Source of the DNA: Treponema sp. CETP13
GTDB lineage: Bacteria; Spirochaetota; Spirochaetia; Treponematales; Treponemataceae
DNA: 64,000 nucleotides
Assembly: GCA_001885315.1 (NCBI GenBank)
Contig: MLPZ01000013.1
Coordinates: 1-64,000 of the forward strand
Direction of reading: 5' to 3'
In this document: in pieces, positions 1 through 64,000 of the stretch
How positions within the stretch are numbered: position 1 is the first letter of the stretch
Layout: every line of letters begins with the position of its first letter
Made by a program: the position numbers and the translations under genes
Notes under the pieces: model-generated
Told to the model about the DNA's origin: nothing
Database searches by the model: none
Seen by the model: only the letters and a program-made list of their open reading frames with translations

Positions 1-84
1 GGTTCTTCTTCTGCTATTGCAGGTTCTTCTTCTGCTATTGCAGGTTCTTCTTCTGCTATTGCCGGTTCTTCTTCTGGTACTTCA
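1..84. repeat. 21-bp tandem repeat coding for EEEPAIA heptads
   Basis: Three near-identical 21-base units (1-21, 22-42, 43-63) and a fourth diverged unit follow one another. On the minus strand they encode the heptad EEEPAIA. The array may continue past the left edge. In-frame units can change in number without breaking the frame. Confidence 0.85.
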
Positions 85-806
85 GTAATTTCTGGTTCTT
101 CACTAACAATAACCCTATTATCGTTTTGTGTGGTTTCTTCTAAAATTTCATCTTTCTTAGAATTATCGTCAAAAGGTGAATAAAAACTTTCATTTTCGAT
201 ATTTGTTTCTTTTTCTGCGTTTTCTTCTACTCCTTCTTCTGATGGAGTTTCCATAGATAATTCTTCAGAATTTTGGACTTCTACAGAGGCTTCTTTATCG
301 TCTGTTGTAACTAGTTTTGTTGTAGAAGATTCTATTTCTTGTTCAGCATTACTTATTTTATTATTTACAGAATCTTCGTCATACGGAACAGAATCTTCAA
401 CATGCATCATAGGTTCGATATCTGGGTCTGTAACTTTTTTTTCACTTGTCATAGAAAAGAGTTCTGGTTCAGAATCTTTAATATTACTTTTTGTTATTCG
501 TACTATTGAGCTACTACCTTTTTCTATAAAAAGGTTCTTGGCAGCTTCTGGAGAAAGTATTATCGCAATACCCTCTGAAGAATCATAACTTCCAAAAATC
601 ATTACTTCAATACTCGTATTAGTTGTTGGGTTTGTAACAATTACAGTATCTCCAGGTAAGTAGGTTGCAGATTTTGCAAACAACCCAATTGGTAACTCAC
701 CTTCATTAGCAACGATAGCGCGACCATCTATGGATGGTTTACTTGCAGATAGCAGTATAACCACTATTAAAAAGATCACAGTAATTTTTTCAGTAATATG
801 TTTCAT
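1..806 (-). CDS. RlpA-like (double-psi beta-barrel) exported protein, C-terminus beyond window
   Basis: The frame is open from an ATG at 804-806 to the left edge (268 codons), so the C-terminus is missing. Residues about 7-21 form a hydrophobic signal/anchor. A stretch at about residues 30-95 (pattern VANEGELPIGLFAKSATYLPGD followed by a TVIVTNP-type strand) resembles the double-psi barrel of RlpA-type proteins, and the rest is very acidic, with Glu/Pro/Ala repeats at the edge. The Shine-Dalgarno GGGAGGG lies in the last codons of the upstream gene, so the two are translationally linked. In other bacteria RlpA-type proteins act on septal peptidoglycan and often end in a SPOR domain; that part cannot be seen here. 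The domain call is by eye and the function is inferred. Confidence 0.6.
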   Translation of the reverse strand, partial: MKHITEKITVIFLIVVILLSASKPSIDGRAIVANEGELPIGLFAKSATYLPGDTVIVTNPTTNTSIEVMIFGSYDSSEGIAIILSPEAAKNLFIEKGSSSIVRITKSNIKDSEPELFSMTSEKKVTDPDIEPMMHVEDSVPYDEDSVNNKISNAEQEIESSTTKLVTTDDKEASVEVQNSEELSMETPSEEGVEENAEKETNIENESFYSPFDDNSKKDEILEETTQNDNRVIVSEEPEITEVPEEEPAIAEEEPAIAEEEPAIAEEE

Positions 807-1322
807 TTAACCCTCCCGATTTATATCATTCATTATTACATTGTTTATTTCTAATGCTACTTGTTTTCCAAGATTTTGGCATGTTTCTTTGTTTTCGTTT
901 ATATCTTTTAGTTTATTCGTGATTTTTTTTGTTTTTTTAGCAACGATATTTTTATCAGAAACTCGCACAAGAGTCCAATTTATATTAATGAGATTATTAT
1001 AAGAAAAAGCTTCTTGATCGTCATCAAAAGTATATTCAATATAAATCAAATATTGTACCGATGTTTCAAATTTATATGTGTTTAGTATTTTATCATATAT
1101 ATCTTTAGAATTTTTTTCTATAATAGGCTTTTCTGAGGTTACAATATGCCCAGAATTAAAAAGAACATCCATAACCCCAGTTTCTACATTATTTATAACA
1201 TTAATAATTGTATTTGTATTTTCTGTTTTTTGACATGATAATAACGATATTGTTTTTGCAAAAATTGCTGAGGAACAAAATCCCAATAGTACTAGAATAA
1301 ATAGTTTTTTTACTATTTTCAT
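807..1322 (-). CDS. Exported protein of unknown function
   Basis: 171 residues. A lysine-rich start followed by a hydrophobic segment and an Ala-Lys boundary (FCSSAIFAK) forms a clear signal peptide, so the mature protein is probably periplasmic. The mature part reads like a small alpha/beta domain (ISLLSC, then strands around IEYTFDD and INWTLVRVSD), loosely like the nucleotide-free Rossmann-like folds of CsgG/LpoB-type envelope proteins. I do not recognise a family. It is preceded by GAGGAG and its stop codon directly abuts the start of the next gene (RlpA-like), so the pair is an operon and probably acts on the envelope. Confidence 0.75.
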   Translation of the reverse strand: MKIVKKLFILVLLGFCSSAIFAKTISLLSCQKTENTNTIINVINNVETGVMDVLFNSGHIVTSEKPIIEKNSKDIYDKILNTYKFETSVQYLIYIEYTFDDDQEAFSYNNLININWTLVRVSDKNIVAKKTKKITNKLKDINENKETCQNLGKQVALEINNVIMNDINREG

Positions 1323-1421
1323 ACTTTCTCCTCTGTAAAATAAAAGGATGCTTTAATTTTTATAAGCCTGCCTTTTTTCTATATCGGAATTATACTATAT
1401 GTATATTAGTAAAATAGTAGA

Positions 1422-1450
1422 TTGTATGAAGCTTATTCTTATGTTATAGT
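1422..1450 (+). promoter_or_regulatory. Promoter for the xanthine-dehydrogenase-like operon
   Basis: TTGTAT (1422-1427) and TATAGT (1445-1450) are separated by 17 bases. The predicted transcript would have a leader of about 50 bases before the ATG at 1510. The gap 1323-1509 separates two divergent units, and a weaker minus-strand TATAAT lies at 1389-1394. Confidence 0.55.
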
Positions 1451-1509
1451 ATTTTTATATAAATTGGTAACTTACTACAGAGAACACATTGCAAATAAAG
1501 AGAATATAA

Positions 1510-3576
1510 ATGAGTGCAGTTAAAAATGTTATAGGAAAAACACAGGTTGAATATTCATCCTCTTACTATAGTGATATGTATCGCAAAGACATGATATATG
1601 CGATTATCATTCGTAGCCCTATTTCTAATGGAACATTACGACATTTACAACTCCCAAATCTGCCGGAAGATTATACTCTTATTACTGCTGATAATGTTCC
1701 TTGTGAAAATGAAATTGATATGTTTGGTACCAAAATTCCACTACTAGCACATAATAATATTTCTTGGAAAGGAGAACCGGTTGGCATACTGTGTGGCCCA
1801 GATATTGATATATTACATAAACTTCTTTTATCTGTAGATTTTAGATTTTCGAGAGCTAGAATTGTTGAAAATGAAAATTCTAATAAAGACAACAATTCAA
1901 AAATATTAGCAAAAAGAGTTGTTGTCGCTGGTGATCCTGAAAATATATACTTAGAGGGAGATATAAAAATTGAAAATATATATGAATCAAAATTTCATTC
2001 ATATTCATATACCGAGCCTGATGGTGCTTTTTGTTTTTTTAAAGGTCGCACATTAAATGTATGTACTCCGAGTCGTTGGATTGGTAACTTGCAACACAAT
2101 CTTACAAATGTGCTCGGTATTGCATCTGAAAATCTTTTAATAAAAAAAACTATACCCCCTAATGAAGAGGCATCTAATATATATGCAAATACTCTTATTG
2201 CTACTCAATGTGCTTTAGCTACATTAATTACAAAAAAACCTGTAATGCTTTCTTTAGGAGCAAAAGAACAAGAACAATATTATTTGCGACAAGTTCCCAT
2301 TTCAATTAGACATCGATTATCTGCTACTAAAGATGGTATCATTACTTCTGCTATTATTCGTATATTTTTAGAAGCTGGGGCTTATAATCCTGGAGTTCAA
2401 AATTCAGTTGACAGAATAGCTTCCTGTGCTACAGGGTGTTATAGATTTCCAAATGTAAAAATAGAGGTTTTAGCTTTAAATTCACAACAATCTCCTGCTT
2501 CTATAATACCTGAGAATTTAGAATCTCATGTTTTTTTTGCTATGGAATGTCAACTACAAGAATTATCACGTCGGATCAAAAAAAATCCTATAGATGTAAG
2601 AACTCAAAATTTTAAAACTGACGAGATCATATCAGATTTTCCTTTTAAGTATGAACTCGATTGTAGTAAAACCTTATCAGTTGTAGATAAAATGAGTGAT
2701 TTCAGACGACGTTATGTTTCATATAATTATAATCATTTAAGGATGAGCAGTTTTTCAAATCTGGTTCCTCTTCGAGGTATTGGATTAGCCTGTGCTTATC
2801 AAGGGACATGTTTTGCTGGGACAAAGAATTCAAAAGCTACTTACACATTAAAAATGAGCATGGATATAAATTCAAAGGTTACAATTCATGCTCATAGGCC
2901 TTCAGAAACAGTTATTCAAATTTGGAAAAATATAGTTGTAGATAAATTAGATGTCAAAGTTCAAGATATAGAGATTGGCTTAGAAATTGAAGAAACGTTA
3001 AAACAAGAATATCCTGAAAGTATGAATAGTGATATTTCTATAATGACACAGCTAGTAAAAAGATGTTGTACTGCAATACAAAAGCAACGATTTAGAGAAC
3101 CTCTTCCTATTACTGTAAAAAGGACAATAAATATTGCCCGTGCTAGTCGGTGGAATAGTAAAGACTTTTCTGGTTTCCCCTTCTATTCAATGTCTGGAAT
3201 TTCTATTGTTGTTCTTGTTGAATTAGACCGTTTTACCTGCGAAATACAAATAAAAAAGATATGGATTGCTATTGATGCAGGTCTTATTTTTGAAGAATTA
3301 AAGGCAACGGAATTTATTCGTGCAGAAGTACAGAAATTATTAAAGAATAATTGTTATATAGATAATTATTGTCCTATAGAGGTTCAGTTTATACCTAGTA
3401 CATCTGATCCGAAACAAATTGGTATGCTTATACGAAACGCACTCCCCCAAGCAATTGTAAATGGTATTTCTCAAATTTTAAAAAAACAAATACTATCATA
3501 TCCTGCAACACCTAAGTTGATTTACAAAGTGTTAAAAATGAAAACTGAAAGTGAAAAGGTCGAAAGCGAAAAATGA
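1510..3576 (+). CDS. Molybdenum-hydroxylase (xanthine dehydrogenase) large-subunit homolog with degenerate cofactor motifs
   Basis: 688 residues, shorter than the usual 750-790. Family landmarks are recognisable: RSPISNG (about 35), the GDxxxxY segment (about 150-158), EAGAY (288-292), and the C-terminal YPATPKLIY (about 664). However, the molybdopterin signature GGGFGGK is replaced by IPPNEEAS (about 215-222), the conserved Arg-containing GAxRGFG segment by a SPASIIPENLES stretch (about 328-339), and the C-terminal GxGE with the catalytic Glu by QIGML (about 636-640). The reading frame is intact and overlaps the next gene by ATGA, so it is the first gene of a three-gene operon. The homology is clear from the layout of all three genes, but hydroxylase activity is doubtful. 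It could be a structural relic or have a new function. Confidence 0.7.
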   Translation: MSAVKNVIGKTQVEYSSSYYSDMYRKDMIYAIIIRSPISNGTLRHLQLPNLPEDYTLITADNVPCENEIDMFGTKIPLLAHNNISWKGEPVGILCGPDIDILHKLLLSVDFRFSRARIVENENSNKDNNSKILAKRVVVAGDPENIYLEGDIKIENIYESKFHSYSYTEPDGAFCFFKGRTLNVCTPSRWIGNLQHNLTNVLGIASENLLIKKTIPPNEEASNIYANTLIATQCALATLITKKPVMLSLGAKEQEQYYLRQVPISIRHRLSATKDGIITSAIIRIFLEAGAYNPGVQNSVDRIASCATGCYRFPNVKIEVLALNSQQSPASIIPENLESHVFFAMECQLQELSRRIKKNPIDVRTQNFKTDEIISDFPFKYELDCSKTLSVVDKMSDFRRRYVSYNYNHLRMSSFSNLVPLRGIGLACAYQGTCFAGTKNSKATYTLKMSMDINSKVTIHAHRPSETVIQIWKNIVVDKLDVKVQDIEIGLEIEETLKQEYPESMNSDISIMTQLVKRCCTAIQKQRFREPLPITVKRTINIARASRWNSKDFSGFPFYSMSGISIVVLVELDRFTCEIQIKKIWIAIDAGLIFEELKATEFIRAEVQKLLKNNCYIDNYCPIEVQFIPSTSDPKQIGMLIRNALPQAIVNGISQILKKQILSYPATPKLIYKVLKMKTESEKVESEK

Positions 3577-4061
3577 AAATACCTCTTTTAATAAATACAG
3601 AAGAAATTTTTGTAGATTGTGCACCAGAAGAATTACTTGTCAATGTATTAAGAAAACAACGCCTTTTTTCAGTGAAAGATACTGATTCTACGGGGTTAAG
3701 TGGATCTTCAACTATTTTATTAGATAATAAACCTGTTCCTTCTTGTTTAATTCCTGTAGCTGCTGCTCGTGATAGTGAAATAATCACACTTGAATATTTT
3801 TCTACTTTTCCTGAATTTAAAATTATTCAAGAACAACTAGCTCTTTCTGGTGTTAAATTTTGTGGATTATGTAATCCAGGCAAAATCTTTACTGCGTATG
3901 ATATTATTTTAAGTTCATATAGACCAGAAATGGGTGATGTTGCATCACGCTTAACAGATTTTACATGTTGTTGTGTTGATGTAGATGCTTTTGCAAAAGT
4001 TATTATAAAATCTGCATATGTTTATCGAGAATCCATAGGAAAAAAAGATGCAAAAAAATAA
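3573..4061 (+). CDS. [2Fe-2S] subunit homolog of molybdenum hydroxylases, N-terminal cluster ligands lost
   Basis: 162 residues, the normal size for a CoxS/XdhC-type small subunit. The N-terminal plant-ferredoxin loop, normally C-x4-C-x2-C, reads VKDTDSTGLSGSST (34-47), so the three cysteines align to Asp38, Ser43 and Ser46. Only the fourth ligand remains (PSCL, Cys58). The C-terminal helical-domain cluster motif is kept: CGLC (97-100) and CCC (132-134). By family knowledge the C-terminal cluster is next to the molybdopterin and the N-terminal one next to FAD, so one relay of the electron path should be missing. It overlaps the large-subunit gene by 4 bases and the FAD-subunit gene by 14 bases. 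Confidence 0.75.
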   Translation: MKIPLLINTEEIFVDCAPEELLVNVLRKQRLFSVKDTDSTGLSGSSTILLDNKPVPSCLIPVAAARDSEIITLEYFSTFPEFKIIQEQLALSGVKFCGLCNPGKIFTAYDIILSSYRPEMGDVASRLTDFTCCCVDVDAFAKVIIKSAYVYRESIGKKDAKK

Positions 4062-4893
4062 TAAAGCCCTTTATTATGCTAAAAACATAACAGATATTTT
4101 TTATAATTTAAAAACCGTTCCACATCTTCAAATTTTTGCAGGATGTACACAATGTGGCCGAACTGCTGATGGAAAAAAATGTAATCTACCCGATTCTTCA
4201 TTAATAGTAAGAGCTATACCTGAACTAAAAAAAATAACGAAAACTGAATACCTCTTAATCTTAGGAGGTGCCGTAACTTTAAATAGTATTTTGGCCTTGG
4301 GGAAAAAACATGTTCCGGAGACTCTTTATTCTGCCATAGAACAAACGGCAACTTCTTCAATTAGGAATATTGCAACAATTGGTGGTAATATTTGTAGCCG
4401 TAATTGTAGAACCAGTTTATATTCTGTTTTAATTGCTCTTGATGCAGAACTTGAATTTAAATCTGCTAGAGAGACTAAAACTATTCTTTTCCCCTTATTT
4501 AAAGGTGTTCCAGATGGGTTTATTCTTACAGAAATACGAATCCCTTTAGGTGACTGGAATGTTGGAATCTATAAACGGTTAGGGGCAAAAGCATTACTAA
4601 ATGAAGAATCTGCTTCGTTTTGTTTTTTAGCAGATACAACTCGAAATATTTTAACTGATTTTCATGTTGTTTATAGTGGAAAAACCTTTTTACGGAGCCG
4701 TGAGCTTGAAAATTCTCTTATTGGATCACATCTACCGCTAACACAGCATTCTATTGATTCAATTATTCTTGATTATATACATTTATTCGAAGAGTTGTTT
4801 CCTGTAAATGATAAACAATCAAATCAAATAGTAGCTTTTAGAAAATGGCAATTTACCAATTTATTACATTACTCTTTTGACAATCTTATTTAA
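4048..4893 (+). CDS. FAD-binding subunit homolog of molybdenum hydroxylases
   Basis: 281 residues, the usual size for CoxM/XdhB-type subunits. The second flavin motif TIGGN is intact (110-114), followed by the expected LYSVLIALDAELEF strand. The first motif, usually AGGT, is AGCT (31-34) and opens into a cysteine group C33-x2-C36-x8-C45; two more cysteines follow TIGGN (C116, C120). Some relatives (4-hydroxybenzoyl-CoA reductase beta subunit) carry an extra [4Fe-4S] cluster; whether this one does is inference. The start is the ATG after a purine-rich GGAAAAAAAG. The 3' end overlaps the convergent queA by 8 bases. Confidence 0.7.
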   Translation: MQKNNKALYYAKNITDIFYNLKTVPHLQIFAGCTQCGRTADGKKCNLPDSSLIVRAIPELKKITKTEYLLILGGAVTLNSILALGKKHVPETLYSAIEQTATSSIRNIATIGGNICSRNCRTSLYSVLIALDAELEFKSARETKTILFPLFKGVPDGFILTEIRIPLGDWNVGIYKRLGAKALLNEESASFCFLADTTRNILTDFHVVYSGKTFLRSRELENSLIGSHLPLTQHSIDSIILDYIHLFEELFPVNDKQSNQIVAFRKWQFTNLLHYSFDNLI

Positions 4894-6070
4894 TAAACAT
4901 TGCATCCCCATAACTGAAAAATCTATATTGCATTTTTATAGCTTCGTTATATGCGTTCATGATATTGTCTTTTCCTGCAAAAGCACTGACAAGCATAAGT
5001 AATGTACTCTCAGGAGTATGAAAATTAGTAAACATTTGGTCAATTACATGAAATTCTTTGCCAGGATAAATAAAAATACTTGTGGAATGAGTGCCAGATT
5101 CAAGGTATCCAGAATTTAGTTGTTCTCCTTTAGTGGTTAAACTTGTTGTATTTTCAGCTGTTTTTGGTTTCCATGCACTTTCAAGCGTTCTAACTGAAGT
5201 TGTCCCAACCGCGAGAACTTTTCTTCCTTCTTGTTTTGCTTTATAAATTTTTTGAACGGTTTCTTCTGTTATTGTGTATACTTCTTCATGCATTGCATGA
5301 TCTTCTATGTTTTCTGCACGCACTGGTAGAAAAGTTCCTAATCCAACATGAAGAGTCACAAAGTCGATTTGAATATTTTTTGCCTTCAATCGTTGCATCA
5401 TTTCTGGTGTAAAATGTAATCCAGCTGTAGGACAGGCTGCTGAACCAGTCTGATTTGCATATACATTTTGATATCTTTCAGAATCTTCTTCTGTGTCTTC
5501 TCGTTTTATATATGGTGGAAGAGGAATATGTCCATTTTTTTCAAACCATTCTTCATTAAGAATCTCATTAAATACTACAGCTTTGAACTCAGTCCCTTCA
5601 AATTCTGCATGGTCCACAATCGTTCCAATTGTACCTGTTGAAAATTTATATCGGTTACCAGTATGTTGTTTTTTTGCATTTTTAACCATGCATTTCCAAA
5701 TAATAGGTGTATCTTGTTGTGTAAATCCTTTGTGATTTTCTATTTTAGAGTCACCTTGTCCCTGGGAAATATGACTTAGAATCATAAATTCTACTGGTTT
5801 TTTAGCAACCTGTTGCCCCTTCATGTACCCTTTTTCACCAGGGGCTGGGGCTATCTTTTGTGCATAACAACGGCTTCGTCTAACTCTAGAATTATTAAAT
5901 ATCATTAATGTTCCAGGTTCAATAAAATCAGGCAAATTTTGCATTGTTACATTCTGTGTTTTTCCACTAAAACGATCGAGAATCATAAGTTTGTCATCCC
6001 CTCGTTTTGCTGATGGATGTTGGGCTATTAATTCATCGGGTAAATCAAAATAAAAGTCTTTGGTTTTCAT
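4886..6070 (-). CDS. queA: S-adenosylmethionine:tRNA ribosyltransferase-isomerase
   Basis: Transfers and isomerises the ribosyl moiety of SAM onto preQ1-modified tRNA to make epoxyqueuosine at the wobble position. The family blocks are all present: [15 protein letters not shown] at the start, [66 protein letters not shown] and [12 protein letters not shown] at the end. I place the start at the ATG of MKTKDF (6070) because it aligns with known QueA N-termini and has GGA upstream; an in-frame ATG four codons earlier (6082) is possible. About 394 residues versus roughly 350 usual; the extra length is in loops after residue 60 and before IFIYPG. It overlaps the end of ruvB, consistent with one operon. 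Confidence 0.95.
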
Positions 6071-7145
6071 TAGTTTGTCCATTTTTTAATGTATTTGTTT
6101 GTTGAAAATTTATTCCTAAATGCTGATATGCTTTTTCTGTTGCAATTCTTCCTCGCGATGTACGTTGTATAAAACCACATTGAATTAAATACGGTTCATA
6201 GTAGTCTTCAAGTGTATCTACACTCTCACCAATTGAAATTGCTAATGTTTCTGCTCCAACAGGTCCACCAGAAAAATTTTGTATTATAGACAGCAATATT
6301 TCTCGGTCATAATGTTCTAATCCAAGTTGATCTATTTCAAGTTTTTTTAAACCTGCTGTAACTACTTTTATTGTTATGTTTCCATCACCTAATACTTGTG
6401 CAAAATCTCTCATTCGCCGTAATATTCGATTTGCAACACGAGGTGTACCTCTAGAACAATCTGCCATTAATAAAGCAGCATCGTCATCTATGGAAATATC
6501 TAAAATACTAGCAGATCTCTTTATAATATCTGAAAGTTCTTTTTTATTGTAAAAATTAAATCTCTGGACTATACCAAAACGGCTAATAAGAGGACTAGAT
6601 ACCATTCCAGCTTTTGTAGTTGCGCCTACAAGTGTAAAATGAGGTAAAGGTATTCGAACTGTTCTAGCTGCAGCCCCTTGTCCAATAATCCAATCTAGTT
6701 CATAATCTTCCATTGCTATGTATAGCATTTCCTCTATAGCTGGTTTTAAACGATGTATTTCATCAATAAAAAAGACAGTTCTTTCGGTTATTGTACTTAA
6801 TATACCTGCTAAATCCTTTGGCTTATCAAGGGCTGGAGCAGAAGTAACTTTAAAATCGACTCCTAATTCACGAGCCGTTATTTGAGCTAGAGTTGTTTTA
6901 CCTAGCCCTGGAGGCCCAATTAAAAAAAGATGATCTAAACTCTCATTTCTAGATCGTGCTGCTTCGATGAAAACGGAAAGATTTTCTTTTATTTGTTGTT
7001 GTCCTTGAAAATCATTAAGTAATTGAGGTCTTAAACCTCCATCTATATTATCCTCAGACATTGAAATATTAGCACGAACAATCCCGTCATCTCCAAAAGA
7101 GGGGGTATTAGTAGAAATATTTTTGTTCATATCAAATCCAGCCAT
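6045..7145 (-). CDS. ruvB: Holliday junction branch-migration helicase RuvB
   Basis: AAA+ motor that, with RuvA, drives Holliday junction branch migration. Walker [10 protein letters not shown] (77-85), Walker B VFFIDEIH (124-131), sensor/arginine segments around SRFGIVQRF, and the C-terminal winged helix ([15 protein letters not shown]) are all in place. 366 residues, with about 25 extra N-terminal residues compared with most homologs. GGAG precedes the ATG. It lies 17 bases after ruvA and overlaps queA, an arrangement of ruvA-ruvB-queA known in many bacteria. Confidence 0.97.
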
Positions 7146-7162
7146 TTACTAAATCTCCATAA

Positions 7163-7789
7163 TTAAGCGAGTTCAATTATTGCACGCTTAAAGACAATGT
7201 CTTCTTTTTTTGAGCGATTTTCTTTAGCAAATGACTCATCTTTTTCTAATTCATTTGTGATATTTACAATTGCTGTTTCGCAAAGAGATTTATCATATCC
7301 CATTGAAACAAGAGCTGTAATAACTTCATTCCATGGGCCATTATTTTTTGCCGAAAGTATATTTGTTACGGTTGATTCTGAATTATCAACTGATAGTTTA
7401 CCTCGTAATGCAAGTATCATTTTTTGGGCTGTTTTTTTACCAATCCCTGGTAATTTTTCAAGTTTAGAGATATCTTCTGAATCAAGAATTGATATAAGTT
7501 CAGTTGTTGATACTGAACTCATAATTTTTAATACAGCTTTTGGACCAATTCCATTTACCTTCATTAAATCCAAAAAAAGTAGACGATCTTTATCTGTTGC
7601 AAAGCCAAAAAGTCGCATAGAATCTTCTTTATGATATAACCAAGTATATATTTTGGTTTTTTCACCAACGACAGGAAGCATATCTATAGAAGAATCGGGT
7701 ATATGAATGCTCCATTCTATATTATTATTTTCTAAATATATGAGTTGTGGTAATTTAGCTGTAATAATTCCAGAAATGCTATTAAACAT
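7163..7789 (-). CDS. ruvA: Holliday junction DNA helicase subunit RuvA
   Basis: Tetrameric junction-binding protein that loads RuvB. Residues 1-60 are the OB-fold (ISGIITAKLPQLIYLE), followed by helix-hairpin-helix motifs KVNGIGPKAVLKIM and LPGIGKKTAQKMI, and a C-terminal RuvB-interacting domain (EVITALVSMGYDKSLCE). 208 residues is normal. No Shine-Dalgarno precedes the ATG. A TATACT (7799-7804) lies 9 bases upstream with a weak TTGCCA 15 bases further up, so ruvAB may have its own promoter giving a very short leader. This is separate from ruvC and the methyltransferase gene upstream. Confidence 0.96.
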   Translation of the reverse strand: MFNSISGIITAKLPQLIYLENNNIEWSIHIPDSSIDMLPVVGEKTKIYTWLYHKEDSMRLFGFATDKDRLLFLDLMKVNGIGPKAVLKIMSSVSTTELISILDSEDISKLEKLPGIGKKTAQKMILALRGKLSVDNSESTVTNILSAKNNGPWNEVITALVSMGYDKSLCETAIVNITNELEKDESFAKENRSKKEDIVFKRAIIELA

Positions 7790-7875
7790 ATATGTAATAG
7801 TATACTAAAAGACAATTTATGGCAAATACTACGCTGTATAACATGTCATTCCATAGATAGAGTAATTTTATATGT

Positions 7876-9045
7876 TTAGCGTGTTTTTTCGAGCAAATAA
7901 ATGTATTCTGTTAAGTGTTTGTTTCTATTTGCAAGATTTCTGCTCCCTCTAAAAGCATTGTATGCAACTTTAATAATATCAACCTTTCCATGTTGTTCTA
8001 ATAATTCTGTCATTTTTTCTAAAGAAATAAATCCTTCTGAATTAAATGAAACTATTATAAATCTAGCTTTTATTAACGAAACTAGTTCAGAAAAAGCTTC
8101 TAAAGATTTTTTCTTAGTATTAAAAACAGAACGATTCCAATCTTGTGGAATTCCAGAAACAGGACTTATGTGTTTTGGTTTTCTGTTATTCGCAATTATA
8201 TTTAACATAAAATAATTTGAACCATAAGGATGTTGATTGTATGGTGGATCAAGGTAAGCAATATCAACAAGTGGAATGTCTTTTATTATTTTATTTATAT
8301 CATCTTGCAAAATGTGTACTAAACAATCATAATTACTAAAAATTGGGAACGGACAATTTATCGCCCCTGTAATTCTTGATAAAGCATCCCCTTTTTTACC
8401 ACCAAATTTACCTATTCCTGTTTCTTTATCTTTATAAAACCCCTTAAAAACCCCAGCAGTATTAGCATGAATTGAAGCTTCAGAGAGTAAAGGTGCTATA
8501 AAATACGGTTGAATTTCGATTGGCATTTCAGATATTATTTGACGTGCAGTATCAATATAGTTTGCATTTCTTTTAGTATAAAAGACCCTCTCTCCCTTTT
8601 TAATGTTTGTATCATCTTTTGGAGCATATAGATTACTAATAACTCCAGAAAACCAAGTATTTTGCCTTTCAATAGCATTTAGCTTTTTTTTTAATGAGCA
8701 ATAATAATTGTTTAGTTCTATTTCATCACGTTCAAAATGATTAGATAAATAACATTTATTAATTATAGTTGCATAATCTTCTATATCATTACTATAAATT
8801 TCACTTGCATAAGACTTTAGATATCTAGAAACAATTCCTGATCCTGAAAAGGCATCTAAAAAACTCAATTTTTTACCAGGAAGTTTTTCTTGCGCTAATC
8901 TTATTGCTTTTCCAATATATTCTAAAAGTCTTCTTTTATTACCAATATAAGTAATTAGCTGAGATTCTAAATATTTTTCATTTTCTTTACAACTACAACT
9001 GTCTTTATTACAATAAGTTAGGTTGTCTGTTTTAGTATTTATCAT
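7876..9045 (-). CDS. D12-class DNA adenine methyltransferase
   Basis: 389 residues from the ATG at 9045; an in-frame TTG at 9069 would add eight residues, and neither start has a good ribosome site. Motifs occur in the alpha-class order: TYIGNKRRLLEYIG (motif X region), FLDAFSGSGIVSRYL (SAM-binding motif I, FxGxG), then AYLDPPYNQHPYGSNY (catalytic DPPY, motif IV), and late IIVSFNSEGF. It should methylate the N6 of adenine in a short DNA target. An N-terminal CxCKE tail is unusual. No restriction endonuclease is next to it, so it appears to be an orphan methylase. It sits between ruvC and ruvA, 36 bases after ruvC. Target specificity cannot be read from sequence. Confidence 0.85.
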   Translation of the reverse strand: MINTKTDNLTYCNKDSCSCKENEKYLESQLITYIGNKRRLLEYIGKAIRLAQEKLPGKKLSFLDAFSGSGIVSRYLKSYASEIYSNDIEDYATIINKCYLSNHFERDEIELNNYYCSLKKKLNAIERQNTWFSGVISNLYAPKDDTNIKKGERVFYTKRNANYIDTARQIISEMPIEIQPYFIAPLLSEASIHANTAGVFKGFYKDKETGIGKFGGKKGDALSRITGAINCPFPIFSNYDCLVHILQDDINKIIKDIPLVDIAYLDPPYNQHPYGSNYFMLNIIANNRKPKHISPVSGIPQDWNRSVFNTKKKSLEAFSELVSLIKARFIIVSFNSEGFISLEKMTELLEQHGKVDIIKVAYNAFRGSRNLANRNKHLTEYIYLLEKTR

Positions 9046-9081
9046 GGTTTCGCTATCTAAAAAAAACAATGCTTTATTAAA

Positions 9082-9639
9082 TTAAAACATCCTTGAATGA
9101 ATATGAGTTATTGCAGCAGCAAGGGCGTCTGCTGCATGATCTGGTTTTGGTATACTATTTAGTCCTAAAAGGAATTTTACTGATTTTTGTACAAGTTTTT
9201 TGTCTGCATTACTAGAACCACTTACAGCTTGTTTTATTTGATTTGGTGTATACTCTCCAAGGTTCATTCCCTTTTGAGAAACGCACAAAGTAACGACTCC
9301 TCTTGCCTCAGCGACGCCTAATGCACTACTAACGTTTTTTGCAAAATAAAGAGTTTCCATACTAGCTTCTGTTGGTTTAAATTCATTTATAACAGCACAA
9401 ATTTTGTTATAAATTATTAATAGCCTTTGTCCATGCAACTCTTTTGCTTTAGTTTCTATACATCCATAGCTTACCATCCGATAACGATTATTGTAATAAT
9501 CAATTATGCCAAAACCAGTAGAGGCTAGACCAGGGTCTATTCCAAGAACCCGGCGAATTTTTGACTTTTCTTTAACATCCTGATTTTTACAGTAATCATC
9601 GACTGTTGTTCCAGGAAGGGATGTAAATTTTTCTTTCAT
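9082..9639 (-). CDS. ruvC: Holliday junction resolvase RuvC
   Basis: Endonuclease that resolves Holliday junctions. Catalytic acidic residues are visible in RVLGIDPGLASTGFG (Asp), SMETLYFAKN (Glu) and PKPDHAADALAAA (two Asp). 185 residues; the first 28 or so precede the conserved core, so the true start could be internal, but no internal ATG exists before RVLGID. AAAGAAA precedes the ATG. A hairpin with a T-run ends only 11 bases upstream of this start. Confidence 0.95.
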   Translation of the reverse strand: MKEKFTSLPGTTVDDYCKNQDVKEKSKIRRVLGIDPGLASTGFGIIDYYNNRYRMVSYGCIETKAKELHGQRLLIIYNKICAVINEFKPTEASMETLYFAKNVSSALGVAEARGVVTLCVSQKGMNLGEYTPNQIKQAVSGSSNADKKLVQKSVKFLLGLNSIPKPDHAADALAAAITHIHSRMF

Positions 9640-9650
9640 AATATTTCTTT

Positions 9651-9695
9651 AAAAAAAAGCGTAAAAACTACATTTAAATAAATAAGTTTTTACGC
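9651..9695 (-). terminator. Intrinsic terminator between yebC and ruvC
   Basis: An 11-bp perfect stem (9659-9669 with 9685-9695; GCGTAAAAACT and its complement) with a 15-base loop is followed on the minus strand by eight T (9658-9651). It fits yebC termination. Since only 11 bases separate it from the ruvC ATG, it could also sit in the ruvC leader. Confidence 0.8.
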
Positions 9696-9759
9696 CTTGT
9701 GATGTATTTATGAATAAAAATAGCTTTCAAACTAATTATACTATAAAAAAATGAAAGTA

Positions 9760-10497
9760 TTAGCCCTCAAAATCATCTGCATAATTTGCGTTAGTGTAAA
9801 CGTTTTGAACATCTTCACACTCTTCTAATCGATCAACGAGTTTTTGAACTTTTGCTGAGGTTTCTTTGTCTAAATCTGTATATGTATCTGGAACCATGTC
9901 TACAGAAGCAGAAAGGGATTCAAATCCTTTTCCATTAAGTGCCTCAACAATATCATTAAAAGATGACGGATCAGTAGTAACAGTAATAATTCCATCTTCC
10001 GTAGCAATATCTTCTGCTCCTAATTCCAAAGCGATATCCATTAACTCATCTTCATCTACTTTTTCTGCATCATATTCAATTTGACCAAGTCTTTTAAACA
10101 TATAAGAAACAGAACCTGTAGCGCCCAGATTTCCACTTGATTTATTAAAAATATTACGAACATCAGCTGCTGCACGATTATTATTATCAGTTAGAACATC
10201 GACAAGAATAGCTACTCCGCCAGCTCCATATCCTTCATATGTCTTTTCTTCGTAATTTGCACCGCCAAGATCACCTGTCCCTTTTTTTATTGCACGGGTT
10301 ATATTGTCTTTAGGCATGTTTGCACCGCGTGCTTTTGTGATAGCGGTACGAAGACGTGGATTTGAATCAGGATCTCCTCCACCCATTCTTGCTGCAATTG
10401 AAATTTCTTTGATAAACTTTGTAAACATTTGACCGCGTTTTGCATCTGCAGCGCCTTTTGCATGTTTAATAGTTGCCCATTTACTATGTCCTGACAT
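9760..10497 (-). CDS. yebC: YebC/PmpR family translation/regulatory protein
   Basis: 245 residues, full length. The family start MSGHSKWATIKHAKGAADA is exact, followed by FTKFIKEI, NPRLRTAITKARGANMPKDNI and the GYGAGGVAILVD block. YebC-family proteins have been described as transcription regulators and, more recently, as ribosome-associated factors that help translation through proline stretches; which applies here is not visible. AAGGAG lies six bases before the ATG. A strong terminator follows. The gene is divergent from neuB and shares a 92-base intergenic region with it. Confidence 0.95.
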   Translation of the reverse strand: MSGHSKWATIKHAKGAADAKRGQMFTKFIKEISIAARMGGGDPDSNPRLRTAITKARGANMPKDNITRAIKKGTGDLGGANYEEKTYEGYGAGGVAILVDVLTDNNNRAAADVRNIFNKSSGNLGATGSVSYMFKRLGQIEYDAEKVDEDELMDIALELGAEDIATEDGIITVTTDPSSFNDIVEALNGKGFESLSASVDMVPDTYTDLDKETSAKVQKLVDRLEECEDVQNVYTNANYADDFEG

Positions 10498-10553
10498 CGG
10501 AACTCCTTATGTATGCCTTACATGGCATTATCTTTAATAATATTAAAATTAGG

Positions 10554-10582
10554 TTGAATTATAGTATCATAACCTATACAAT
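10554..10582 (+). promoter_or_regulatory. Promoter of the NeuB-like gene, predicted leaderless
   Basis: TTGAAT (10554-10559), 17 bases, TACAAT (10577-10582), then seven bases and ATG (10590). Transcription would start at or next to the A of the ATG. No Shine-Dalgarno is present. Confidence 0.6.
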
Positions 10583-10589
10583 AACGTCA

Positions 10590-11723
10590 ATGAGTATACA
10601 AAAACTACCTTATAATCATACTTTACTAGTTGCTGAAATCGGGACTTCTCATGGTGGTTCTATTGAAAAAGCTAAAAAATTAATTGATGTAGCTGCTACA
10701 GCAGGTGCTGACTGTATAAAATTTCAATGGGTATATGCAAATGAAATACTTCATCCAAATACAGGAACCGTTAAACTTCCTGGAGGAAACATACGATTAT
10801 ATGATCGTTTTAAAGAGCTTGAAGTAGAACCTTCTTTTTTTTCTAAGATGAAAGAATATGTCCATTTAAAAGGAAAACTTTTTAGTTGTTCTCCGTTTGG
10901 ATTAAAAAGTTTAAGAGAACTTTTTAGTCTAAAACCAGATTATATAAAAATTGCTTCCCCTGAATTAAATCATTATCCTTTATTAAAAGAATTAGTTCAC
11001 CTTGAACTAACCCTACCTCCATCTGAGCGCATACCAGTAATAATTTCCACAGGAGTTTCTGAACTTGCTGACATAAAAAACGCTGTAAAAATTCTTTCAC
11101 CTATTATTCAACCCAATACAGACTCATTAATACTTTTACATTGTATAACAAGTTATCCGGCTCCTGAATCTGAATATAATCTTGCAACCTTACAGACATT
11201 AACAGATATCTTTTCTTTACCGGTTGGGGTGAGTGATCATTCTTTAAATCCTACATTAATTCCTGTTTTAAGCATTGCTTGCGGATCTTGTACAATCGAA
11301 AAGCATATAACTCTTAATAATGATGATAGTGGATTAGATGATCCTGTTGCCCTCAACCCTAAAGATTTTACAAAAATGGTAAAAGCCGTTCGGCGAGCCT
11401 CCAATCTGGATATGGAAGGACTATACTCAGATTGCTTTTATGAATTCGGTGAAGAAACTGTAGAAAAAATTATTGGTGATGGAATAAAACATTTAGCTAT
11501 TTCTGAGAAATCTAATTATGGCCGCACAAATCGTTCTATACATGTTATGCATGATATGAAGGCAGGTGATATTATCAAAGAAAATGATATAGCTGTTTTA
11601 CGTACTGAAAAAAAACTTATGCCTGGTATGAGTCCTATTTATTATGAGCAACTTTTTGGGAAAAAACTATTACACTCTGTTGCATCTGGTCAAGGTCTTC
11701 TAGAAAAAGATGTCATTTTCTAA
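10590..11723 (+). CDS. NeuB/SpsE-type N-acetylneuraminate (nonulosonate) synthase
   Basis: 377 residues from the ATG of MSIQKL; a longer frame from 10473 is open but would run antisense through the start of yebC and across the promoter. The TIM-barrel synthase domain shows LVAEIGTSHGGS, CIKFQW, LFSCSPFG, YIKIASPEL, PVIISTGVS, HCITSYPAP, VGVSDHSL and CTIEKHITL. The C-terminal 60-70 residues (RSIHVMHDMKAGDIIKENDI to GKKLLHSV) form the SAF/antifreeze-like domain. The enzyme condenses phosphoenolpyruvate with a hexosamine derivative to make a sialic-, legionaminic- or pseudaminic-acid-type sugar; the precise substrate is not readable. No other nonulosonate genes are adjacent. Confidence 0.88.
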   Translation: MSIQKLPYNHTLLVAEIGTSHGGSIEKAKKLIDVAATAGADCIKFQWVYANEILHPNTGTVKLPGGNIRLYDRFKELEVEPSFFSKMKEYVHLKGKLFSCSPFGLKSLRELFSLKPDYIKIASPELNHYPLLKELVHLELTLPPSERIPVIISTGVSELADIKNAVKILSPIIQPNTDSLILLHCITSYPAPESEYNLATLQTLTDIFSLPVGVSDHSLNPTLIPVLSIACGSCTIEKHITLNNDDSGLDDPVALNPKDFTKMVKAVRRASNLDMEGLYSDCFYEFGEETVEKIIGDGIKHLAISEKSNYGRTNRSIHVMHDMKAGDIIKENDIAVLRTEKKLMPGMSPIYYEQLFGKKLLHSVASGQGLLEKDVIF

Positions 11724-11743
11724 ATAAAACAATCAAATAATAG

Positions 11744-11762
11744 GTCATAAAATGACTTTTAT
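11744..11762 (+). terminator. Weak hairpin after the NeuB-like gene
   Basis: GTCAT/ATGAC with a three-base loop followed by TTTTATT lies between two convergent genes. The stem is short, so this is a tentative terminator. Confidence 0.3.
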
Positions 11763-12583
11763 TCCAATGTATTAAAAATATAACGACAAAATGTAGATAT
11801 ACGATTTACAAATGAGACTTCAGCTTTTGATCCAAGAACAGGAACTTTAGGAGCAAGAACTCCACCGGTGCCATATAGTATCCAATTATCATTATATTCA
11901 AACGCATATACAGTACAAAGCATGTTTTGTGGTTTTACTACAGGTACACCAATAATACGTAAATTTTTTTGATTTTGTAAAGTAAACTCAAGAGAGTCTT
12001 TATTTTGAATAATAACCAAATCAGCATTAAATTTTCCAAATGGATCCATTTTTAGGTTAATAGTTACTGTTTGTACATTATTACTTTTACTTTTTTTTAC
12101 CACATGAGCATCAGAAAAAAGATCCTCCCATCTTTTTTTGCTTTCTGAATAATATGGAATACCATTATAATTTTCTATTTCTAAAAAAGATCCATTTAAT
12201 GTAGATATTAAATTCTCATGATTTTTTTTTGGAATAATTTTTATTATTTCCATCAAATAGCTTGGATTTAGTGTTTTTACAGATTTAAGAGTCTTTTCAG
12301 CTTCTTTTGTTATTGGTTTTAAGCTTAGTAATTCTGCAGATTCAAGTCGAATCATTACCTCTTTTCCATCTTTTAGTTTTATAATGTTTTCTTCTGATAA
12401 GTTATTATTAAAAAGATCTCTAAAATTATTTTCTGAAAATACTTTATTGCTTGTTTGTTCAGAAAATATTGAACACATAAAAAATGTAAGGAAAAAACAA
12501 AATGATATAATTTTTTTTAGTTTAAATAGAATGTTGACCGGTTGTACAATTTTTGTTTGTAATGTATTTGATTTTTGTAACAT
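11759..12583 (-). CDS. Exported protein of unknown function, downstream of coaX
   Basis: 274 residues. A long basic N-terminus precedes a hydrophobic core (about residues 24-42, ending CSIFSEQ), a signal peptide or anchor. The rest is mostly beta-type sequence with no cysteine pattern; SFVNRISTFCRYIFNTLE closes the protein. GGGGAG is well placed before the ATG. It starts 18 bases after coaX, so they form an operon, but nothing in the sequence points to pantothenate metabolism. I do not recognise the family; envelope location is the only inference offered. Confidence 0.7.
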   Translation of the reverse strand: MLQKSNTLQTKIVQPVNILFKLKKIISFCFFLTFFMCSIFSEQTSNKVFSENNFRDLFNNNLSEENIIKLKDGKEVMIRLESAELLSLKPITKEAEKTLKSVKTLNPSYLMEIIKIIPKKNHENLISTLNGSFLEIENYNGIPYYSESKKRWEDLFSDAHVVKKSKSNNVQTVTINLKMDPFGKFNADLVIIQNKDSLEFTLQNQKNLRIIGVPVVKPQNMLCTVYAFEYNDNWILYGTGGVLAPKVPVLGSKAEVSFVNRISTFCRYIFNTLE

Positions 12584-12601
12584 TTTTAGAAGCTCCCCTT
12601 T

Positions 12602-13405
12602 TTATAAGTTTTTGCCATATAAAATGCACGCAATACGATAAAGACCTTTTAATGTCAGGTTTTTATCAACATCATCTATGCAAACAGTAATAGGTTTTAA
12701 AACGCTGTTGAGACCTCCAGTAGCTATTACTTTTATATTTTTTTCTACACAGTTAGTCTTTTTAACTAAATCAGATTTCATACGCTTAATAAGTGATTCA
12801 ACAAGTCCCTTATACCCAAGAATGATTCCTGCCTGAATTGACTGAATTGTATTTGTACCAAGACTGTCCACTGGTGCTTCTAGTGGGACAGACGGCAATT
12901 GTGCTGTATTTGTAAAGAGTGAATTAATTGCTGTTTTTATCCCTGGAGCAATAGCAACTCCTTGAATTTTGCCATTTCCATCTATAACAGTAAAAGTCAA
13001 AGCTGTACCAAAATCAGCTATAATAAGTGGTTGTTGAAATTGTGACCAAGCTTCTACAGCATTACATACAAGATCTGAACCTATTTCATGCATTGCAGAA
13101 GAAGGAATTTTTATTGGTAATTTATCATAAATTGCAGGACCAACTATATATGGTTTATGTCCACAAATTCCTTCAAGTAAATGTATAAAGGGTCCATACA
13201 ATAAAGGAACAACTGAACTCAAGATAGAAGAATCTATACTGGATACTGTAACTCCAGTGTCTCTAAATAAAGATCTTAAAATCGAGGTATATTCATCTGC
13301 TGTTCTATCTGGATTTGAATGAATTCGCCATTCTTTAACTATTTCTCCTTTATGAAAAAGGGCTACAACTATATTTGTATTTCCTATATCTACAGCTAAT
13401 AACAT
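12602..13405 (-). CDS. coaX: Type III pantothenate kinase
   Basis: 267 residues. Catalyses the first step of coenzyme A synthesis, phosphorylating pantothenate. Typical ASKHA-fold motifs: LLAVDIGNTNIVVALF with the DIGNTN phosphate loop at 5-10, LIIADFGTALTFTVID (the second phosphate/metal segment), the GVAIAPGI segment and GLVESLI. AAGGAA precedes the ATG. Divergent from hisS; the two promoters overlap in the short intergenic region. Confidence 0.95.
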   Translation of the reverse strand: MLLAVDIGNTNIVVALFHKGEIVKEWRIHSNPDRTADEYTSILRSLFRDTGVTVSSIDSSILSSVVPLLYGPFIHLLEGICGHKPYIVGPAIYDKLPIKIPSSAMHEIGSDLVCNAVEAWSQFQQPLIIADFGTALTFTVIDGNGKIQGVAIAPGIKTAINSLFTNTAQLPSVPLEAPVDSLGTNTIQSIQAGIILGYKGLVESLIKRMKSDLVKKTNCVEKNIKVIATGGLNSVLKPITVCIDDVDKNLTLKGLYRIACILYGKNL

Positions 13406-13422
13406 TTCAGATTCCTTTTAGG

Positions 13423-13451
13423 TTGAAATTTAGTAAAGTTAACGGTATTAT
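13423..13451 (+). promoter_or_regulatory. hisS promoter, predicted leaderless
   Basis: TTGAAA (13423-13428), 17 bases, TATTAT (13446-13451), seven bases, ATG at 13459. No ribosome-binding site is present. Confidence 0.65.
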
Positions 13452-13476
13452 AGCTTCTATGGCTACTTTAATACAA
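13447..13476 (-). promoter_or_regulatory. coaX promoter overlapping the hisS start
   Basis: On the minus strand TTGTAT (13476-13471), 18 bases, TATAAT (13452-13447). It overlaps the hisS -10 box and start codon, so the two divergent promoters probably compete for polymerase. Confidence 0.5.
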
Positions 13477-14805
13477 CCCAGAGTCTTAAAAGGCTTTAGA
13501 GATTTTATGCCGGATGCAGAAATCCGCAGATCTATTCTTATTCAAAAATTGACAAATGCATTCAGATCTTATGGATTTGTCCCGATTGATACTCCTGTTT
13601 TGGAGTATTCTGAAATCTTATTACGCAAAAGTAATGGAGAAACTGAAAAACAAGTTTTTAGGTTTCAAGACAATGGTAAACGTGATGTTGCACTCCGTTT
13701 TGATTTAACAGTTCCATTTGCTCGCTTTGTTGCTGAGCATAAAGACGCATTGTATTTTCCCTTTAAACGATACCATATATCAAAAGTTTGGAGAGGTGAA
13801 AAACCACAAGCAGGACGTTATAGAGAATTTGTTCAGTGCGATTTTGATACCGTTGGACCTGATACAGCAGCTGCTGATTTTGAAATTCTGTCTCTTATGA
13901 AACATGCTCTTTCAGCTATTGGTGTAAATGATGTAACGATAAAAATGAGCCATCGTGGAGTTTTTAATGCTTTTTTGACAAAACTTCAATTAACAGATAA
14001 AAGTGAGGATATCTTACGAATTGTAGATAAACTTGCAAAAATTGGAGAAAAAGAAGTAAAAGATCAACTCAACTTGATTACTCAGAGTGAAGAGAAATCT
14101 TCACAAATTTTAACCTACATTGCTGGTAGTAATTCTTTTGAATCAACGCTTGATTTAATGGCTAATATGGCAGGAGCAGAATATGATAGTGAAAATCAGC
14201 CTGCAAACGAAGCTGCAATAGCTGTTCAGCGTTTACAAGAGATTCGGGATATGATGATTGCTTCTGGTATAGCTGATAGTTATATACTTGATCCTTCTAT
14301 TACTCGTGGATTGGATTACTATACTGGTGTCGTATATGAGACTTTCTTAAATCAATTACCATCTATAGGATCAGTCTGTTCCGGAGGAAGATATGATAAC
14401 CTTGCGGGACTGTATATGAAAGAAAAGATCCCTGGAGTTGGGTCTAGTATTGGATTAGACCGCCTAATTGCAGGACTTGAACAACTAGGTCTCGCTAAAA
14501 CAAAAGGTAGTTTTTTAGATGTCGAAATATATAATTTAAACAAAAAATTAGCGGCACATTATCAAGGTATTGCTTCTAAATTACGCACAAAAGGTATAAA
14601 TGTAGAAGTTTTTACAGATAATAAAAACATGAAACAACAATTTAAATTAACAACTGCTAAAAGTGTTCCTTGGGGTATTCTTATTGAATTTGCAGATTCA
14701 GAAAAAAATGTAATGACCTTACGCAACTTACAAACTCGAGAACAGTTTGAATCTATTACTATAGAAGAGGTTGCTAAAATTATTCTTGATGCTAAAAAAG
14801 GTTAA
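13459..14805 (+). CDS. hisS: Histidyl-tRNA synthetase
   Basis: Class II aminoacyl-tRNA synthetase, 448 residues from the ATG of MATLIQPRVLKGFRDF. A longer frame starting at 13375 is rejected because it lacks family similarity and contains the promoter. Motif 1 (GFVPIDTPVLEY), motif 2 (YHISKVWRGEKPQAGRYREF) and the histidine-specific GLDYYTGVVYE are present, then SGGRYDNLAG and GSSIGLDRLI (motif 3), and a C-terminal anticodon-binding domain. A bidirectional terminator follows. Confidence 0.96.
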   Translation: MATLIQPRVLKGFRDFMPDAEIRRSILIQKLTNAFRSYGFVPIDTPVLEYSEILLRKSNGETEKQVFRFQDNGKRDVALRFDLTVPFARFVAEHKDALYFPFKRYHISKVWRGEKPQAGRYREFVQCDFDTVGPDTAAADFEILSLMKHALSAIGVNDVTIKMSHRGVFNAFLTKLQLTDKSEDILRIVDKLAKIGEKEVKDQLNLITQSEEKSSQILTYIAGSNSFESTLDLMANMAGAEYDSENQPANEAAIAVQRLQEIRDMMIASGIADSYILDPSITRGLDYYTGVVYETFLNQLPSIGSVCSGGRYDNLAGLYMKEKIPGVGSSIGLDRLIAGLEQLGLAKTKGSFLDVEIYNLNKKLAAHYQGIASKLRTKGINVEVFTDNKNMKQQFKLTTAKSVPWGILIEFADSEKNVMTLRNLQTREQFESITIEEVAKIILDAKKG

Positions 14806-14834
14806 TTAGGATAAAAAGACATAAAAATTATTAT

Positions 14835-14882
14835 TAAAAAGTGCATCACATTAGTATGCAAAAAAATGTGATGCACTTTTTA
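14835..14882. terminator. Bidirectional intrinsic terminator
   Basis: An 18-bp perfect stem (14835-14852 with 14865-14882), GC-rich centre GTGCATCACATT, 12-base loop, A/T runs at both bases. It serves hisS (plus) and the convergent lipoprotein gene (minus). Confidence 0.9.
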
Positions 14883-14903
14883 TTTTAATAAAACAAGTAA
14901 GTT

Positions 14904-15278
14904 TTATTTATTTTTTAAATTCTTTGCTGCATATTCAGCTTGTAGCTTATTATCAAAAATTATTATAGAAGAAGAAGACAACCACCCTTTATCAAATAAG
15001 TACCAATTTTCATTATCTTTAGTTATATGGTGTCCTTCGATGCAATAAACATCTCCAAGTCTTCCTGGGGCTTCAATTCTTGCATTCTCACTATAAGAAC
15101 TTCGAAAAGCTGCATATGCTGTATTTATTACAACCCATTTTTTTGAAATAGCTAAATTTGAGCTCGACGAAAGATCTATAGAAAGATTTTTATCTGTATT
15201 TTTGTTACAAGCTGTAAATATATTAAAAAATAAAAGAACATTTAATAAAACAATAATTAAAATTCGATTAATTTTCAC
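14904..15278 (-). CDS. Small lipoprotein with SH3-like domain
   Basis: 124 residues. A hydrophobic leader ends in a lipobox (NIFTAC), so Cys24 should be lipidated. The mature part (WVVINTAYAAFRSSYS, GDVYCIEG, WYLFDKGWLSSSSIIIF) resembles a bacterial SH3b fold, with the typical W-x-x-x-x-x-GW-x ending. Such domains usually bind peptidoglycan or peptides. It overlaps the end of the Nudix gene by 11 bases, so expression is coupled, although a functional link is not obvious. Confidence 0.7.
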   Translation of the reverse strand: MKINRILIIVLLNVLLFFNIFTACNKNTDKNLSIDLSSSSNLAISKKWVVINTAYAAFRSSYSENARIEAPGRLGDVYCIEGHHITKDNENWYLFDKGWLSSSSIIIFDNKLQAEYAAKNLKNK

Positions 15279-15660
15279 AAGCTTTTTTTACCTCATCAAA
15301 AATAAGTAAATCTGAATCAACGAAGTTTGTTTTGTCTATTTCTGAAAATTGTACCCATTTTGTTTCTGTATGTTCGCAAAGTTCAAAGTTATCGATTCGA
15401 GATAAAGTAACAAAAAAAGCATGTAGTTCTCTCTCTTCATTATGGTGTTGGAATTTCGCCACGGTTATTTCTTTTCCGACAACAATATCAACACCAAGCT
15501 CTTCTTTAAATTCTCTTAATAAAGCTTGTTCATAATTTTCACCATCTTCTACTTTTCCACCTGGGAATTCCCAACGGCCACCCATATCACCTTTTATAAT
15601 GCGTCTGCCTATAAGTACTTTTCCCTCTACAAATGCTATTCCTGCTATCGAGTATTTCAT
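15268..15660 (-). CDS. mutT: MutT-type Nudix hydrolase
   Basis: 130 residues. A complete Nudix box, G-x5-E-x7-REUxEExGU, reads GGKVEDGENYEQALLREFKE then ELG (about 34-56). The start YSIAGIAFVEGKVLIGRR and the WEFPGGK segment match 8-oxo-dGTP/8-oxo-GTP pyrophosphatases that clean the nucleotide pool; other Nudix substrates cannot be excluded. It precedes the lipoprotein gene with an 11-base overlap. Confidence 0.88.
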   Translation of the reverse strand: MKYSIAGIAFVEGKVLIGRRIIKGDMGGRWEFPGGKVEDGENYEQALLREFKEELGVDIVVGKEITVAKFQHHNEERELHAFFVTLSRIDNFELCEHTETKWVQFSEIDKTNFVDSDLLIFDEVKKACEN

Positions 15661-15713
15661 AAATTAACCTTATGTTTGTTTATTAGTTTTATTGTTATTA
15701 ATAGTACGTAATT

Positions 15714-16130
15714 TTAAAGAAACAATATTTTTGGAACAAAAAAATGTATAATTGCTATGGCTAAACAACCATACCCAATATATTTTTTACTTGATGCATA
15801 TAATTTATCAAGAAATTCTATTTTTTTTGTTTCATCTGGAATGTCTGTATCAGAAGTTTTGGTGTAATTTTCATAGAGAAACAAAACACCGCCAACAATA
15901 CCTGCTACTGCAGGTAATAAATCACCAACAAAAACAACATCATAAGAACTAAGTAGTTTTAATATCCCAACAAGTACAGTAATAATACCCAAACTTATTT
16001 GAAATGATTTTTTGCCTAAAAAAGAAAAACTACTAGGAAGGTCTGTTTCGTTAGTTAATTTTAGATCAAAACTAAAATAACAGCCAATAAATGCATTTAA
16101 AACCACAGATAACAAGTAAATTTGTACCAT
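15714..16130 (-). CDS. Small multi-pass membrane protein, unknown function
   Basis: 138 residues with four hydrophobic segments: about 1-18, 45-62 (SLGIITVLVGILKLL), 68-87 (GDLLPAVAGIVGGVLFLY) and 118-136. A short polar cytoplasmic or periplasmic linker (KTSDTDIPDETKK) separates the last two. GGGAGCG precedes the ATG. It is the last gene of a three-gene unit with the two genes upstream. I do not recognise the family. Confidence 0.7.
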   Translation of the reverse strand: MVQIYLLSVVLNAFIGCYFSFDLKLTNETDLPSSFSFLGKKSFQISLGIITVLVGILKLLSSYDVVFVGDLLPAVAGIVGGVLFLYENYTKTSDTDIPDETKKIEFLDKLYASSKKYIGYGCLAIAIIHFFVPKILFL

Positions 16131-16139
16131 AATCGCTCC

Positions 16140-16691
16140 CTATTTTTGTTGAACTTCTGAAAATAATTTTACATTTGACTGAAGTCCAGTAAGCTCTATT
16201 TCTACTTTAATTATATCATAATTTGTAGTCGTTGTCCTATAAAAAGCTTCTTTTCCACTATAAAAACCGATGATGGTTTGTTCGCTAATAAGAGATTCTT
16301 CTTCTCCATAATATTTTATTAAAATATGTATTTCATTTTCATTTTTATTATCAGAAATCTTTTTATATGCAATTTCGGATATTTCAGAAGCTTTAATACT
16401 TACATAAACCGTATCTTCAAAAGAAAAAGCAGATAAAGTAATAGGAACACCAGAAAGAGATGCTTTTTTATTTTGATTAAAAAAGACTATAGTCACAACA
16501 CAACAAGCAAAAATGATCCCCAAGGTAATAAGTAACATCCGAGACAATTTTGTATGTACAAAAGATTCAAAAAAACCTTTTGGAGGAGTAGGAAAAGATC
16601 CATCATACCAGTTTTTTACAATAGGAGGAGCTTTTTCTAATCTCTCTTCTCGTTTATAATGAAAATCTAAATCATCTTCTGTTTCTTTCAT
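16140..16691 (-). CDS. Single-pass membrane protein, unknown function
   Basis: 183 residues. An acidic/basic N-terminus of about 50 residues (cytoplasmic by the positive-inside rule) precedes one transmembrane segment (about 52-71, LLITLGIIFACCVVTIVFF), then about 110 residues of beta-rich extracytoplasmic sequence. It sits nine bases upstream of the four-helix membrane protein gene and nine bases after the lipoprotein gene, so the three probably form one unit. Function is unknown. Confidence 0.7.
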   Translation of the reverse strand: MKETEDDLDFHYKREERLEKAPPIVKNWYDGSFPTPPKGFFESFVHTKLSRMLLITLGIIFACCVVTIVFFNQNKKASLSGVPITLSAFSFEDTVYVSIKASEISEIAYKKISDNKNENEIHILIKYYGEEESLISEQTIIGFYSGKEAFYRTTTTNYDIIKVEIELTGLQSNVKLFSEVQQK

Positions 16692-16700
16692 ATTTGTCTT

Positions 16701-17936
16701 CTATTGCAAAAAGGATTTAATGATAGAATCAGTTCTCCACCAACAAACCTTTGCCTCTTCTTTTTTTACAATAAGTGCTGAAATTATACCATCATGAGAA
16801 AGAGAAAATGATTGATACAACGTATCTTCTGGATTTATATCAAGATGTCGAGATAATATTTTTTGTCCATTAGGTTGAACTAGAAGAACAGAATATCCAG
16901 TAGCGTCACCTATAGTAAAGAAAAACCACCCCGAATCAGTCACTCCTAAAAAATCGTAGGCCAGTTTGTGTACGGTTTTTGTATAACCTTCTGTTTCTAC
17001 ATCTTCATAAGGAGGAATAATTAAAGGTTCCTCAAAAACTCCTGTCACAACATTTAAAGGATATAATGATGTTTGTTTAAGAAGGATTCCTGCTTGAACT
17101 CTAGACGATTCATCTTGTTCTGAGACTTGATAATCAATTTTTAAATATAATTTTTCCTCTGTATAATCAGGCACAATTTTTGATAAAAAAATATATTGGT
17201 CAACATTATGTTCTGTTTTAATTTTGGGTAATTTTGTTTGTTCAATTGGAATCTTATATTTTAAAAAACCATCAGTCGTATACCAAAAAACAGAAAATCC
17301 ACTAGCAGTACGACATACAACAACTAGCTCATTATTTTGGGTTGTATATATATTTTCGATAAAGGGAAACGGAGTTCCTCCAGGGCCTTCCTGCCCAAGA
17401 TACCCAATAAAAGTACCGTCAGCTTTGAATCGTAAAACAACTTGTCGTAAAAAAGAATTATCTTCTTCTTTATATCGCTCGGATGGTAAATAATCAACGA
17501 CATAAATCTTTTTATTATTATCTGCTGTTATTGCTCCAAAATTAATAAAGGGATATTCAATTGCTTTTTGGGTAATTATTTCTGTATTATCTGTTTCATT
17601 TAAAAGCGTTGTAGAACTTTTTTGAACAAAAGATGGTGTAGGATTGTAATCTTTATTATAAATAATTTGAACTAAATCACCATAGGAAGTAAATAACATA
17701 ATTTTTTTTGCTTCTGAATTTTCAATATAAAACATACCGTCTTCCATGCAAATAGGTGCTTGAATATTTCCTGCAGTATTTATATTAAACATTCGTAGTT
17801 CATTTTCAAACATACCATATTCTAAGGTAAAAAGATTTTGCTCTTGTAAGCTCACCATCTTATTATTACGATTACAACTAGAAAATAATAAGATAATAGG
17901 TAGTAAAATAAAAACGAAAATGTTTTTTTGACACAT
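16701..17936 (-). CDS. Lipoprotein with beta-propeller-like repeats
   Basis: 411 residues. Lipobox LFSSC (Cys21) after a hydrophobic leader marks a lipoprotein. The mature protein has repeated strand-turn elements (GDLVQIIYNKD, KKIYVVDYLPSERY, DGTFIGYLGQEGPGG, NELVVVCRT, DGFLKYKIPI) of the kind seen in NHL/six-bladed propellers, normally ligand- or protein-binding. It begins the unit that also contains the two membrane proteins downstream. Its promoter overlaps that of secA on the other strand and predicts a 2-3 base leader. Confidence 0.7.
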   Translation of the reverse strand: MCQKNIFVFILLPIILLFSSCNRNNKMVSLQEQNLFTLEYGMFENELRMFNINTAGNIQAPICMEDGMFYIENSEAKKIMLFTSYGDLVQIIYNKDYNPTPSFVQKSSTTLLNETDNTEIITQKAIEYPFINFGAITADNNKKIYVVDYLPSERYKEEDNSFLRQVVLRFKADGTFIGYLGQEGPGGTPFPFIENIYTTQNNELVVVCRTASGFSVFWYTTDGFLKYKIPIEQTKLPKIKTEHNVDQYIFLSKIVPDYTEEKLYLKIDYQVSEQDESSRVQAGILLKQTSLYPLNVVTGVFEEPLIIPPYEDVETEGYTKTVHKLAYDFLGVTDSGWFFFTIGDATGYSVLLVQPNGQKILSRHLDINPEDTLYQSFSLSHDGIISALIVKKEEAKVCWWRTDSIIKSFLQ

Positions 17937-17945
17937 AATAAATGA

Positions 17946-17974
17946 AGAATAAAGTGCTTGCCTAAATTAGTCAA
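17946..17974 (-). promoter_or_regulatory. Promoter of the propeller-lipoprotein gene
   Basis: TTGACT (17974-17969), 17 bases, TATTCT (17951-17946), then nine bases to the ATG at 17936. Predicted leader is 2-3 bases. It overlaps the secA promoter. Confidence 0.6.
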
Positions 17975-17987
17975 TACACTGTAAATT
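17958..17987 (+). promoter_or_regulatory. secA promoter, predicted leaderless
   Basis: TTGCCT (17958-17963), 18 bases, TAAATT (17982-17987), seven bases, ATG at 17995. Box matches are weaker than at the other leaderless genes, but no usable ribosome site exists: AAGG is only one base from the ATG. Confidence 0.4.
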
Positions 17988-17994
17988 ATAAGGT

Positions 17995-20763
17995 ATGTTA
18001 GATTCAATATTAAAAGTGCTATTTGGAACAAAAAATCAGCGTGATGTAAAAGCGTTATATCCAATATTAGCAAAAGTTAATGAAAAAGATGAATGGGCAA
18101 AAAGCTTTAAGGATGAAGAATTTCCGTTACAAACACAGATATTAAAAGACAGACTTGCTAAAGGCGAGACACTTGATGATATTCTTCCTGAAGCTTTTGC
18201 TTTGGCTCGCGAGGTTGCATATCGAAAAATCGGTGAGAGACCTTATGATGTACAAGTTATGGGAGCAATTGTACTCCACTCTGGTCGAATCACAGAAATG
18301 AAAACAGGTGAAGGAAAGACTTTAACAACAGTTCTACCTACTTACCTAAATGCGTTAAATGGTAAAGGTGTTCATGTTATTACTACTAATGAATATTTAA
18401 CAGAGCGTAATGCTGAATGGATGCGCCCCATTTATGAAACGTTGGGGCTTTCTGTTGGTGTTGTTGTTTCCAATTTAGATAATGAGTCAAGAAAAAAAGC
18501 TTATCAGTGTGATATAACCTATGGAACAAATAATGAATTAGGGTTTGATTATCTGCGTGATAATATGCAAATTTCTTCAGAAAGAAAAGTACAAAGAGGA
18601 TTTGCCTATGCAATTATTGATGAAATTGATTCAATTTTAATTGATGAAGCTAGAACGCCTCTTATTATATCTGGACAAGGTGAAGATGATACTTCAAAGT
18701 TTTTTGAAGTAGATAAATATGTTAATTTATTTGAAGAAGTTAAAAAAAATCCTGAAACAGGTGAATATCCAGATGAAACTCAAGGGGAAGAAGTAATCGG
18801 TGACTACACTATCGATGAAAAATCTAAAAGAGTTTCATTTAGTGATTCAGGAATGAATAAAATAGAAACTATTCTTCAAAAACACCATCTTATAGAAGGT
18901 AGCCTTGTAGACGAAGATAACTTTGAGTATATCCATTATTTTACTCAAGCAATACGAGCTCATAAATTATATACTAATGATGTTGATTATGTAGTAAAAG
19001 ATGGACAAGTACAAATTGTTGATGAATTTACAGGACGTATTCTCGAAGGCCGCCGCTATGGGGATGGTCTCCATCAAGCAATTGAAGCTAAAGAACATAT
19101 TAAGATAGCTCAAAGAAACCGGACAATGGCTACGATTACATTTCAAAACTTTTTCCGTATGTATGAGAAGCTTTCTGGTATGACAGGAACAGCTGCTACA
19201 GAAGTGGTTGAGTTTTCTAAAATTTATGATTTAGAAGTTGTTGTAATCCCTACAAACGAACCAATTGCTCGTATTGATGAGCATGATGAAGTGTATCAAA
19301 CAGAAGATGATAAATGGAATGCAATAGCAAAAGAAATAGAAAAAGTACACAAGACAGGCCAACCAATCCTTGTTGGTACTGTTTCTATTGAAAAATCAGA
19401 ACATTTAGCCGCCTTGTTAACAAAACATGGAATTAGACATGAAGTTTTAAATGCTAAAAACCATGCAAGAGAAGCTTTAATTATTGCTGAAGCTGGTGCA
19501 AAAGGGTCTGTCACTATTTCTACAAATATGGCTGGGCGTGGTACTGATATTAAGCTTGGCGGAAATCCTGAATTTAGAGCTCATAAAAAAGCAGGGACAG
19601 AAGCTTCAGAAGAAAAATATCAACAAGTGTTAGAAAAAGAAAAAGCTATTCATAAGGTAGAATATGAAGAAGTAAAAGCTCTTGGTGGGTTGTATGTAAT
19701 TGGTACTGAACGCCATGACTCACGTCGTATTGATAATCAATTACGAGGACGATCTGGACGACAAGGTGATCCAGGACGTAGTAAATTCTTTCTTTCTATG
19801 GATGATGAATTAATGCGTTTATTCGGTGGAGATCGAATGAAAAGTCTTATGAGTCGAATAGGTATAGAACCAGGAGAACCAATTTATCATCCTATGCTTA
19901 CCAAAGCTATTGAAAGAGCACAAACAAAAGTTGAAGAGCGAAACTTTGAAATACGTAAACACTTACTTGAATATGATGATGTTCTTAATGAACAGCGACA
20001 CTTTTTGTATAGTCAGAGAGATCAAATTCTAGATGATAAGGATTTAATTAAACGTGTTAATAACAGTGCTCGAGAAGAAGTAGAAAACTTAATAGAAGAT
20101 TACGAGCATACATCTCGTAAAAATGAAAAAGAAGCTTTCAGAACTTTAGCAAATGAGTTAAAAAATAAATTCACCTACTCTATTGATCCAGATATTAACA
20201 GAGAAGAAATGCAAGAAAAAATCATCTCCGATTTAAAACAAGATTTGAATGAAAAGGCAATTCTTGCTGGAACAGAAAATCTTAATATGTTTATTCGCTA
20301 TCAATATATTCAAGAGATTGATAAAAAATGGCTGGATCATCTTGAAACACTTGAAGCATTACGTGAAGGCGTTTCTCTTAGATCTTATGGACAAAAAGAT
20401 CCCTTAACAGAATATAAAATTGATGGTTTCAATATTTTTTATGATATGCTTGATGATATACGAGTTGATATTGCAGGACGTGTATTTAAGGTTCGAATTA
20501 GAGATTCTAAAGGCCGAGATGTTCAAGAACGTATGCATCGTTCCCCATTATCAATGAATGCAAACCATAACGAAGTTGGTGCTTTTAAAACAACAGGAGC
20601 CGGAGCTGCACAAAGAGCTCGTAAAGGAGCACAAAATTCTGCTATGGCTAGTAAAAGAGAAAGTGAAAATGTTACATATAAACGAGCTACGCCAAAAGTT
20701 GGACGAAATGATCCTTGTCCGTGTGGTTCTGGCAAAAAATACAAAAACTGTTGTGGACGTTAA
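17995..20763 (+). CDS. secA: Preprotein translocase ATPase SecA
   Basis: 922 residues. The motor that pushes unfolded preproteins through SecYEG at the cytoplasmic membrane. Walker A MKTGEGKT (102-109), DEAD-like DEID (209-212) with [14 protein letters not shown], the preprotein-binding region, the second RecA fold ([25 protein letters not shown]) and the helical scaffold are all present. The C-terminus has the zinc-binding [13 protein letters not shown] (908-920) preceded by a variable linker, which binds SecB or phospholipid in other species. A bidirectional terminator follows. Confidence 0.98.
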
Positions 20764-20814
20764 AACCAGAATAAGTAATCTAACATTGATAAATCTAAAA
20801 ATGGATTTGTTATA

Positions 20815-20860
20815 AAAAAAAGACAGAAATTGATTTTTACATCATTTTCTGTCTTTTTTT
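20815..20860. terminator. Bidirectional intrinsic terminator between secA and ppdK
   Basis: A 15-bp perfect stem (20815-20829 with 20846-20860), core GACAGAAA/TTTCTGTC, with A-run on one side and T-run on the other, between the convergent genes. Confidence 0.88.
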
Positions 20861-20875
20861 CTTTAAATTACTCTC

Positions 20876-23548
20876 TTAGTAATTTTTTAAAACAGCTTGA
20901 GCTGCAGCAAGTCTTGCTATAGGAACTCTGTAAGGAGAACAGGAAACATAATTTAATCCGGCTCTATAACAAAAATCAATAGAAGTTGGGTCCCCGCCAT
21001 GTTCACCACAAATACCAAGTTTTATTCCTGGTTTTACTGAACGTGCTTTTTCTTTTGCAATAGTTATTAGTTGTCCAACACCTTCTTCATCAAGAACTTT
21101 AAAAGGATCTGTCATCAGGACATCTTGGACAAGATAATCGGTTAAAAATTTTGAAGCATCATCACGACTGAAGGCAAAGGTCATCTGTGTTAAATCGTTT
21201 GTTCCAAAACTAAAAAAATCTGCTTGTGCTGCAAGTTTATCAGCAAGTAAAGCCCCTCGAGGAACTTCAATCATCGATCCGATTTTTAAAGTTCTATTAA
21301 TACTGTTTTCTTCAAATACACGATTAATAATTGCTTCTGAGCGTTTTCTAATAATGGTTAATTCATCATCATCACAAACAATAGGAATCATAATTTCTGG
21401 ATCTACTTCTAGATGTCTTTTAATACAATCTGCAGCTGCTAAAGCAATAGCTTCTACTTGCATATCGTAAATTTCTGGATACGTAATTGCTAGTCGGCAT
21501 CCTCTATGTCCAAGCATAGGATTAACTTCACGAAGTGCTTCAAGTTTTGCTTGGAGTTTTGTAACATCAGTTTTCATATATTCAGCAAGCTCTTCGGTTT
21601 CTGTTAGTGTGTGTGGAATAAACTCATGTAAAGGCGGATCAAGTAACCGAATTGTTACAGGACGCCCATCCATGGCTTCTAAAATACCAATAAAATCTTT
21701 TTCTTGTAATGGTAAAATCTTTTTAAGATATTCTTTTCGTTTTTCTTTTGATGTTGAAGCAATCATTGCTCTAAAATGGATAAGCTTTGAACGATCAAAG
21801 AACATATGTTCCGTTCGGCAAAGCCCAATACCTTCTGCTCCAAAATCAAAAGCATGTTTCGCATCTATAGGTTGATCTGCATTTGCGCGAACAGAAAAAC
21901 CTCTTAAAGAAGTTCCATCAGCTTTTTTTCTCACTGATAGATTACGTATATCATCACACCAACTTAAAAATGTTGTCACGTTTTCCGACATTTCAGGATC
22001 AGATAATTCTAATTGACCTTTGTAAATATTACCTGTTGAACCATCAACAGTAATATAATCACCTCGTTTAAACTTATTTTCTCCAATGAAAACAACATCA
22101 GCATCAAAAACAATTTCATGAGCTCCACAAACACAAGGGCGTCCCATTCCTCGAGCAACAACAGCTGCGTGACTTGTCATTCCTCCTGTTGCGGTTAAAA
22201 TCCCTTCTGAAACAGCCATACCAGAAATATCTTCGGGACTAGTGTCTTTTCGAACCAATATGACACGATGCCCCTCTTTTACCCAAGAATCTGCTTCATT
22301 GGCTGTAAAAACAATCTGTCCACATGCAGCTCCAGGAGAAGCATTTAGTCCTTTAGTAAGAATTACAGAATTCTCTATTGCCTTCTTACTTATTTGAGGA
22401 TGTAGAAGTTGATCTAATTGTTCTGGCGTAACACGCATAACAGCAGTTTGTTTGTCTATAAGATGTTCTTTTTCCATTTCGACAGCACATCGTATGGCTG
22501 CATGTCCAGTTCGTTTTCCGTTACGCGTCTGAAGCAAAAACAATTCCCCTTGTTGAACTGTAAATTCCATATCCTGCATATCTCTATAATGCCGCTCAAG
22601 ACGGTCTCTTATTTCACAAAGCTGATTATATACTTTTTCATTTTCATTTTTTAAGGAATCAATAGGTTGTGGAGTTCGAATACCTGCAACTACATCTTCA
22701 CCTTGAGCATTCATAAGATATTCGCCATAAAATTTATGTTCTCCAGTAGATGGGTTTCGGCTAAAACAAACACCTGTCCCAGAATCATTACCAAAATTAC
22801 CAAATACCATCGATTGAATGTTTACTGCCGTTCCATCTAATCCACGAATAGCGTTCATAGCTCTATATTTAATTGCTCTTTCATTCATCCAAGAACCAAA
22901 AACAGCATCTATAGCTCCCCACATTTGTTCAATTGGATCTTGAGGAAAATCAGTATTTGTGTATTTTTTGTATAGTTTTTTATACATGTTAACAAGCTTT
23001 TCTAAATCTTGTGCATCTAATTCAGTATCGAGTTTTACCCCTTTTTCTACTTTTATTTCATCAATAGCTTCTTCAAATTGTGCATGAGGAACTCCCATTG
23101 CTACATCCCCAAACATCTGAATAAAACGTCTGTAGGCATCCCATGCAAACCGAGCATTACCTGATTTTTTAGCAATACCTTTTACCGATTTATCTGTTAG
23201 CCCAAGATTTAAAATTGTATCCATCATCCCTGGCATAGAAATAGCTGCCCCAGATCGAACAGAAACCAATAAAGGGTCTTTTTCGTCTCCTAGTTTTTTG
23301 CCAGTTATTTTTTCTAATTTTTTTAAATTATTTGCAACTTCTTCGTGTAATGTTTCTGGGTACTGTTCATTATTTTCATAATAAAGTTTACAAACTTCTG
23401 TTGATAAAGTAAAACCAGCTGGAACTGGTATTCCAAGATTAGTCATCTCTGCAAGATTTGCACCTTTCCCTCCTAGGATATCTTTTTGAGATGCAGATCC
23501 TTCTGCTTTTCCGTTTCCAAAAAAATAGACAAATTTTTTATCTACCAT
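20876..23548 (-). CDS. ppdK: Pyruvate, phosphate dikinase
   Basis: 890 residues. Interconverts PEP, AMP and PPi with pyruvate, ATP and Pi; in treponemes it is used for PPi-linked glycolysis. N-terminal ATP-grasp domain: GGKGANLAEMTNLGIPVPAG, then VSVRSGAAISMPGMMDT. The phosphohistidine domain has TGGMTSHAAVVARGMGRPC (catalytic His near residue 455). The C-terminal PEP/pyruvate barrel ends with GICGEHGGDP and a SPYRVPIARLAAAQ tail. GGAG lies seven bases before the ATG. Monocistronic. Confidence 0.97.
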   Translation of the reverse strand: MVDKKFVYFFGNGKAEGSASQKDILGGKGANLAEMTNLGIPVPAGFTLSTEVCKLYYENNEQYPETLHEEVANNLKKLEKITGKKLGDEKDPLLVSVRSGAAISMPGMMDTILNLGLTDKSVKGIAKKSGNARFAWDAYRRFIQMFGDVAMGVPHAQFEEAIDEIKVEKGVKLDTELDAQDLEKLVNMYKKLYKKYTNTDFPQDPIEQMWGAIDAVFGSWMNERAIKYRAMNAIRGLDGTAVNIQSMVFGNFGNDSGTGVCFSRNPSTGEHKFYGEYLMNAQGEDVVAGIRTPQPIDSLKNENEKVYNQLCEIRDRLERHYRDMQDMEFTVQQGELFLLQTRNGKRTGHAAIRCAVEMEKEHLIDKQTAVMRVTPEQLDQLLHPQISKKAIENSVILTKGLNASPGAACGQIVFTANEADSWVKEGHRVILVRKDTSPEDISGMAVSEGILTATGGMTSHAAVVARGMGRPCVCGAHEIVFDADVVFIGENKFKRGDYITVDGSTGNIYKGQLELSDPEMSENVTTFLSWCDDIRNLSVRKKADGTSLRGFSVRANADQPIDAKHAFDFGAEGIGLCRTEHMFFDRSKLIHFRAMIASTSKEKRKEYLKKILPLQEKDFIGILEAMDGRPVTIRLLDPPLHEFIPHTLTETEELAEYMKTDVTKLQAKLEALREVNPMLGHRGCRLAITYPEIYDMQVEAIALAAADCIKRHLEVDPEIMIPIVCDDDELTIIRKRSEAIINRVFEENSINRTLKIGSMIEVPRGALLADKLAAQADFFSFGTNDLTQMTFAFSRDDASKFLTDYLVQDVLMTDPFKVLDEEGVGQLITIAKEKARSVKPGIKLGICGEHGGDPTSIDFCYRAGLNYVSCSPYRVPIARLAAAQAVLKNY

Positions 23549-23599
23549 TACTAATCTCCTTCAAGTATTTTTTCTATTTTATACATTAAAATTGTAGCA

Positions 23600-23629
23600 T
23601 TGAAAATTTTGAGCTGTCAATGTTATAAT
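23600..23629 (+). promoter_or_regulatory. Promoter of the CapA-like lipoprotein gene
   Basis: TTGAAA (23600-23605), 18 bases, TATAAT (23624-23629), nine bases, ATG at 23639. Predicted leader is about two bases. The TTG is in frame with the gene but is better read as the -35 box. Confidence 0.7.
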
Positions 23630-23638
23630 ATTTTTAAT

Positions 23639-24916
23639 ATGCATAAAAAAACTATTAATCCCTTTTTTTTGTTTTTTTTTATCATTTCTATTCTTTATTA
23701 TTCTTGCACAACAACTAAAAATGAAAATCTAACAAATTTACCAATAAAAAATATTGTTGATAAAACAGAAAAAGTACATACAACTAGCCCACTAACAAAA
23801 ATGAGAGCTCCACTCATTCTTACTTTTTGTGGAGATCTGATGTGTCATACAGAAAATGCGCAAACAAAAGATTTTCTTGAAATATATAAAGATATAACAC
23901 CAATAATCATGGAAGACAGTTTTACCTTTGCAAATCTTGAAACCCCTGTTAATGATGATTTGCCTTATGCTACATATCCCAATTTTAATGTTCATAGTGA
24001 CTATGTTAATGCTGCGATACAATCAGGTATAGATGTTTTTTCACTTGCTAATAATCATACTAATGACGGGAATACTAAGAGTATTCTAAAAACAGCCAGT
24101 TATTTTGATTCTCTAAAAAATAATGGAATTTACTCTGCAGGAATCCATACTGGGAAAAGCATTAATAGTCAACCAGCTTTTAAAGATGATGGACTTACAT
24201 TTCAAATACTCGAAAAAAATGGATGGCGTATACTTTTTGCCTCTTATACTCAAATTGTAAATAGACAGACTGGACTTGATTATATTGATTATTATCCTAA
24301 TACGAGTAAAGATAATACACGTTTAAAACAACAGCTCATAAAGTTATCTAACACATTTGAACATGATATTTTTATTGTAAGTGTACATTGTGATGAACCA
24401 GAATATATAATAGATGTTCCCTTGTCTTCAAAAAAATGGTATGCTGAACTAAGAGAATGTGGGGTAGATATTATTTGGGCTAATCATCCCCATGTTTTGC
24501 AAGAATGGGAAATTTATACTGATAAGAAAACTGGAAATGCAAAATCAGTTGTAATGTACAGTTTAGGGAACTTAATATCAGGGCAACGAAGACCTTGGCC
24601 TGATATAGAAAATCCAGAAGCAAAATATGAATATACTGGTGATAGTGTATTAATGCAAATTACAATTGCTGATAATATAAATAATTATTTAAGTAACGAA
24701 GAAAAAAATATTACCCAAAATGAGGAAAAAGACTTTATAATACGAAATGTAAAACCAATTTATATAACCACCCATATTACCAAATGGGGCGGAGATTATC
24801 TTATAAAACTTTTGACACCTGCTTTTATAGCATCTATGCCAAAATCACTACAAGAGTATTATACAAAACGTCTTGAATTAATAAAACAAATTAAAGGAAT
24901 AACTATATGTCAATAA
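23639..24916 (+). CDS. CapA/PGA_cap-family lipoprotein (calcineurin-like phosphoesterase fold)
   Basis: 425 residues from the ATG of MHKKTINPF. A hydrophobic signal ends in YYSC, so it should be lipidated. The CapA/PgsA-type metallophosphatase-like domain follows: TFCGDLMCH (first metal loop), FANLETPV, SLANNHTNDG, VSVHCDEPEY, WANHPHVLQEWE and YSLGNLISGQ. In bacilli these proteins help make or export poly-gamma-glutamate; in spirochetes the substrate is unknown and no polyglutamate synthase is adjacent. It ends inside the start of the helicase gene (10-base overlap). Confidence 0.85.
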   Translation: MHKKTINPFFLFFFIISILYYSCTTTKNENLTNLPIKNIVDKTEKVHTTSPLTKMRAPLILTFCGDLMCHTENAQTKDFLEIYKDITPIIMEDSFTFANLETPVNDDLPYATYPNFNVHSDYVNAAIQSGIDVFSLANNHTNDGNTKSILKTASYFDSLKNNGIYSAGIHTGKSINSQPAFKDDGLTFQILEKNGWRILFASYTQIVNRQTGLDYIDYYPNTSKDNTRLKQQLIKLSNTFEHDIFIVSVHCDEPEYIIDVPLSSKKWYAELRECGVDIIWANHPHVLQEWEIYTDKKTGNAKSVVMYSLGNLISGQRRPWPDIENPEAKYEYTGDSVLMQITIADNINNYLSNEEKNITQNEEKDFIIRNVKPIYITTHITKWGGDYLIKLLTPAFIASMPKSLQEYYTKRLELIKQIKGITICQ

Positions 24917-27444
24917 ACTATAAAGAGTTACCTGTATACGAGCAAAAAGATCGTATTTTGAAAGCACTAGAAACTAATCAAGTAGTAGTTGTACAAAGTC
25001 CAACAGGATCAGGTAAAACAACACAATTGCCAGTAATTTTGCATGAAGCTGGCTATTCTAAGACAGGAATGATTGCTGTAACACAACCACGTCGCATTGC
25101 AGCCTTAAGTGTGAGTGAATTTATTGCAAACCAACTTGGGACTTCGTATCCCGGTGTTGTTGGCTATAAAATGCGTTTTGAGGACAAAACCGATAACACT
25201 ACCAAAATTAAAATAATGACTGATGGTATTTTATTACAAGAAATGAAATTAGATCCATGGTTACATAAATATTCTGTTATTATGGTTGATGAAGCACATG
25301 AGCGAAGCCTAAATATTGATTTTGTACTTGGCTTATTAAAACGTGTCTTGGCTGAGCGAAAACATGATTTTAAGGTTATTGTTTCGTCTGCGACAATGAA
25401 TGCAGAAGCTTTTTCTGTTTATTTTAATAATTGTCCTATAGTTAACATAGAAACCGTAACCTATCCTATTACTATGGTTTACGATCCACCAGCAATTCCT
25501 GTTAGTACTATAAATCAAGCTGCTGCAGAAGCTCTTTTAGCCAAAATAGAAGATACTGTTGGAAGAGTTCTCGATAATAAAGAAAACGGTGACATCTTAA
25601 TTTTTTTACCTGGTGAAAAGATTATTAAAGACTGCATAAAATCTCTTAACAGTGCTTCTTTTGGACGAAGATTGCATCTTGTGCCTCTCTATGGTCGCTT
25701 GTCAAAGGAGGAGCAAAACCACGTTTTTGATAAAGCCCCGTTTGGGCGTAAAAAAGTTGTCGTGTCAACTAATATTGCTGAAACAAGTGTTACTATTCCA
25801 GGAATTACTACTGTTATAGATTGTGGTCTAGCAAAACTTAATTATTATAACCCTAAAACTTTTACATCAAGCTTAAATGAAACTGCAGTATCAAAAGCAA
25901 GCTGTAACCAAAGGAAAGGACGTGCTGGACGTATAGAACCAGGAACTTGCTATAGGTTATTTTCAAGAAACGATTTTGATAACCGCCCTTTGTATACTTT
26001 AGAAGAGATATATCGGACAGATTTATCAGAAGTAGTTCTTAGAATGGCTGAATTAGGAATTCAAGATTTTAACGATTTCGATTTTATCTCGTCTCCTGGA
26101 CGTGAAGGAATTATTGGCGGAATTGATACACTTGAATTACTTGGTGCAATAAACAAGGATCATACACTTTCACCTATAGGAAAACTAATGGTTAAATTTC
26201 CTTTAATGCCAAGAGAAAGCCGTATGATTGTTGAATCAATAATGAAATATCCGAATGTGATTGATCAAGTTCTTATTGCTGCGGCTTTTTTATCGGCTCG
26301 TTCTCCTTTTATATTAACACCTGGAGAAGAAACAGAATCTCGCCATGCTCACCATGCTTTCAATGACATACAGGGTGATTTTGTATCGTATGTTAATTTA
26401 TATAAAAAATACACAAAAGAAAAGAATAGAGAAAGATTTTGTAAAAATAATTACCTCGATGGTAAAGTTTTAGCTGAAATAGTTAATATAAAAGAACAGT
26501 TAGAACAGATTGTTGTAGATATTGGTATTCCGTTAAGTAATAATGGATCTAAAGACGATTATTTGACTTGTGTTGCTGCAGGTATGATTCAATTTGTTTG
26601 CGTACGCAATGGACGTGAGAACTATTCCAGTTTAACAGCTGAGCATATTTCTATTCATCCAGGATCAAGTATGTTTCGAAAAAATCCTTTATTTATTGTA
26701 GCAGGTGAAATAGTTCGAACATCTCGAATTTTTGCCATGTCGGTTTCTCCGTTAACAGGGAAAATATTAGAAAGATTAGGTCCTAATTTTGAATCAGATT
26801 TAAAAAATGCCTCTTCTAGAAAGAATCGACCAATGAGAATACGCAAAGTACAAAAAACACGAGAAAATCACAAAAAAGAACTACAATCAGAAACTACCGT
26901 TACATTTGGAAATCAAAGATTTGAAATTCATAAAATAAAAGGTAAAAAGCATATTATACTACCCTTAGAAAAATTTTTAATAGCTGTGGAGGCTGAAACA
27001 GATCAAAAGTTCCTAGAGACAATCGGAGGGCTTAGAGGTATCGTTACAATAGAACAGTACACATTGTTATCTGGTGAAAAAATGAGCTTAATATTTAACT
27101 TTGCCAAAGAACTTAATTTTAATATACTTACTGAAAAAGATTGGAATCGCAGAATGAATGTTAATGTATTCACTGATACAGATACTCTTGTTAATTCACT
27201 TACATGGTTATTGCGTTTAGCAGTTGCTAATAAAAGAACAAAAGAACTTGGTTTTATTTGTTTATTCACAGATGAAAAAGGAACCTACTGGTTTAAAGTA
27301 TCTCGTGGAATTTCTACTGCTGTAAATGAAAGCATAGCAAGCCTCGAAATATTAGCAGATGAAGGTGCCGATATTTTTTCTGAAAAACAAAAATTAAAAG
27401 TTAACGCTATTTATCGCCAATTAACCACTATTTTTAATAAATAA
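24907..27444 (+). CDS. hrpA: DEAH-box RNA helicase, HrpA/HrpB type
   Basis: 845 residues; shorter than E. coli HrpA (1300) and close to HrpB size. Motif I SPTGSGKTTQ (31-40), motif Ia PRRIAALSV, motif II DEAH (128-131), motif III SSATMN, motif V TNIAETSVTIPG and motif VI QRKGRAGRIEPG are present, then the helicase-associated ratchet and OB regions. The last 150 or so residues are not typical of either family. AAGGA precedes the ATG and the frame overlaps the CapA-like gene. Exact orthology (HrpA or HrpB) is not settled by reading. Confidence 0.9.
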   Translation: MSINYKELPVYEQKDRILKALETNQVVVVQSPTGSGKTTQLPVILHEAGYSKTGMIAVTQPRRIAALSVSEFIANQLGTSYPGVVGYKMRFEDKTDNTTKIKIMTDGILLQEMKLDPWLHKYSVIMVDEAHERSLNIDFVLGLLKRVLAERKHDFKVIVSSATMNAEAFSVYFNNCPIVNIETVTYPITMVYDPPAIPVSTINQAAAEALLAKIEDTVGRVLDNKENGDILIFLPGEKIIKDCIKSLNSASFGRRLHLVPLYGRLSKEEQNHVFDKAPFGRKKVVVSTNIAETSVTIPGITTVIDCGLAKLNYYNPKTFTSSLNETAVSKASCNQRKGRAGRIEPGTCYRLFSRNDFDNRPLYTLEEIYRTDLSEVVLRMAELGIQDFNDFDFISSPGREGIIGGIDTLELLGAINKDHTLSPIGKLMVKFPLMPRESRMIVESIMKYPNVIDQVLIAAAFLSARSPFILTPGEETESRHAHHAFNDIQGDFVSYVNLYKKYTKEKNRERFCKNNYLDGKVLAEIVNIKEQLEQIVVDIGIPLSNNGSKDDYLTCVAAGMIQFVCVRNGRENYSSLTAEHISIHPGSSMFRKNPLFIVAGEIVRTSRIFAMSVSPLTGKILERLGPNFESDLKNASSRKNRPMRIRKVQKTRENHKKELQSETTVTFGNQRFEIHKIKGKKHIILPLEKFLIAVEAETDQKFLETIGGLRGIVTIEQYTLLSGEKMSLIFNFAKELNFNILTEKDWNRRMNVNVFTDTDTLVNSLTWLLRLAVANKRTKELGFICLFTDEKGTYWFKVSRGISTAVNESIASLEILADEGADIFSEKQKLKVNAIYRQLTTIFNK

Positions 27445-27458
27445 ACAAGTATTTTTTA

Positions 27459-28682
27459 TTATATTATTTCTTGTAGAAATTGATTGAGCCATGATAACCC
27501 ATCACTTGTTAATGCCCAGAATTCTGTGGCATTTTTTTGTTTTTTATTATCAATTTCTATTCCTTTTGTTATATTTAAGAAGTGTTTTTGGGCTAAATTT
27601 CGTTTTTGCCATCGTGAAAAAACTGTCCCTATATCATCATCGAGTGAGCTTCCAAAACGTTTTTTATATTCTAATGCATTTACTCCTCTAGCAGTACGAA
27701 ATCCCATCATTAAAAACTCAATACGTCGTTGCGATTTTGAAATAGTTTCTTTATCTGCTTTTCTACAAGCACAGTATTTTTCAATATCACGAACTCCAGT
27801 CCACCGATAAGCCTCCCCTGTTTTTTTATTTTCTACAGTTCCAGAGCCTCCAGCCCCTATGCCTATATAGTTTTCTAATTGCCAGTACGCCATATTATGT
27901 TGACTTTCACAATGTGGTTTACAAAAATTTGAAACTTCATATTGGAGATACCCTGCTTTAATAAGTTCATCACGACCTAACAACCATTGTTCATCAGCCT
28001 TATCAACATCATATGGTACTTTTTTACATACTACAGCTTTAGTAAGGGGAGTCCCTTCTTCTAGCATAAGCGAATATAATGAAATATGGTCAGGATTATA
28101 ATTTATTAATTCTCTTAGACCACGCAAAAAATCAGTATCACTTTGATATGGCAATCCAGCAATTAAATCTGCAGAAAAACGAAAAGAAGGGCTATGCAAA
28201 GATTCAGAAGATATATTTTTTTGTAACCAGTTTTTTTGTATACATTTTAGTGCAGCTCTATTTTGGTCTTCGTTAGCACGACGACCAATAGTAGATAAAA
28301 CTTTATCGTTAAACGATTGTATACCAATCGATAAACGATTTACACCGAGGCTTTTCAGACTTGATAGCAATTCTGGAGTTATATCGTCAGGATTTGCTTC
28401 AAAAGTTATCTCTGCATTCTTATTAAGTGGACATAACTCCAATATAGCTGTAAAAAGAAGTTTTATTTGAGCCTCAGACAATAAACTAGGAGTTCCTCCC
28501 CCAATATAGATAGAACTCCATGATTCAATTTGATATAGCTGAACTTTTTCACGTGCATCTTTAATTAATGCTTCTACATATTTTTCCGGTACGTAAGATT
28601 TCGATACAACTGAAAAAAAATCACAATAGGCACATTTTGATAAACAGAATGGAACATGTATATATAACGGGAAAGAATTCAT
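27459..28682 (-). CDS. hemW: HemW-type radical SAM protein
   Basis: 407 residues. The radical SAM cluster motif CLSKCAYC (12-19) is followed by Phe rather than the fourth cysteine of true coproporphyrinogen III dehydrogenase (HemN), which marks HemW, a heme chaperone/transfer protein. YIGGGTPSLL, TFEANPD, RLSIGIQSFND, ADLIAGLPYQ, HISLYSLMLEEGTP, NMAYWQLENYIGIGAGGSG are all family blocks. It starts directly after the stop of the signal-peptidase-like gene with no ribosome site, so translation is probably coupled. No heme synthesis genes are nearby. Confidence 0.9.
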   Translation of the reverse strand: MNSFPLYIHVPFCLSKCAYCDFFSVVSKSYVPEKYVEALIKDAREKVQLYQIESWSSIYIGGGTPSLLSEAQIKLLFTAILELCPLNKNAEITFEANPDDITPELLSSLKSLGVNRLSIGIQSFNDKVLSTIGRRANEDQNRAALKCIQKNWLQKNISSESLHSPSFRFSADLIAGLPYQSDTDFLRGLRELINYNPDHISLYSLMLEEGTPLTKAVVCKKVPYDVDKADEQWLLGRDELIKAGYLQYEVSNFCKPHCESQHNMAYWQLENYIGIGAGGSGTVENKKTGEAYRWTGVRDIEKYCACRKADKETISKSQRRIEFLMMGFRTARGVNALEYKKRFGSSLDDDIGTVFSRWQKRNLAQKHFLNITKGIEIDNKKQKNATEFWALTSDGLSWLNQFLQEII

Positions 28683-29408
28683 TTAAAAGAAAGAGATGCT
28701 ATTGAATGGAAAATATCTACAAACCAGCTTACCAGCAATTCGATTACTTTTAATAGAACCAAAAAAACGAGAATCAATCCCACTTACTCGATTATCACAT
28801 AACAAATAATACTCGTTTTCTCCGAGAACTTTTTTTTCTGTGTTGCCAGGAACTCCAATAGATTTATTCCAATTTTTAGGCGTCTTAGAAATTTTTAAAT
28901 CATATTTTTTTTCTAGAACTTCATACTCTGTAAGATAATGTAATTTACCTTCTGGTTTTATATATAAAATATAATCTTTCATATAAATAGAATCGCCTGG
29001 CATACCAACAATTCTATATAAGCCTTCATTACTAGTTAGCATCGCTGTATTATTATTTGGAGAATGCTGTTCAAAAGTTATAAAAGAACAAAATTTTGTG
29101 CCCAATAATTTTAGTTTACTCACTTTTGAACTTGTTTTTGCGTTTAAAATTATAATATCACCTCTTTTTACAGATGCTGAATTAAAAACACTTGGTCTTT
29201 TTTCTGCTTTTGGTAAAATAAAAACAGCAGAACCTTTTGTTATTTGAGGTTCCATGTCATTTGTTAAAATACGATATGGTTTTATAAAAAAAGAAAAACC
29301 AATTTGAATAATAATAAATAAAATAATTATAGTTAAAAGCAATTTTAATAATAATTTATGAGATCTTTTACGCCGTTGATATGCGTATTCATATTGATTT
29401 TTTACCAT
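28683..29408 (-). CDS. Signal peptidase I family protein lacking the catalytic Ser-Lys pair
   Basis: 241 residues. A basic N-terminus and one transmembrane helix (about 21-45) lead into an S26-type fold. Box B, normally S-M-x-P-T, reads TNDMEPQITKGS, so the nucleophilic Ser just before Met is Asp. Box D, normally K-R-(I/V)-V-G-x-P-G-D, reads LYRIVGMPGDS, so the general-base Lys is Tyr. Box E is kept as CDNRVSGIDSRFFGSI. The fold is clear but peptidase activity as in LepB should be absent. It may be a chaperone or regulator of export; another true LepB would be needed elsewhere in the genome. Confidence 0.8.
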   Translation of the reverse strand: MVKNQYEYAYQRRKRSHKLLLKLLLTIIILFIIIQIGFSFFIKPYRILTNDMEPQITKGSAVFILPKAEKRPSVFNSASVKRGDIIILNAKTSSKVSKLKLLGTKFCSFITFEQHSPNNNTAMLTSNEGLYRIVGMPGDSIYMKDYILYIKPEGKLHYLTEYEVLEKKYDLKISKTPKNWNKSIGVPGNTEKKVLGENEYYLLCDNRVSGIDSRFFGSIKSNRIAGKLVCRYFPFNSISFF

Positions 29409-29439
29409 AATAAAAGAATATCATAAGATAGGGTTTTAA

Positions 29440-29474
29440 CGCAAGATAAGAAAAAATGGATTTCTTATCTTGCG
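29440..29474 (-). terminator. Terminator-like hairpin after the acyl-CoA synthetase gene
   Basis: A 14-bp perfect stem (29440-29453 with 29461-29474; CGCAAGATAAGAAA) with a seven-base loop lies just after the synthetase stop. The T-tract on the minus strand is short (TTAAAA), so efficiency may be moderate. Confidence 0.65.
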
Positions 29475-29479
29475 GCTTT

Positions 29480-31432
29480 TTAAGAAAAAAGACTTTCTAT
29501 TTCTTCATTATAAAGTTTTCTAACTTTATGTCGCATAATTTCTTGTTTACCAGAAAGTTCTTTACCTATTTCAAAACTATTTGGTAATAATTGAAGTCTA
29601 TACACATGTTCACATTTTCTAAAACCATTTTCTACACTTATTTTAGATTCTATTTCTTCTTGAAATAGTAATTTTATTTGTGGATTTTCACACAATTCTT
29701 CATAAAATGTATAATTAATATTATTATCCTTGGCATATTGAATCAATACATCTTTTTGAGGAACAATTAAGGCCCCTAGGAATTTTTTGTCTTGACCTAG
29801 AAGTACAACATTTTCAATAAAATCACTTTCCTGAATAGCTGCTTCTATATCATGAGGTTCAATATTTTCACCTCCTAAAAGAACAATAGTATCTTTTGCA
29901 CGCCCTGTTATCTTTACTTCATTATCCCAAGTCAAAGTTCCAAGATCACCAGTATTTAACCATCCATCTTTATCTATAACTTCAGCTGTTAAATCTGGAC
30001 GTTTGTAGTACCCTTTCATAATTTGGTCCCCACGAGCAAGTAAAAGTCCTTTTTCACCAGGTTTTAAAGGTTTTGAATCAATAATTTTACCATCAACTTC
30101 TTTTACAACTTTCATTTCTGCACTTTTAAGGATATCCCCTACACAACCAGGACGAGGGCATTTATAGCTTCTTACAGATAAAACAGGGGCAGCTTCTGTT
30201 ATTCCATATCCTTCCATCAAGTTAAAACCAATAGCTTGATAGAATTTGTCAATATCTGGTTGTAAAGCTCCCCCACCAGATATTGCACCTCTAATTTTTC
30301 CTCCAAGAGTAGCTTTAATTTTAGAATAAATTAGAACATCTCCAATTTTATGTAAAGGCCAAAGTAAAATAAAAGGAAGAACACCTTTTATAAAATCCCA
30401 ACTACGTAAACGTGGGGTAAAGCGGATTTTTCTACCTCTTACTAAATCTCTATAAAAACTGTATTTTGATCCAACAGCTATAAAGAAATTAAATAATTTT
30501 AAAGTTGTTCCTCCCGTTTTTTTCATTTTTCTAAACACACCTTTGGCTAGAGATTCCCATAAACGAGGTACCCCTATCATCCACTGAGGTTGTATTTGTT
30601 GCATATCGGGTAACATAATTGCTCCAATTGGTTTAGAATAAGCAATCCCACTACGTAAAGTAAAAGCAATATAATCTAAGCAACGTTCAAAACTATGCCA
30701 AACGGGCAATACACTTAACCACATATCACCCGGATTTACGTTCAGATGATGATGAATAATTTCTAATTGTGCTATAAAATTACGGTGTGTAAGCATTACA
30801 CCTTTTGGTTGACCTGTTGTTCCTGAGGTAAAAATAATTGTAGCGAGATCATCCGTTTCAACCAATTCCATACAAGATTCGATTTCACTTTTTTTTGCAC
30901 TGAAAAGCTCTTTGCCTCGTTCCATAAGAGAGTTAAAATCAAACAATTGGATGTTAACTTTAGCAGCTTTTTCTTTAATCTCTGAATTAAATCCCGAAAA
31001 AAGTATTGCTGTTTTCATAAGAGGAATTTCTTCTACTTTTTCTAGAACTTTTTCAAATTGATGAGGTGTCTCGAAAATACCATACGTACATTCTGAAAAA
31101 GAAATTATATATCGTATTTCATTTCCTAAAGAATCATTTCCTCTTGGAACATCACAAGCACCAAGAGAAGCGATACCCATATCAGCTAAAAGCCATTCAC
31201 GCCTATTTTCAGATATAATTGCGACTTTATCGTCTTTTTTAATACCAATTTCTTGAAAAGCCGCAGCAATTTCTATAATATTTTTGTACACTTCTTTAAA
31301 TGAATACTTTATAAAAGTACCATTTGCATCTTTAGCAGCCTGTGCTGTTAAATCCGCAGAATCTTGAGCTCTTAATCTAAAAAGAAGCGGCAAGTTTTTA
31401 GGCAAATCAATTTTTCCAGCCATTTTTTTCAT
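29480..31432 (-). CDS. Long-chain fatty acid-CoA ligase
   Basis: 650 residues, the size of bacterial FadD15/ACSL-type enzymes. Activates fatty acids to acyl-CoA via acyl-AMP at the inner membrane surface. P-loop TIIFTSGTTGQPKGVMLTH (AMP-binding core), GYGITEAAP, then GWLNTGDLGTL and KITGRAKDTIVLLGGENIEP (adenylate-forming hinge). A hydrophobic amphipathic segment around SWDFIKGVLPFILLWPL may anchor it to the membrane. AGGAG lies before the first ATG. Spirochetes of this group depend on host fatty acids, which fits such an enzyme. Confidence 0.92.
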   Translation of the reverse strand: MKKMAGKIDLPKNLPLLFRLRAQDSADLTAQAAKDANGTFIKYSFKEVYKNIIEIAAAFQEIGIKKDDKVAIISENRREWLLADMGIASLGACDVPRGNDSLGNEIRYIISFSECTYGIFETPHQFEKVLEKVEEIPLMKTAILFSGFNSEIKEKAAKVNIQLFDFNSLMERGKELFSAKKSEIESCMELVETDDLATIIFTSGTTGQPKGVMLTHRNFIAQLEIIHHHLNVNPGDMWLSVLPVWHSFERCLDYIAFTLRSGIAYSKPIGAIMLPDMQQIQPQWMIGVPRLWESLAKGVFRKMKKTGGTTLKLFNFFIAVGSKYSFYRDLVRGRKIRFTPRLRSWDFIKGVLPFILLWPLHKIGDVLIYSKIKATLGGKIRGAISGGGALQPDIDKFYQAIGFNLMEGYGITEAAPVLSVRSYKCPRPGCVGDILKSAEMKVVKEVDGKIIDSKPLKPGEKGLLLARGDQIMKGYYKRPDLTAEVIDKDGWLNTGDLGTLTWDNEVKITGRAKDTIVLLGGENIEPHDIEAAIQESDFIENVVLLGQDKKFLGALIVPQKDVLIQYAKDNNINYTFYEELCENPQIKLLFQEEIESKISVENGFRKCEHVYRLQLLPNSFEIGKELSGKQEIMRHKVRKLYNEEIESLFS

Positions 31433-31481
31433 TTTATTTCTCCTGTTAAAGGTATACTCCTATGCATACCCATTTTGGATT

Positions 31482-31504
31482 ATATTGTCTTAAAATGACA
31501 ATAT
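31482..31504. promoter_or_regulatory. Inverted repeat in the acyl-CoA synthetase promoter
   Basis: Perfect eight-base arms ATATTGTC and GACAATAT separated by seven bases. The left arm overlaps the minus-strand TATAAT (31479-31484), and the right arm touches a possible -35 TTGTGA (31509-31504). It looks like an operator for the synthetase gene. The rest of this 189-base divergent gap shows a TTGACA at 31519-31514 (minus) and very A/T-rich sequence before thiI. Confidence 0.45.
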
Positions 31505-31621
31505 CACAATAACTGTCAATTTGCAAGGGTCGTGAATATATATTGTTGTTTTAAACATATCTTAAAAACTCATATATTGCTATATATATTTATTTTTTTA
31601 ATTTTATGATAGTATATCGCT

Positions 31622-32866
31622 ATGAAAACAGTTACTTACCTTGTAAAACTTGGAGAGCTTACTTTAAAAGCTTCAAACATTAAATTATTTGAAAAACGCC
31701 TTGTGCAAAATCTTAAAAAATCACTTTCGTCTAAAAAAGGAATACAAATAACACTTAGAGCTGGCCGTATGTATGTTGATTATCCATCTGAAAATGATAA
31801 AACACTAGCTCCTGCTGTTGAATATTCTCTTAATCATCTCGTTGGGATTTCTGGTTGGGCAAGAACAGAAGTATGTGAAAAAAACATACAATCAATTAGT
31901 CAAACCGTTTTCGAACAAGCGAAAATTGCAAAAGAACATGGAGCTAAAACTTTTAAAATAGAAGCACGCCGAAGCGATAAACAATTTCCTTTACAAAGTT
32001 ATGATATAGCACGGCAAGCTGCAGCTTCTACGTATGATTCGAAATTACTTGATGTAGATGTCCATAATCCTGATGTTACTATTCATGTTGAAGTTCGCGA
32101 AAAATGCTTTGTATATTGTGATAATATTACCGGGCATCGTGGCCTACCAGTTGGATCAAGTGGCAAGGGATTATTGCTTCTTTCTGGTGGGATTGATTCT
32201 CCTGTTGCTGGCTATAAAATGATAGCTCGTGGTATGCGCATAGAAAGTATTTACTTTCATGCCTATCCTTACACTTCAGATGAAGCTAAAAAGAAAGTTG
32301 AAGATTTAGCTGCTTTAATAGCACCGTATGGAGTAGAAACACATCTACACGTAATTCCGTTTACAAAAGTTCAAATGCGTATAAAAGAAATTTGCAGAAC
32401 CTTTAGATGGCCAGATGGTGTTAACAATAATATACAACCTGAGGCTTATTCTACTTTACTATTGCGAATGTGTATGATGGAATGTGCCAATATTCTAGCA
32501 AAACAGATAAAAGTAGATTGTATCATTACTGGTGAAAGCCTCGGACAAGTAGCTAGCCAAACCTGTGAGAACATGGCTGTGACAGAAAGTATGTCTAAGT
32601 ATCCTCTTTTTAGACCCCTTGTTGGGACTGATAAAGAAGATATTATTACTACATCAAAAAAAATTGGCACGTATGAAACCTCTATCTTACCGTACGAAGA
32701 TTGTTGTGTACTCTTTTCACCAAAACACCCTGTATTACGAGCACGTATAAGCGATGCTAAAATGCTATATGATGCTATGGATTGCGAACAGCTCATCAAA
32801 GAGGCTTTTGATGAAAGAGAAATTCTAAAGTTCTCTGCCCATGATTATGTAGCAGAAAACTTTTAA
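31622..32866 (+). CDS. thiI: tRNA 4-thiouridine synthase ThiI
   Basis: 414 residues. N-terminal ferredoxin-like and THUMP domains (about 1-165; EHGAKTFKIEARRSDK) bind tRNA; the PP-loop ATP pyrophosphatase follows with LLLLSGGIDSPVAG (about 184-197). The C-terminal rhodanese domain of E. coli ThiI is absent, as in many bacteria, so it must take sulfur from another donor. No Shine-Dalgarno sequence precedes the ATG. It ends one base before the stop of the convergent outer-membrane-type gene. Confidence 0.93.
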   Translation: MKTVTYLVKLGELTLKASNIKLFEKRLVQNLKKSLSSKKGIQITLRAGRMYVDYPSENDKTLAPAVEYSLNHLVGISGWARTEVCEKNIQSISQTVFEQAKIAKEHGAKTFKIEARRSDKQFPLQSYDIARQAAASTYDSKLLDVDVHNPDVTIHVEVREKCFVYCDNITGHRGLPVGSSGKGLLLLSGGIDSPVAGYKMIARGMRIESIYFHAYPYTSDEAKKKVEDLAALIAPYGVETHLHVIPFTKVQMRIKEICRTFRWPDGVNNNIQPEAYSTLLLRMCMMECANILAKQIKVDCIITGESLGQVASQTCENMAVTESMSKYPLFRPLVGTDKEDIITTSKKIGTYETSILPYEDCCVLFSPKHPVLRARISDAKMLYDAMDCEQLIKEAFDEREILKFSAHDYVAENF

Positions 32867-32867
32867 T

Positions 32868-34760
32868 TTAGTATTGGTATTTTATACTCAGGGTAAGGTA
32901 ATTATTAAAGGTATCATATAATCTACTTACCCAGTCATCTATTGCTTCTTGTACATCATCGGCATCAGCAGTCGATGTAGTCGAAGATGTAGTAGTTGTT
33001 GTCCCATCGGTAGTTGTAGTTGTTGTTGTGGTACCATCGGTAGTCGAAGATGTAGTTGTGGTTGTCCCATCTGTAGTCGATGTAGTAGTAGTTGTAGTTG
33101 TTGTTTGCGTTGTATAGTTTTCATTACTACCAGGGAACATATCACCAGCCTTATCCATACAATTTTTAATATACTCGAATGTATAAGATATAGAAAAGCT
33201 CAATATAGTTGTGTAATTTTTTAATGTTTTTATTGGTATCTTATACGTCGCTTCAGCCCCTGTTTGAAAAGTCGTTTCTATATGTTCTTGTTCTAAAAAT
33301 ATCCAATCATTTATGTAAGCATCTATATATTCACCATTTACATAAGGAGTATTAAAAGCTGAACCATCGGTTGAATACTCTCCCGCTTCTGATTCTAAAT
33401 ATTCGGTAGCTTCTTCTGTACTAATAGATTCATTTACATTCCCGTGTTGCATTAAGCTGACAAAAGGTGTAATTGTTAAATCTTCTACTGGTTCAAATTC
33501 GGCTTTCAATTTTACTCGATAACTGTTAGGTTCTATTTCGGTACTTAGTTGTTCTCCATGAGTTGTAAAGTTTGTATAATTATAATTTGTATAATCGAGA
33601 CTTGAAAAATCTTCATATTCTGTTCCTCTATGGGAATACATATAGGCATTTACAAAGAAAAAATCGAGAGTAACTAACTTGCAAAAAGAGTCATCATTAT
33701 CAAAGGTTACCGAAGGTGTCCATGCCAGTTGTGATTCTAAAGCTGCTGTTATGCGTGTATCAAAATCCAATGTAACAATATCATTCATATTTATATCATC
33801 AATGAGAATCTGGTTATTCCATAAAAGCCCATATAAGGGGCGTATTTGTGCAGTTAATCCCATTTGTATATTATCTTCGTATCCACCAAGACTTTGACCA
33901 ACCATATATGATACAGGTAATGCATACGAAAATTGAAAGCTATCTTCCCATATAACTGTTTCAAAAAAACCTAATTTTAACCAAGTAAAGGGCGCATAAG
34001 ATATTTCGTGCAATGCCATTAATTTTCCAGATCCCGAACTCTCTCCTGTATCATCAGTAGCTGTAAGAGAAAATAAAGATTGCTGAAAAGTAAAATTGCC
34101 AGCATAAATTGTAGCTGTAAGATTACCAGTATGGTATGTGTCAGGGGCAATAACAATGCTTGTATCATAAAACGGACCAAATGAACTTCGAGTAATGCCA
34201 CCTTGTATAGTAAAATGCTCTGTTCCATATGAGAATGCCGAGTTCACATCTATGACAGACTCTAAGAAACCTAAATGTACTATATCTCCACTATCATCAT
34301 AAGGATTTGAGAAAGTAGATGGCAAAATACTATCAAAAGAATCGTTTTGAATAATTGTTCCAATATCATATGAAAAAGCTAACCCTTCAATTATTTCTTT
34401 ATCACCGGAAACCCCAAAGTCTACATTATATATTTCAGTAGTAGTATCAGTTCCTTCAGATTTTTTTGCAGCAAGGGTTCCTACTGCGTATACTTCTATT
34501 CCTTTGCCATTTATCGTGTTTTGCCATTCCAAAGCTTTTTCTTTATCTATCGCTGTTCCATTTTTAATAACACTATTTAATATTTTTTTTACTATTGTTA
34601 AAGGGTACGGTCTCATATCTGGCAAATTTGAAACTAAGCCTTCTGTTTCCCAAACTTGCACATCATCATAGAACTCACTATTAGGATCAGATGACACCTG
34701 TGCTTGTAATGTCCCAAAACATAAAAAGAAAATTACAAAATATAAAATACTCTTTTTCAA
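32868..34760 (-). CDS. Predicted outer-membrane beta-barrel protein with Thr-rich insert
   Basis: 630 residues starting at TTG (34758-34760) with GGAG six bases upstream. Signal peptide ends LQAQ. The body has alternating polar/aromatic strands (FSYALPVSYMVGQSLGGY, GLLWNNQILIDDINM) and ends in an aromatic residue after TLSIKYQY, as in outer-membrane barrels. A conserved N-terminal segment (YDDVQVWETEGLVSNLPD) recalls Wzi/capsule-assembly type proteins, but I cannot confirm a family. A nearly pure Thr/Ser/Asp/Gly stretch of about 45 residues precedes the last strand. Last gene of a unit with two glycosyltransferases. Confidence 0.65.
   Translation of the reverse strand: MKKSILYFVIFFLCFGTLQAQVSSDPNSEFYDDVQVWETEGLVSNLPDMRPYPLTIVKKILNSVIKNGTAIDKEKALEWQNTINGKGIEVYAVGTLAAKKSEGTDTTTEIYNVDFGVSGDKEIIEGLAFSYDIGTIIQNDSFDSILPSTFSNPYDDSGDIVHLGFLESVIDVNSAFSYGTEHFTIQGGITRSSFGPFYDTSIVIAPDTYHTGNLTATIYAGNFTFQQSLFSLTATDDTGESSGSGKLMALHEISYAPFTWLKLGFFETVIWEDSFQFSYALPVSYMVGQSLGGYEDNIQMGLTAQIRPLYGLLWNNQILIDDINMNDIVTLDFDTRITAALESQLAWTPSVTFDNDDSFCKLVTLDFFFVNAYMYSHRGTEYEDFSSLDYTNYNYTNFTTHGEQLSTEIEPNSYRVKLKAEFEPVEDLTITPFVSLMQHGNVNESISTEEATEYLESEAGEYSTDGSAFNTPYVNGEYIDAYINDWIFLEQEHIETTFQTGAEATYKIPIKTLKNYTTILSFSISYTFEYIKNCMDKAGDMFPGSNENYTTQTTTTTTTTSTTDGTTTTTSSTTDGTTTTTTTTDGTTTTTSSTTSTADADDVQEAIDDWVSRLYDTFNNYLTLSIKYQY
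32971..33112. repeat. Imperfect repeat array coding for a Thr-rich stretch
   Basis: Repeated codons for Thr interrupted by TTDGTTTT and SSTTDG units. Sub-repeats of roughly 30 bases (GTTGTCCCATCGGTAGT variants) are visible. The array lies in a predicted extracellular loop or turn before the last barrel strand. Confidence 0.75.
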
Positions 34761-34790
34761 ATAAAACTCCTTTGTTTAAATTTTTATATA

Positions 34791-35924
34791 TTAGTACTTT
34801 AGAATATATTCAGTTATACCTTTAAGATCTGAATGTATATTTAATTTTTGTATATTTTTGCATATTTTGTCATAGTATTTAGGATTTTGTTGCAGTTCAA
34901 TTACTTTTTGGTAAATTTTTTGTGGATTTTTTAAAAACCAACCACACCCATTCTTTTTAACAAATCTCATATTCCCTAATTCTTGACCGTGAATGTATTG
35001 AGAAATAATGTATGGTTTTCCTGATGCCAAAACCTCATGTACAATTGATGCTCCACATTTAGAAATTATACAATCACTATTAGCCATAAGTTCATGCATA
35101 TTATGCACAAATCCTAATATTGTTAAATCAAAATTGGGATAAGCAACTTTTAACAAATTTAATAGATGTTTTAATTCTGTATTGCGTCCACAAACGACTG
35201 TTAGTTTAATATTTCCATTTTTACGTGCAAACAATTCTGTTATTCGTGTTGCGCCACGTAAGCCTTCTCCACCACCAACAATAAGCACCCTAAATTTATT
35301 ATTTTTCTTGTTACTAGAATGAAAAGAAGGCTCTGTTAAACTAGAATGGAAAAGTGGATTTACAGGAAATGGCTGAATTGTATAGTTTTTAATAGCATAT
35401 TTTTTTACATATTGATTTGCTAATTGTTTTGAAAAGAATATGTAACCTGCTTTTTTTGTTAAAAACCAACAAGGATGAGCTGTATAGGGATCTGTTACTG
35501 TATTTATAAGTGAAATTTGCGGATAATACTTTCTAATTACTCGTTCTGCTATAGCAGAAGTAGAAAAATGAAAACTTACTATTTTAGTAATATGATATCT
35601 TTTAATTAACTGTCTTAGATGCTGTACATTCCCAAAAATAGTTAACTGTTTTGTTATATTTAAACAAACAGGATTGCAATTTACATCATAAAAAAGACTA
35701 TATGCCCCTGGCAGCATGGCAATAGTAAAACGGTATCCAGTTTCATAAAATAAAGTTGTAAATTTATGTTTCGGATCAAATCCATGTTCTAAGTATATTT
35801 TGTTATGATTCTCACAAAAGTTTTGACTTTTTTCAATCGCTTTTTTTACTATGTCGGCTATTGCTTTATGTCCATTTCCAGTATTTAAATATAAAAAAAG
35901 AATTTTTTGAGGTTCTTCTACCAT
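34791..35924 (-). CDS. MGDG-synthase/MurG-like (GT28) glycosyltransferase
   Basis: 377 residues. N-terminal FLYLNTGNGHKAIADIV corresponds to the diacylglycerol-binding TGxGH segment of monogalactosyl/processive glucosyl-diacylglycerol synthases; the C-terminal half has VLIVGGGEGLRG and SDCIISKCGASIVHEVLASGKP, the UDP-sugar site of GT28 enzymes. It therefore probably glycosylates a diacylglycerol lipid at the inner membrane. It starts inside the end of the GT4 gene (seven-base overlap) and lies 30 bases before the barrel-protein gene. Confidence 0.82.
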   Translation of the reverse strand: MVEEPQKILFLYLNTGNGHKAIADIVKKAIEKSQNFCENHNKIYLEHGFDPKHKFTTLFYETGYRFTIAMLPGAYSLFYDVNCNPVCLNITKQLTIFGNVQHLRQLIKRYHITKIVSFHFSTSAIAERVIRKYYPQISLINTVTDPYTAHPCWFLTKKAGYIFFSKQLANQYVKKYAIKNYTIQPFPVNPLFHSSLTEPSFHSSNKKNNKFRVLIVGGGEGLRGATRITELFARKNGNIKLTVVCGRNTELKHLLNLLKVAYPNFDLTILGFVHNMHELMANSDCIISKCGASIVHEVLASGKPYIISQYIHGQELGNMRFVKKNGCGWFLKNPQKIYQKVIELQQNPKYYDKICKNIQKLNIHSDLKGITEYILKY

Positions 35925-37159
35925 TTAGTATTCTTTCCTTTCATTTTTTCTACTGCAGATTCATAAATTGCAATCAAACGAGGAGTCATAGATTCAATAG
36001 TCCATTTTTTACCCCATTCTAAAGCTTCTACTTTTTTCTGAAGATAAATATTTTTATCATCAAGCAATAATTCAACTTTTTGAATAAATTCAGAAATAGA
36101 ATCATGCACCATGAATCCTCCATTATCACCTTGCATTACATTTAGAGTTCCTCTTTCTCCTATTGCAACAACAGGAAGTCCAGAAATCATTGCTTCTACA
36201 GTTACTAATCCTTGAGTTTCTGATTTACTTGCAAATGTAAAAACATCTGACAAATGATATATCGCAGGTAAATCTAAACGATTGATATACCCTGTAAATA
36301 CTACATATTTATCAAGCCCTCTTTTTTTACAGTGTTGTTGTAAATCTTCTAAATAAGGACCTGCCCCAACATATAGTAGTACTGTATCGGGCCTTGAAGC
36401 ATGGATTTTTTCTATAACATCTAATAAAAAGTCTAAATTTTTTTCTTTTGCAATTCGTCCAACATATAATAGAATTTTTTTATCTTTTAATTTTGGATAT
36501 TCATCTAAAAGTATGGAACGTATCAATTTTGTCTTTTGCTTATCATTGACAAAAAAATTTTCAGAAATGCCTGTAGGTAATAAGTGAACGAATCGATTAT
36601 CAATCCCATAATCTGAAACAACTTGTTTTATTTCTTCTGTTGGAGCAATAATTTCTGTTGCATATTTTAAATAAAAATGCATATGATCACGCACAAATTT
36701 TTTGCTAATAGTCGAAGGAACAACTGGTAAATAACCTTTAATATAATCTTCCCACATAGTATGAAAAGTAAAAACTAGTCCAATCTTGCGATGACGAGCA
36801 TACATTACACCATAATAACCAATCATTAATTCACTATTAACATGAATGATATCAGGTTTAAATTGATCTAATTTTTTTTTGATATAAAACCATTTATCAA
36901 AGCGTGCTAGACGATCTTCTTTAGAAACAAAAACTCTCATAGATTTAATGCGTAAAACTGGAATGTTATCTTCTAACCGAATGCTATTATCAGTATCAAA
37001 ATCTGATATAGAAGCAATTTTTTTTTCGTCAGGATACTCTGAAGCAACAACTAATACTGTATGTCCTATATTTATTAATTCTTTTGCATATGATGAAACA
37101 GAGATGGAAACTCCATTTATCCTAGGGAAATATGCATCTGTAAATAGTGCTATGTTCAT
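35918..37159 (-). CDS. GT4 glycosyltransferase, alpha-glucosyl-diacylglycerol-synthase-like
   Basis: 413 residues from the ATG of MNIALFTDAYFPRINGV; an in-frame TTG 36 bases upstream coincides with the -35 box and is rejected. GT-B fold with YVGRIAKEKNLDFLLDVI, LYVGAGPYLEDL, VFTGYI, and the E-x7-E site SETQGLVTVEAMISGLPVVA. It most resembles spirochete and mollicute enzymes that make glucosyl-diacylglycerol, the main glycolipid of treponemes; acceptor assignment is inference. First gene of the GT4-GT28-barrel unit, divergent from smpB. Confidence 0.85.
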   Translation of the reverse strand: MNIALFTDAYFPRINGVSISVSSYAKELINIGHTVLVVASEYPDEKKIASISDFDTDNSIRLEDNIPVLRIKSMRVFVSKEDRLARFDKWFYIKKKLDQFKPDIIHVNSELMIGYYGVMYARHRKIGLVFTFHTMWEDYIKGYLPVVPSTISKKFVRDHMHFYLKYATEIIAPTEEIKQVVSDYGIDNRFVHLLPTGISENFFVNDKQKTKLIRSILLDEYPKLKDKKILLYVGRIAKEKNLDFLLDVIEKIHASRPDTVLLYVGAGPYLEDLQQHCKKRGLDKYVVFTGYINRLDLPAIYHLSDVFTFASKSETQGLVTVEAMISGLPVVAIGERGTLNVMQGDNGGFMVHDSISEFIQKVELLLDDKNIYLQKKVEALEWGKKWTIESMTPRLIAIYESAVEKMKGKNTKW

Positions 37160-37166
37160 ATAATCA

Positions 37167-37195
37167 AATATACCTGCAAAATTAGTAAAACTCAA
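37167..37195 (-). promoter_or_regulatory. GT4 promoter, predicted leaderless
   Basis: TTGAGT (37195-37190), 17 bases, TATATT (37172-37167), seven bases, ATG at 37159. No ribosome site. Confidence 0.65.
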
Positions 37196-37220
37196 GTCTG
37201 ATTAATATAGTGACATTATA

Positions 37221-37249
37221 TTGAAATAAGTATAATAATGGCTTATACT
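37221..37249 (+). promoter_or_regulatory. smpB promoter, predicted leaderless
   Basis: TTGAAA (37221-37226), 17 bases, TATACT (37244-37249), six bases, ATG at 37256. No ribosome site. Confidence 0.65.
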
Positions 37250-37255
37250 TAGTGA

Positions 37256-37723
37256 ATGGCTAAACAAAAAAGAAAGCTAATTGCTAAAAATAAAAAGGCC
37301 TTTTTTAACTATTCGATAGACGAACAAATAGAGTGCGGTATTGAACTAAAAGGAACAGAGGTTAAATCTGTAAAATCGGGTAATATGTCTTTTCCTGATG
37401 CTTTTGCCGAAATTATAGATGGAGAAGTATGGGTTAAACAATTGCATATTTCTGAATACGCATTTTCTTCTGTGTTTAATCATAATCCTGATAGACCCAA
37501 AAAATTATTACTCCACAAAGAAGAAATAAAACGTTTACAGAGAAAAGTTGATGAAAAAGGTGTAACTCTTATTCCGTTAGATTTTTATCTAAAAGATGGT
37601 CGAGTAAAAGTTTCTCTTGGACTTGCAAAAGGTAAAAAACAGTTTGACAAAAGAGCAACTATTAAAAACAGAGATTTAAATAGAGATATGCAAAGAGAAT
37701 TTCGAAATAAATTGGATGGCTAA
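37256..37723 (+). CDS. smpB: SsrA-binding protein SmpB
   Basis: 155 residues, the usual length. Binds tmRNA and rescues stalled ribosomes. Core motifs: NKKAFFNYSIDEQIECGIELKG, GTEVKSVKSG, the QLHISEYAF strand, RPKKLLLHKEEI and the C-terminal basic tail KGKKQFDKRATIKNRD. The gene for tmRNA is not in this window. An exported protein gene follows after eight bases. Confidence 0.96.
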   Translation: MAKQKRKLIAKNKKAFFNYSIDEQIECGIELKGTEVKSVKSGNMSFPDAFAEIIDGEVWVKQLHISEYAFSSVFNHNPDRPKKLLLHKEEIKRLQRKVDEKGVTLIPLDFYLKDGRVKVSLGLAKGKKQFDKRATIKNRDLNRDMQREFRNKLDG

Positions 37724-37731
37724 TACAATTA

Positions 37732-38595
37732 ATGGTAAAAAAAAGACTTCTTTGTAATGTATGTGTATTTTTAATATCCTCTTTTGTTTTTAGTCAAGTT
37801 ATTACGAAGCCTATTGTTTCTGTATATGGCTCTGCGAGTAACGCAAAAGATACAGATACACTAGTTTTAACACAAAACCTTTTTTTTACTCAACTTATAA
37901 ATTCGGGACGTTTTATAGTTCATGATTTGCGAAAAACTATATATACACCAGAGCTATTAGAGAAATCTGAATCGACAGACTTTGTTTTTTATATGGATAT
38001 TATACAAGAAGATTTAGCTTGGACCTGTATTCTGCACCTTATAAATATAGAAACAAAAAAAGACATAACACTTTCTCGAAAATATCCCGGATACTATAAA
38101 ATACTTATGGAAGCAAAAGATTCTATTTTTTCTCTTTTGCAGAAATATGATTTAGAACAAGACAGTTTTGTACAAAATTCTAACTCTCAGATAAATACAA
38201 ACATATCAGAAACAGACTCTGAAAACCAAATTTCTATAGAAAAAATGGCGGGAACATGGAATGGAGATGAAAATATAGATAAAATTGTTCTTATGAAATC
38301 AGGAAGAGGTTTTATTATATTTAGAAATGGTGCATCAATGTCAGTTTCAGTTACAATTGTAAATAATATAATTACCATTAAACAAACAACAAGATCAAAT
38401 GCGTCATTTTTCCCTGAATTACCACGTGATATTGCCCTTCTTACAGCAACAAAGGAAGTTCCCATTTATTGGGAATTTACAATGTTAGATTCTAATACAT
38501 TGGAAGGCACTAAACATACACTTATCCCCAAAATAGAAGGTGAAAAAATTACAGAAACAGAACCTGGAACTATACCTGTAAAGTGGACAAGATAA
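37732..38595 (+). CDS. Exported protein, LpoB/TolB-N-like N-terminus and lipocalin-like C-terminus
   Basis: 287 residues. Signal peptide ends SSFVFSQ. About residues 25-110 (IVSVYGSAS, LTQNLFFTQLINSGRFIVHDL, DFVFYMDIIQED) look like the small alpha/beta domain shared by TolB-N, CsgG and LpoB proteins. About residues 165-287 (MAGTWNGDENIDKIVL, then WEFTMLDSNTLEGTKH) look like a one-domain beta barrel. Domain calls are by eye. It follows smpB by eight bases and is probably cotranscribed, without clear functional relation. Periplasmic location is likely. Confidence 0.65.
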   Translation: MVKKRLLCNVCVFLISSFVFSQVITKPIVSVYGSASNAKDTDTLVLTQNLFFTQLINSGRFIVHDLRKTIYTPELLEKSESTDFVFYMDIIQEDLAWTCILHLINIETKKDITLSRKYPGYYKILMEAKDSIFSLLQKYDLEQDSFVQNSNSQINTNISETDSENQISIEKMAGTWNGDENIDKIVLMKSGRGFIIFRNGASMSVSVTIVNNIITIKQTTRSNASFFPELPRDIALLTATKEVPIYWEFTMLDSNTLEGTKHTLIPKIEGEKITETEPGTIPVKWTR

Positions 38596-38614
38596 ATTCA
38601 AAAAGATAGTAATT

Positions 38615-38641
38615 TACAATAATATTGTATTTCTTTTTTTT
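38615..38641 (+). terminator. Weak A/T-rich terminator
   Basis: TACAATA-A-TATTGTA palindrome followed by TTTC and a run of ten or more T. It follows the exported-protein gene; the stem has few G-C pairs. Confidence 0.4.
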
Positions 38642-38686
38642 TTATGGTAACGTAAAAAAATAAAAATACATATACAGGAAGCTTAA

Positions 38687-39955
38687 ATGACAATAGCAAT
38701 ATTTACAGATACATTTTATCCTATGGTAAATGGAGTTGTAACAGCAATATTGAACATTGCAGAACCTTTTGCAGATAAAGGCCATAAAGTAATTATAGTT
38801 ACTCCAAATATAAAATCAAAAGAAACATATTCATATCCAGGAATAATAGTAAAAAAGATAAAATCTTTACCAGCTGGATTTTATGAAGATTTCAGATGGA
38901 CACCACCAAACAGTTATTCAACCTATAAATTATTAAAAAATGAAAAAGTAGATATTGTCCACTTTACTTCACCGTGGACAACCTGTTATTTAGGAATAAA
39001 ACTTGCAAGAGCTTTAAATATCCCAGTTATAGGTACTTTTCATACATATATTTCAGATCCTTCGTATTATGAACATGCTCTTAAAGGAATAATTAAAATA
39101 TCAGAGAAAACTCCTTGGAATTACATTAACATGTACTATAATAAAGCAGATTTCATTACTGCTCCTAGTCAATACACTTTAAATGATATGCATGAAAATG
39201 GGTGTAACGTAAAAGGAAAAGTTATTTCAAATGGGATTGATTCAAAAATATTTGATAATTCTAACTGGAAAGATTTTAAAGAAAAATATCAATTAGGAAA
39301 TAATACGGTGCTTTTTTTTGGACGAATTGCCCAAGAAAAAAATTTACCAGTTCTTATTGATGGTTTTACAAAAGCATGGGAAAAAGAAAAAGATTTACAA
39401 CTTTTAATAATTGGAGAGGGGCCATTACGTAAATCATTTCAAAAAAAATTACGTACAGAACCTGTGAACAAAAATATAATTTTTACAGGAGCTATTCCTC
39501 ATGAAGATTTAGTTAAATCTGGAGTTTTTAAAGCCTGTTGGCTTTGTGCAACTGCTTCGAAAACTGAAAATCAGCCAATGACAATTCTAGAAGCTCAAGT
39601 TAATGGAATGGTATGTATTGGTGCCAATGCGAAAGGAATTCCAGACTTAATTGTTAATAATGAAAATGGATTGCTTTTCTCGGCTGATAATTCAAATGAA
39701 ATTTCAGATGCTATATTAAAACTTTATCATGATGACAAATTGTATACTAAGTTTAAAAAAAATACGTTAGAGCTTATAAAAAAGCATGATATAACAAATA
39801 TAACTCTTGCATGGGAAGATTGTTATTCAAAAGTAATAGAAAATTACCAAAAAGGGTTATATGAAAAAAAAGATTATCTTCACACTAGAGAAATTTTATC
39901 AATTTTTAAAGAATTTAAATTTGATTACAAAGCATTACTTCATAAAAAAACATAA
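38687..39955 (+). CDS. GT4 glycosyltransferase
   Basis: 422 residues. Same GT-B type as the divergent gene 35918-37159: IAIFTDTFYPMVNGVVTAI, GTFHTYISDPS, VISNGIDSKIF, FFGRIAQEKNLPVLIDGF, IGEGPLRKSF, and TENQPMTILEAQVNGMVCIG (donor site). The two are paralogs, possibly acting in sequence on glycolipids. AGGAAG lies eight bases upstream of the ATG. Convergent with the threonylcarbamoyl-AMP synthase gene. Acceptor unknown. Confidence 0.82.
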   Translation: MTIAIFTDTFYPMVNGVVTAILNIAEPFADKGHKVIIVTPNIKSKETYSYPGIIVKKIKSLPAGFYEDFRWTPPNSYSTYKLLKNEKVDIVHFTSPWTTCYLGIKLARALNIPVIGTFHTYISDPSYYEHALKGIIKISEKTPWNYINMYYNKADFITAPSQYTLNDMHENGCNVKGKVISNGIDSKIFDNSNWKDFKEKYQLGNNTVLFFGRIAQEKNLPVLIDGFTKAWEKEKDLQLLIIGEGPLRKSFQKKLRTEPVNKNIIFTGAIPHEDLVKSGVFKACWLCATASKTENQPMTILEAQVNGMVCIGANAKGIPDLIVNNENGLLFSADNSNEISDAILKLYHDDKLYTKFKKNTLELIKKHDITNITLAWEDCYSKVIENYQKGLYEKKDYLHTREILSIFKEFKFDYKALLHKKT

Positions 39956-39978
39956 TAATTAAAATGTAAAACAAGTAA

Positions 39979-40533
39979 TTAATGTATTCTTAGAGATCCT
40001 TGTCTTAGAATTCTTATCGTTCCATCTGTAATATCAACTATTGTTGAAGGTAGTGCATTTTTTCTATCACCATCATCAATAATTAAAGCAACTTCTTTTG
40101 AAAATTCTTTTTTGATATCTTCTATTGTTTCAAGGATTGAATGGCCAGAACGGTTTACACTTGTTGAATATAAAGGAGTATTACATTTAGAAAGAACAGA
40201 ACGAATCCATTCGTCCGCAGGACATCTATATGCCGTAGTCGTTTCCGAATTTTTATCCTGAACAATAATAGTTAAAGCTCCTGGCCATAAGTCAATTAAT
40301 TTTTTTGGTACTACAGATTTTGTTAATGAATAAATATCCTCAGGATTAGAAATTAACTGTATAAAAGGTTTTGTCTCTGCTCTCCCCTTAATCTTACGTA
40401 TTTCTTTATCTGTTTGTGGAACAATTCCAGAAAATCCATATACAGTATCAGTAGGAATAATCGCTATTTTTCCAGAATTTAATATCGTTGCTGTTTTATC
40501 TATTGATGTATTATTATTTTTGCTTAAAATCAT
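39979..40533 (-). CDS. L-threonylcarbamoyladenylate synthase (Sua5/YrdC/YwlC family)
   Basis: 184 residues, the single-domain YrdC size. It makes the threonylcarbamoyl-AMP used for t6A37 in ANN-decoding tRNAs. Motifs: IAIIPTDTVYGFSG, IRKIKGRAETKPF (the KxR...K nucleotide site), WPGALTIIV, YRCPADEWIRSVL and LPSTIVDITDGTIRILRQG at the end. CAGGAG lies before the ATG. Its start overlaps the end of the DivIC-like gene by 20 bases. Confidence 0.93.
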   Translation of the reverse strand: MILSKNNNTSIDKTATILNSGKIAIIPTDTVYGFSGIVPQTDKEIRKIKGRAETKPFIQLISNPEDIYSLTKSVVPKKLIDLWPGALTIIVQDKNSETTTAYRCPADEWIRSVLSKCNTPLYSTSVNRSGHSILETIEDIKKEFSKEVALIIDDGDRKNALPSTIVDITDGTIRILRQGSLRIH

Positions 40534-41020
40534 TAAAATCTCCTGAAGTTATAACCGCTGTATTTAAAACCATATTTTTAGAAGAATTTGTCGAGATATG
40601 TAATAACATGAATAAAGATGAAATCAAATTGATAATTAAGAAAACGAAAAATCCTGCAAATTTTGCCATCCAATCTGGCATATACACAATTTTAGGCTTT
40701 TGAATACGATTGCCAGCATCATACACTTTTTTAGAATAGGGTGTTATGCCGGTAATCTTTACTAAATTTTCATTATCAGATACAAATCCCATCGAATGAG
40801 CAAAAGCAATTATAATATCTTTATCTGATTCTAGAGATTTTTTGTCTATACGTATACTTTCATTTAATTCTTGTAGATTGCTTACATTTTCAGTCACGGC
40901 TATCTTATATTCTTGTAATTGATGATATGCCCAAATGCCCTGTTTTCCAAAACAAACAGAAAGCAGAACATACACTAATACTCCAACAAAAATAGTATTC
41001 ATTAATTTAATATAGTTCAT
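40514..41020 (-). CDS. DivIC/FtsB-like membrane protein
   Basis: 168 residues. Transmembrane helix at about 8-25, a coiled-coil-like stretch (LQEYKIAVTENVSNLQELNE, about 35-66), then the DivIC-type segment DIIIAFAHSMGFVSDNENLVKI. A second hydrophobic helix (AKFAGFFVFLIINLISSLFML, about 119-140) is unusual for FtsB/DivIC, which have one. It probably takes part in division-septum assembly; the call rests on the coiled coil and following motif. It is immediately followed by the threonylcarbamoyl-AMP synthase gene. Confidence 0.65.
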   Translation of the reverse strand: MNYIKLMNTIFVGVLVYVLLSVCFGKQGIWAYHQLQEYKIAVTENVSNLQELNESIRIDKKSLESDKDIIIAFAHSMGFVSDNENLVKITGITPYSKKVYDAGNRIQKPKIVYMPDWMAKFAGFFVFLIINLISSLFMLLHISTNSSKNMVLNTAVITSGDFNDFKQK

Positions 41021-41114
41021 ATGTATATATTTCGGTATATTTTTTATTTTACTGAAACAATAAATTATGCTATAATTATAAAATATTTAATAATAGTATT
41101 AATATTTTAAACTG

Positions 41115-41141
41115 TTGATTTTGGTGTATTACACCGATAAT
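41115..41141 (+). promoter_or_regulatory. Promoter with palindromic operator before the acidic repeat/Maf operon
   Basis: A perfect 13-base palindrome GGTGTA-T-TACACC (41123-41135) lies between a -35-like TTGATT (41115-41120) and -10-like GATAAT (41136-41141, 15 bases) or TAATAG (41138-41143, 17 bases). TTTGGAG precedes the ATG at 41174. Confidence 0.5.
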
Positions 41142-41173
41142 AGTTAAGAATAAGTTTATTTTTTGGAGCGAAT

Positions 41174-43891
41174 ATGTCTTTAAACAAAGAAGATCTTGAA
41201 GAATACGGTGTTTGGGTAAAAAAATCAGCAAAAAAGGATGAGGAAGAAAACAAGCAAAATAAAGCATTCCAAGATGTAAAAATAGATTCTCAAAATGATA
41301 CTGAGCATACCAACGCAGATAGTGAAAATTCTGACGAAAACATTTCCGATATTTTTGAAACTGAAGATATTTTTCAAAGTATTGTTAACCAAGAGGCTGA
41401 AAATATTTCGGATTCAGATGATGATAATTCTATATTTGTTGATGAAAAAACTCCGGATTCACAGATTGAAAATGTTTCATCAAACTTTTCTGAAAATAAA
41501 ACAGATTCTTTTGAACCAGTAACTACAGAAGATATCGATACCGATTCTTTTATAGATGAAACAGATTCCTCTGAACCAGAAACTACAGAAGAAGTCGATC
41601 TAGATTCTTTTATGGATGAAACAGATCCCTCTGAACCAGAAACTACAGAAGAAGTCGATTTAGATTCCTTTATGGATGAAACAGATTCCTCTGAACCAGA
41701 AACTACAGAAGAAGTCGATTTAGATTCATTTATAGATGAAACAAATTCCTCTGAAGCAGAAACTACAGAAGAAGTCGATTTAGATTCTTTTATGGATGAA
41801 ACAGATTCTTCTGGACCAGGAATTACAGAAGAGATTGATTTCGATTCATTTATGGATGAAACAGATTCTTCTGCTAATACAAACGAGATAGAAGACGAAG
41901 CTCCGATTGAAATGGATCTTGAATTTGATGATAATTATACAGTTGAAATGGAAGAGAATAAAATGGAAGAAAACACAGAACCTAACAAACCCGAAAAAAT
42001 TACAAATGAAATTACAAATGAACCAATTGTAAATGCACAAGAAGAAGAACCTAAAACACAAAATGACAGTGAACCAAATGAAGAATTTGACCAAGTAACT
42101 GATTTTGATGATTTATTAAGTTCAATGGATGCTCCAGAATCTCAACAAGTTCAAGCCTCTAAGGAAAGTTTACACGAAGAGAATCAAGTTTATAATATAC
42201 GTGTTATTGCTGATGAAGATTTAGATAATAAAGAAATTGTTGAAGAAGAAGAAGCTATCGCTGCACAAACAACAAAACCTACTGAAACAAAACAAGAATC
42301 TGATTCTCCTATTTTAAATACAGCATCAGAAACTAAATCTACTGATAATAACAACGTTAACGCAGAAATTACTTCTGCAAGCAATGAATTATTGCAAAAT
42401 ATCATACAAGAGATTTCGGGGCTTAGAAAAGAAGTTAGTAATCTTAAAACAGAATTTGAAGGATTAAAAAAGTCTACACCTCAAAAAACGGCTGATTCTG
42501 ATTTAACTTTAGAAAAAAATGTAGAAAATCAAACTGAAAGAAAACCTTCTGGTTTTTTTAATGAAAATGAAGAAGATGACACAATTGCCCTTTCAGGCTC
42601 AGAACTTAATAATATCTTAAACAATGCTGACTTATCTGTTAGTGATTATAACGAAGAAGAAGAATCACCAGAAAAAGATACAAAAGATTTAACTGACACT
42701 GATGTTTCTTTGAATGATACAGATAATGATGATAATAATAATTTTTATGAAGATTCTAACAATCCAGAAGAAATAATCACACCAGCTCTTAAATTAGAAG
42801 AAACAGAATTAGAAGAACCTAAAATTGAAGATTTAGATATAGATAATATTGACGGGTTTGAAGATAGTACAAATCAAGATTTAGGTGACATTGAAATTCC
42901 TGTTGCTGAAGATTTAGTAGTTGATTCCTCATCTGAAGATTTCTTAGATGATACACCTACACAACCTGTTTTACCAAGTGAAGAAAACCTATCTTCAAAC
43001 GATGATTCAATAGAAGAACTTGATTTAGATATCGACTCAGATCCGGATACTGATATTAAAACTCATATTGCTGAAAATTTAGATGAAGAACTTAATGAAA
43101 CCTCAGATGATGTAGAAAACGGTTTTTATGACTCATTAGTTAATTTAAATTCAGAAGAAGAGATTGAGGATACCGAAGATTTATCTGAAAATGATTTAGA
43201 AGATATGAGTGACATAGATGAAGAATTAGATGTTGAACCCCTACAAAATGAGCCTTCTGAAAGTGGAGAGTCACCAGTCGAAGACGTTTTTTCTGGAGAT
43301 GAATGGAATGAAAAAACAACTGATAATGATGAGTTAGCTCCAGATACTACTGAGGAAATTAATCCAGATGAAACTATTGTAGAAGATGATGAATTAACTG
43401 AACCTCAAGCTAATGATGAATCAGCTCTAGATACTACTGAGGAAATTAATCCTGAAGAGACTATTGTAGAAGATGATGAATTAACTGAACCTCAAGCTAA
43501 TGATGAATCAGCTCTAGATACTATCGAGGAAATTAATCTAGATGAAACTATTGTAGAAGATGATGAATTAACTGAACCTCAAGCTAATGATGAATCAGCT
43601 CTAGATACTACTGAGGAAATTAATCCTGAAGAGACTATTGTAGAAGATGATGAATTAACTGAATCTCAAGCTAATGATGATAATATAACTGAAAATGAAA
43701 CAGAAGAAGAAACAGAAGAAGAAACAGAAGAAGAAATTATTCCTGTCGAGATGAGAGATGAAATAAAATCTGTACTTACTTATATGGATCAGCTTCTTGA
43801 AAATCTTCCAGAAGAAAAAATTGCTGAGTTTGCTCATTCTAAGTATTTTGATACATATAAAAAACTTTTTAATGAGCTTGGATTGTCATAA
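41174..43891 (+). CDS. Large acidic repeat protein
   Basis: 905 residues, extremely rich in Asp, Glu, Ser and Thr, without signal peptide or membrane segment, so probably cytoplasmic. Residues about 110-235 hold six 20-residue repeats of the type ETDSSEPETTEEVDLDSFMD. Residues about 738-835 hold three 29-residue repeats of the type DDELTEPQANDESALDTTEE and a partial fourth, then three ETEE units. A short coiled coil lies near 412-435 (ISGLRKEVSNLKTEFEGLKK). The last 50 residues (VEMRDEIKSVLTYMDQLLEN, then FAHSKYFDTYKKLF) are non-repetitive and look like a folded binding module. I do not recognise the family. It is the first gene of the operon with two Maf proteins. Confidence 0.85.
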   Translation: MSLNKEDLEEYGVWVKKSAKKDEEENKQNKAFQDVKIDSQNDTEHTNADSENSDENISDIFETEDIFQSIVNQEAENISDSDDDNSIFVDEKTPDSQIENVSSNFSENKTDSFEPVTTEDIDTDSFIDETDSSEPETTEEVDLDSFMDETDPSEPETTEEVDLDSFMDETDSSEPETTEEVDLDSFIDETNSSEAETTEEVDLDSFMDETDSSGPGITEEIDFDSFMDETDSSANTNEIEDEAPIEMDLEFDDNYTVEMEENKMEENTEPNKPEKITNEITNEPIVNAQEEEPKTQNDSEPNEEFDQVTDFDDLLSSMDAPESQQVQASKESLHEENQVYNIRVIADEDLDNKEIVEEEEAIAAQTTKPTETKQESDSPILNTASETKSTDNNNVNAEITSASNELLQNIIQEISGLRKEVSNLKTEFEGLKKSTPQKTADSDLTLEKNVENQTERKPSGFFNENEEDDTIALSGSELNNILNNADLSVSDYNEEEESPEKDTKDLTDTDVSLNDTDNDDNNNFYEDSNNPEEIITPALKLEETELEEPKIEDLDIDNIDGFEDSTNQDLGDIEIPVAEDLVVDSSSEDFLDDTPTQPVLPSEENLSSNDDSIEELDLDIDSDPDTDIKTHIAENLDEELNETSDDVENGFYDSLVNLNSEEEIEDTEDLSENDLEDMSDIDEELDVEPLQNEPSESGESPVEDVFSGDEWNEKTTDNDELAPDTTEEINPDETIVEDDELTEPQANDESALDTTEEINPEETIVEDDELTEPQANDESALDTIEEINLDETIVEDDELTEPQANDESALDTTEEINPEETIVEDDELTESQANDDNITENETEEETEEETEEEIIPVEMRDEIKSVLTYMDQLLENLPEEKIAEFAHSKYFDTYKKLFNELGLS
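41501..41880. repeat. 60-bp tandem repeat array (20-residue unit)
   Basis: About six in-frame copies, 60-base period, most alike in the middle and diverged at both ends. Confidence 0.9.
43385..43680. repeat. 87-bp tandem repeat array (29-residue unit)
   Basis: Units begin at about 43385, 43472, 43559 and 43646 (last partial). Copies 1 and 3 appear nearly identical at the DNA level, which suggests recent duplication. Confidence 0.9.
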
Positions 43892-43893
43892 AA

Positions 43894-44388
43894 ATGGGAT
43901 TGTTCCATAAAGTTAATTATCTAATATATAAGGATTTTGGAGGTTTTTTAAATGGAGCTAAAAGATATTCTATCCAAAATCCTTTATATAACAATGATGT
44001 TTTTTTTAAAAAATTAGGGAATAAATATTCCGATTGTAAAGCTGTTCTTTTAATTAATATTAAGAACAGCTTTTCTTTATTTGCAAGTTTTAATGTAGAT
44101 AAAATTACAGAGAAAAAAATTGTCTCTTCAAAAGATTTTTGGGATGGTACATTCCCTTTCCAAAACAAACTTACTGAAATCAATAGTGATGAACTATTTC
44201 AATATAGACAATTATTTGGACAAACTGATAATGAAAATTTTAACAAATTGTTTTTAGAACGTTTTTTTCTTAATAATAATGAATATATAAATTTGATTAC
44301 CTGTTCTGATTCATCTACTATAAATTTTGATAAAATACAAAGACTTAACAATGACATTAAGTTTTTAGTAAAGTATCTTTCTTGTTAA
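43894..44388 (+). CDS. Protein of unknown function in the Maf operon
   Basis: 164 residues, no signal peptide or membrane segment. Mixed composition with many aromatic residues (VNYLIYKDFGGFLNGA; DFWDGTFPFQNK). It begins two bases after the acidic repeat gene and ends 12 bases before the first Maf gene, so it belongs to the operon. I do not recognise the family. Its fixed position between the repeat protein and the glycosyltransferases suggests a role in the same pathway; this is inference. Confidence 0.75.
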   Translation: MGLFHKVNYLIYKDFGGFLNGAKRYSIQNPLYNNDVFFKKLGNKYSDCKAVLLINIKNSFSLFASFNVDKITEKKIVSSKDFWDGTFPFQNKLTEINSDELFQYRQLFGQTDNENFNKLFLERFFLNNNEYINLITCSDSSTINFDKIQRLNNDIKFLVKYLSC

Positions 44389-44400
44389 ATTTGGGTTATT

Positions 44401-45927
44401 ATGAATTATGATATAAAAATTACACTTGCTAAAAACGGCGAACATATTTGTAAAATCAATAATATCTATATGAATTCTAGATATAATCCATCTGTTGAAG
44501 CAGAAAGATTTGTAAATAATGTGTCATGTGATTTTATTCCTTCAATTGTAATATGTATAAATCCATGTCTTTCATATTGTTTACCTTATTTTAGGCAAAA
44601 ATTTCCTACTTCAAAGATTATTGCTATACAATGTGTTAAATATTTTAAAAAAGAAGATTCGCAATGGGATCATGTTATATATCTTGATAATTATAAAACA
44701 TTAAGTGAACGTATTTTTAATGAACTCGGAGAGGAAAAGCTCTTTTCAACATTTATAAATCTTTGGGTCCCATCTAATAAAATATTTAGTATAGAAAACG
44801 ATTTAATCGTAAAAGAAATTCACAAAGCTATTCTAAAAGCTCGCGATGTCATAGGAACTAGACTACACTTTAGTAAAAGATGGGCATTTAATTCTATAAG
44901 ATTTTTTAATCTTATTCATAAGGTTTCTATTTTACAAAGAGGAACACAAACAGTTTTTTTAGCTGCATCGGGACCTTCTTTATTTGATAGTTTTTCGTTT
45001 TTAAAAACTCATCGTAAATACTTATTTATAGTAGCAGTGTCTTCTGCTTGTAAAGCTCTTTTAGAAAATAATATATTACCAGATATTGTAATTTCGACGG
45101 ATGGAGGATATTACGCGAAAAGACATCTTGACTGTATTGTAAAGAAAGACATCCCAATTATACTTTCTGCAGAAAGTAGTTTTCCTGCAAAATTACCAAC
45201 AAGAAATACTATTATACCAATTTCTTATAAAGACGGAATTGAAAGTTTTTTGTTTCAAGAATGTAATATTCCACATTTAATTGCGTCTAGAAATGGAACT
45301 GTTAGTGGGACTGCAATTGATTTGTTTTTAAACTTAACTACTAACAATATTCTAACAGGAGGTCTGGATTTATCTTCAAACAAAGGGTTCATTCATATAA
45401 AACCCAACATCTTAGAAGAAATTGATAGCACTAATGATACTTTGTTGTACCCTATTTCAACAAGGATTGCAAAAAATAGTTTACAGAATCATTCCTTAGA
45501 AATATATAGATCTTGGTTTCAAAATCTCGACTCCGCCAAAAGTAATAGAATTGTTCGCCTATTCAAGAAACCTGAAGAGCAAAATCATCTATTTAATATT
45601 AAGGACATTTCTGTTTTAGAAGCACAACAATTGATTAATAAATCTTTTGAACCTATTGTTATTAACAAACCATGTACAATTGACACTTATAGTTCACAAC
45701 AAAAAATCCATCATTTTTTAGAAAATACTAAACTTGATTTTTCTAATAATAAATATAATTTTCATTTTATAAAAGAAGCAGCCTTATTAGACTTTCTTTT
45801 ATCAAAAAAATTTCCCAATAATAAAGATCATGTTAATGAATGTATTCTAAAAACAATAAAATTTATAAATTTACTAATACAAAAAAATGAATCTATAAAT
45901 AATTTTTTTAAAGAGGATTCTAAATGA
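44401..45927 (+). CDS. Maf/DUF115-family motility-associated glycosyltransferase (copy 1)
   Basis: 508 residues. The DUF115/Maf central fold is visible: TVFLAASGPSLFDSFSFL, FIVAVSSACKALLENNILPD, VISTDGGYYAKRHL, then SRNGTVSGTAIDLFLNLTT and NILTGGLDLS. An N-terminal segment (NPSVEAERFVN; PSIVICINPCLSYCLPYF) matches the usual Maf N-domain. In Campylobacter, Helicobacter, Aeromonas and others, Maf proteins add nonulosonic acids to flagellin in the cytoplasm. It overlaps copy 2 by ATGA. Confidence 0.82.
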   Translation: MNYDIKITLAKNGEHICKINNIYMNSRYNPSVEAERFVNNVSCDFIPSIVICINPCLSYCLPYFRQKFPTSKIIAIQCVKYFKKEDSQWDHVIYLDNYKTLSERIFNELGEEKLFSTFINLWVPSNKIFSIENDLIVKEIHKAILKARDVIGTRLHFSKRWAFNSIRFFNLIHKVSILQRGTQTVFLAASGPSLFDSFSFLKTHRKYLFIVAVSSACKALLENNILPDIVISTDGGYYAKRHLDCIVKKDIPIILSAESSFPAKLPTRNTIIPISYKDGIESFLFQECNIPHLIASRNGTVSGTAIDLFLNLTTNNILTGGLDLSSNKGFIHIKPNILEEIDSTNDTLLYPISTRIAKNSLQNHSLEIYRSWFQNLDSAKSNRIVRLFKKPEEQNHLFNIKDISVLEAQQLINKSFEPIVINKPCTIDTYSSQQKIHHFLENTKLDFSNNKYNFHFIKEAALLDFLLSKKFPNNKDHVNECILKTIKFINLLIQKNESINNFFKEDSK

Positions 45928-47477
45928 ATGTAAGTTCGTATATATCATTAGAAAAATCTAAAACTGGGATTGATGTACCCATATTCACAAATGGAACCCC
46001 TTCTTGTTCACTTTATAATCCAGAACGGGAAGCCGATTTGTTTGCTAATTTGCCTGAGTTTTCGAATGGATATTACTTTGTAATTGGTGGATATGCTTCG
46101 GGTTTACATATAAAAAAATTGAGAGAAAAATACAAGAATGCTTATATTTGTATTTTAGAAGACACTTTAGCTACCATACAGTTTTGTAAAGAAAACAACC
46201 TTTTAGATTTTATAACTAAAGATCAACGTTCTGTTATTTGTAATATAGCTTCATTAGAAAAAACTTTAATAGAAACATATTTTCCCCCCATACATGGTAA
46301 TTTTATTTTTAAAGCACTGAGATCCTGGGAACAGTTTCATATAGATAAATCTGTAGACATCAAAATTAAAATTGAAGGTGCATTAAAAAAAATATCTGCT
46401 GATATTTCAGTTCAGGCACATTTTGGAAAATTATGGCATCGAAATATCTTATTAAATTTAAAACTTTCTAGTTTATCTGATTTTAAAAGTCTTAATTTCG
46501 ATAAAACTATATTTCCTACACATAAAAAAGCAGTTGTCTGTGGTGCAGGACCTGGATTAGATTATTCTTTTAAGGAATTACTTACAAATCGTGATAACTA
46601 TTACATTGTTGCAACAGATACTTCTTATCCAGTATTATTACAAAAGCACATTATATCAGATGCTGTTGTTACAACAGATGCCCAAAACGTATCTATATAC
46701 CATTTTATAACAGGGATTTCTAAAAGAACGTTGTTTGTATCTGATTTATCTGCTTCCCCTTCTATAGCACGAATAGCGTACAAACAACAATGCACTATTT
46801 TATTTTATGATGGAGGTCACCCTCTTTCAAAATTTGCTAATAATTATAATCTATCAAACAATGATTTACATAGACGGTTTCCTTTTTTTTCAGCTGGAGC
46901 AGGATCTGTAACTCTTGTTTGTTTAGATTTCATTTTTAAAAGTGGATTTACTAATTATGGAGTAATTGGAGCAGATTTTTCATACATAAATGATAAAACT
47001 TATACAAATGGTACGTATCTTGATATATTATTTTTAAAACAATCATATAAACTTAATTCTCTTGAACACCAATACAATAAATTAATGTTTAGAACTCCAT
47101 TAAAAAAAGAATCAGTTATTGTCAAAACCTTATTAGGAACTAAAAAAAGCAATGGAAAGACCACAGAAACACTTATGAACTATCGTATGTCTTTAGATAC
47201 TATTATATTAAAAAATAACAACAAACTAAAACATATAGATAATGACCACTCTACAGAATTTATTCCATTTTTAACTGCTTTACCTTTTAATTTTACACTA
47301 TTTAAAATATCCTTATATAATGTATTAAATAATATAAATCTAAATAATACCTTTGATATTGACTCGATATTATATCCCTATATGGCTTACTATGCGAAAT
47401 ATAATAATACAATTGATTTTAGACAGAAAATTACCGATATAATAAACAAGACAAAACTCTTATGTGAGGAAAATTAA
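45924..47477 (+). CDS. Maf/DUF115-family motility-associated glycosyltransferase (copy 2)
   Basis: 517 residues, a diverged paralog of the preceding gene. N-domain SLYNPEREADLFANLPEFSNG and YYFVIGGYASGLHI; central domain AVVCGAGPGLDYSFKELL, YYIVATDTSYPVLLQKHI, DAVVTTDAQN, then FFSAGAGSVTLVCLDFIF and YGVIGADFSYI. The start ATG overlaps the stop of copy 1 and its own stop overlaps the next start (TAATG), so the genes are translationally coupled. It is expected to be a cytoplasmic glycosyltransferase; donor and acceptor are unknown. Confidence 0.82.
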   Translation: MNVSSYISLEKSKTGIDVPIFTNGTPSCSLYNPEREADLFANLPEFSNGYYFVIGGYASGLHIKKLREKYKNAYICILEDTLATIQFCKENNLLDFITKDQRSVICNIASLEKTLIETYFPPIHGNFIFKALRSWEQFHIDKSVDIKIKIEGALKKISADISVQAHFGKLWHRNILLNLKLSSLSDFKSLNFDKTIFPTHKKAVVCGAGPGLDYSFKELLTNRDNYYIVATDTSYPVLLQKHIISDAVVTTDAQNVSIYHFITGISKRTLFVSDLSASPSIARIAYKQQCTILFYDGGHPLSKFANNYNLSNNDLHRRFPFFSAGAGSVTLVCLDFIFKSGFTNYGVIGADFSYINDKTYTNGTYLDILFLKQSYKLNSLEHQYNKLMFRTPLKKESVIVKTLLGTKKSNGKTTETLMNYRMSLDTIILKNNNKLKHIDNDHSTEFIPFLTALPFNFTLFKISLYNVLNNINLNNTFDIDSILYPYMAYYAKYNNTIDFRQKITDIINKTKLLCEEN

Positions 47478-48754
47478 TGACTACAAAAAAAATACATATT
47501 TTTTCATGGATAATGATTACTATTTATATAGGTGTCTTAGTTTATTTTATTTTAGGGATATCAAATAAAATTTCCATTGGACAGAATTATACAGAAAAAG
47601 AATTTTTTAATACAATTCAAACAATATCACCAATTATAGAAGATCCAAATTCTACAACTGAAGACCTTCAAATACCTATTAAAAATATCTTTGCTAACAA
47701 TTCTAATATTACGGCCTTGCTTATACATTCTAAAAATAGGAATATGATCTTTCCTTCTGATTCAGAATTATTAACAAAAGATTCCTCTGGAAATAAAAAT
47801 TTATCTACTTCCTCTACATTAATTAAAATTTATTCTCATACATCCGATACTTCAGAAGTAACAATTACAATTGCAATGTATTTAATTAATCCTAATGATA
47901 TCTATAAACTTGCACGGGTCTCTTTTTTAATTATACTAGCTGGAACTCTTTTGACGATCATGTTTATATTGTTTATTTCAAATTTAACCATAACTGAATA
48001 CAGGGAACAACCTTCTGAAAAAAAAGTTAAAAAAAATAAACCATCTTTTAAAATTAAATCTGAAAATTTAAAACGATCATCTGAATCAAAAATTGACAAC
48101 ATAGAACAATTATCTAAATTAAAAGTTGACAACATGGGAGAACCATCAGAATCAAAACTTGAGAATATTGGAGAATATGTAGACGAAGACGAAAATTCTA
48201 ATAATATAAACAAAAAAATCAGTGATTTAGAAAAACAACCAGTATCTGATCCTTTAAATGTATTTTCTGCAATAACAGGATATTGTCACGAAAAAGATTT
48301 AGATTCTAGACTAGATTCTGAATTATCAAAAGCAGCTTCTGCCGAATATGATCTTTCATTAATATTATTTCAAATCCAAAACATTAATCATGATGATAAA
48401 TTAAGTAAACAAATTATTAACATCATCAATTCATATTATGATGACAAAAACATGATTTTTAATTATAAAAACAATGGATATGCCTTACTCTTACAATATA
48501 AAGACTTAAATGATTCAATGGAATTTGCTGAAAAATTATATACTTCTGTGCACGAACTATTATTAAAAAATGACGTTGAGGCCAATATTGGGGTTGGAAT
48601 TTCAACTCGGTCAGTCAGAATCATTCCTAATAGCAGGCTTATCTTAGAAGCAGAACAAGCTTTACACCACGCATATGAAGAACCTGATTTGCCTATTGTT
48701 GCTTTTAAAGTAAATCCAGAAAAATACAGACAGTGTTTAAAGGAATCAATGTAA
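47477..48754 (+). CDS. Membrane protein with degenerate GGDEF-like domain
   Basis: 425 residues. Two transmembrane helices (about 10-31 and 148-172) flank an extracytoplasmic sensor-like loop of about 115 residues. A charged linker with SESKIDN/SKLKVDN/SESKLEN repeats (about 195-235) leads to a GGDEF-type fold (about 265-420): LDSELSKAASAEYDLSLILFQ, then NYKNNGYALLLQY and a VEANIGVGISTRSVR strand. Where the cyclase has GG(D/E)EF there is NNGYA, so it should not make c-di-GMP. It could bind c-di-GMP or a partner. Last gene of the operon. Confidence 0.75.
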   Translation: MTTKKIHIFSWIMITIYIGVLVYFILGISNKISIGQNYTEKEFFNTIQTISPIIEDPNSTTEDLQIPIKNIFANNSNITALLIHSKNRNMIFPSDSELLTKDSSGNKNLSTSSTLIKIYSHTSDTSEVTITIAMYLINPNDIYKLARVSFLIILAGTLLTIMFILFISNLTITEYREQPSEKKVKKNKPSFKIKSENLKRSSESKIDNIEQLSKLKVDNMGEPSESKLENIGEYVDEDENSNNINKKISDLEKQPVSDPLNVFSAITGYCHEKDLDSRLDSELSKAASAEYDLSLILFQIQNINHDDKLSKQIINIINSYYDDKNMIFNYKNNGYALLLQYKDLNDSMEFAEKLYTSVHELLLKNDVEANIGVGISTRSVRIIPNSRLILEAEQALHHAYEEPDLPIVAFKVNPEKYRQCLKESM

Positions 48755-48755
48755 T

Positions 48756-49424
48756 TTAATCTTGCTTTGATTCCTCGTTAATTTTTGTAGAATCAAGTGC
48801 TTCCACTTGTTTTTCATTTTTGTCTTCGTCAGGATATACTAATTTTTGGAGTGTTTCAATTTCAGTTGATTCTGGAAAAGATTTTTTAAAGTCTTCAAAA
48901 ACACTTATAGCTTTTTCAGAGTTTTTATTTGCTATGAGAACATATATGTAATTGCTAATACAATCTTCATCCAAATTATCTGTAGAAAGTATTTCTTCAT
49001 ATATTTTTATAGCTTTCTCTAGATTATTATTTGATGCATATACATAAGCAAGAGATTTATTTATAATTTTATTATTTTTATCTTGTTGTAGCAAGAACTC
49101 ATAATTTTCAATAGCTACATCCCAGTCTTTAGCTTTAGCAGAATTCAAAGCTATCTTATAACGAAGTTCATTTTCAGTCAAAATATCATAATCTAAACAT
49201 TTTTGATAAAATGAAACTGCATTTTTATAGTCTTTTTGTTTTTCATATTCACTAGCTATATTATAATATTCAACTCCAATATTATTTTTATACTTTTGAT
49301 ATTCACCAAAAGTATAAAATTTTCCATTAGAAATACAACTAGTAAATATAAACGTTAATAAAATAATAAAAAACACATACCTAATAGATTTTTTTGTAAA
49401 TAAAAGTGATTTTTTAATAGGCAT
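48756..49424 (-). CDS. TPR-repeat lipoprotein
   Basis: 222 residues. Lipobox FIFTSC (about 26-31). Tetratricopeptide-like helices start at YYNIASEYEKQKDYKNAVSF and continue with KAKDWDVAIENYEF, NNNLEKAIKIYEEIL and NKNSEKAISVFEDF, about four repeats, then an acidic tail. Such proteins act as periplasmic scaffolds. GCGGAG precedes the ATG. It lies just downstream of the uracil phosphoribosyltransferase gene and ends next to the Maf operon (convergent). Confidence 0.8.
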   Translation of the reverse strand: MPIKKSLLFTKKSIRYVFFIILLTFIFTSCISNGKFYTFGEYQKYKNNIGVEYYNIASEYEKQKDYKNAVSFYQKCLDYDILTENELRYKIALNSAKAKDWDVAIENYEFLLQQDKNNKIINKSLAYVYASNNNLEKAIKIYEEILSTDNLDEDCISNYIYVLIANKNSEKAISVFEDFKKSFPESTEIETLQKLVYPDEDKNEKQVEALDSTKINEESKQD

Positions 49425-49438
49425 GATATTTTCTCCGC

Positions 49439-50509
49439 TTAACCTAAAACAGTATTTTCAATTTCGCGTAACTGAGATCGATATAAACCAGTAATATTAG
49501 ACCCATAATCTGCAATAAGTTGCATAATATTTCTGGGATGCTCAGATGTATCCATACCATTTAAGCGATCTCCAGCATCTCCTAAACCTGGCATAATGTA
49601 AGCTGATGTGTTCATCACTGGATCCATCCAAAGTGTATAACAAGTACAATTTTCTAAAGCACGGACAACACGTAAACTACCCTTTAACGCAGAAATTACA
49701 TTAAAGAACTTAATTGATCGTGGTTTAACCCCATTCTTTTCAAGATAATTTACGACTGTAACAATCGATCCACCAGTAGCAAGCATAGGATCTGCAAATA
49801 TTAAATCTTTACCATCTAAGGATTCTAAATCGAAAAAGGAATTTTTAAGATCTAAAATATATTCCATATTTGATTCTTTTTTACTTTCATCACGTTTAAT
49901 TTTAAAAAGTGCATACGGCGTTACATAACCATGTGAAGAATATTCTTCAATTTCTTTACTCATTATCATACTTGGAAGCAATGCTCCACGAAGCATAACA
50001 CACATGACGGTATCTTCAATTTTATAATCAATATCTGGTATTTTATGAACCGCATAATTCTGAACAGGAGCTGTCACTGGTGTTTTTACAACAAGATAAT
50101 TCTTATTATCAGAATGATTTTCTGTATAAGCTAAACGGAAAAGCATTTCATAAGCTCGTTGTGTATAATAAACAAATTCTTGATGGTCTGTTCTATAATC
50201 ACGAAGTTTTGCAATTACACGAGAAGCTTCAGCATGTGCAGCTTCTTCTGTTTCAAAAGAATAAACTTTTAATCTATCATTTTCTTTGCAAATCTCCTGC
50301 ATAAGTTTACCCATTTCATTAAAATCATTAGTAACCTTTTTTTCTTCTTGAGCAATAGTAGAACTAAATCCCCCTGAAGCAATTATCTTAAATGATTCCA
50401 TTGTTCTATTATAAAAATTATGCATTTTTTTAAGATATTCTTGATCACTCTCAGTTAAAAAACCATCTAAATCGTCTGCTTTTAGAATTATTTTAGAACC
50501 TGTTTTCAT
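49439..50509 (-). CDS. upp: Uracil phosphoribosyltransferase with N-terminal extension
   Basis: 356 residues, against about 208 for typical Upp; the extra 140 or so are N-terminal. I place the start at the ATG at 50509 because GGAGG lies five bases upstream; an ATG at 50521 contains that ribosome site. The C-terminal half has [15 protein letters not shown], the PRPP loop [15 protein letters not shown], and the uracil-binding [15 protein letters not shown] at the end, so the enzyme should make UMP from uracil and PRPP. The extension ([38 protein letters not shown]) is mostly helical, function unknown. Confidence 0.85.
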
Positions 50510-50530
50510 GTTATCCTCCATAAATTGTCT

Positions 50531-51481
50531 TTATTTTAATAGTTTTAGTATATCGTCAGTTGATAAAATATAATCTTTTATAATTAATTTTTTTGTACCA
50601 ATCTTATCTACAGTAAAAGAATTTGTTTTTTTGGCAAGGTTTAACAAAATATATCCTAAACCTTGAGCTTGTGTATTTGTCATATCTAAATTAACAGTAA
50701 TGTTATAATCAGATACTGTTGATTCATCTTTATTAACAGTATCTATTGTATATAAAGGTTTAAAAGATATCAAAGCATTATCAATTGCAAGTTTTATTGC
50801 TTTAGCCCCTAAAAGCTGAGGAACCAAATTTCCAGGTTCCATTATAAACATAGTAATGTCAGTAGGATTATTTAAAAAATCAATTTGATTATTAGTGAAT
50901 CTTTGTAATTTTGATGTATCCGAAAAAATATTTTCTTTATAATTTATTAAATTCTTTTGAAGAGAAGCAATTGAATTAGAAGATACAAAAATCGTTTGAG
51001 AATTAGGCAAAGATGTTTGAATATTAGTATTTATATTATACCAATAATTATAATTATTTGTATCTTCTCCTTCAAATGATTTTTTGTAAAACCCATTTTT
51101 CTTTGTAAATAAAATATTAGATGTAAAAAATGGATAGTTACCTTGTAATATAGCTTCAAAAGAAGGAGATAGATTATCGCTATCAAAATTATATGCTATA
51201 CAAATTCTATCTGTTCGTTTAAAAAAAGTATCGAAAGATTTTTTTGATAACGAATTATCAGCTTGCTCTGGATCAACCAGAGTAAGCTGTAACATTTCGT
51301 TTAAAATATCTTTATTACCAGAAACTGGAATGGAAATGTACAAATCAGCATTTGGAGTCAAAAGATAAAATGGTTCAATTTCCGTTTTTTTTAGTTTGAA
51401 AGAGGAACATGAACTAAAAAAAATTAATGATAGTAAAAAAATATTTACTACCATTGTTATTATCTTATTAGGCTTTAACAA
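50531..51481 (-). CDS. Lipoprotein of unknown function
   Basis: 316 residues from a TTG at 51481, which supplies the basic residues of the signal peptide; an ATG at 51454 is the alternative. Lipobox FFSSC (about 23-26). The mature protein begins FKLKKTEIEPFYLLTPNADL and contains VSSNSIASLQKNL and an ITMFIMEPG segment; no family recognised. The start overlaps the end of ileS by 14 bases and the upp gene follows 21 bases downstream, so an ileS-lipoprotein-upp unit is likely. Confidence 0.7.
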   Translation of the reverse strand: MLKPNKIITMVVNIFLLSLIFFSSCSSFKLKKTEIEPFYLLTPNADLYISIPVSGNKDILNEMLQLTLVDPEQADNSLSKKSFDTFFKRTDRICIAYNFDSDNLSPSFEAILQGNYPFFTSNILFTKKNGFYKKSFEGEDTNNYNYWYNINTNIQTSLPNSQTIFVSSNSIASLQKNLINYKENIFSDTSKLQRFTNNQIDFLNNPTDITMFIMEPGNLVPQLLGAKAIKLAIDNALISFKPLYTIDTVNKDESTVSDYNITVNLDMTNTQAQGLGYILLNLAKKTNSFTVDKIGTKKLIIKDYILSTDDILKLLK

Positions 51482-54400
51482 TTGTTATTTTCCATATACC
51501 ATCTTCGACATTAACTTCAGTACTTGAATCTGGCATGTCATTAGACCAGTTACTTTCAATTGCCAGAGTTTCATCAACAAGATAATCATTAAATAAGTCA
51601 AATGCAGCTTTTAAATGCTCTTGACCTCCTACCGTAAGTTTTATTCGGTCTGACACATCTAGCCCAGTTTCCTTTCTTAAATTTTGCACTCCTCGAACTA
51701 GATCACGAATTTCACATTCCATTTTTAACTCTGGAGTTATTTCAGAATCTAGAGCAACAGTTAAAGTTCCATCATTTACAACATGGAGATGTGCTTTTTC
51801 AATTCGGTCAACAACTATTTTGTCAGCTGTGAGTTCAACTGTTTTATCTTCAACCTCAATACTTAGAGTAGAGCCTTCAAGAATTGAAGAAATAGCTTCT
51901 TGATCTAAGTTTGCAATTATTGCAGAAGCTTTTTTCATTAATGGACCAAGTTCTTTACCTAATACTCTAAAATTAGCTTTTGCCTTATACTCAACCATTT
52001 CATCTTCACGTTCATGAAAAATAACTTTTTTAACATTTAATTCTTCACGTATCGAATGTTCCATTTCATGAAGAACCGCTTTTTCTTCTGGATTACGAGT
52101 TACTAATTCTACAGCTTTTAGAGGTTGTCTAACTTTTAAATTAAACTGATAACGAAGAGATCGTCCCATAGAAACAGCTTTTTGAACCGTTGCCATTTTA
52201 AACTCAACCGCTTCATTTCGCATTGATTCATTATATACAGGATAAACACAAAGATGTACCGATTCTGGTTCATCCTTTGTATGTAAATTAATCCACATAT
52301 TATCTGCTATAAATGGAATAACAGGAGCTGTTACAAGTGCTATAGTTTTTAAAGCAAAATATAATGTTTCATATGCCTCTGTTTTATCACTATCATTTTC
52401 AGATTTCCAAAAGCGTCTTCGGCTTCGACGAATATACCAATTATTTAACTCATCAATAAGTTTTATAATTGGGTCTATTGCTTTTGAAAGATCATAATCA
52501 TCAAACGCCTCTGTAGTTTCTTTTATAAGCTTTTGACTAATAGAAAGCAACCAAATATCTAAAGGATTTGTTGGAAGTTCCGTATCAAATGCATGCCCGG
52601 TAGCCACTACACCATCGATATTTGCATAGGTGACATAAAAACTGTATGCGTTCCATAAAGGGATTAATACGCCTTTTAGAACATCACGTACACCATCATC
52701 ACTAAATTTAAGATCATCTGCTTTAACTGCTGCAGAATGCATCATATACATTCGAATAGCATCAGCACCAAATTGTTCAATTTCCAAATTTGGGTCTGTG
52801 TAATTGCGCAAGCTCTTAGACATCTTTTTCCCATCTTCAGATAATACAAGTCCGTTTACGATGACATTTTTGAAAGCAGGACGATCATATAATAACGCAG
52901 CAAGCACTGTTAATGTATAAAACCATCCACGAGTTTGATCTAATCCTTCACAAATAAAATCTGCTGGATAATGATTTTCAAAAAATTCTTTATTCTCAAA
53001 AGGATAATGAAGTTGAGCATATGGCATTGAACCAGATTCAAACCAACAATCTAAAACTTCAGGAATACGATGCATTGTTCCACCGCACTTCTTACAAGGT
53101 ATGGTAATTTTATCAACAAAATGTTTATGTAAATCTTTGGCATATACCCCTGAAAGTTCTTCTAGTTCTTTGCGACTCCCGACACAAATGGATTCTCCAC
53201 AATCCGGACATTTCCAAATTGGTAAAGGATTTCCCCAATAGCGATTACGGCTAATAGCCCAATCACGAGCTCCTTCAAGCCATTTACCAAAACGGCCTTC
53301 CTTAATATGTTCAGGTTGCCATTTAATTTGCTCATTTGCTTTAATTAAGGCATCTCGATGATCTTCTACAGAAACAAACCAACTACCTACAGCTCTATAA
53401 ATTAGAGGTGAATTACACCTCCAACAATGTGGGTAAGAATGAAGAATTTGTTGTTGTTTAACAAGTTTTTTTTCTGCTTTTAAACGTGCAATAATATCTT
53501 TATCACAGTCCTTTACAAATCGTCCCTGATAATCGGGAATTTCTGAAGTAAATTTACATTCTGCATCAATAGGACAAACTGGTGTAATCCCCGACCCACG
53601 AAAAACTTTATTGTCTTCTTCACCAAAACCTGGAGCGGTATGAACAATTCCAGTACCGTCATCAGTAGTAACAAAATCAGCATTAAATACCTGAAAAGCA
53701 CCAATCGAAGCAGGTTTCCCTGGCCGTGCTTTTGAAGGTTCCGATAGATCAGCAAAATAGTCAAAGAGAGGTATATATGTCGTGTGTAAGAGAGCACTTC
53801 CTTTCTTTGTCCATATTATATCATAATCATCTTCGTTCTTATAATAAGCGCTCAGACGAGACTGAGCTAAAATATAATATTCATCTCCATCTTTCACTTT
53901 TACATAATCAATATCAGGTCCTGCTGTCAAACCTAGATTTGAAGGTAATGTCCACGGTGTTGTTGTCCATGCAAGAAAATACGTCTTACCATTTTCTACA
54001 TCTGAATCTTTAAGATTTGGCCCCGCTTTATTAACTAAAAATCGAACAGTAACTGATTGATCATGAACATCTTGATATGCTCCTGGCTGTGCAAGCTCAT
54101 GATTGGAAAGAACTGTTGAACAACGAGGACAATACGGAAGTATATAATGTCCTTCGTATACGAGCCCCTTATCCCATAGCGCTTTTAGAACCCACCAAAT
54201 AGACTCCATGTAATCAGGATCCATTGTTTTATAGTCATGTTCAAAATCAACCCAACGCCCCATACGTTTTACGGTATGTTGCCACTCATTTGTATATCGA
54301 AGAACCGAAGAGCGACACTTTTCATTAAACTTATCTATACCATACTTTTCAATATCAGTTTTAGAATTGAGCCCTAGTTCTTTTTCAATAAGATTCTCTA

Positions 54401-54674
54401 CAGGTAATCCATGGCAATCCCATCCAAAACGGCGATCAACTTTTTTTCCTTTCATAGTCTGATATCGAGGAATAATATCTTTAATAGTCCCAGCTATTAA
54501 ATGTCCATAATGTGGCAAACCTGTTGCAAAAGGAGGTCCATCATAAAAAACAAATTCTTCTGCGTGATCACGTTGCGAAACAGATTTTTCGAATATTTTA
54601 TTATCTTCCCAATATTTTAAAACTTTTTCTTCTTCTTCTGGGAAATTAACTTTTGGATCTACTGGCTTATACAA
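51468..54674 (-). CDS. ileS: Isoleucyl-tRNA synthetase, long (eukaryote-like) type
   Basis: 1068 residues; start is TTG (54672-54674) with GAGGG eight bases upstream. Class I signature HIGH appears as HYGH in PPFATGLPHYGHLIAGTIKD; KMSKS in EDGKKMSKSLRNY. RRFGWDCHGLPVENLIEKELG and the editing domain (WTTTPWTLPSNLG, GTGIVHTAPGFGEED) follow. Zinc cysteines occur at CPRCST and CKKCGG. The length and motif set match IleS2, the mupirocin-insensitive type found in eukaryotes, archaea and spirochetes, unlike the shorter IleS1. Confidence 0.96.
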   Translation of the reverse strand: MYKPVDPKVNFPEEEEKVLKYWEDNKIFEKSVSQRDHAEEFVFYDGPPFATGLPHYGHLIAGTIKDIIPRYQTMKGKKVDRRFGWDCHGLPVENLIEKELGLNSKTDIEKYGIDKFNEKCRSSVLRYTNEWQHTVKRMGRWVDFEHDYKTMDPDYMESIWWVLKALWDKGLVYEGHYILPYCPRCSTVLSNHELAQPGAYQDVHDQSVTVRFLVNKAGPNLKDSDVENGKTYFLAWTTTPWTLPSNLGLTAGPDIDYVKVKDGDEYYILAQSRLSAYYKNEDDYDIIWTKKGSALLHTTYIPLFDYFADLSEPSKARPGKPASIGAFQVFNADFVTTDDGTGIVHTAPGFGEEDNKVFRGSGITPVCPIDAECKFTSEIPDYQGRFVKDCDKDIIARLKAEKKLVKQQQILHSYPHCWRCNSPLIYRAVGSWFVSVEDHRDALIKANEQIKWQPEHIKEGRFGKWLEGARDWAISRNRYWGNPLPIWKCPDCGESICVGSRKELEELSGVYAKDLHKHFVDKITIPCKKCGGTMHRIPEVLDCWFESGSMPYAQLHYPFENKEFFENHYPADFICEGLDQTRGWFYTLTVLAALLYDRPAFKNVIVNGLVLSEDGKKMSKSLRNYTDPNLEIEQFGADAIRMYMMHSAAVKADDLKFSDDGVRDVLKGVLIPLWNAYSFYVTYANIDGVVATGHAFDTELPTNPLDIWLLSISQKLIKETTEAFDDYDLSKAIDPIIKLIDELNNWYIRRSRRRFWKSENDSDKTEAYETLYFALKTIALVTAPVIPFIADNMWINLHTKDEPESVHLCVYPVYNESMRNEAVEFKMATVQKAVSMGRSLRYQFNLKVRQPLKAVELVTRNPEEKAVLHEMEHSIREELNVKKVIFHEREDEMVEYKAKANFRVLGKELGPLMKKASAIIANLDQEAISSILEGSTLSIEVEDKTVELTADKIVVDRIEKAHLHVVNDGTLTVALDSEITPELKMECEIRDLVRGVQNLRKETGLDVSDRIKLTVGGQEHLKAAFDLFNDYLVDETLAIESNWSNDMPDSSTEVNVEDGIWKITIVKA

Positions 54675-54737
54675 AATGAATACCCTCTTCTAGAAAGCTA
54701 AATTATCACTTTCTTCTGTTACATTATTTTGCAAAAT

Positions 54738-54766
54738 ATTATGACAGAAAACAGAAAAACAGACAA
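54738..54766 (-). promoter_or_regulatory. ileS promoter
   Basis: TTGTCT (54766-54761), 17 bases, CATAAT (54743-54738). Predicted leader is about 55 bases. No T-box-like structure is apparent. Confidence 0.5.
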
Positions 54767-54777
54767 GGAGTTGTAAA

Positions 54778-54817
54778 ATAAAGTTTGTATAAAAAATCTT
54801 TTTTATACAAACTTTAT
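54778..54817 (-). terminator. Intrinsic terminator after the RlmK-like gene
   Basis: A 19-base arm (54778-54796; core AAAGTTTGTATAAA) pairs perfectly with 54799-54817, with T-rich sequence after it on the minus strand. It separates the methyltransferase gene from ileS. Confidence 0.75.
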
Positions 54818-54843
54818 CCTATATTCTATAGATATAAAACAAA

Positions 54844-55959
54844 TTATACCTGTTGCATTGCTGTATTTACAATTTTCCAACAACGATGTATTTTTGAATT
54901 TCTATAATCTTCAGGTATTGTTTGCGCTGTAATATCTGTTACTTCTATTGTGCATTTAGAAGGGACAGTAATTTCCTTTTCAGAAAATTTTAAACGACGA
55001 CTATTTGTAGAAAAATATAATATTCCTTGAGGAGCTAAACATCTTAAACAGAGAGTTACAAGCTTGCTCCAATCACGATTGATATCAAGAGTTTCAGACG
55101 TTTTTTTGGAATTAGAAAAAGTCGGTGGATCTAAGATAATTAAATCCCATTGTTTTTTTTGACGACGGGCTTCATATAAAAAATCAAAAACATCACCGTT
55201 TACAAATACATATTTTGCACCAGGAAGATACTCACTCTGGGCAGAACTATTTTCTGAATCACCAAAAACATCTTTTCCAACTTTACTTTCAGCTAATCCT
55301 GTAGTTATACCATTCAATTGTAGATTTTCTTCAGACCATTTAAGATACTTATTAGACAAATCAACAGAACATATGCTACGCGCTTTTCCTGTTGCAGCAT
55401 AAACACTAAAAGAACCTGTATAACTATATAAGTTTAATACATCTTTTTTTCGACAATTATTTCTAATAAAAAGTCGCAAAGGACGATGATCAAAAAATAA
55501 TCCAGTATCAAGATAGTCAGACAAATTTATTTTAAACCGTTGACCTTGTTCTCGGATAATAAGCTGTTGAGACTTATTTGAACTATCACTTGAATTGATA
55601 GTTCCTGTTTTTTCATATTGATTATCACCCTTTTGATGCCGACGTATTTTACCATAAATATTATTATAAGGAATATGCAAAACATCCGAAGCCGTTTTTT
55701 TCATCGTAGAAAACCAAAATTCTTCTTCAGTTTGGTTTCTTTCATATGGTCGCTCATAAAGGGCAATAACTAAATATTTTTCTTCTGTTTCATCTTCATA
55801 AAAATCTATTGCAAGAGGAATCTCTGGTATATCTTTATCATATAACCGATAACAAGAAATATTAGTTCGTTTTGCCCATTTTCTTAAATGTTTAAACCTT
55901 TTTATTAAGCGATTTCCAAGCATTAATGACTGTTCTTCAGTCTTTGTAGTATCTAGCAT
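54844..55959 (-). CDS. rlmK: 23S rRNA (guanine-N7)-methyltransferase, RlmK type
   Basis: 371 residues. The order of motifs matches the C-terminal half of E. coli RlmKL: GNRLIKRFKHLRKWAKRTNI, CYRLYDKDIPE, the GKIRRHQKGDNQYEK region, INLSDYLDTGLFFDHRPLR, VLNLYSYTGSFSVYAATGKA (SAM site) and IILDPPTFSNSKK, then DINRDWSKLV. It should methylate N7 of a guanine in 23S rRNA (G2069 in E. coli numbering). The RlmL half is absent. Nine bases after rex, likely cotranscribed. Confidence 0.88.
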   Translation of the reverse strand: MLDTTKTEEQSLMLGNRLIKRFKHLRKWAKRTNISCYRLYDKDIPEIPLAIDFYEDETEEKYLVIALYERPYERNQTEEEFWFSTMKKTASDVLHIPYNNIYGKIRRHQKGDNQYEKTGTINSSDSSNKSQQLIIREQGQRFKINLSDYLDTGLFFDHRPLRLFIRNNCRKKDVLNLYSYTGSFSVYAATGKARSICSVDLSNKYLKWSEENLQLNGITTGLAESKVGKDVFGDSENSSAQSEYLPGAKYVFVNGDVFDFLYEARRQKKQWDLIILDPPTFSNSKKTSETLDINRDWSKLVTLCLRCLAPQGILYFSTNSRRLKFSEKEITVPSKCTIEVTDITAQTIPEDYRNSKIHRCWKIVNTAMQQV

Positions 55960-55967
55960 TTAGTTCC

Positions 55968-56660
55968 TTAATTTGGACAATTGCAGCTATCTTTATCCTC
56001 TTCTTTACAACTATTTTTAACAAGATGAGGTTCTAATCCTTGCATCATAACTGAAAGCATGGCATATCCACTAGTTAAATCTTCTCGTTGACAAAGTACA
56101 TCCTCAGGTAATTTAAGTTTTGTATTTGTAAAATTCCAAATTGCTTTTATACCTGATTCAACAAGAATATCAGCTACAGTTTGAGACTCTTTAGAAGGGA
56201 TTGTCATAATTGCAATTTTCACATTTAAATTTTTAATTTGTTCTTTTATTGTTTCCATACTAAAAATAGGAACTCCATGTATAGAATTTCCTATTTTATT
56301 TTTGTCTACATCAAAAGCTCCAACGAAATTTAACCCATGAAATTGAAATTCCCCATAACCTGTTAAAGCAGTTGCTAAATTCCCTGCACCAATAAACACT
56401 GCATTTTTAGGGGTTGACCAACCTAAAAAGTTTTCTATAGCAGAAATTAATGGAACAACTGGATACCCCTTTTTGGGCTTACCAACTATACCTGTGATAG
56501 CAAGGTCTTTGCGAACTTGAATGGGCTCAAGATTGAGCTCTTCTGCAATTACAGTTCCTGAAATAAATTCATACCCTTCTTTTTGGGCACTTCGAATTAT
56601 ATGTAGATACGAAGGTAATCTACGTACAGAAGGAGTAGCGGGTATTTTTATATTTGCCAT
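55968..56660 (-). CDS. rex: Redox-sensing transcriptional repressor Rex
   Basis: 230 residues from the ATG of MANIKIPATPSVRRL; a TTG ten codons earlier is the alternative. N-terminal winged helix (RLPSYLHIIRSAQKEG; VRKDLAITGIVG) and Rossmann domain with FIGAGNLATALTGYGEF (NAD(H) site), then VGAFDVDKNKIG. It senses NADH/NAD+ and represses fermentation genes in other bacteria. The C-terminus has a CKEEDKDSCNC cysteine tail, unusual. GAGGA precedes the start; TATAAT lies at 56681-56676, close enough that the leader is very short. Confidence 0.93.
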   Translation of the reverse strand: MANIKIPATPSVRRLPSYLHIIRSAQKEGYEFISGTVIAEELNLEPIQVRKDLAITGIVGKPKKGYPVVPLISAIENFLGWSTPKNAVFIGAGNLATALTGYGEFQFHGLNFVGAFDVDKNKIGNSIHGVPIFSMETIKEQIKNLNVKIAIMTIPSKESQTVADILVESGIKAIWNFTNTKLKLPEDVLCQREDLTSGYAMLSVMMQGLEPHLVKNSCKEEDKDSCNCPN

Positions 56661-56759
56661 AAAAAAGAAATCCTCATTATATTTTTTCAATAGTATATAG
56701 CATAAATCATATTTTGTGAAGAAAAGCGTAATTAATGAATTATCAATTAATAATAAAAA

Positions 56760-56782
56760 AAACCGTTCATCAAGAACGGTTT
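56760..56782 (-). terminator. Intrinsic terminator after rpmE
   Basis: AAACCGTTC/GAACGGTTT nine-base stem, five-base loop, followed on the minus strand by eight T. Confidence 0.85.
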
Positions 56783-56791
56783 CTTTTATTA

Positions 56792-57001
56792 TTAATCCTG
56801 TTTTTTAATATTATAACGTTTATTAAAACGTTCAATACGACCAGCAGTATCGACAAGATTTTGTTTACCTGTATAAAATGGATGACATGCTGAACAAATT
56901 TCAACGTGGATGTCTTTTCCTGTAGAACGAGTTTCAATTACGTTTCCGCAAACACAAGTAATTTTTGTCATTTCATATTTAGGATGAATATCCTTTTTCA
57001 T
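56792..57001 (-). CDS. rpmE: 50S ribosomal protein L31
   Basis: 69 residues. The zinc-type (C+) L31: CVCGN (16-20) and [11 protein letters not shown] (36-46) give the four cysteine ligands. KKDIHPKYE at the start is typical. GGGAGG lies six bases before the ATG. It follows rho, an order known from several bacteria. A terminator follows. Confidence 0.96.
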
Positions 57002-57048
57002 GGTTGACCTCCCAACAGTTAGTCTTGCCCGATAATGTGGCTCCTATA

Positions 57049-57067
57049 AAATATCCGACGGATATTT
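57049..57067 (-). promoter_or_regulatory. Small hairpin in the rpmE leader
   Basis: AAATATCC/GGATATTT eight-base stem with three-base loop between rho and rpmE. Without a T-run it is not a terminator; it may be an autoregulatory leader element, which is speculative. Confidence 0.35.
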
Positions 57068-57109
57068 CCCAGAACAAAACATTACCACAAGCTATAATTT
57101 TCCCTTGAA

Positions 57110-58831
57110 TTATCTACCCATACTCATCGTATTCATAGACTTCAAGAACGTCTTATTATCTTTACTTTTCTTCATTCTGTCAAGCAGTAATTCGATAATT
57201 TCTGCATCATCCATAGGATTAATAACTTTCCGTAGAACCCAAATCTTTTGTAGTTCTTCTTCTGTTAACAGTAATTCTTCTTTACGCGTTCCAGATTTTT
57301 TTATGTTAATAGCTGGATACAAACGACGATCAGCAAGTTTTCGATCAAGATCGATTTCCATATTTCCGGTACCCTTAAATTCTTCAAAGATAACTTCATC
57401 CATACGGCTACCTGTTTCAACTAATGCAGTAGAAATAATGGTTAAACTACCGCCTTCTTCGACATTACGAGCAGCACCGAAAAATCTTTTAGGCTTATGT
57501 AATGCATTTGAGTCTACTCCTCCAGAGAGTACTTTCCCAGAAGTTGGAACTGTTTGATTATATGCACGTGCAAGACGCGTAATTGAATCTAAAAAAATCA
57601 CCACATCTCTCTTATGTTCAACAAGTCGTTTTGCTTTTTCCAAAACCATTTCTGCAACTTGAACATGTCGAGTAGCCTGTTCATCAAATGTCGAGGAAAT
57701 AACTTCAGCTTTTATACTTCTTTCCATCTCTGTGACTTCTTCAGGCCTTTCATCTATAAGCAACACAATTATATATACTTCTGGATGATTTGCTGTAATC
57801 GCATTAGCAATTTTTTGCATTAAAATAGTTTTACCAGCTTTTGGAGGAGCCACAATCAAAGCCCGCTGCCCCTTTCCAATCGGACAAAACAAATCCATAA
57901 TACGAGTAGAAGGTTCATCTGTTTTTGTTTCTAAATTTAATTTTTCATCAGGATATAATGGTGTTAAATTCTCAAAAGGAATACGCATTTGAGCAGCTCG
58001 AGTATCTTCCTCGTTTACATTTTCTATACGCAATAAAGCAAAAAAGCGTTCTCCATCTTTTGGAGATCTAATCTGTCCATAAACAGTATCACCTGTTTTT
58101 AAGTTAAAAAGTCTGATTTGGCTTGGAGAAATATAAATATCGTCTGGACCAGGGAGGTACGAATTGCCTGGAGAGCGCAAAAACCCATATCCATCAGGTA
58201 AAATTTCTAAAACTCCACTTGCAAAAATGATTCCCCCATGTTCTGTATGGGATTTAAGAATAACAAAAATTAATTCTTGTTTTTTCATAGGCGCTAAATC
58301 ATCACTAGCCATACCATATTGTGTAGCTAAATCACGAAGATTATGCATGCCCATTTTGGTTAAATCATTAATAACTAATTTTGGTTTTGAATCTCGATTC
58401 TCAAAATCAATCTGCGAAGCTCCGTTATCAGCAGCTTCTTTTAAGGAATCATTAACTCGATTGTTTCGAGAATTATAATTACGTTTACCATTATTGTGTT
58501 GATTTGTTCGTGAATTATTTCTAGGATTACTACGATTTTTTTCGCTTGTTGTACTTTTCGATGTTGTTTTTGCATAAGATTTGTGTTTTGGTCTTTGTCG
58601 TATTACAACTTTTTTTTCGAGTTCATTCTCAGCATTGATTCCAGCATTTTCCGCGGTATCATCATTCTTTTCACTTATTTGCTCAGTTAGCTTTTTCTTT
58701 TTGGGCTCTTTTTTCACTTGTTTTTTTTCTTTTTCTGTTGTTCCAAGATCTAATTCACCCTGCTGGGTATTTTGAGCTTCTATCTTTTGGATAGAATTCT
58801 CTTCGCTCCGATTTTCATCGTTCGATTCCAT
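57110..58831 (-). CDS. rho: Transcription termination factor Rho
   Basis: 573 residues, longer than the 420 typical because of a 150-residue N-terminal region. That region is charged and Asn/Arg-rich ([20 protein letters not shown] at about 98-117), as in other Rho proteins with intrinsically disordered inserts. Then the Rho N-domain ([13 protein letters not shown]), cold-shock RNA-binding domain ([20 protein letters not shown]) and the ATPase core: Walker [40 protein letters not shown] (Walker B) and [13 protein letters not shown] lies six bases before the ATG. Confidence 0.97.
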
Positions 58832-58918
58832 AAAAACTCCATGGTGTTATGATTTATAATATATATAGAATGTAAATAAGGATTTATTGAGAATGCATAT
58901 TTTCTTAGTGGCAAAGTT

Positions 58919-58947
58919 AGTATATGTATTTAATTTCAATTGGTCAA
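58919..58947 (-). promoter_or_regulatory. rho promoter
   Basis: TTGACC (58947-58942), 17 bases, TATACT (58924-58919). Predicted leader of about 80 bases, which leaves room for autoregulation as known for rho in other bacteria. Confidence 0.65.
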
Positions 58948-59394
58948 CTATATATCTAAAGGTTCTTCAAATTCTATTTCTGCTGAACCTGAAAGTATTT
59001 TTTTATAGTCACTTGGTGAAACAGAAAACACGTCTACATTCTGAACATCTTTTAACATTTTAACATTACCTTGAAAATTAACATTATCCGAGATTCTCAG
59101 TAATTTAGTCTCTATATTGCCTTTGACAGTACTACCAGACAACATTTCTATTCTGTTCTCAGCATAACTATCGCCAGTAACTTTCCCTGCAATTGTAATT
59201 GAATCAGCTGACATTGAGTCGACTTTACATTTACCGTTTTTTTCAATAACTAAAGAACCTTTTTGAGATTTTATGGTACCGGAAAAATCACCTGTAATAA
59301 TTAAGTTATCAGAAAACTCCATAGAACCTTCAAATGATGTTTCGGCACCTAAAATTGTTATATTTCCTTCTTTTTGCTGATATGATATTGCCAA
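58948..59394 (-). CDS. Bactofilin (DUF583) cytoskeletal protein
   Basis: 148 residues from a TTG start (59392-59394) with AAGAAGG upstream. Regular beta-helix repeats (GNITILGAETSFEGSMEF, NLIITGDFSGTIKSQKGSL, IAGKVTGDSYAENRIEML, STVKGNIETKLLRI) mark a bactofilin, which polymerises at the membrane and shapes cells or organises the wall. In helical bacteria, including spirochetes and Helicobacter, bactofilins affect curvature. It directly follows lnt and precedes the rho promoter. Confidence 0.9.
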   Translation of the reverse strand: MAISYQQKEGNITILGAETSFEGSMEFSDNLIITGDFSGTIKSQKGSLVIEKNGKCKVDSMSADSITIAGKVTGDSYAENRIEMLSGSTVKGNIETKLLRISDNVNFQGNVKMLKDVQNVDVFSVSPSDYKKILSGSAEIEFEEPLDI

Positions 59395-61038
59395 TTATTT
59401 TACCTTCTTTTTAAGATTTTGTTTTGCCTTTAAGATTGTTAAAATAAGTCCTAACAAAATTAAAACTCCAGATATGATTATAAAAAGTTTACCTGTCCAA
59501 TCGCCATATCGGGTATAAAGAGTTTTTTTTGAAATATCTACAACAGGAAAATCTCCAACTAAATAGCCAGCTTTAAAAGGTTCTAGCATTTTTGTAATTT
59601 TCCCATTAGGATTTATTATAGCGGTTTGACCCGATGCAGTTGATCGAACCGCAGGAACTCTATTTTCGACACAACGGAAAACAGCCATACTCAAATGTTG
59701 ATATTGACAAGCTAAACTATTTGACCAGGCATCATTTGAAAGATTTACAAATGCTTGAGCTCCATTATTTACAAAATTACGACCAATATAACCAAAAGTA
59801 TCTTCAAAACAGATGGGAGTACCAAATGTAACTCCAGCAGCATTCAGTGTTGTTTGCCCTGCTCCAGGCCTCCACATATGTGTATCACCGTTTAAAAGAG
59901 CTTTATATATTTTAGGAAAGATTTTTTCATAGGGAAAATATTCTGTAAAAGGAACCAATTTAACTTTATGATATTTTTCAGGTTCCGGTGGAATTACATT
60001 TTCATTTGGATTAAAAAGTAAAACTGCATTATAATCAACCGAATTATAACTACCATCCCTTCGATGTGCTAAAACACCGTCATCATTTCCAAGTATGAAA
60101 GGAACCTCTTTTGAATCTATATAATTAAGTAATTTCAAAACTAATTGATAACGGTTTTCATCTTCTCTATATTTATAATGCCATTGTATTTTAGGAACAA
60201 ACGCTGTTTCTGGCCACACAACAAAATCTATATTTGTATTTTCTTTTAAAGCTAAATCTGAATTTTTAATAAGTGAATTTAAATCTTTTTCATAATGATT
60301 TGTTCCACCTTTCCAAGGATCAGTATTTGTTTGTAAAAGGGCAACTGTACATTTTTTGTTTTGGGAATAATCTTTAGGTGAAATAATACCATAAACAATA
60401 ATACAAATAAAAATACAACCCCAGATAACCCCACTTATTATATGTTTATTTGCTTGTTTGAATAATCGTGATTTACAAACAGAAATATTGCTATCAGAAG
60501 TAACAAAAGTATCTTCTAAGACTTTACTAATCCAAGCTGATGGGAATGTAATAATAGCATTAAGTCCCCAAATTCCTATTATTTCTACACATTGAATTAT
60601 AACTATATATCGCCATTGAGAATATGCAGTTACACCATAATTAAACCCTGCAAAACCCAATGTTTTAATATATTCATAGGCACACCAAACAAGCCATTGA
60701 ACTAACCATCCATGTTTTTTAAATAATAAAGGGACTGCTTTTAATATCGGAAATAAAAGCATGAATTGGAAACCATATAGAACGGTTATTAATATCATTC
60801 CTAAAGGATGAAAAGAACTTAACCAATAGGTAAAAACGTTATAAACTCCAGCTCCATATGCTAAACCCCACAACCAAACAGTTTTCCATGAAACTCTGTT
60901 TACAAGCAAAAAAAGTGGTATATATGAAATGTAGGCTAAAAAAGGAAATCCTTTAACTGATATAAAAGTAGGTTGCGGTAGTGAAAATAAAAGAATCCCC
61001 AATATTAAAAGAGAAAAATTAATGAATTGTTTTCTCAT
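59395..61038 (-). CDS. lnt: Apolipoprotein N-acyltransferase
   Basis: 547 residues. N-terminal membrane part with about seven helices, then a C-terminal nitrilase-type domain. The catalytic Glu-Lys-Cys triad is visible as VVWPETAF (Glu, about 275), KVKLVPFTEYFPY (Lys, about 355) and GTPICFEDTF (Cys, about 409). It adds the third acyl chain to lipoproteins, in line with the many lipoboxes in this window. A final hydrophobic segment closes the protein. AAAGG precedes the ATG. Confidence 0.94.
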   Translation of the reverse strand: MRKQFINFSLLILGILLFSLPQPTFISVKGFPFLAYISYIPLFLLVNRVSWKTVWLWGLAYGAGVYNVFTYWLSSFHPLGMILITVLYGFQFMLLFPILKAVPLLFKKHGWLVQWLVWCAYEYIKTLGFAGFNYGVTAYSQWRYIVIIQCVEIIGIWGLNAIITFPSAWISKVLEDTFVTSDSNISVCKSRLFKQANKHIISGVIWGCIFICIIVYGIISPKDYSQNKKCTVALLQTNTDPWKGGTNHYEKDLNSLIKNSDLALKENTNIDFVVWPETAFVPKIQWHYKYREDENRYQLVLKLLNYIDSKEVPFILGNDDGVLAHRRDGSYNSVDYNAVLLFNPNENVIPPEPEKYHKVKLVPFTEYFPYEKIFPKIYKALLNGDTHMWRPGAGQTTLNAAGVTFGTPICFEDTFGYIGRNFVNNGAQAFVNLSNDAWSNSLACQYQHLSMAVFRCVENRVPAVRSTASGQTAIINPNGKITKMLEPFKAGYLVGDFPVVDISKKTLYTRYGDWTGKLFIIISGVLILLGLILTILKAKQNLKKKVK

Positions 61039-61055
61039 ATAAACCTTTAAAAATT

Positions 61056-61367
61056 TTAATTAGAATTTACGGGATATTCCCAAAGTGCAGTTTTTAAATC
61101 TTGGCCAGCTCTAAATGCAGCTACATAATGTGGAGCAACAGAAACAATTTCACCTGTTTTAGGATTTCGGGCTTTTTTTCTTCCTTTCCTTAAACGAGGT
61201 TCAAATGTTCCAAAGCCTCTAAGCTCAATTGTTGAGCCATTTTTTATAGAATCTTTTATTTCATCAAGAAGTGATTCTAGTACAGTCTGTACTATTTTTT
61301 TTTCATATTTTGTGTCGGCATACACAGCTTCCACCAAATCATACTTAGTTACTTTATTTGATTTCAT
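61056..61367 (-). CDS. HU/IHF-family DNA-binding protein
   Basis: 103 residues. KYDLVEAVYADTKYEKKIVQ at the start, GSTIELRGFGTFEPRLRKGR and the DNA-clamp KARNPKTGEIVSVAPHYVAAF with the intercalating Pro are typical. Ten residues longer than E. coli HU at the C-terminus. HU or IHF cannot be told apart by eye. GGAG precedes the ATG; lnt follows 17 bases downstream. Confidence 0.93.
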   Translation of the reverse strand: MKSNKVTKYDLVEAVYADTKYEKKIVQTVLESLLDEIKDSIKNGSTIELRGFGTFEPRLRKGRKKARNPKTGEIVSVAPHYVAAFRAGQDLKTALWEYPVNSN

Positions 61368-61433
61368 GCTATTCTCCGTATTCTATTAGAAATAAAAGAC
61401 TAGGAACCGTTTTCACGGCTAATAGGTTTTTTT

Positions 61434-61468
61434 AAGGCAACTGTATTTCATAGAAATACAGTCACCTT
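61434..61468. other. Hairpin between rpsT and the HU gene
   Basis: ACTGTATTTC/GAAATACAGT stem (61440-61449, 61453-61462), extended by AAGG/CCTT. A second hairpin with a GAAA loop (CCGT-GAAA-ACGG on the minus strand) lies near 61406-61417. One of them may end the rpsT transcript. Confidence 0.45.
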
Positions 61469-61513
61469 AAAATTCATTAAACTGAAATTTTAATTCAGCC
61501 ATACTTTGTTCGC

Positions 61514-61786
61514 TTATTTTGCAAATGTAACGTTATAAAGTTTCATCATGCGTGATTTTTTACGCGAAACAGCATTCTTAGACATTATACCTTTGCCACC
61601 GATAGTATCTAATTCTTTTACAAGAACTTTAAGATTTTCGGATGCAACGGCTGCATCGTCTCCATGACAAGATTCAGTAAATTTCTTTACCAAAGTACGT
61701 ACTGTACTTTTTGCTTTCTTGTTACGTAGACGGCGAACTTCGCTCTGCTGATGTCTTTTTTCTGCAGATGATTTTTTTACTGCCAA
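61514..61786 (-). CDS. rpsT: 30S ribosomal protein S20
   Basis: 90 residues from a TTG start (61784-61786), giving the standard N-terminus MAVKKSSAEKRHQQS. GGAGGA lies six bases upstream and is itself in frame, which is why a longer frame to 61804 exists. KKAKSTVRTLVKKF and a GIMSKNAVSRKKSRMM tail are family-typical. E. coli rpsT also starts with UUG and is autoregulated through it. Confidence 0.95.
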   Translation of the reverse strand: MAVKKSSAEKRHQQSEVRRLRNKKAKSTVRTLVKKFTESCHGDDAAVASENLKVLVKELDTIGGKGIMSKNAVSRKKSRMMKLYNVTFAK

Positions 61787-61816
61787 AGGAATTCCTCCAA
61801 ACAAAAACTGTTTAAT

Positions 61817-61845
61817 ATGTTATCAAACATGAAATTATTAGTCAA
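61817..61845 (-). promoter_or_regulatory. rpsT promoter
   Basis: TTGACT (61845-61840), 17 bases, TAACAT (61822-61817). Confidence 0.6.
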
Positions 61846-61887
61846 GTGATATTAAATTTATTGTATCTTTTTTGAAAATCGAAGCAA

Positions 61888-61916
61888 TTGACACCGTATA
61901 AAAAATTGTATATATT
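61888..61916 (+). promoter_or_regulatory. Promoter of the zinc-ribbon gene
   Basis: Consensus TTGACA (61888-61893), 17 bases, TATATT (61911-61916). About 27 bases of leader with GGAGG eight bases before the ATG at 61950. The best -35 match in the window. Confidence 0.75.
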
Positions 61917-61949
61917 AGAAACATACGATATTTACCGGAGGCTATTAGC

Positions 61950-62123
61950 ATGGCAGGAGCAAGTAAAAACTCACGTACTTCAGTTACAACACATAAATTC
62001 GTTTGTCCAGACTGTGGTGGCGAAATTGTTATGAAAACTTTGTTTGAAAATGGAAAACTTAAGAATGTAGCAGAATGTCAAAAATGTAAACGTCAAGAAC
62101 GACGACCTAAAGATTTTAATTAA
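61950..62123 (+). CDS. Small zinc-ribbon protein
   Basis: 57 residues. CPDC (19-22) and CQKC (43-46) form a four-cysteine zinc ribbon; flanks are basic (KCKRQERRPKDFN). Consensus promoter, strong ribosome site and a 20-base-pair terminator indicate a real, well-expressed single gene. It resembles small rubredoxin- or ribosome-associated zinc ribbons; I do not recognise the family. Confidence 0.85.
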   Translation: MAGASKNSRTSVTTHKFVCPDCGGEIVMKTLFENGKLKNVAECQKCKRQERRPKDFN

Positions 62124-62157
62124 TTTTTAGAATACCATTTTCATACTGAAATTACAC

Positions 62158-62214
62158 AAAAAAGAGACTATAGTAAAAGTTCTTTAATGAGGCCTTTACT
62201 ATAGTCTCTTTTTT
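62158..62214. terminator. Strong bidirectional terminator
   Basis: A 20-base perfect stem (62158-62177 with 62195-62214; core GAGACTATAGTAAA) with A and T runs, between the zinc-ribbon gene and the convergent helicase gene. Confidence 0.92.
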
Positions 62215-62244
62215 TATCACACAAGGCTAAATTATACAAAATAT

Positions 62245-64000
62245 TTATTTATCGAAAAAATTTTTTACAGTTTTTAAAATATCATTAGAAGATTTGAAAC
62301 ATTTTTTTGTATTTGGAATACTTCCTAAAAACAACTTTCCATACTGTTTGGTTATTAGTCGCTTATCTAAGACTACAACTGAACCATAATCTGTTGTACG
62401 TCGCAATAACCTACCAAACCCTTGTCGAAATTTTATTACAGCAGATGGTAAACTTAATTCCATAAAAGCACTTCTATCTTGTTTTTCTATGTTTTCCGCT
62501 CGAGCAGCATAAATTGGATCACTAGGAACAGAGAATGGTAATTTCACAATTATAACTTGAGATAGTGATTCTCCAGGAACATCTACTCCCTCCCAAAAAG
62601 AATCCGTTGCAAAAAGAACACTGTTCTTTTCCTTCTTAAATAATTCCAATAATCTAAAACGATCATCATCACCTTGCTTATATACTTTTATTCCTTTTTT
62701 AGCCAATGGTAACGAGGTTGCATTCCAAGCAGAGCGCAAGGACTCGTATGAAGTAAATAACACAAGAGTAGCCCCACCAATAGCCTCACAAAGCTTTTTT
62801 ATCATATCTTCAACATAAAATTGAAAATCGACAGAATTAGAAAAAGGAGCATCTGTAGGTATACTCAAAAGTAAATTTGAATCATACGGGAATGGAGATT
62901 TATATTCACCTGTAATTATTCGATCAAAATCTGCTAAATATGCTCCATTCCTAGTCATCCAATAATTGAAATTCCCTGCAATTTGTAGAGTTGCTGACGT
63001 ACAAACAACAGTCTTAAAAGGCTCATATACGCCTTTATTCATAAAAGGAGCAATATTTAATGGAGTTTGAATAAGTTGAGGATATACCTTATCATAAATC
63101 ACTCTTTTTTCAATCCAAAAAACAGTTTCTCTTTGTTCTTCCCATTCACAAAAATTATGACAAAGTACACCTGTAGAATCCAGACGGCTTAAAATCATTT
63201 TGGTTTCCCAAACTATTTCATTTTGTTGTTCATCTTCTGGAATTCCTTTTATGATTTTTCTTATAAAACTTGTATATGTAGCTATATCTTTATAAAGCAC
63301 ATCTAATAAATAAAGAAGATTTTCAGCAGAAACTACTGTTTTATCACTTAAACGCCATGAATAATTATCTCCTAAAATTTGCAAAGCACTTTCTTCCATA
63401 TCTTCAATATGATGTTTAAACTCTTGAGTAATAGTAACAAGTTCTTGTATAGAAGCATTTTCAGAAGAAAGTGTCTCTAAAACATAAAAATAACCTGCTA
63501 TAGCTCCTTTTCGTTTACGATAAATAAGATTCATTTGCTTTAATAATTTAAATCTGCTTATCCTCTCAGAAAAAAAACTTGTTGCTGCATTTTCAATACC
63601 ATGTGCTTCATCTAAGATAATTCGTGTATACGAAGGTAATACAGCAGTATCATCATAACCAACTGTCATTCTCATTTCTATATCAGCAAAAAGCATATGA
63701 TGATTTACAATTAATATATTTGCTTCTGAAGCTTGTTTTCTCATCTGCATTACAAAACAGTCTTCATGAAATGGACAGCGCATACCTAAACATGCATCAG
63801 ATTCAGAATTTATACGTTGCCAAATACTTTCTTTTGGCATAAAAGATAAATCTGAACGGCTTCCTGTTTGTGTTGTTTTGGTCCATTTATGAATAGTTTC
63901 TAACTCATCATTTTCATCACTAAATAAGTCTTTTTCACCTAATGCATCATTCAAACGACGTAAACAAACAAAGTTTTGACGTCCTTTTACAAGAACAACT
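62245..64000 (-). CDS. dinG: DinG/XPD-type DNA helicase (partial)
   Basis: At least 585 codons; the N-terminal part with Walker A lies past the right edge. The frame is open to 64000, so an in-frame TTG at 63954 is not the start. Four cysteines of an XPD-type [4Fe-4S] domain are seen: NFVC, ACLG, RCPF and EDCF. Then NILIVNHHMLFAD, the DEAH motif in ILDEAHGIEN, VVCTSATLQIAG, ATDSFWEGVDVPG and the motif VI segment KFRQGFGRLLRR. A 5'-3' helicase acting in DNA repair or at R-loops. Confidence 0.92.
   Translation of the reverse strand, partial: VVLVKGRQNFVCLRRLNDALGEKDLFSDENDELETIHKWTKTTQTGSRSDLSFMPKESIWQRINSESDACLGMRCPFHEDCFVMQMRKQASEANILIVNHHMLFADIEMRMTVGYDDTAVLPSYTRIILDEAHGIENAATSFFSERISRFKLLKQMNLIYRKRKGAIAGYFYVLETLSSENASIQELVTITQEFKHHIEDMEESALQILGDNYSWRLSDKTVVSAENLLYLLDVLYKDIATYTSFIRKIIKGIPEDEQQNEIVWETKMILSRLDSTGVLCHNFCEWEEQRETVFWIEKRVIYDKVYPQLIQTPLNIAPFMNKGVYEPFKTVVCTSATLQIAGNFNYWMTRNGAYLADFDRIITGEYKSPFPYDSNLLLSIPTDAPFSNSVDFQFYVEDMIKKLCEAIGGATLVLFTSYESLRSAWNATSLPLAKKGIKVYKQGDDDRFRLLELFKKEKNSVLFATDSFWEGVDVPGESLSQVIIVKLPFSVPSDPIYAARAENIEKQDRSAFMELSLPSAVIKFRQGFGRLLRRTTDYGSVVVLDKRLITKQYGKLFLGSIPNTKKCFKSSNDILKTVKNFFDK

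Follow-up and report, generated by a model that had tools for sequence, protein, structure and literature searches.

The Gene Block and Its Surroundings

Within the window, i.e., the entire stretch of 64,000 nucleotides from Treponema sp. CETP13 that was analyzed, five consecutive open reading frames were confirmed on the plus strand between positions 41174 and 48754 (Table 1). A sequence-only reading had taken them for five tightly coupled genes, and this view holds: all reading frames are present, and their junctions, in order from gene 1 to gene 5, comprise a 2-nt gap, a 12-nt gap, a 4-nt overlap (ATGA, between MAF1 and MAF2), and a 1-nt overlap. Promoter and terminator scans remained at chance level (57 versus 51.3 ± 7.9 expected and 1 versus 1.8, respectively) and thus neither favor nor disfavor a single transcript; a search for RNA elements yielded none. 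A phage or defense origin of the block was rejected, as a phage match was absent, PHROGs was uninformative, and PADLOC returned an empty result.

Table 1. Coordinates of the block and of associated features in the window.
Feature	Position	Strand	Basis
Gene 1, AR, acidic protein, 905 aa	41174..43891	+	ORF, charge, motifs, C-terminal alignment
Tandem array of 60-bp units encoding a 20-aa acidic repeat (6.2 copies, 90% matches)	41499..41873	+	
Tandem array of 87-bp units encoding a 29-aa acidic repeat (4.1 copies, 92% matches)	43324..43680	+	
Gene 2, GAF-domain protein, 164 aa	43894..44388	+	Fold search
Gene 3, MAF1, DUF115/PF01973 glycosyltransferase-like, 508 aa	44401..45927	+	PF01973, 5mu5, PseD matches
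Gene 4, MAF2, DUF115/PF01973 glycosyltransferase-like, 517 aa	45924..47477	+	PF01973, 5mu5 matches
Gene 5, GG, membrane protein, non-catalytic GGDEF fold, 425 aa	47477..48754	+	Fold, hydrophobicity
FtsB/DivIC-like, conserved divergent neighbor	40514..41020	-	Profile match, neighborhood comparison
TsaC/Sua5 (YrdC domain), conserved divergent neighbor	39979..40533	-	Neighborhood comparison
NeuB of the nonulosonic-acid synthase family, also carrying a SAF domain	10473..11723	+	

The Encoded Proteins

The product of gene 1, AR, consists of aspartate and glutamate to 34% and has a net charge of -265 and a pI of about 4.05. Its description as an acidic repeat protein proved accurate, with two real tandem arrays in the gene and no hydrophobic, potentially transmembrane segment in the 905-residue sequence; AR of the window is predicted to be a cytoplasmic acidic protein without membrane segment and is presumably disordered. 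AR further contains the motif YGVWVK in its N-terminal part, the motif EDDTIALSGSELNNI in the middle, a coil-like segment near residue 405, and a conserved C-terminal segment (about residues 850–905; mean column identity of 58% in alignment A5 of 20 proteins). Although the length of AR varies from ~250 to 1800 residues among relatives, the motifs and the C-terminus are conserved.

Gene 2 had been listed as an unknown protein and indeed gave no significant Pfam or PDB match by sequence, but fold search resolved it as a GAF fold (133 residues aligned with 5w10 at Z 11.3), with PelD among the best fold matches. Most homologues are longer (about 260–330 residues) and carry an extra degenerate GGDEF-like domain: in a modeled full-length homologue the C-terminal half scores Z of about 9 to GGDEF domains, which gives the PelD-type pair of a GAF and a degenerate GGDEF domain. 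The copy in the window keeps only the GAF half and misses the degenerate GGDEF-like domain.

The two putative Maf/DUF115 glycosyltransferases were correctly recognized by the earlier reading: MAF1 and MAF2 match PF01973/DUF115 (MAF_flag10) with E values of 9.8e-22 and 8.6e-22, respectively, and with 77–80 bits lie well above the curated cut-off of 34.6. Both are homologous to the solved flagellar Maf 5mu5 (profile E 4.8e-6 for MAF1 and 1.3e-13 for MAF2), and, for MAF1, 8 of 24 family members match the NCBIfam model PseD. In the Maf tree, the MAF2 clade is recovered with a support of 0.985 and the MAF1 clade with a support of only 0.12, so that any branching order among Mafs is tentative.

Gene 5 (GG) had been described as a membrane protein with a non-catalytic GGDEF domain, and both parts of this description were borne out. 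Two hydrophobic segments (about residues 8–26 and 150–168) enclose a periplasmic α/β domain, which is followed by a disordered linker; the C-terminal part has a GGDEF fold and matches 5euh with Z 20.2. The GG[DE]EF motif occurs in none of 136 homologues, and judged by this loss of the motif, the fold is non-catalytic and gene 5 not a cyclase. Moreover, the RxxD site, which reads K-F-R-D in many relatives, reads D-D-K-N in the window; as GG of the window thus lacks RxxD at the usual inhibitory site, binding of c-di-GMP is doubtful. Since gene 2 combines a GAF with a degenerate GGDEF-like domain in most relatives, degenerate signaling folds flank both Mafs.

Conservation of the Block

The sequence-only reading had proposed gene order in relatives as a check, with lack of conservation as a refutation, and the block withstood it: 77 of 80 named Treponema loci show the order AR, (gene 2), MAF1, MAF2, and in nearly all of these 77 the pseudo-GGDEF gene comes after MAF2. 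All five genes are kept in a reduced genome of 1.14 Mb taken to be T. pallidum, whose MAF1 has lost the GPSL motif. Beyond the genus, genes 1–4 recur together in other Spirochaetia families, the order being kept in many genomes at the class level, and in most loci compared the genes overlap or almost touch. In 14 of the 80 loci no gene 2 separates AR from MAF1, and the copy in the window is reduced to half; gene 2 consequently cannot be indispensable. The five genes stand as a conserved, densely packed block, but not as an inseparable one: GG lies away from the block in families f2, f4, and f5 and is also found in genomes without flagellum and without Maf.

This separability bears on the reading that the genes share synteny without joint function, with AR serving division or polarity, the Mafs the flagellum, and GG envelope sensing, all merely co-transcribed. 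AR adjoins ftsB, a DivIC gene adjoins the retained AR core in two flagellum-less relatives, and GG survives alone. However, the overlapping or nearly touching genes, an order shared over several families, and a long acidic body that accompanies Maf in most genomes speak against mere co-transcription, which we consider unlikely. In some lineages without a flagellum, both the AR core and the pseudo-GGDEF protein are retained although Mafs are missing, so that neither belongs exclusively with the Mafs; as this retention extends to genomes that lack Maf and flagellin, each has another role.

Co-Occurrence with Flagellum and NeuB

The sequence-only reading had remarked that Mafs usually occur with flagellin genes and that none is found here. 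No flagellin gene adjoins the block, but the phylogenetic profile nonetheless ties the Mafs to flagella: in a profile search that covered the class Spirochaetia, MAF2 was present in 55 of 59 flagellin-positive and in none of 15 flagellin-negative genomes (p 2.1e-12 by Fisher test, with no correction for relatedness). The four flagellated genomes without MAF2 constitute one small-genome family, presumably Borrelia. In families f4 and f9, some members have MAF2 and flagellin and others neither, and f12 has neither. This is usual here: the two other strong DUF115 genes of the genome have no flagellin beside them either, so that the missing flagellin neighbor is no argument against a flagellar role. 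NeuB was detected in all 39 DUF115-bearing genomes tested (E 9.3e-49 or better) and was absent from both f6 genomes tested; the NeuB of the window is a possible sugar supply, and a positional link to the operon is absent.

The DUF115 pair might instead modify a different protein of the flagellum or envelope, a lipid, or a small molecule resembling a pterin, as archaeal MptE does. Such a target is suggested by the pterin kinase MptE after which PF01973 is named, by weaker matches to 8sd5 and 8sbu, and by the two or more further DUF115 genes per genome that could serve flagellin. We nevertheless regard it as very improbable: the best match is the solved Maf 5mu5, MAF1 and MAF2 have the long extra regions typical of Mafs, and the Mafs are missing from every flagellin-less genome tested.

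AR itself might be the Maf substrate, namely a cytoplasmic or polar acidic glycoprotein with sugar-modified serines and threonines in its repeats. Its gene is directly co-operonic with the Mafs in nearly all loci, its long, repetitive body contains 17% serine plus threonine, and the three flagellum-less genomes that retain AR without Maf have versions of only about 210 residues. Yet this serine and threonine content barely exceeds that of the remaining operon proteins (14–16%), AR occurs without Maf, a short AR stands alongside Mafs in genome G010 (the same may hold for G441 and G505, whose reading frames begin at the contig end), and flagellin is the target of characterized Mafs, which makes a substrate role of AR quite unlikely. 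G010 also rules out a strict link of the long acidic body to Maf, just as flagellum-less G482, which retains YGVWIK in its short AR, rules out YGVWVK as a Maf-specific handle.

Proposed Function and Significance

Because the Maf enzymes were found only in flagellated spirochetes, the block is probably an accessory system for flagellum glycosylation, and, in keeping with the earlier suggestion of a candidate undescribed system, the literature searched yielded no description of it. The specific reading that we favor, and to which we give about even credence, is that of an operon by which Spirochaetia glycosylate, in the cytoplasm, the filament proteins of their periplasmic flagella, with an acidic scaffold and non-catalytic partners. 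Gene order, folds, the lost cyclase motif, and the profiles of flagellum and NeuB are observed; acceptor, sugar, scaffolding, and signaling we infer as follows: MAF1 and MAF2, in parallel with the cell's other DUF115 proteins, would transfer a nonulosonic-type sugar made via NeuB to serines or threonines of flagellin before export. AR would act as a disordered scaffold whose motifs and C-terminus are spaced by an expandable acidic linker and which holds the Maf enzymes or positions them in the cell; the products of genes 2 and 5 would be partners lacking catalytic activity, with a possible role in tuning the enzymes through ligand binding or contact. Against this reading weigh the retention of the AR core and GG where Maf and flagellin are missing, the dispensability of gene 2, the loss of GPSL from MAF1 of the presumed T. 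pallidum genome, and the missing RxxD in GG of the window.

PopZ-type polar scaffolds self-assemble via a C-terminal helical domain, and AR may resemble them, as a tentative lead. That AR is a separately arisen HubP/PopZ analogue, a polar scaffold or condensate that concentrates the Mafs near the flagellar export site under gating by the GAF and pseudo-GGDEF proteins, seems rather unlikely to us; if true, flagellin glycosylation would be spatially organized and signal-gated.

By gene order, the block corresponds to about TP0173–TP0179 in the presumed T. pallidum genome. AR takes the position of TP0179, which has been reported as hypothetical and as carrying non-synonymous differences fixed between lineages (PMC11371664). 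A predicted cytoplasmic AR without membrane segment bears on how this variation is read in vaccine work. Moreover, the favored reading offers a testable function for these little-known genes, bears likewise on flagellar glycosylation in a pathogen that is difficult to study, and would, if true, represent a case of Maf enzymes with an acidic scaffold and pseudo-GGDEF partners.

Comparison with Known Systems

With HubP/FimV, AR shares a very long acidic, length-variable cytoplasmic region, a conserved C-terminal segment, and a link to flagella. HubP/FimV proteins are defined by a periplasmic LysM domain (PMC12918733), a transmembrane segment, and a C-terminal FimV TPR domain, whereas in AR a domain profile search matched no LysM, no FimV TPR was matched at E values up to 1, and the membrane segment is likewise undetected, so that the likeness is one of analogy, not of membership. 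The C-terminal domain of gene 5 shares its fold with the GGDEF diguanylate cyclases PleD and GcbC (Z about 20), but unlike these has lost the cyclase motif in 136 of 136 homologues. PelD is the GAF and degenerate-GGDEF c-di-GMP receptor of the Pel polysaccharide system; most gene 2 homologues share this domain order (Foldseek 4etx, E 7.6e-5), and PelD works beside a glycosyltransferase much as gene 2 lies near the Mafs. In contrast to PelD, gene 2 has no membrane segment, and the copy in the window has no second domain. From the known Maf/PseD flagellin glycosyltransferases of Aeromonas, Campylobacter, Clostridium, and Magnetospirillum (5MU5), the block differs in that a single operon joins two divergent Mafs to an acidic, presumably disordered protein and to GAF/pseudo-GGDEF proteins, and in its location away from flagellin genes. 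A Maf of Aeromonas binds directly to flagellin, and its action, which takes place in the cytoplasm, precedes export (PMC4065374). As in these systems, MAF1 and MAF2 possess a DUF115/PF01973 core with long flanking regions, MAF2 is confined to flagellated genomes among the Spirochaetia tested, and NeuB is present in the same genomes.

Architecture of the Five-Gene Block

The block comprises the genes of the acidic protein AR (gene 1), gene 2, two Mafs (MAF1 and MAF2, genes 3 and 4) and the membrane protein GG (gene 5). Its open reading frames share one strand of the source genome (2.54 Mb, 21 contigs) and are joined, in order, by gaps of 2 and 12 nt and overlaps of 4 and 1 nt; in all likelihood they are co-transcribed. 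The sequence-only reading had described these five genes as tightly coupled and as encoding a cytoplasmic acidic repeat protein, an unknown protein, two Maf/DUF115 proteins and a membrane protein with a non-catalytic GGDEF fold, a description that stands except for the unknown protein. AR has a pI of 4.05 and a net charge of −265, two tandem arrays lie within its gene, and no hydrophobic segment was found in its sequence. MAF1 and MAF2 match PF01973/DUF115 well over the curated cut-off, and the top solved relative of each is the flagellar Maf structure 5mu5; NCBIfam PseD is matched by 8 of 24 MAF1 proteins.

The model of GG (pLDDT 83.7, pTM 0.45) has a predicted periplasmic α/β domain flanked by two long helices, a low-confidence linker (residues 181–257) and a GGDEF fold (residues 257–413; Z 20.2, rmsd 2.4, 150 aligned, 5euh); the GG[DE]EF motif is absent from all 136 homologues. 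For gene 2, whose sequence search gave no significant match, the fold was taken from an AlphaFold2 model of the full-length T. lecithinolyticum homologue (294 aa, mean pLDDT 80.5, pTM 0.59): Residues 20–154 match GAF (Z 11.3, rmsd 3.1, 133 aligned, 5w10) and residues 159–294 match GGDEF (Z 9.1, rmsd 3.8, 128 aligned, 4h54), with PelD and DcsBis among the top Foldseek rows. The predicted GGDEF-like half is less certain than the GAF half because its Z score is also reached by chance arrangements. Gene 2 of the window stops after the GAF half, as does the copy at locus L057.

Features of the window
Feature	Position	Strand	Basis
Five-gene block AR / gene 2 / MAF1 / MAF2 / GG	41174–48754	+	ORF reading
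TP0453 homologue (T. pallidum outer-membrane-associated lipoprotein), adjoining ileS	50531–51481	−	
NeuB + SAF nonulosonic-acid synthase gene, the source genome's strong match	10473–11723	+	PF03102 search
GT4 glycosyltransferase	38687–39955	+	

Conservation and the Presumed T. pallidum Counterpart

In a protein search of 274 Treponemataceae genomes, MAF2 was present in 233 (E ≤1e-15) and gene 5 in 243 (E ≤1e-5), and the order AR–gene 2–MAF1–MAF2–GG was seen in their neighbourhoods. Most of these are flanked upstream by two divergent genes of tsaC and ftsB size and downstream by convergent genes sized as the TPR lipoprotein, uracil-phosphoribosyltransferase-like, TP0453-like and ileS genes of the window, all assigned on size and strand alone. 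Same-family relatives carry Treponema names in the named-genome scan, where the best 80 MAF2 matches are all from Treponema or similar uncultured spirochaetes. Conserved gene order, the check named beforehand, was confirmed there: AR, MAF1 and MAF2 follow in order at 77 of the 80 loci, gene 2 is missing between AR and MAF1 in 14 of those 77, and junctions lie within a few nucleotides at most loci; picked by MAF2 similarity, this set is uninformative on genomes without MAF2.

Two side observations concern individual loci. In the Treponemataceae genome G040, MAF1 (L090:5734–7215) is broken into three short ORFs, through either pseudogenization or sequencing error, with MAF2 and GG intact. The GT4 gene of the window has a conserved 287-aa gene on one side and tsaC on the other; its top NCBIfam row, alpha-monoglucosyldiacylglycerol synthase, scores far under the cut-off, and a gene of its size is missing at the corresponding place in most relatives inspected.

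All five genes are kept in G031, a 1.14-Mb single-contig genome that we take, from gene content and positions, to be T. pallidum Nichols. Its MAF1 (~195.45–196.87 kb, reverse strand, 470 aa) agrees in position with TPChic0177 at 195519–196931 (PMC3373638), and its MAF2 falls by position on TP0174–TP0176, three genes in the old annotation that are fused in a relative (PMC3105029). By gene order, we infer that gene 2 is TP0178 and AR is TP0179. The tp0179 gene, whose position matches that of the cytoplasmic-looking AR, has been listed for non-synonymous differences fixed between lineages (PMC11371664) or for predicted recombination.

Association with Flagella and Possible Sugar Supply

Other Spirochaetia families also have genes 1 to 4 together as a block, gene 2 being assigned by position and often too divergent for recognition; GG lies directly behind the block, behind at least one other gene (Memo-like and on the opposite strand in the one case tested) or tens of kilobases off. 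MAF2 occurs in 55 of 59 flagellin-positive vs 0 of 15 flagellin-negative class-level genomes (Fisher p 2.1e-12, uncorrected for relatedness), a non-random sample selected to cover GG-positive and GG-negative genomes. The four flagellated genomes without MAF2 all belong to one small-genome family (0.9–1.2 Mb), presumably Borreliaceae. Some members of families f4 and f9 have both flagellin and MAF2 and others neither, and family f12 has neither.

GG is kept in six flagellin-less genomes (G410, G482, G504, G537, G569, G573) and the AR C-terminal segment in three of them (G482, G569, G573), within ~210-aa proteins that adjoin a DivIC gene in G569 and G573; neither AR nor GG is therefore a Maf-only part. 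In most flagellated genomes, though not all, AR is a much larger protein (median 922 aa across 78 named proteins), so that it seems to consist of a short core and an expandable acidic linker. Of 124 AR proteins, 109 have a [YF]GVW[VI]K motif close to the N-terminus and 122 have the C-terminal signature; a EDETIALSGDELDNI-like motif was seen in 57 of 130. In genomes G441 and G505 (L231:3–707, L234:10130–10906) the linker consists almost entirely of EEPI(A/V) repeats; other lineages have different repeats, so those of the linker seem to be exchanged instead of being preserved.

DUF115 genes form a stable paralogue set in the spirochaetes that bear them: Among 39 such genomes (G000, G031 and 37 more), 37 have four matches and two have five, the T. 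pallidum-like G031 following the four-gene pattern. NeuB (PF03102) was found in all 39 (E 9.3e-49 or better) and in one of five tested genomes without DUF115 (G573); G410 gave a weak match only, and G569 and both genomes of family f6 gave none. This profile is consistent with, and not proof of, a nonulosonic-acid donor for the Mafs, because many unrelated bacteria also carry NeuB-family genes (control genomes). The NeuB gene of the window stands alone between the unrelated yebC and DUF6675 genes, with no further nonulosonic-acid genes among the scanned neighbours. Kurniyati et al. (2017) reportedly described a pseudaminic-acid-type glycan on FlaB of T. denticola.

Proposed Function

The two Mafs, divergent from each other and linked to flagella and NeuB, share the block with GAF/GGDEF folds that are non-catalytic and with an acidic protein that carries motifs. 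From this profile, the best reading of the block is an accessory system for flagellar glycosylation that has a scaffold and may receive regulatory inputs. MAF1 and MAF2 would glycosylate flagellar proteins, with AR as a putative scaffold, and gene 2 and GG may feed regulatory inputs into glycosylation. The signal and scaffold roles are the weakest links, the former because some lineages do without gene 2 and the RxxD site varies, the latter because AR outlives the Mafs. In the open-access papers searched, we found no functional description for the T. pallidum locus tags or spirochaete DUF115. In Aeromonas, Mafs modify flagellin in the cytoplasm, before export (PMC4065374).
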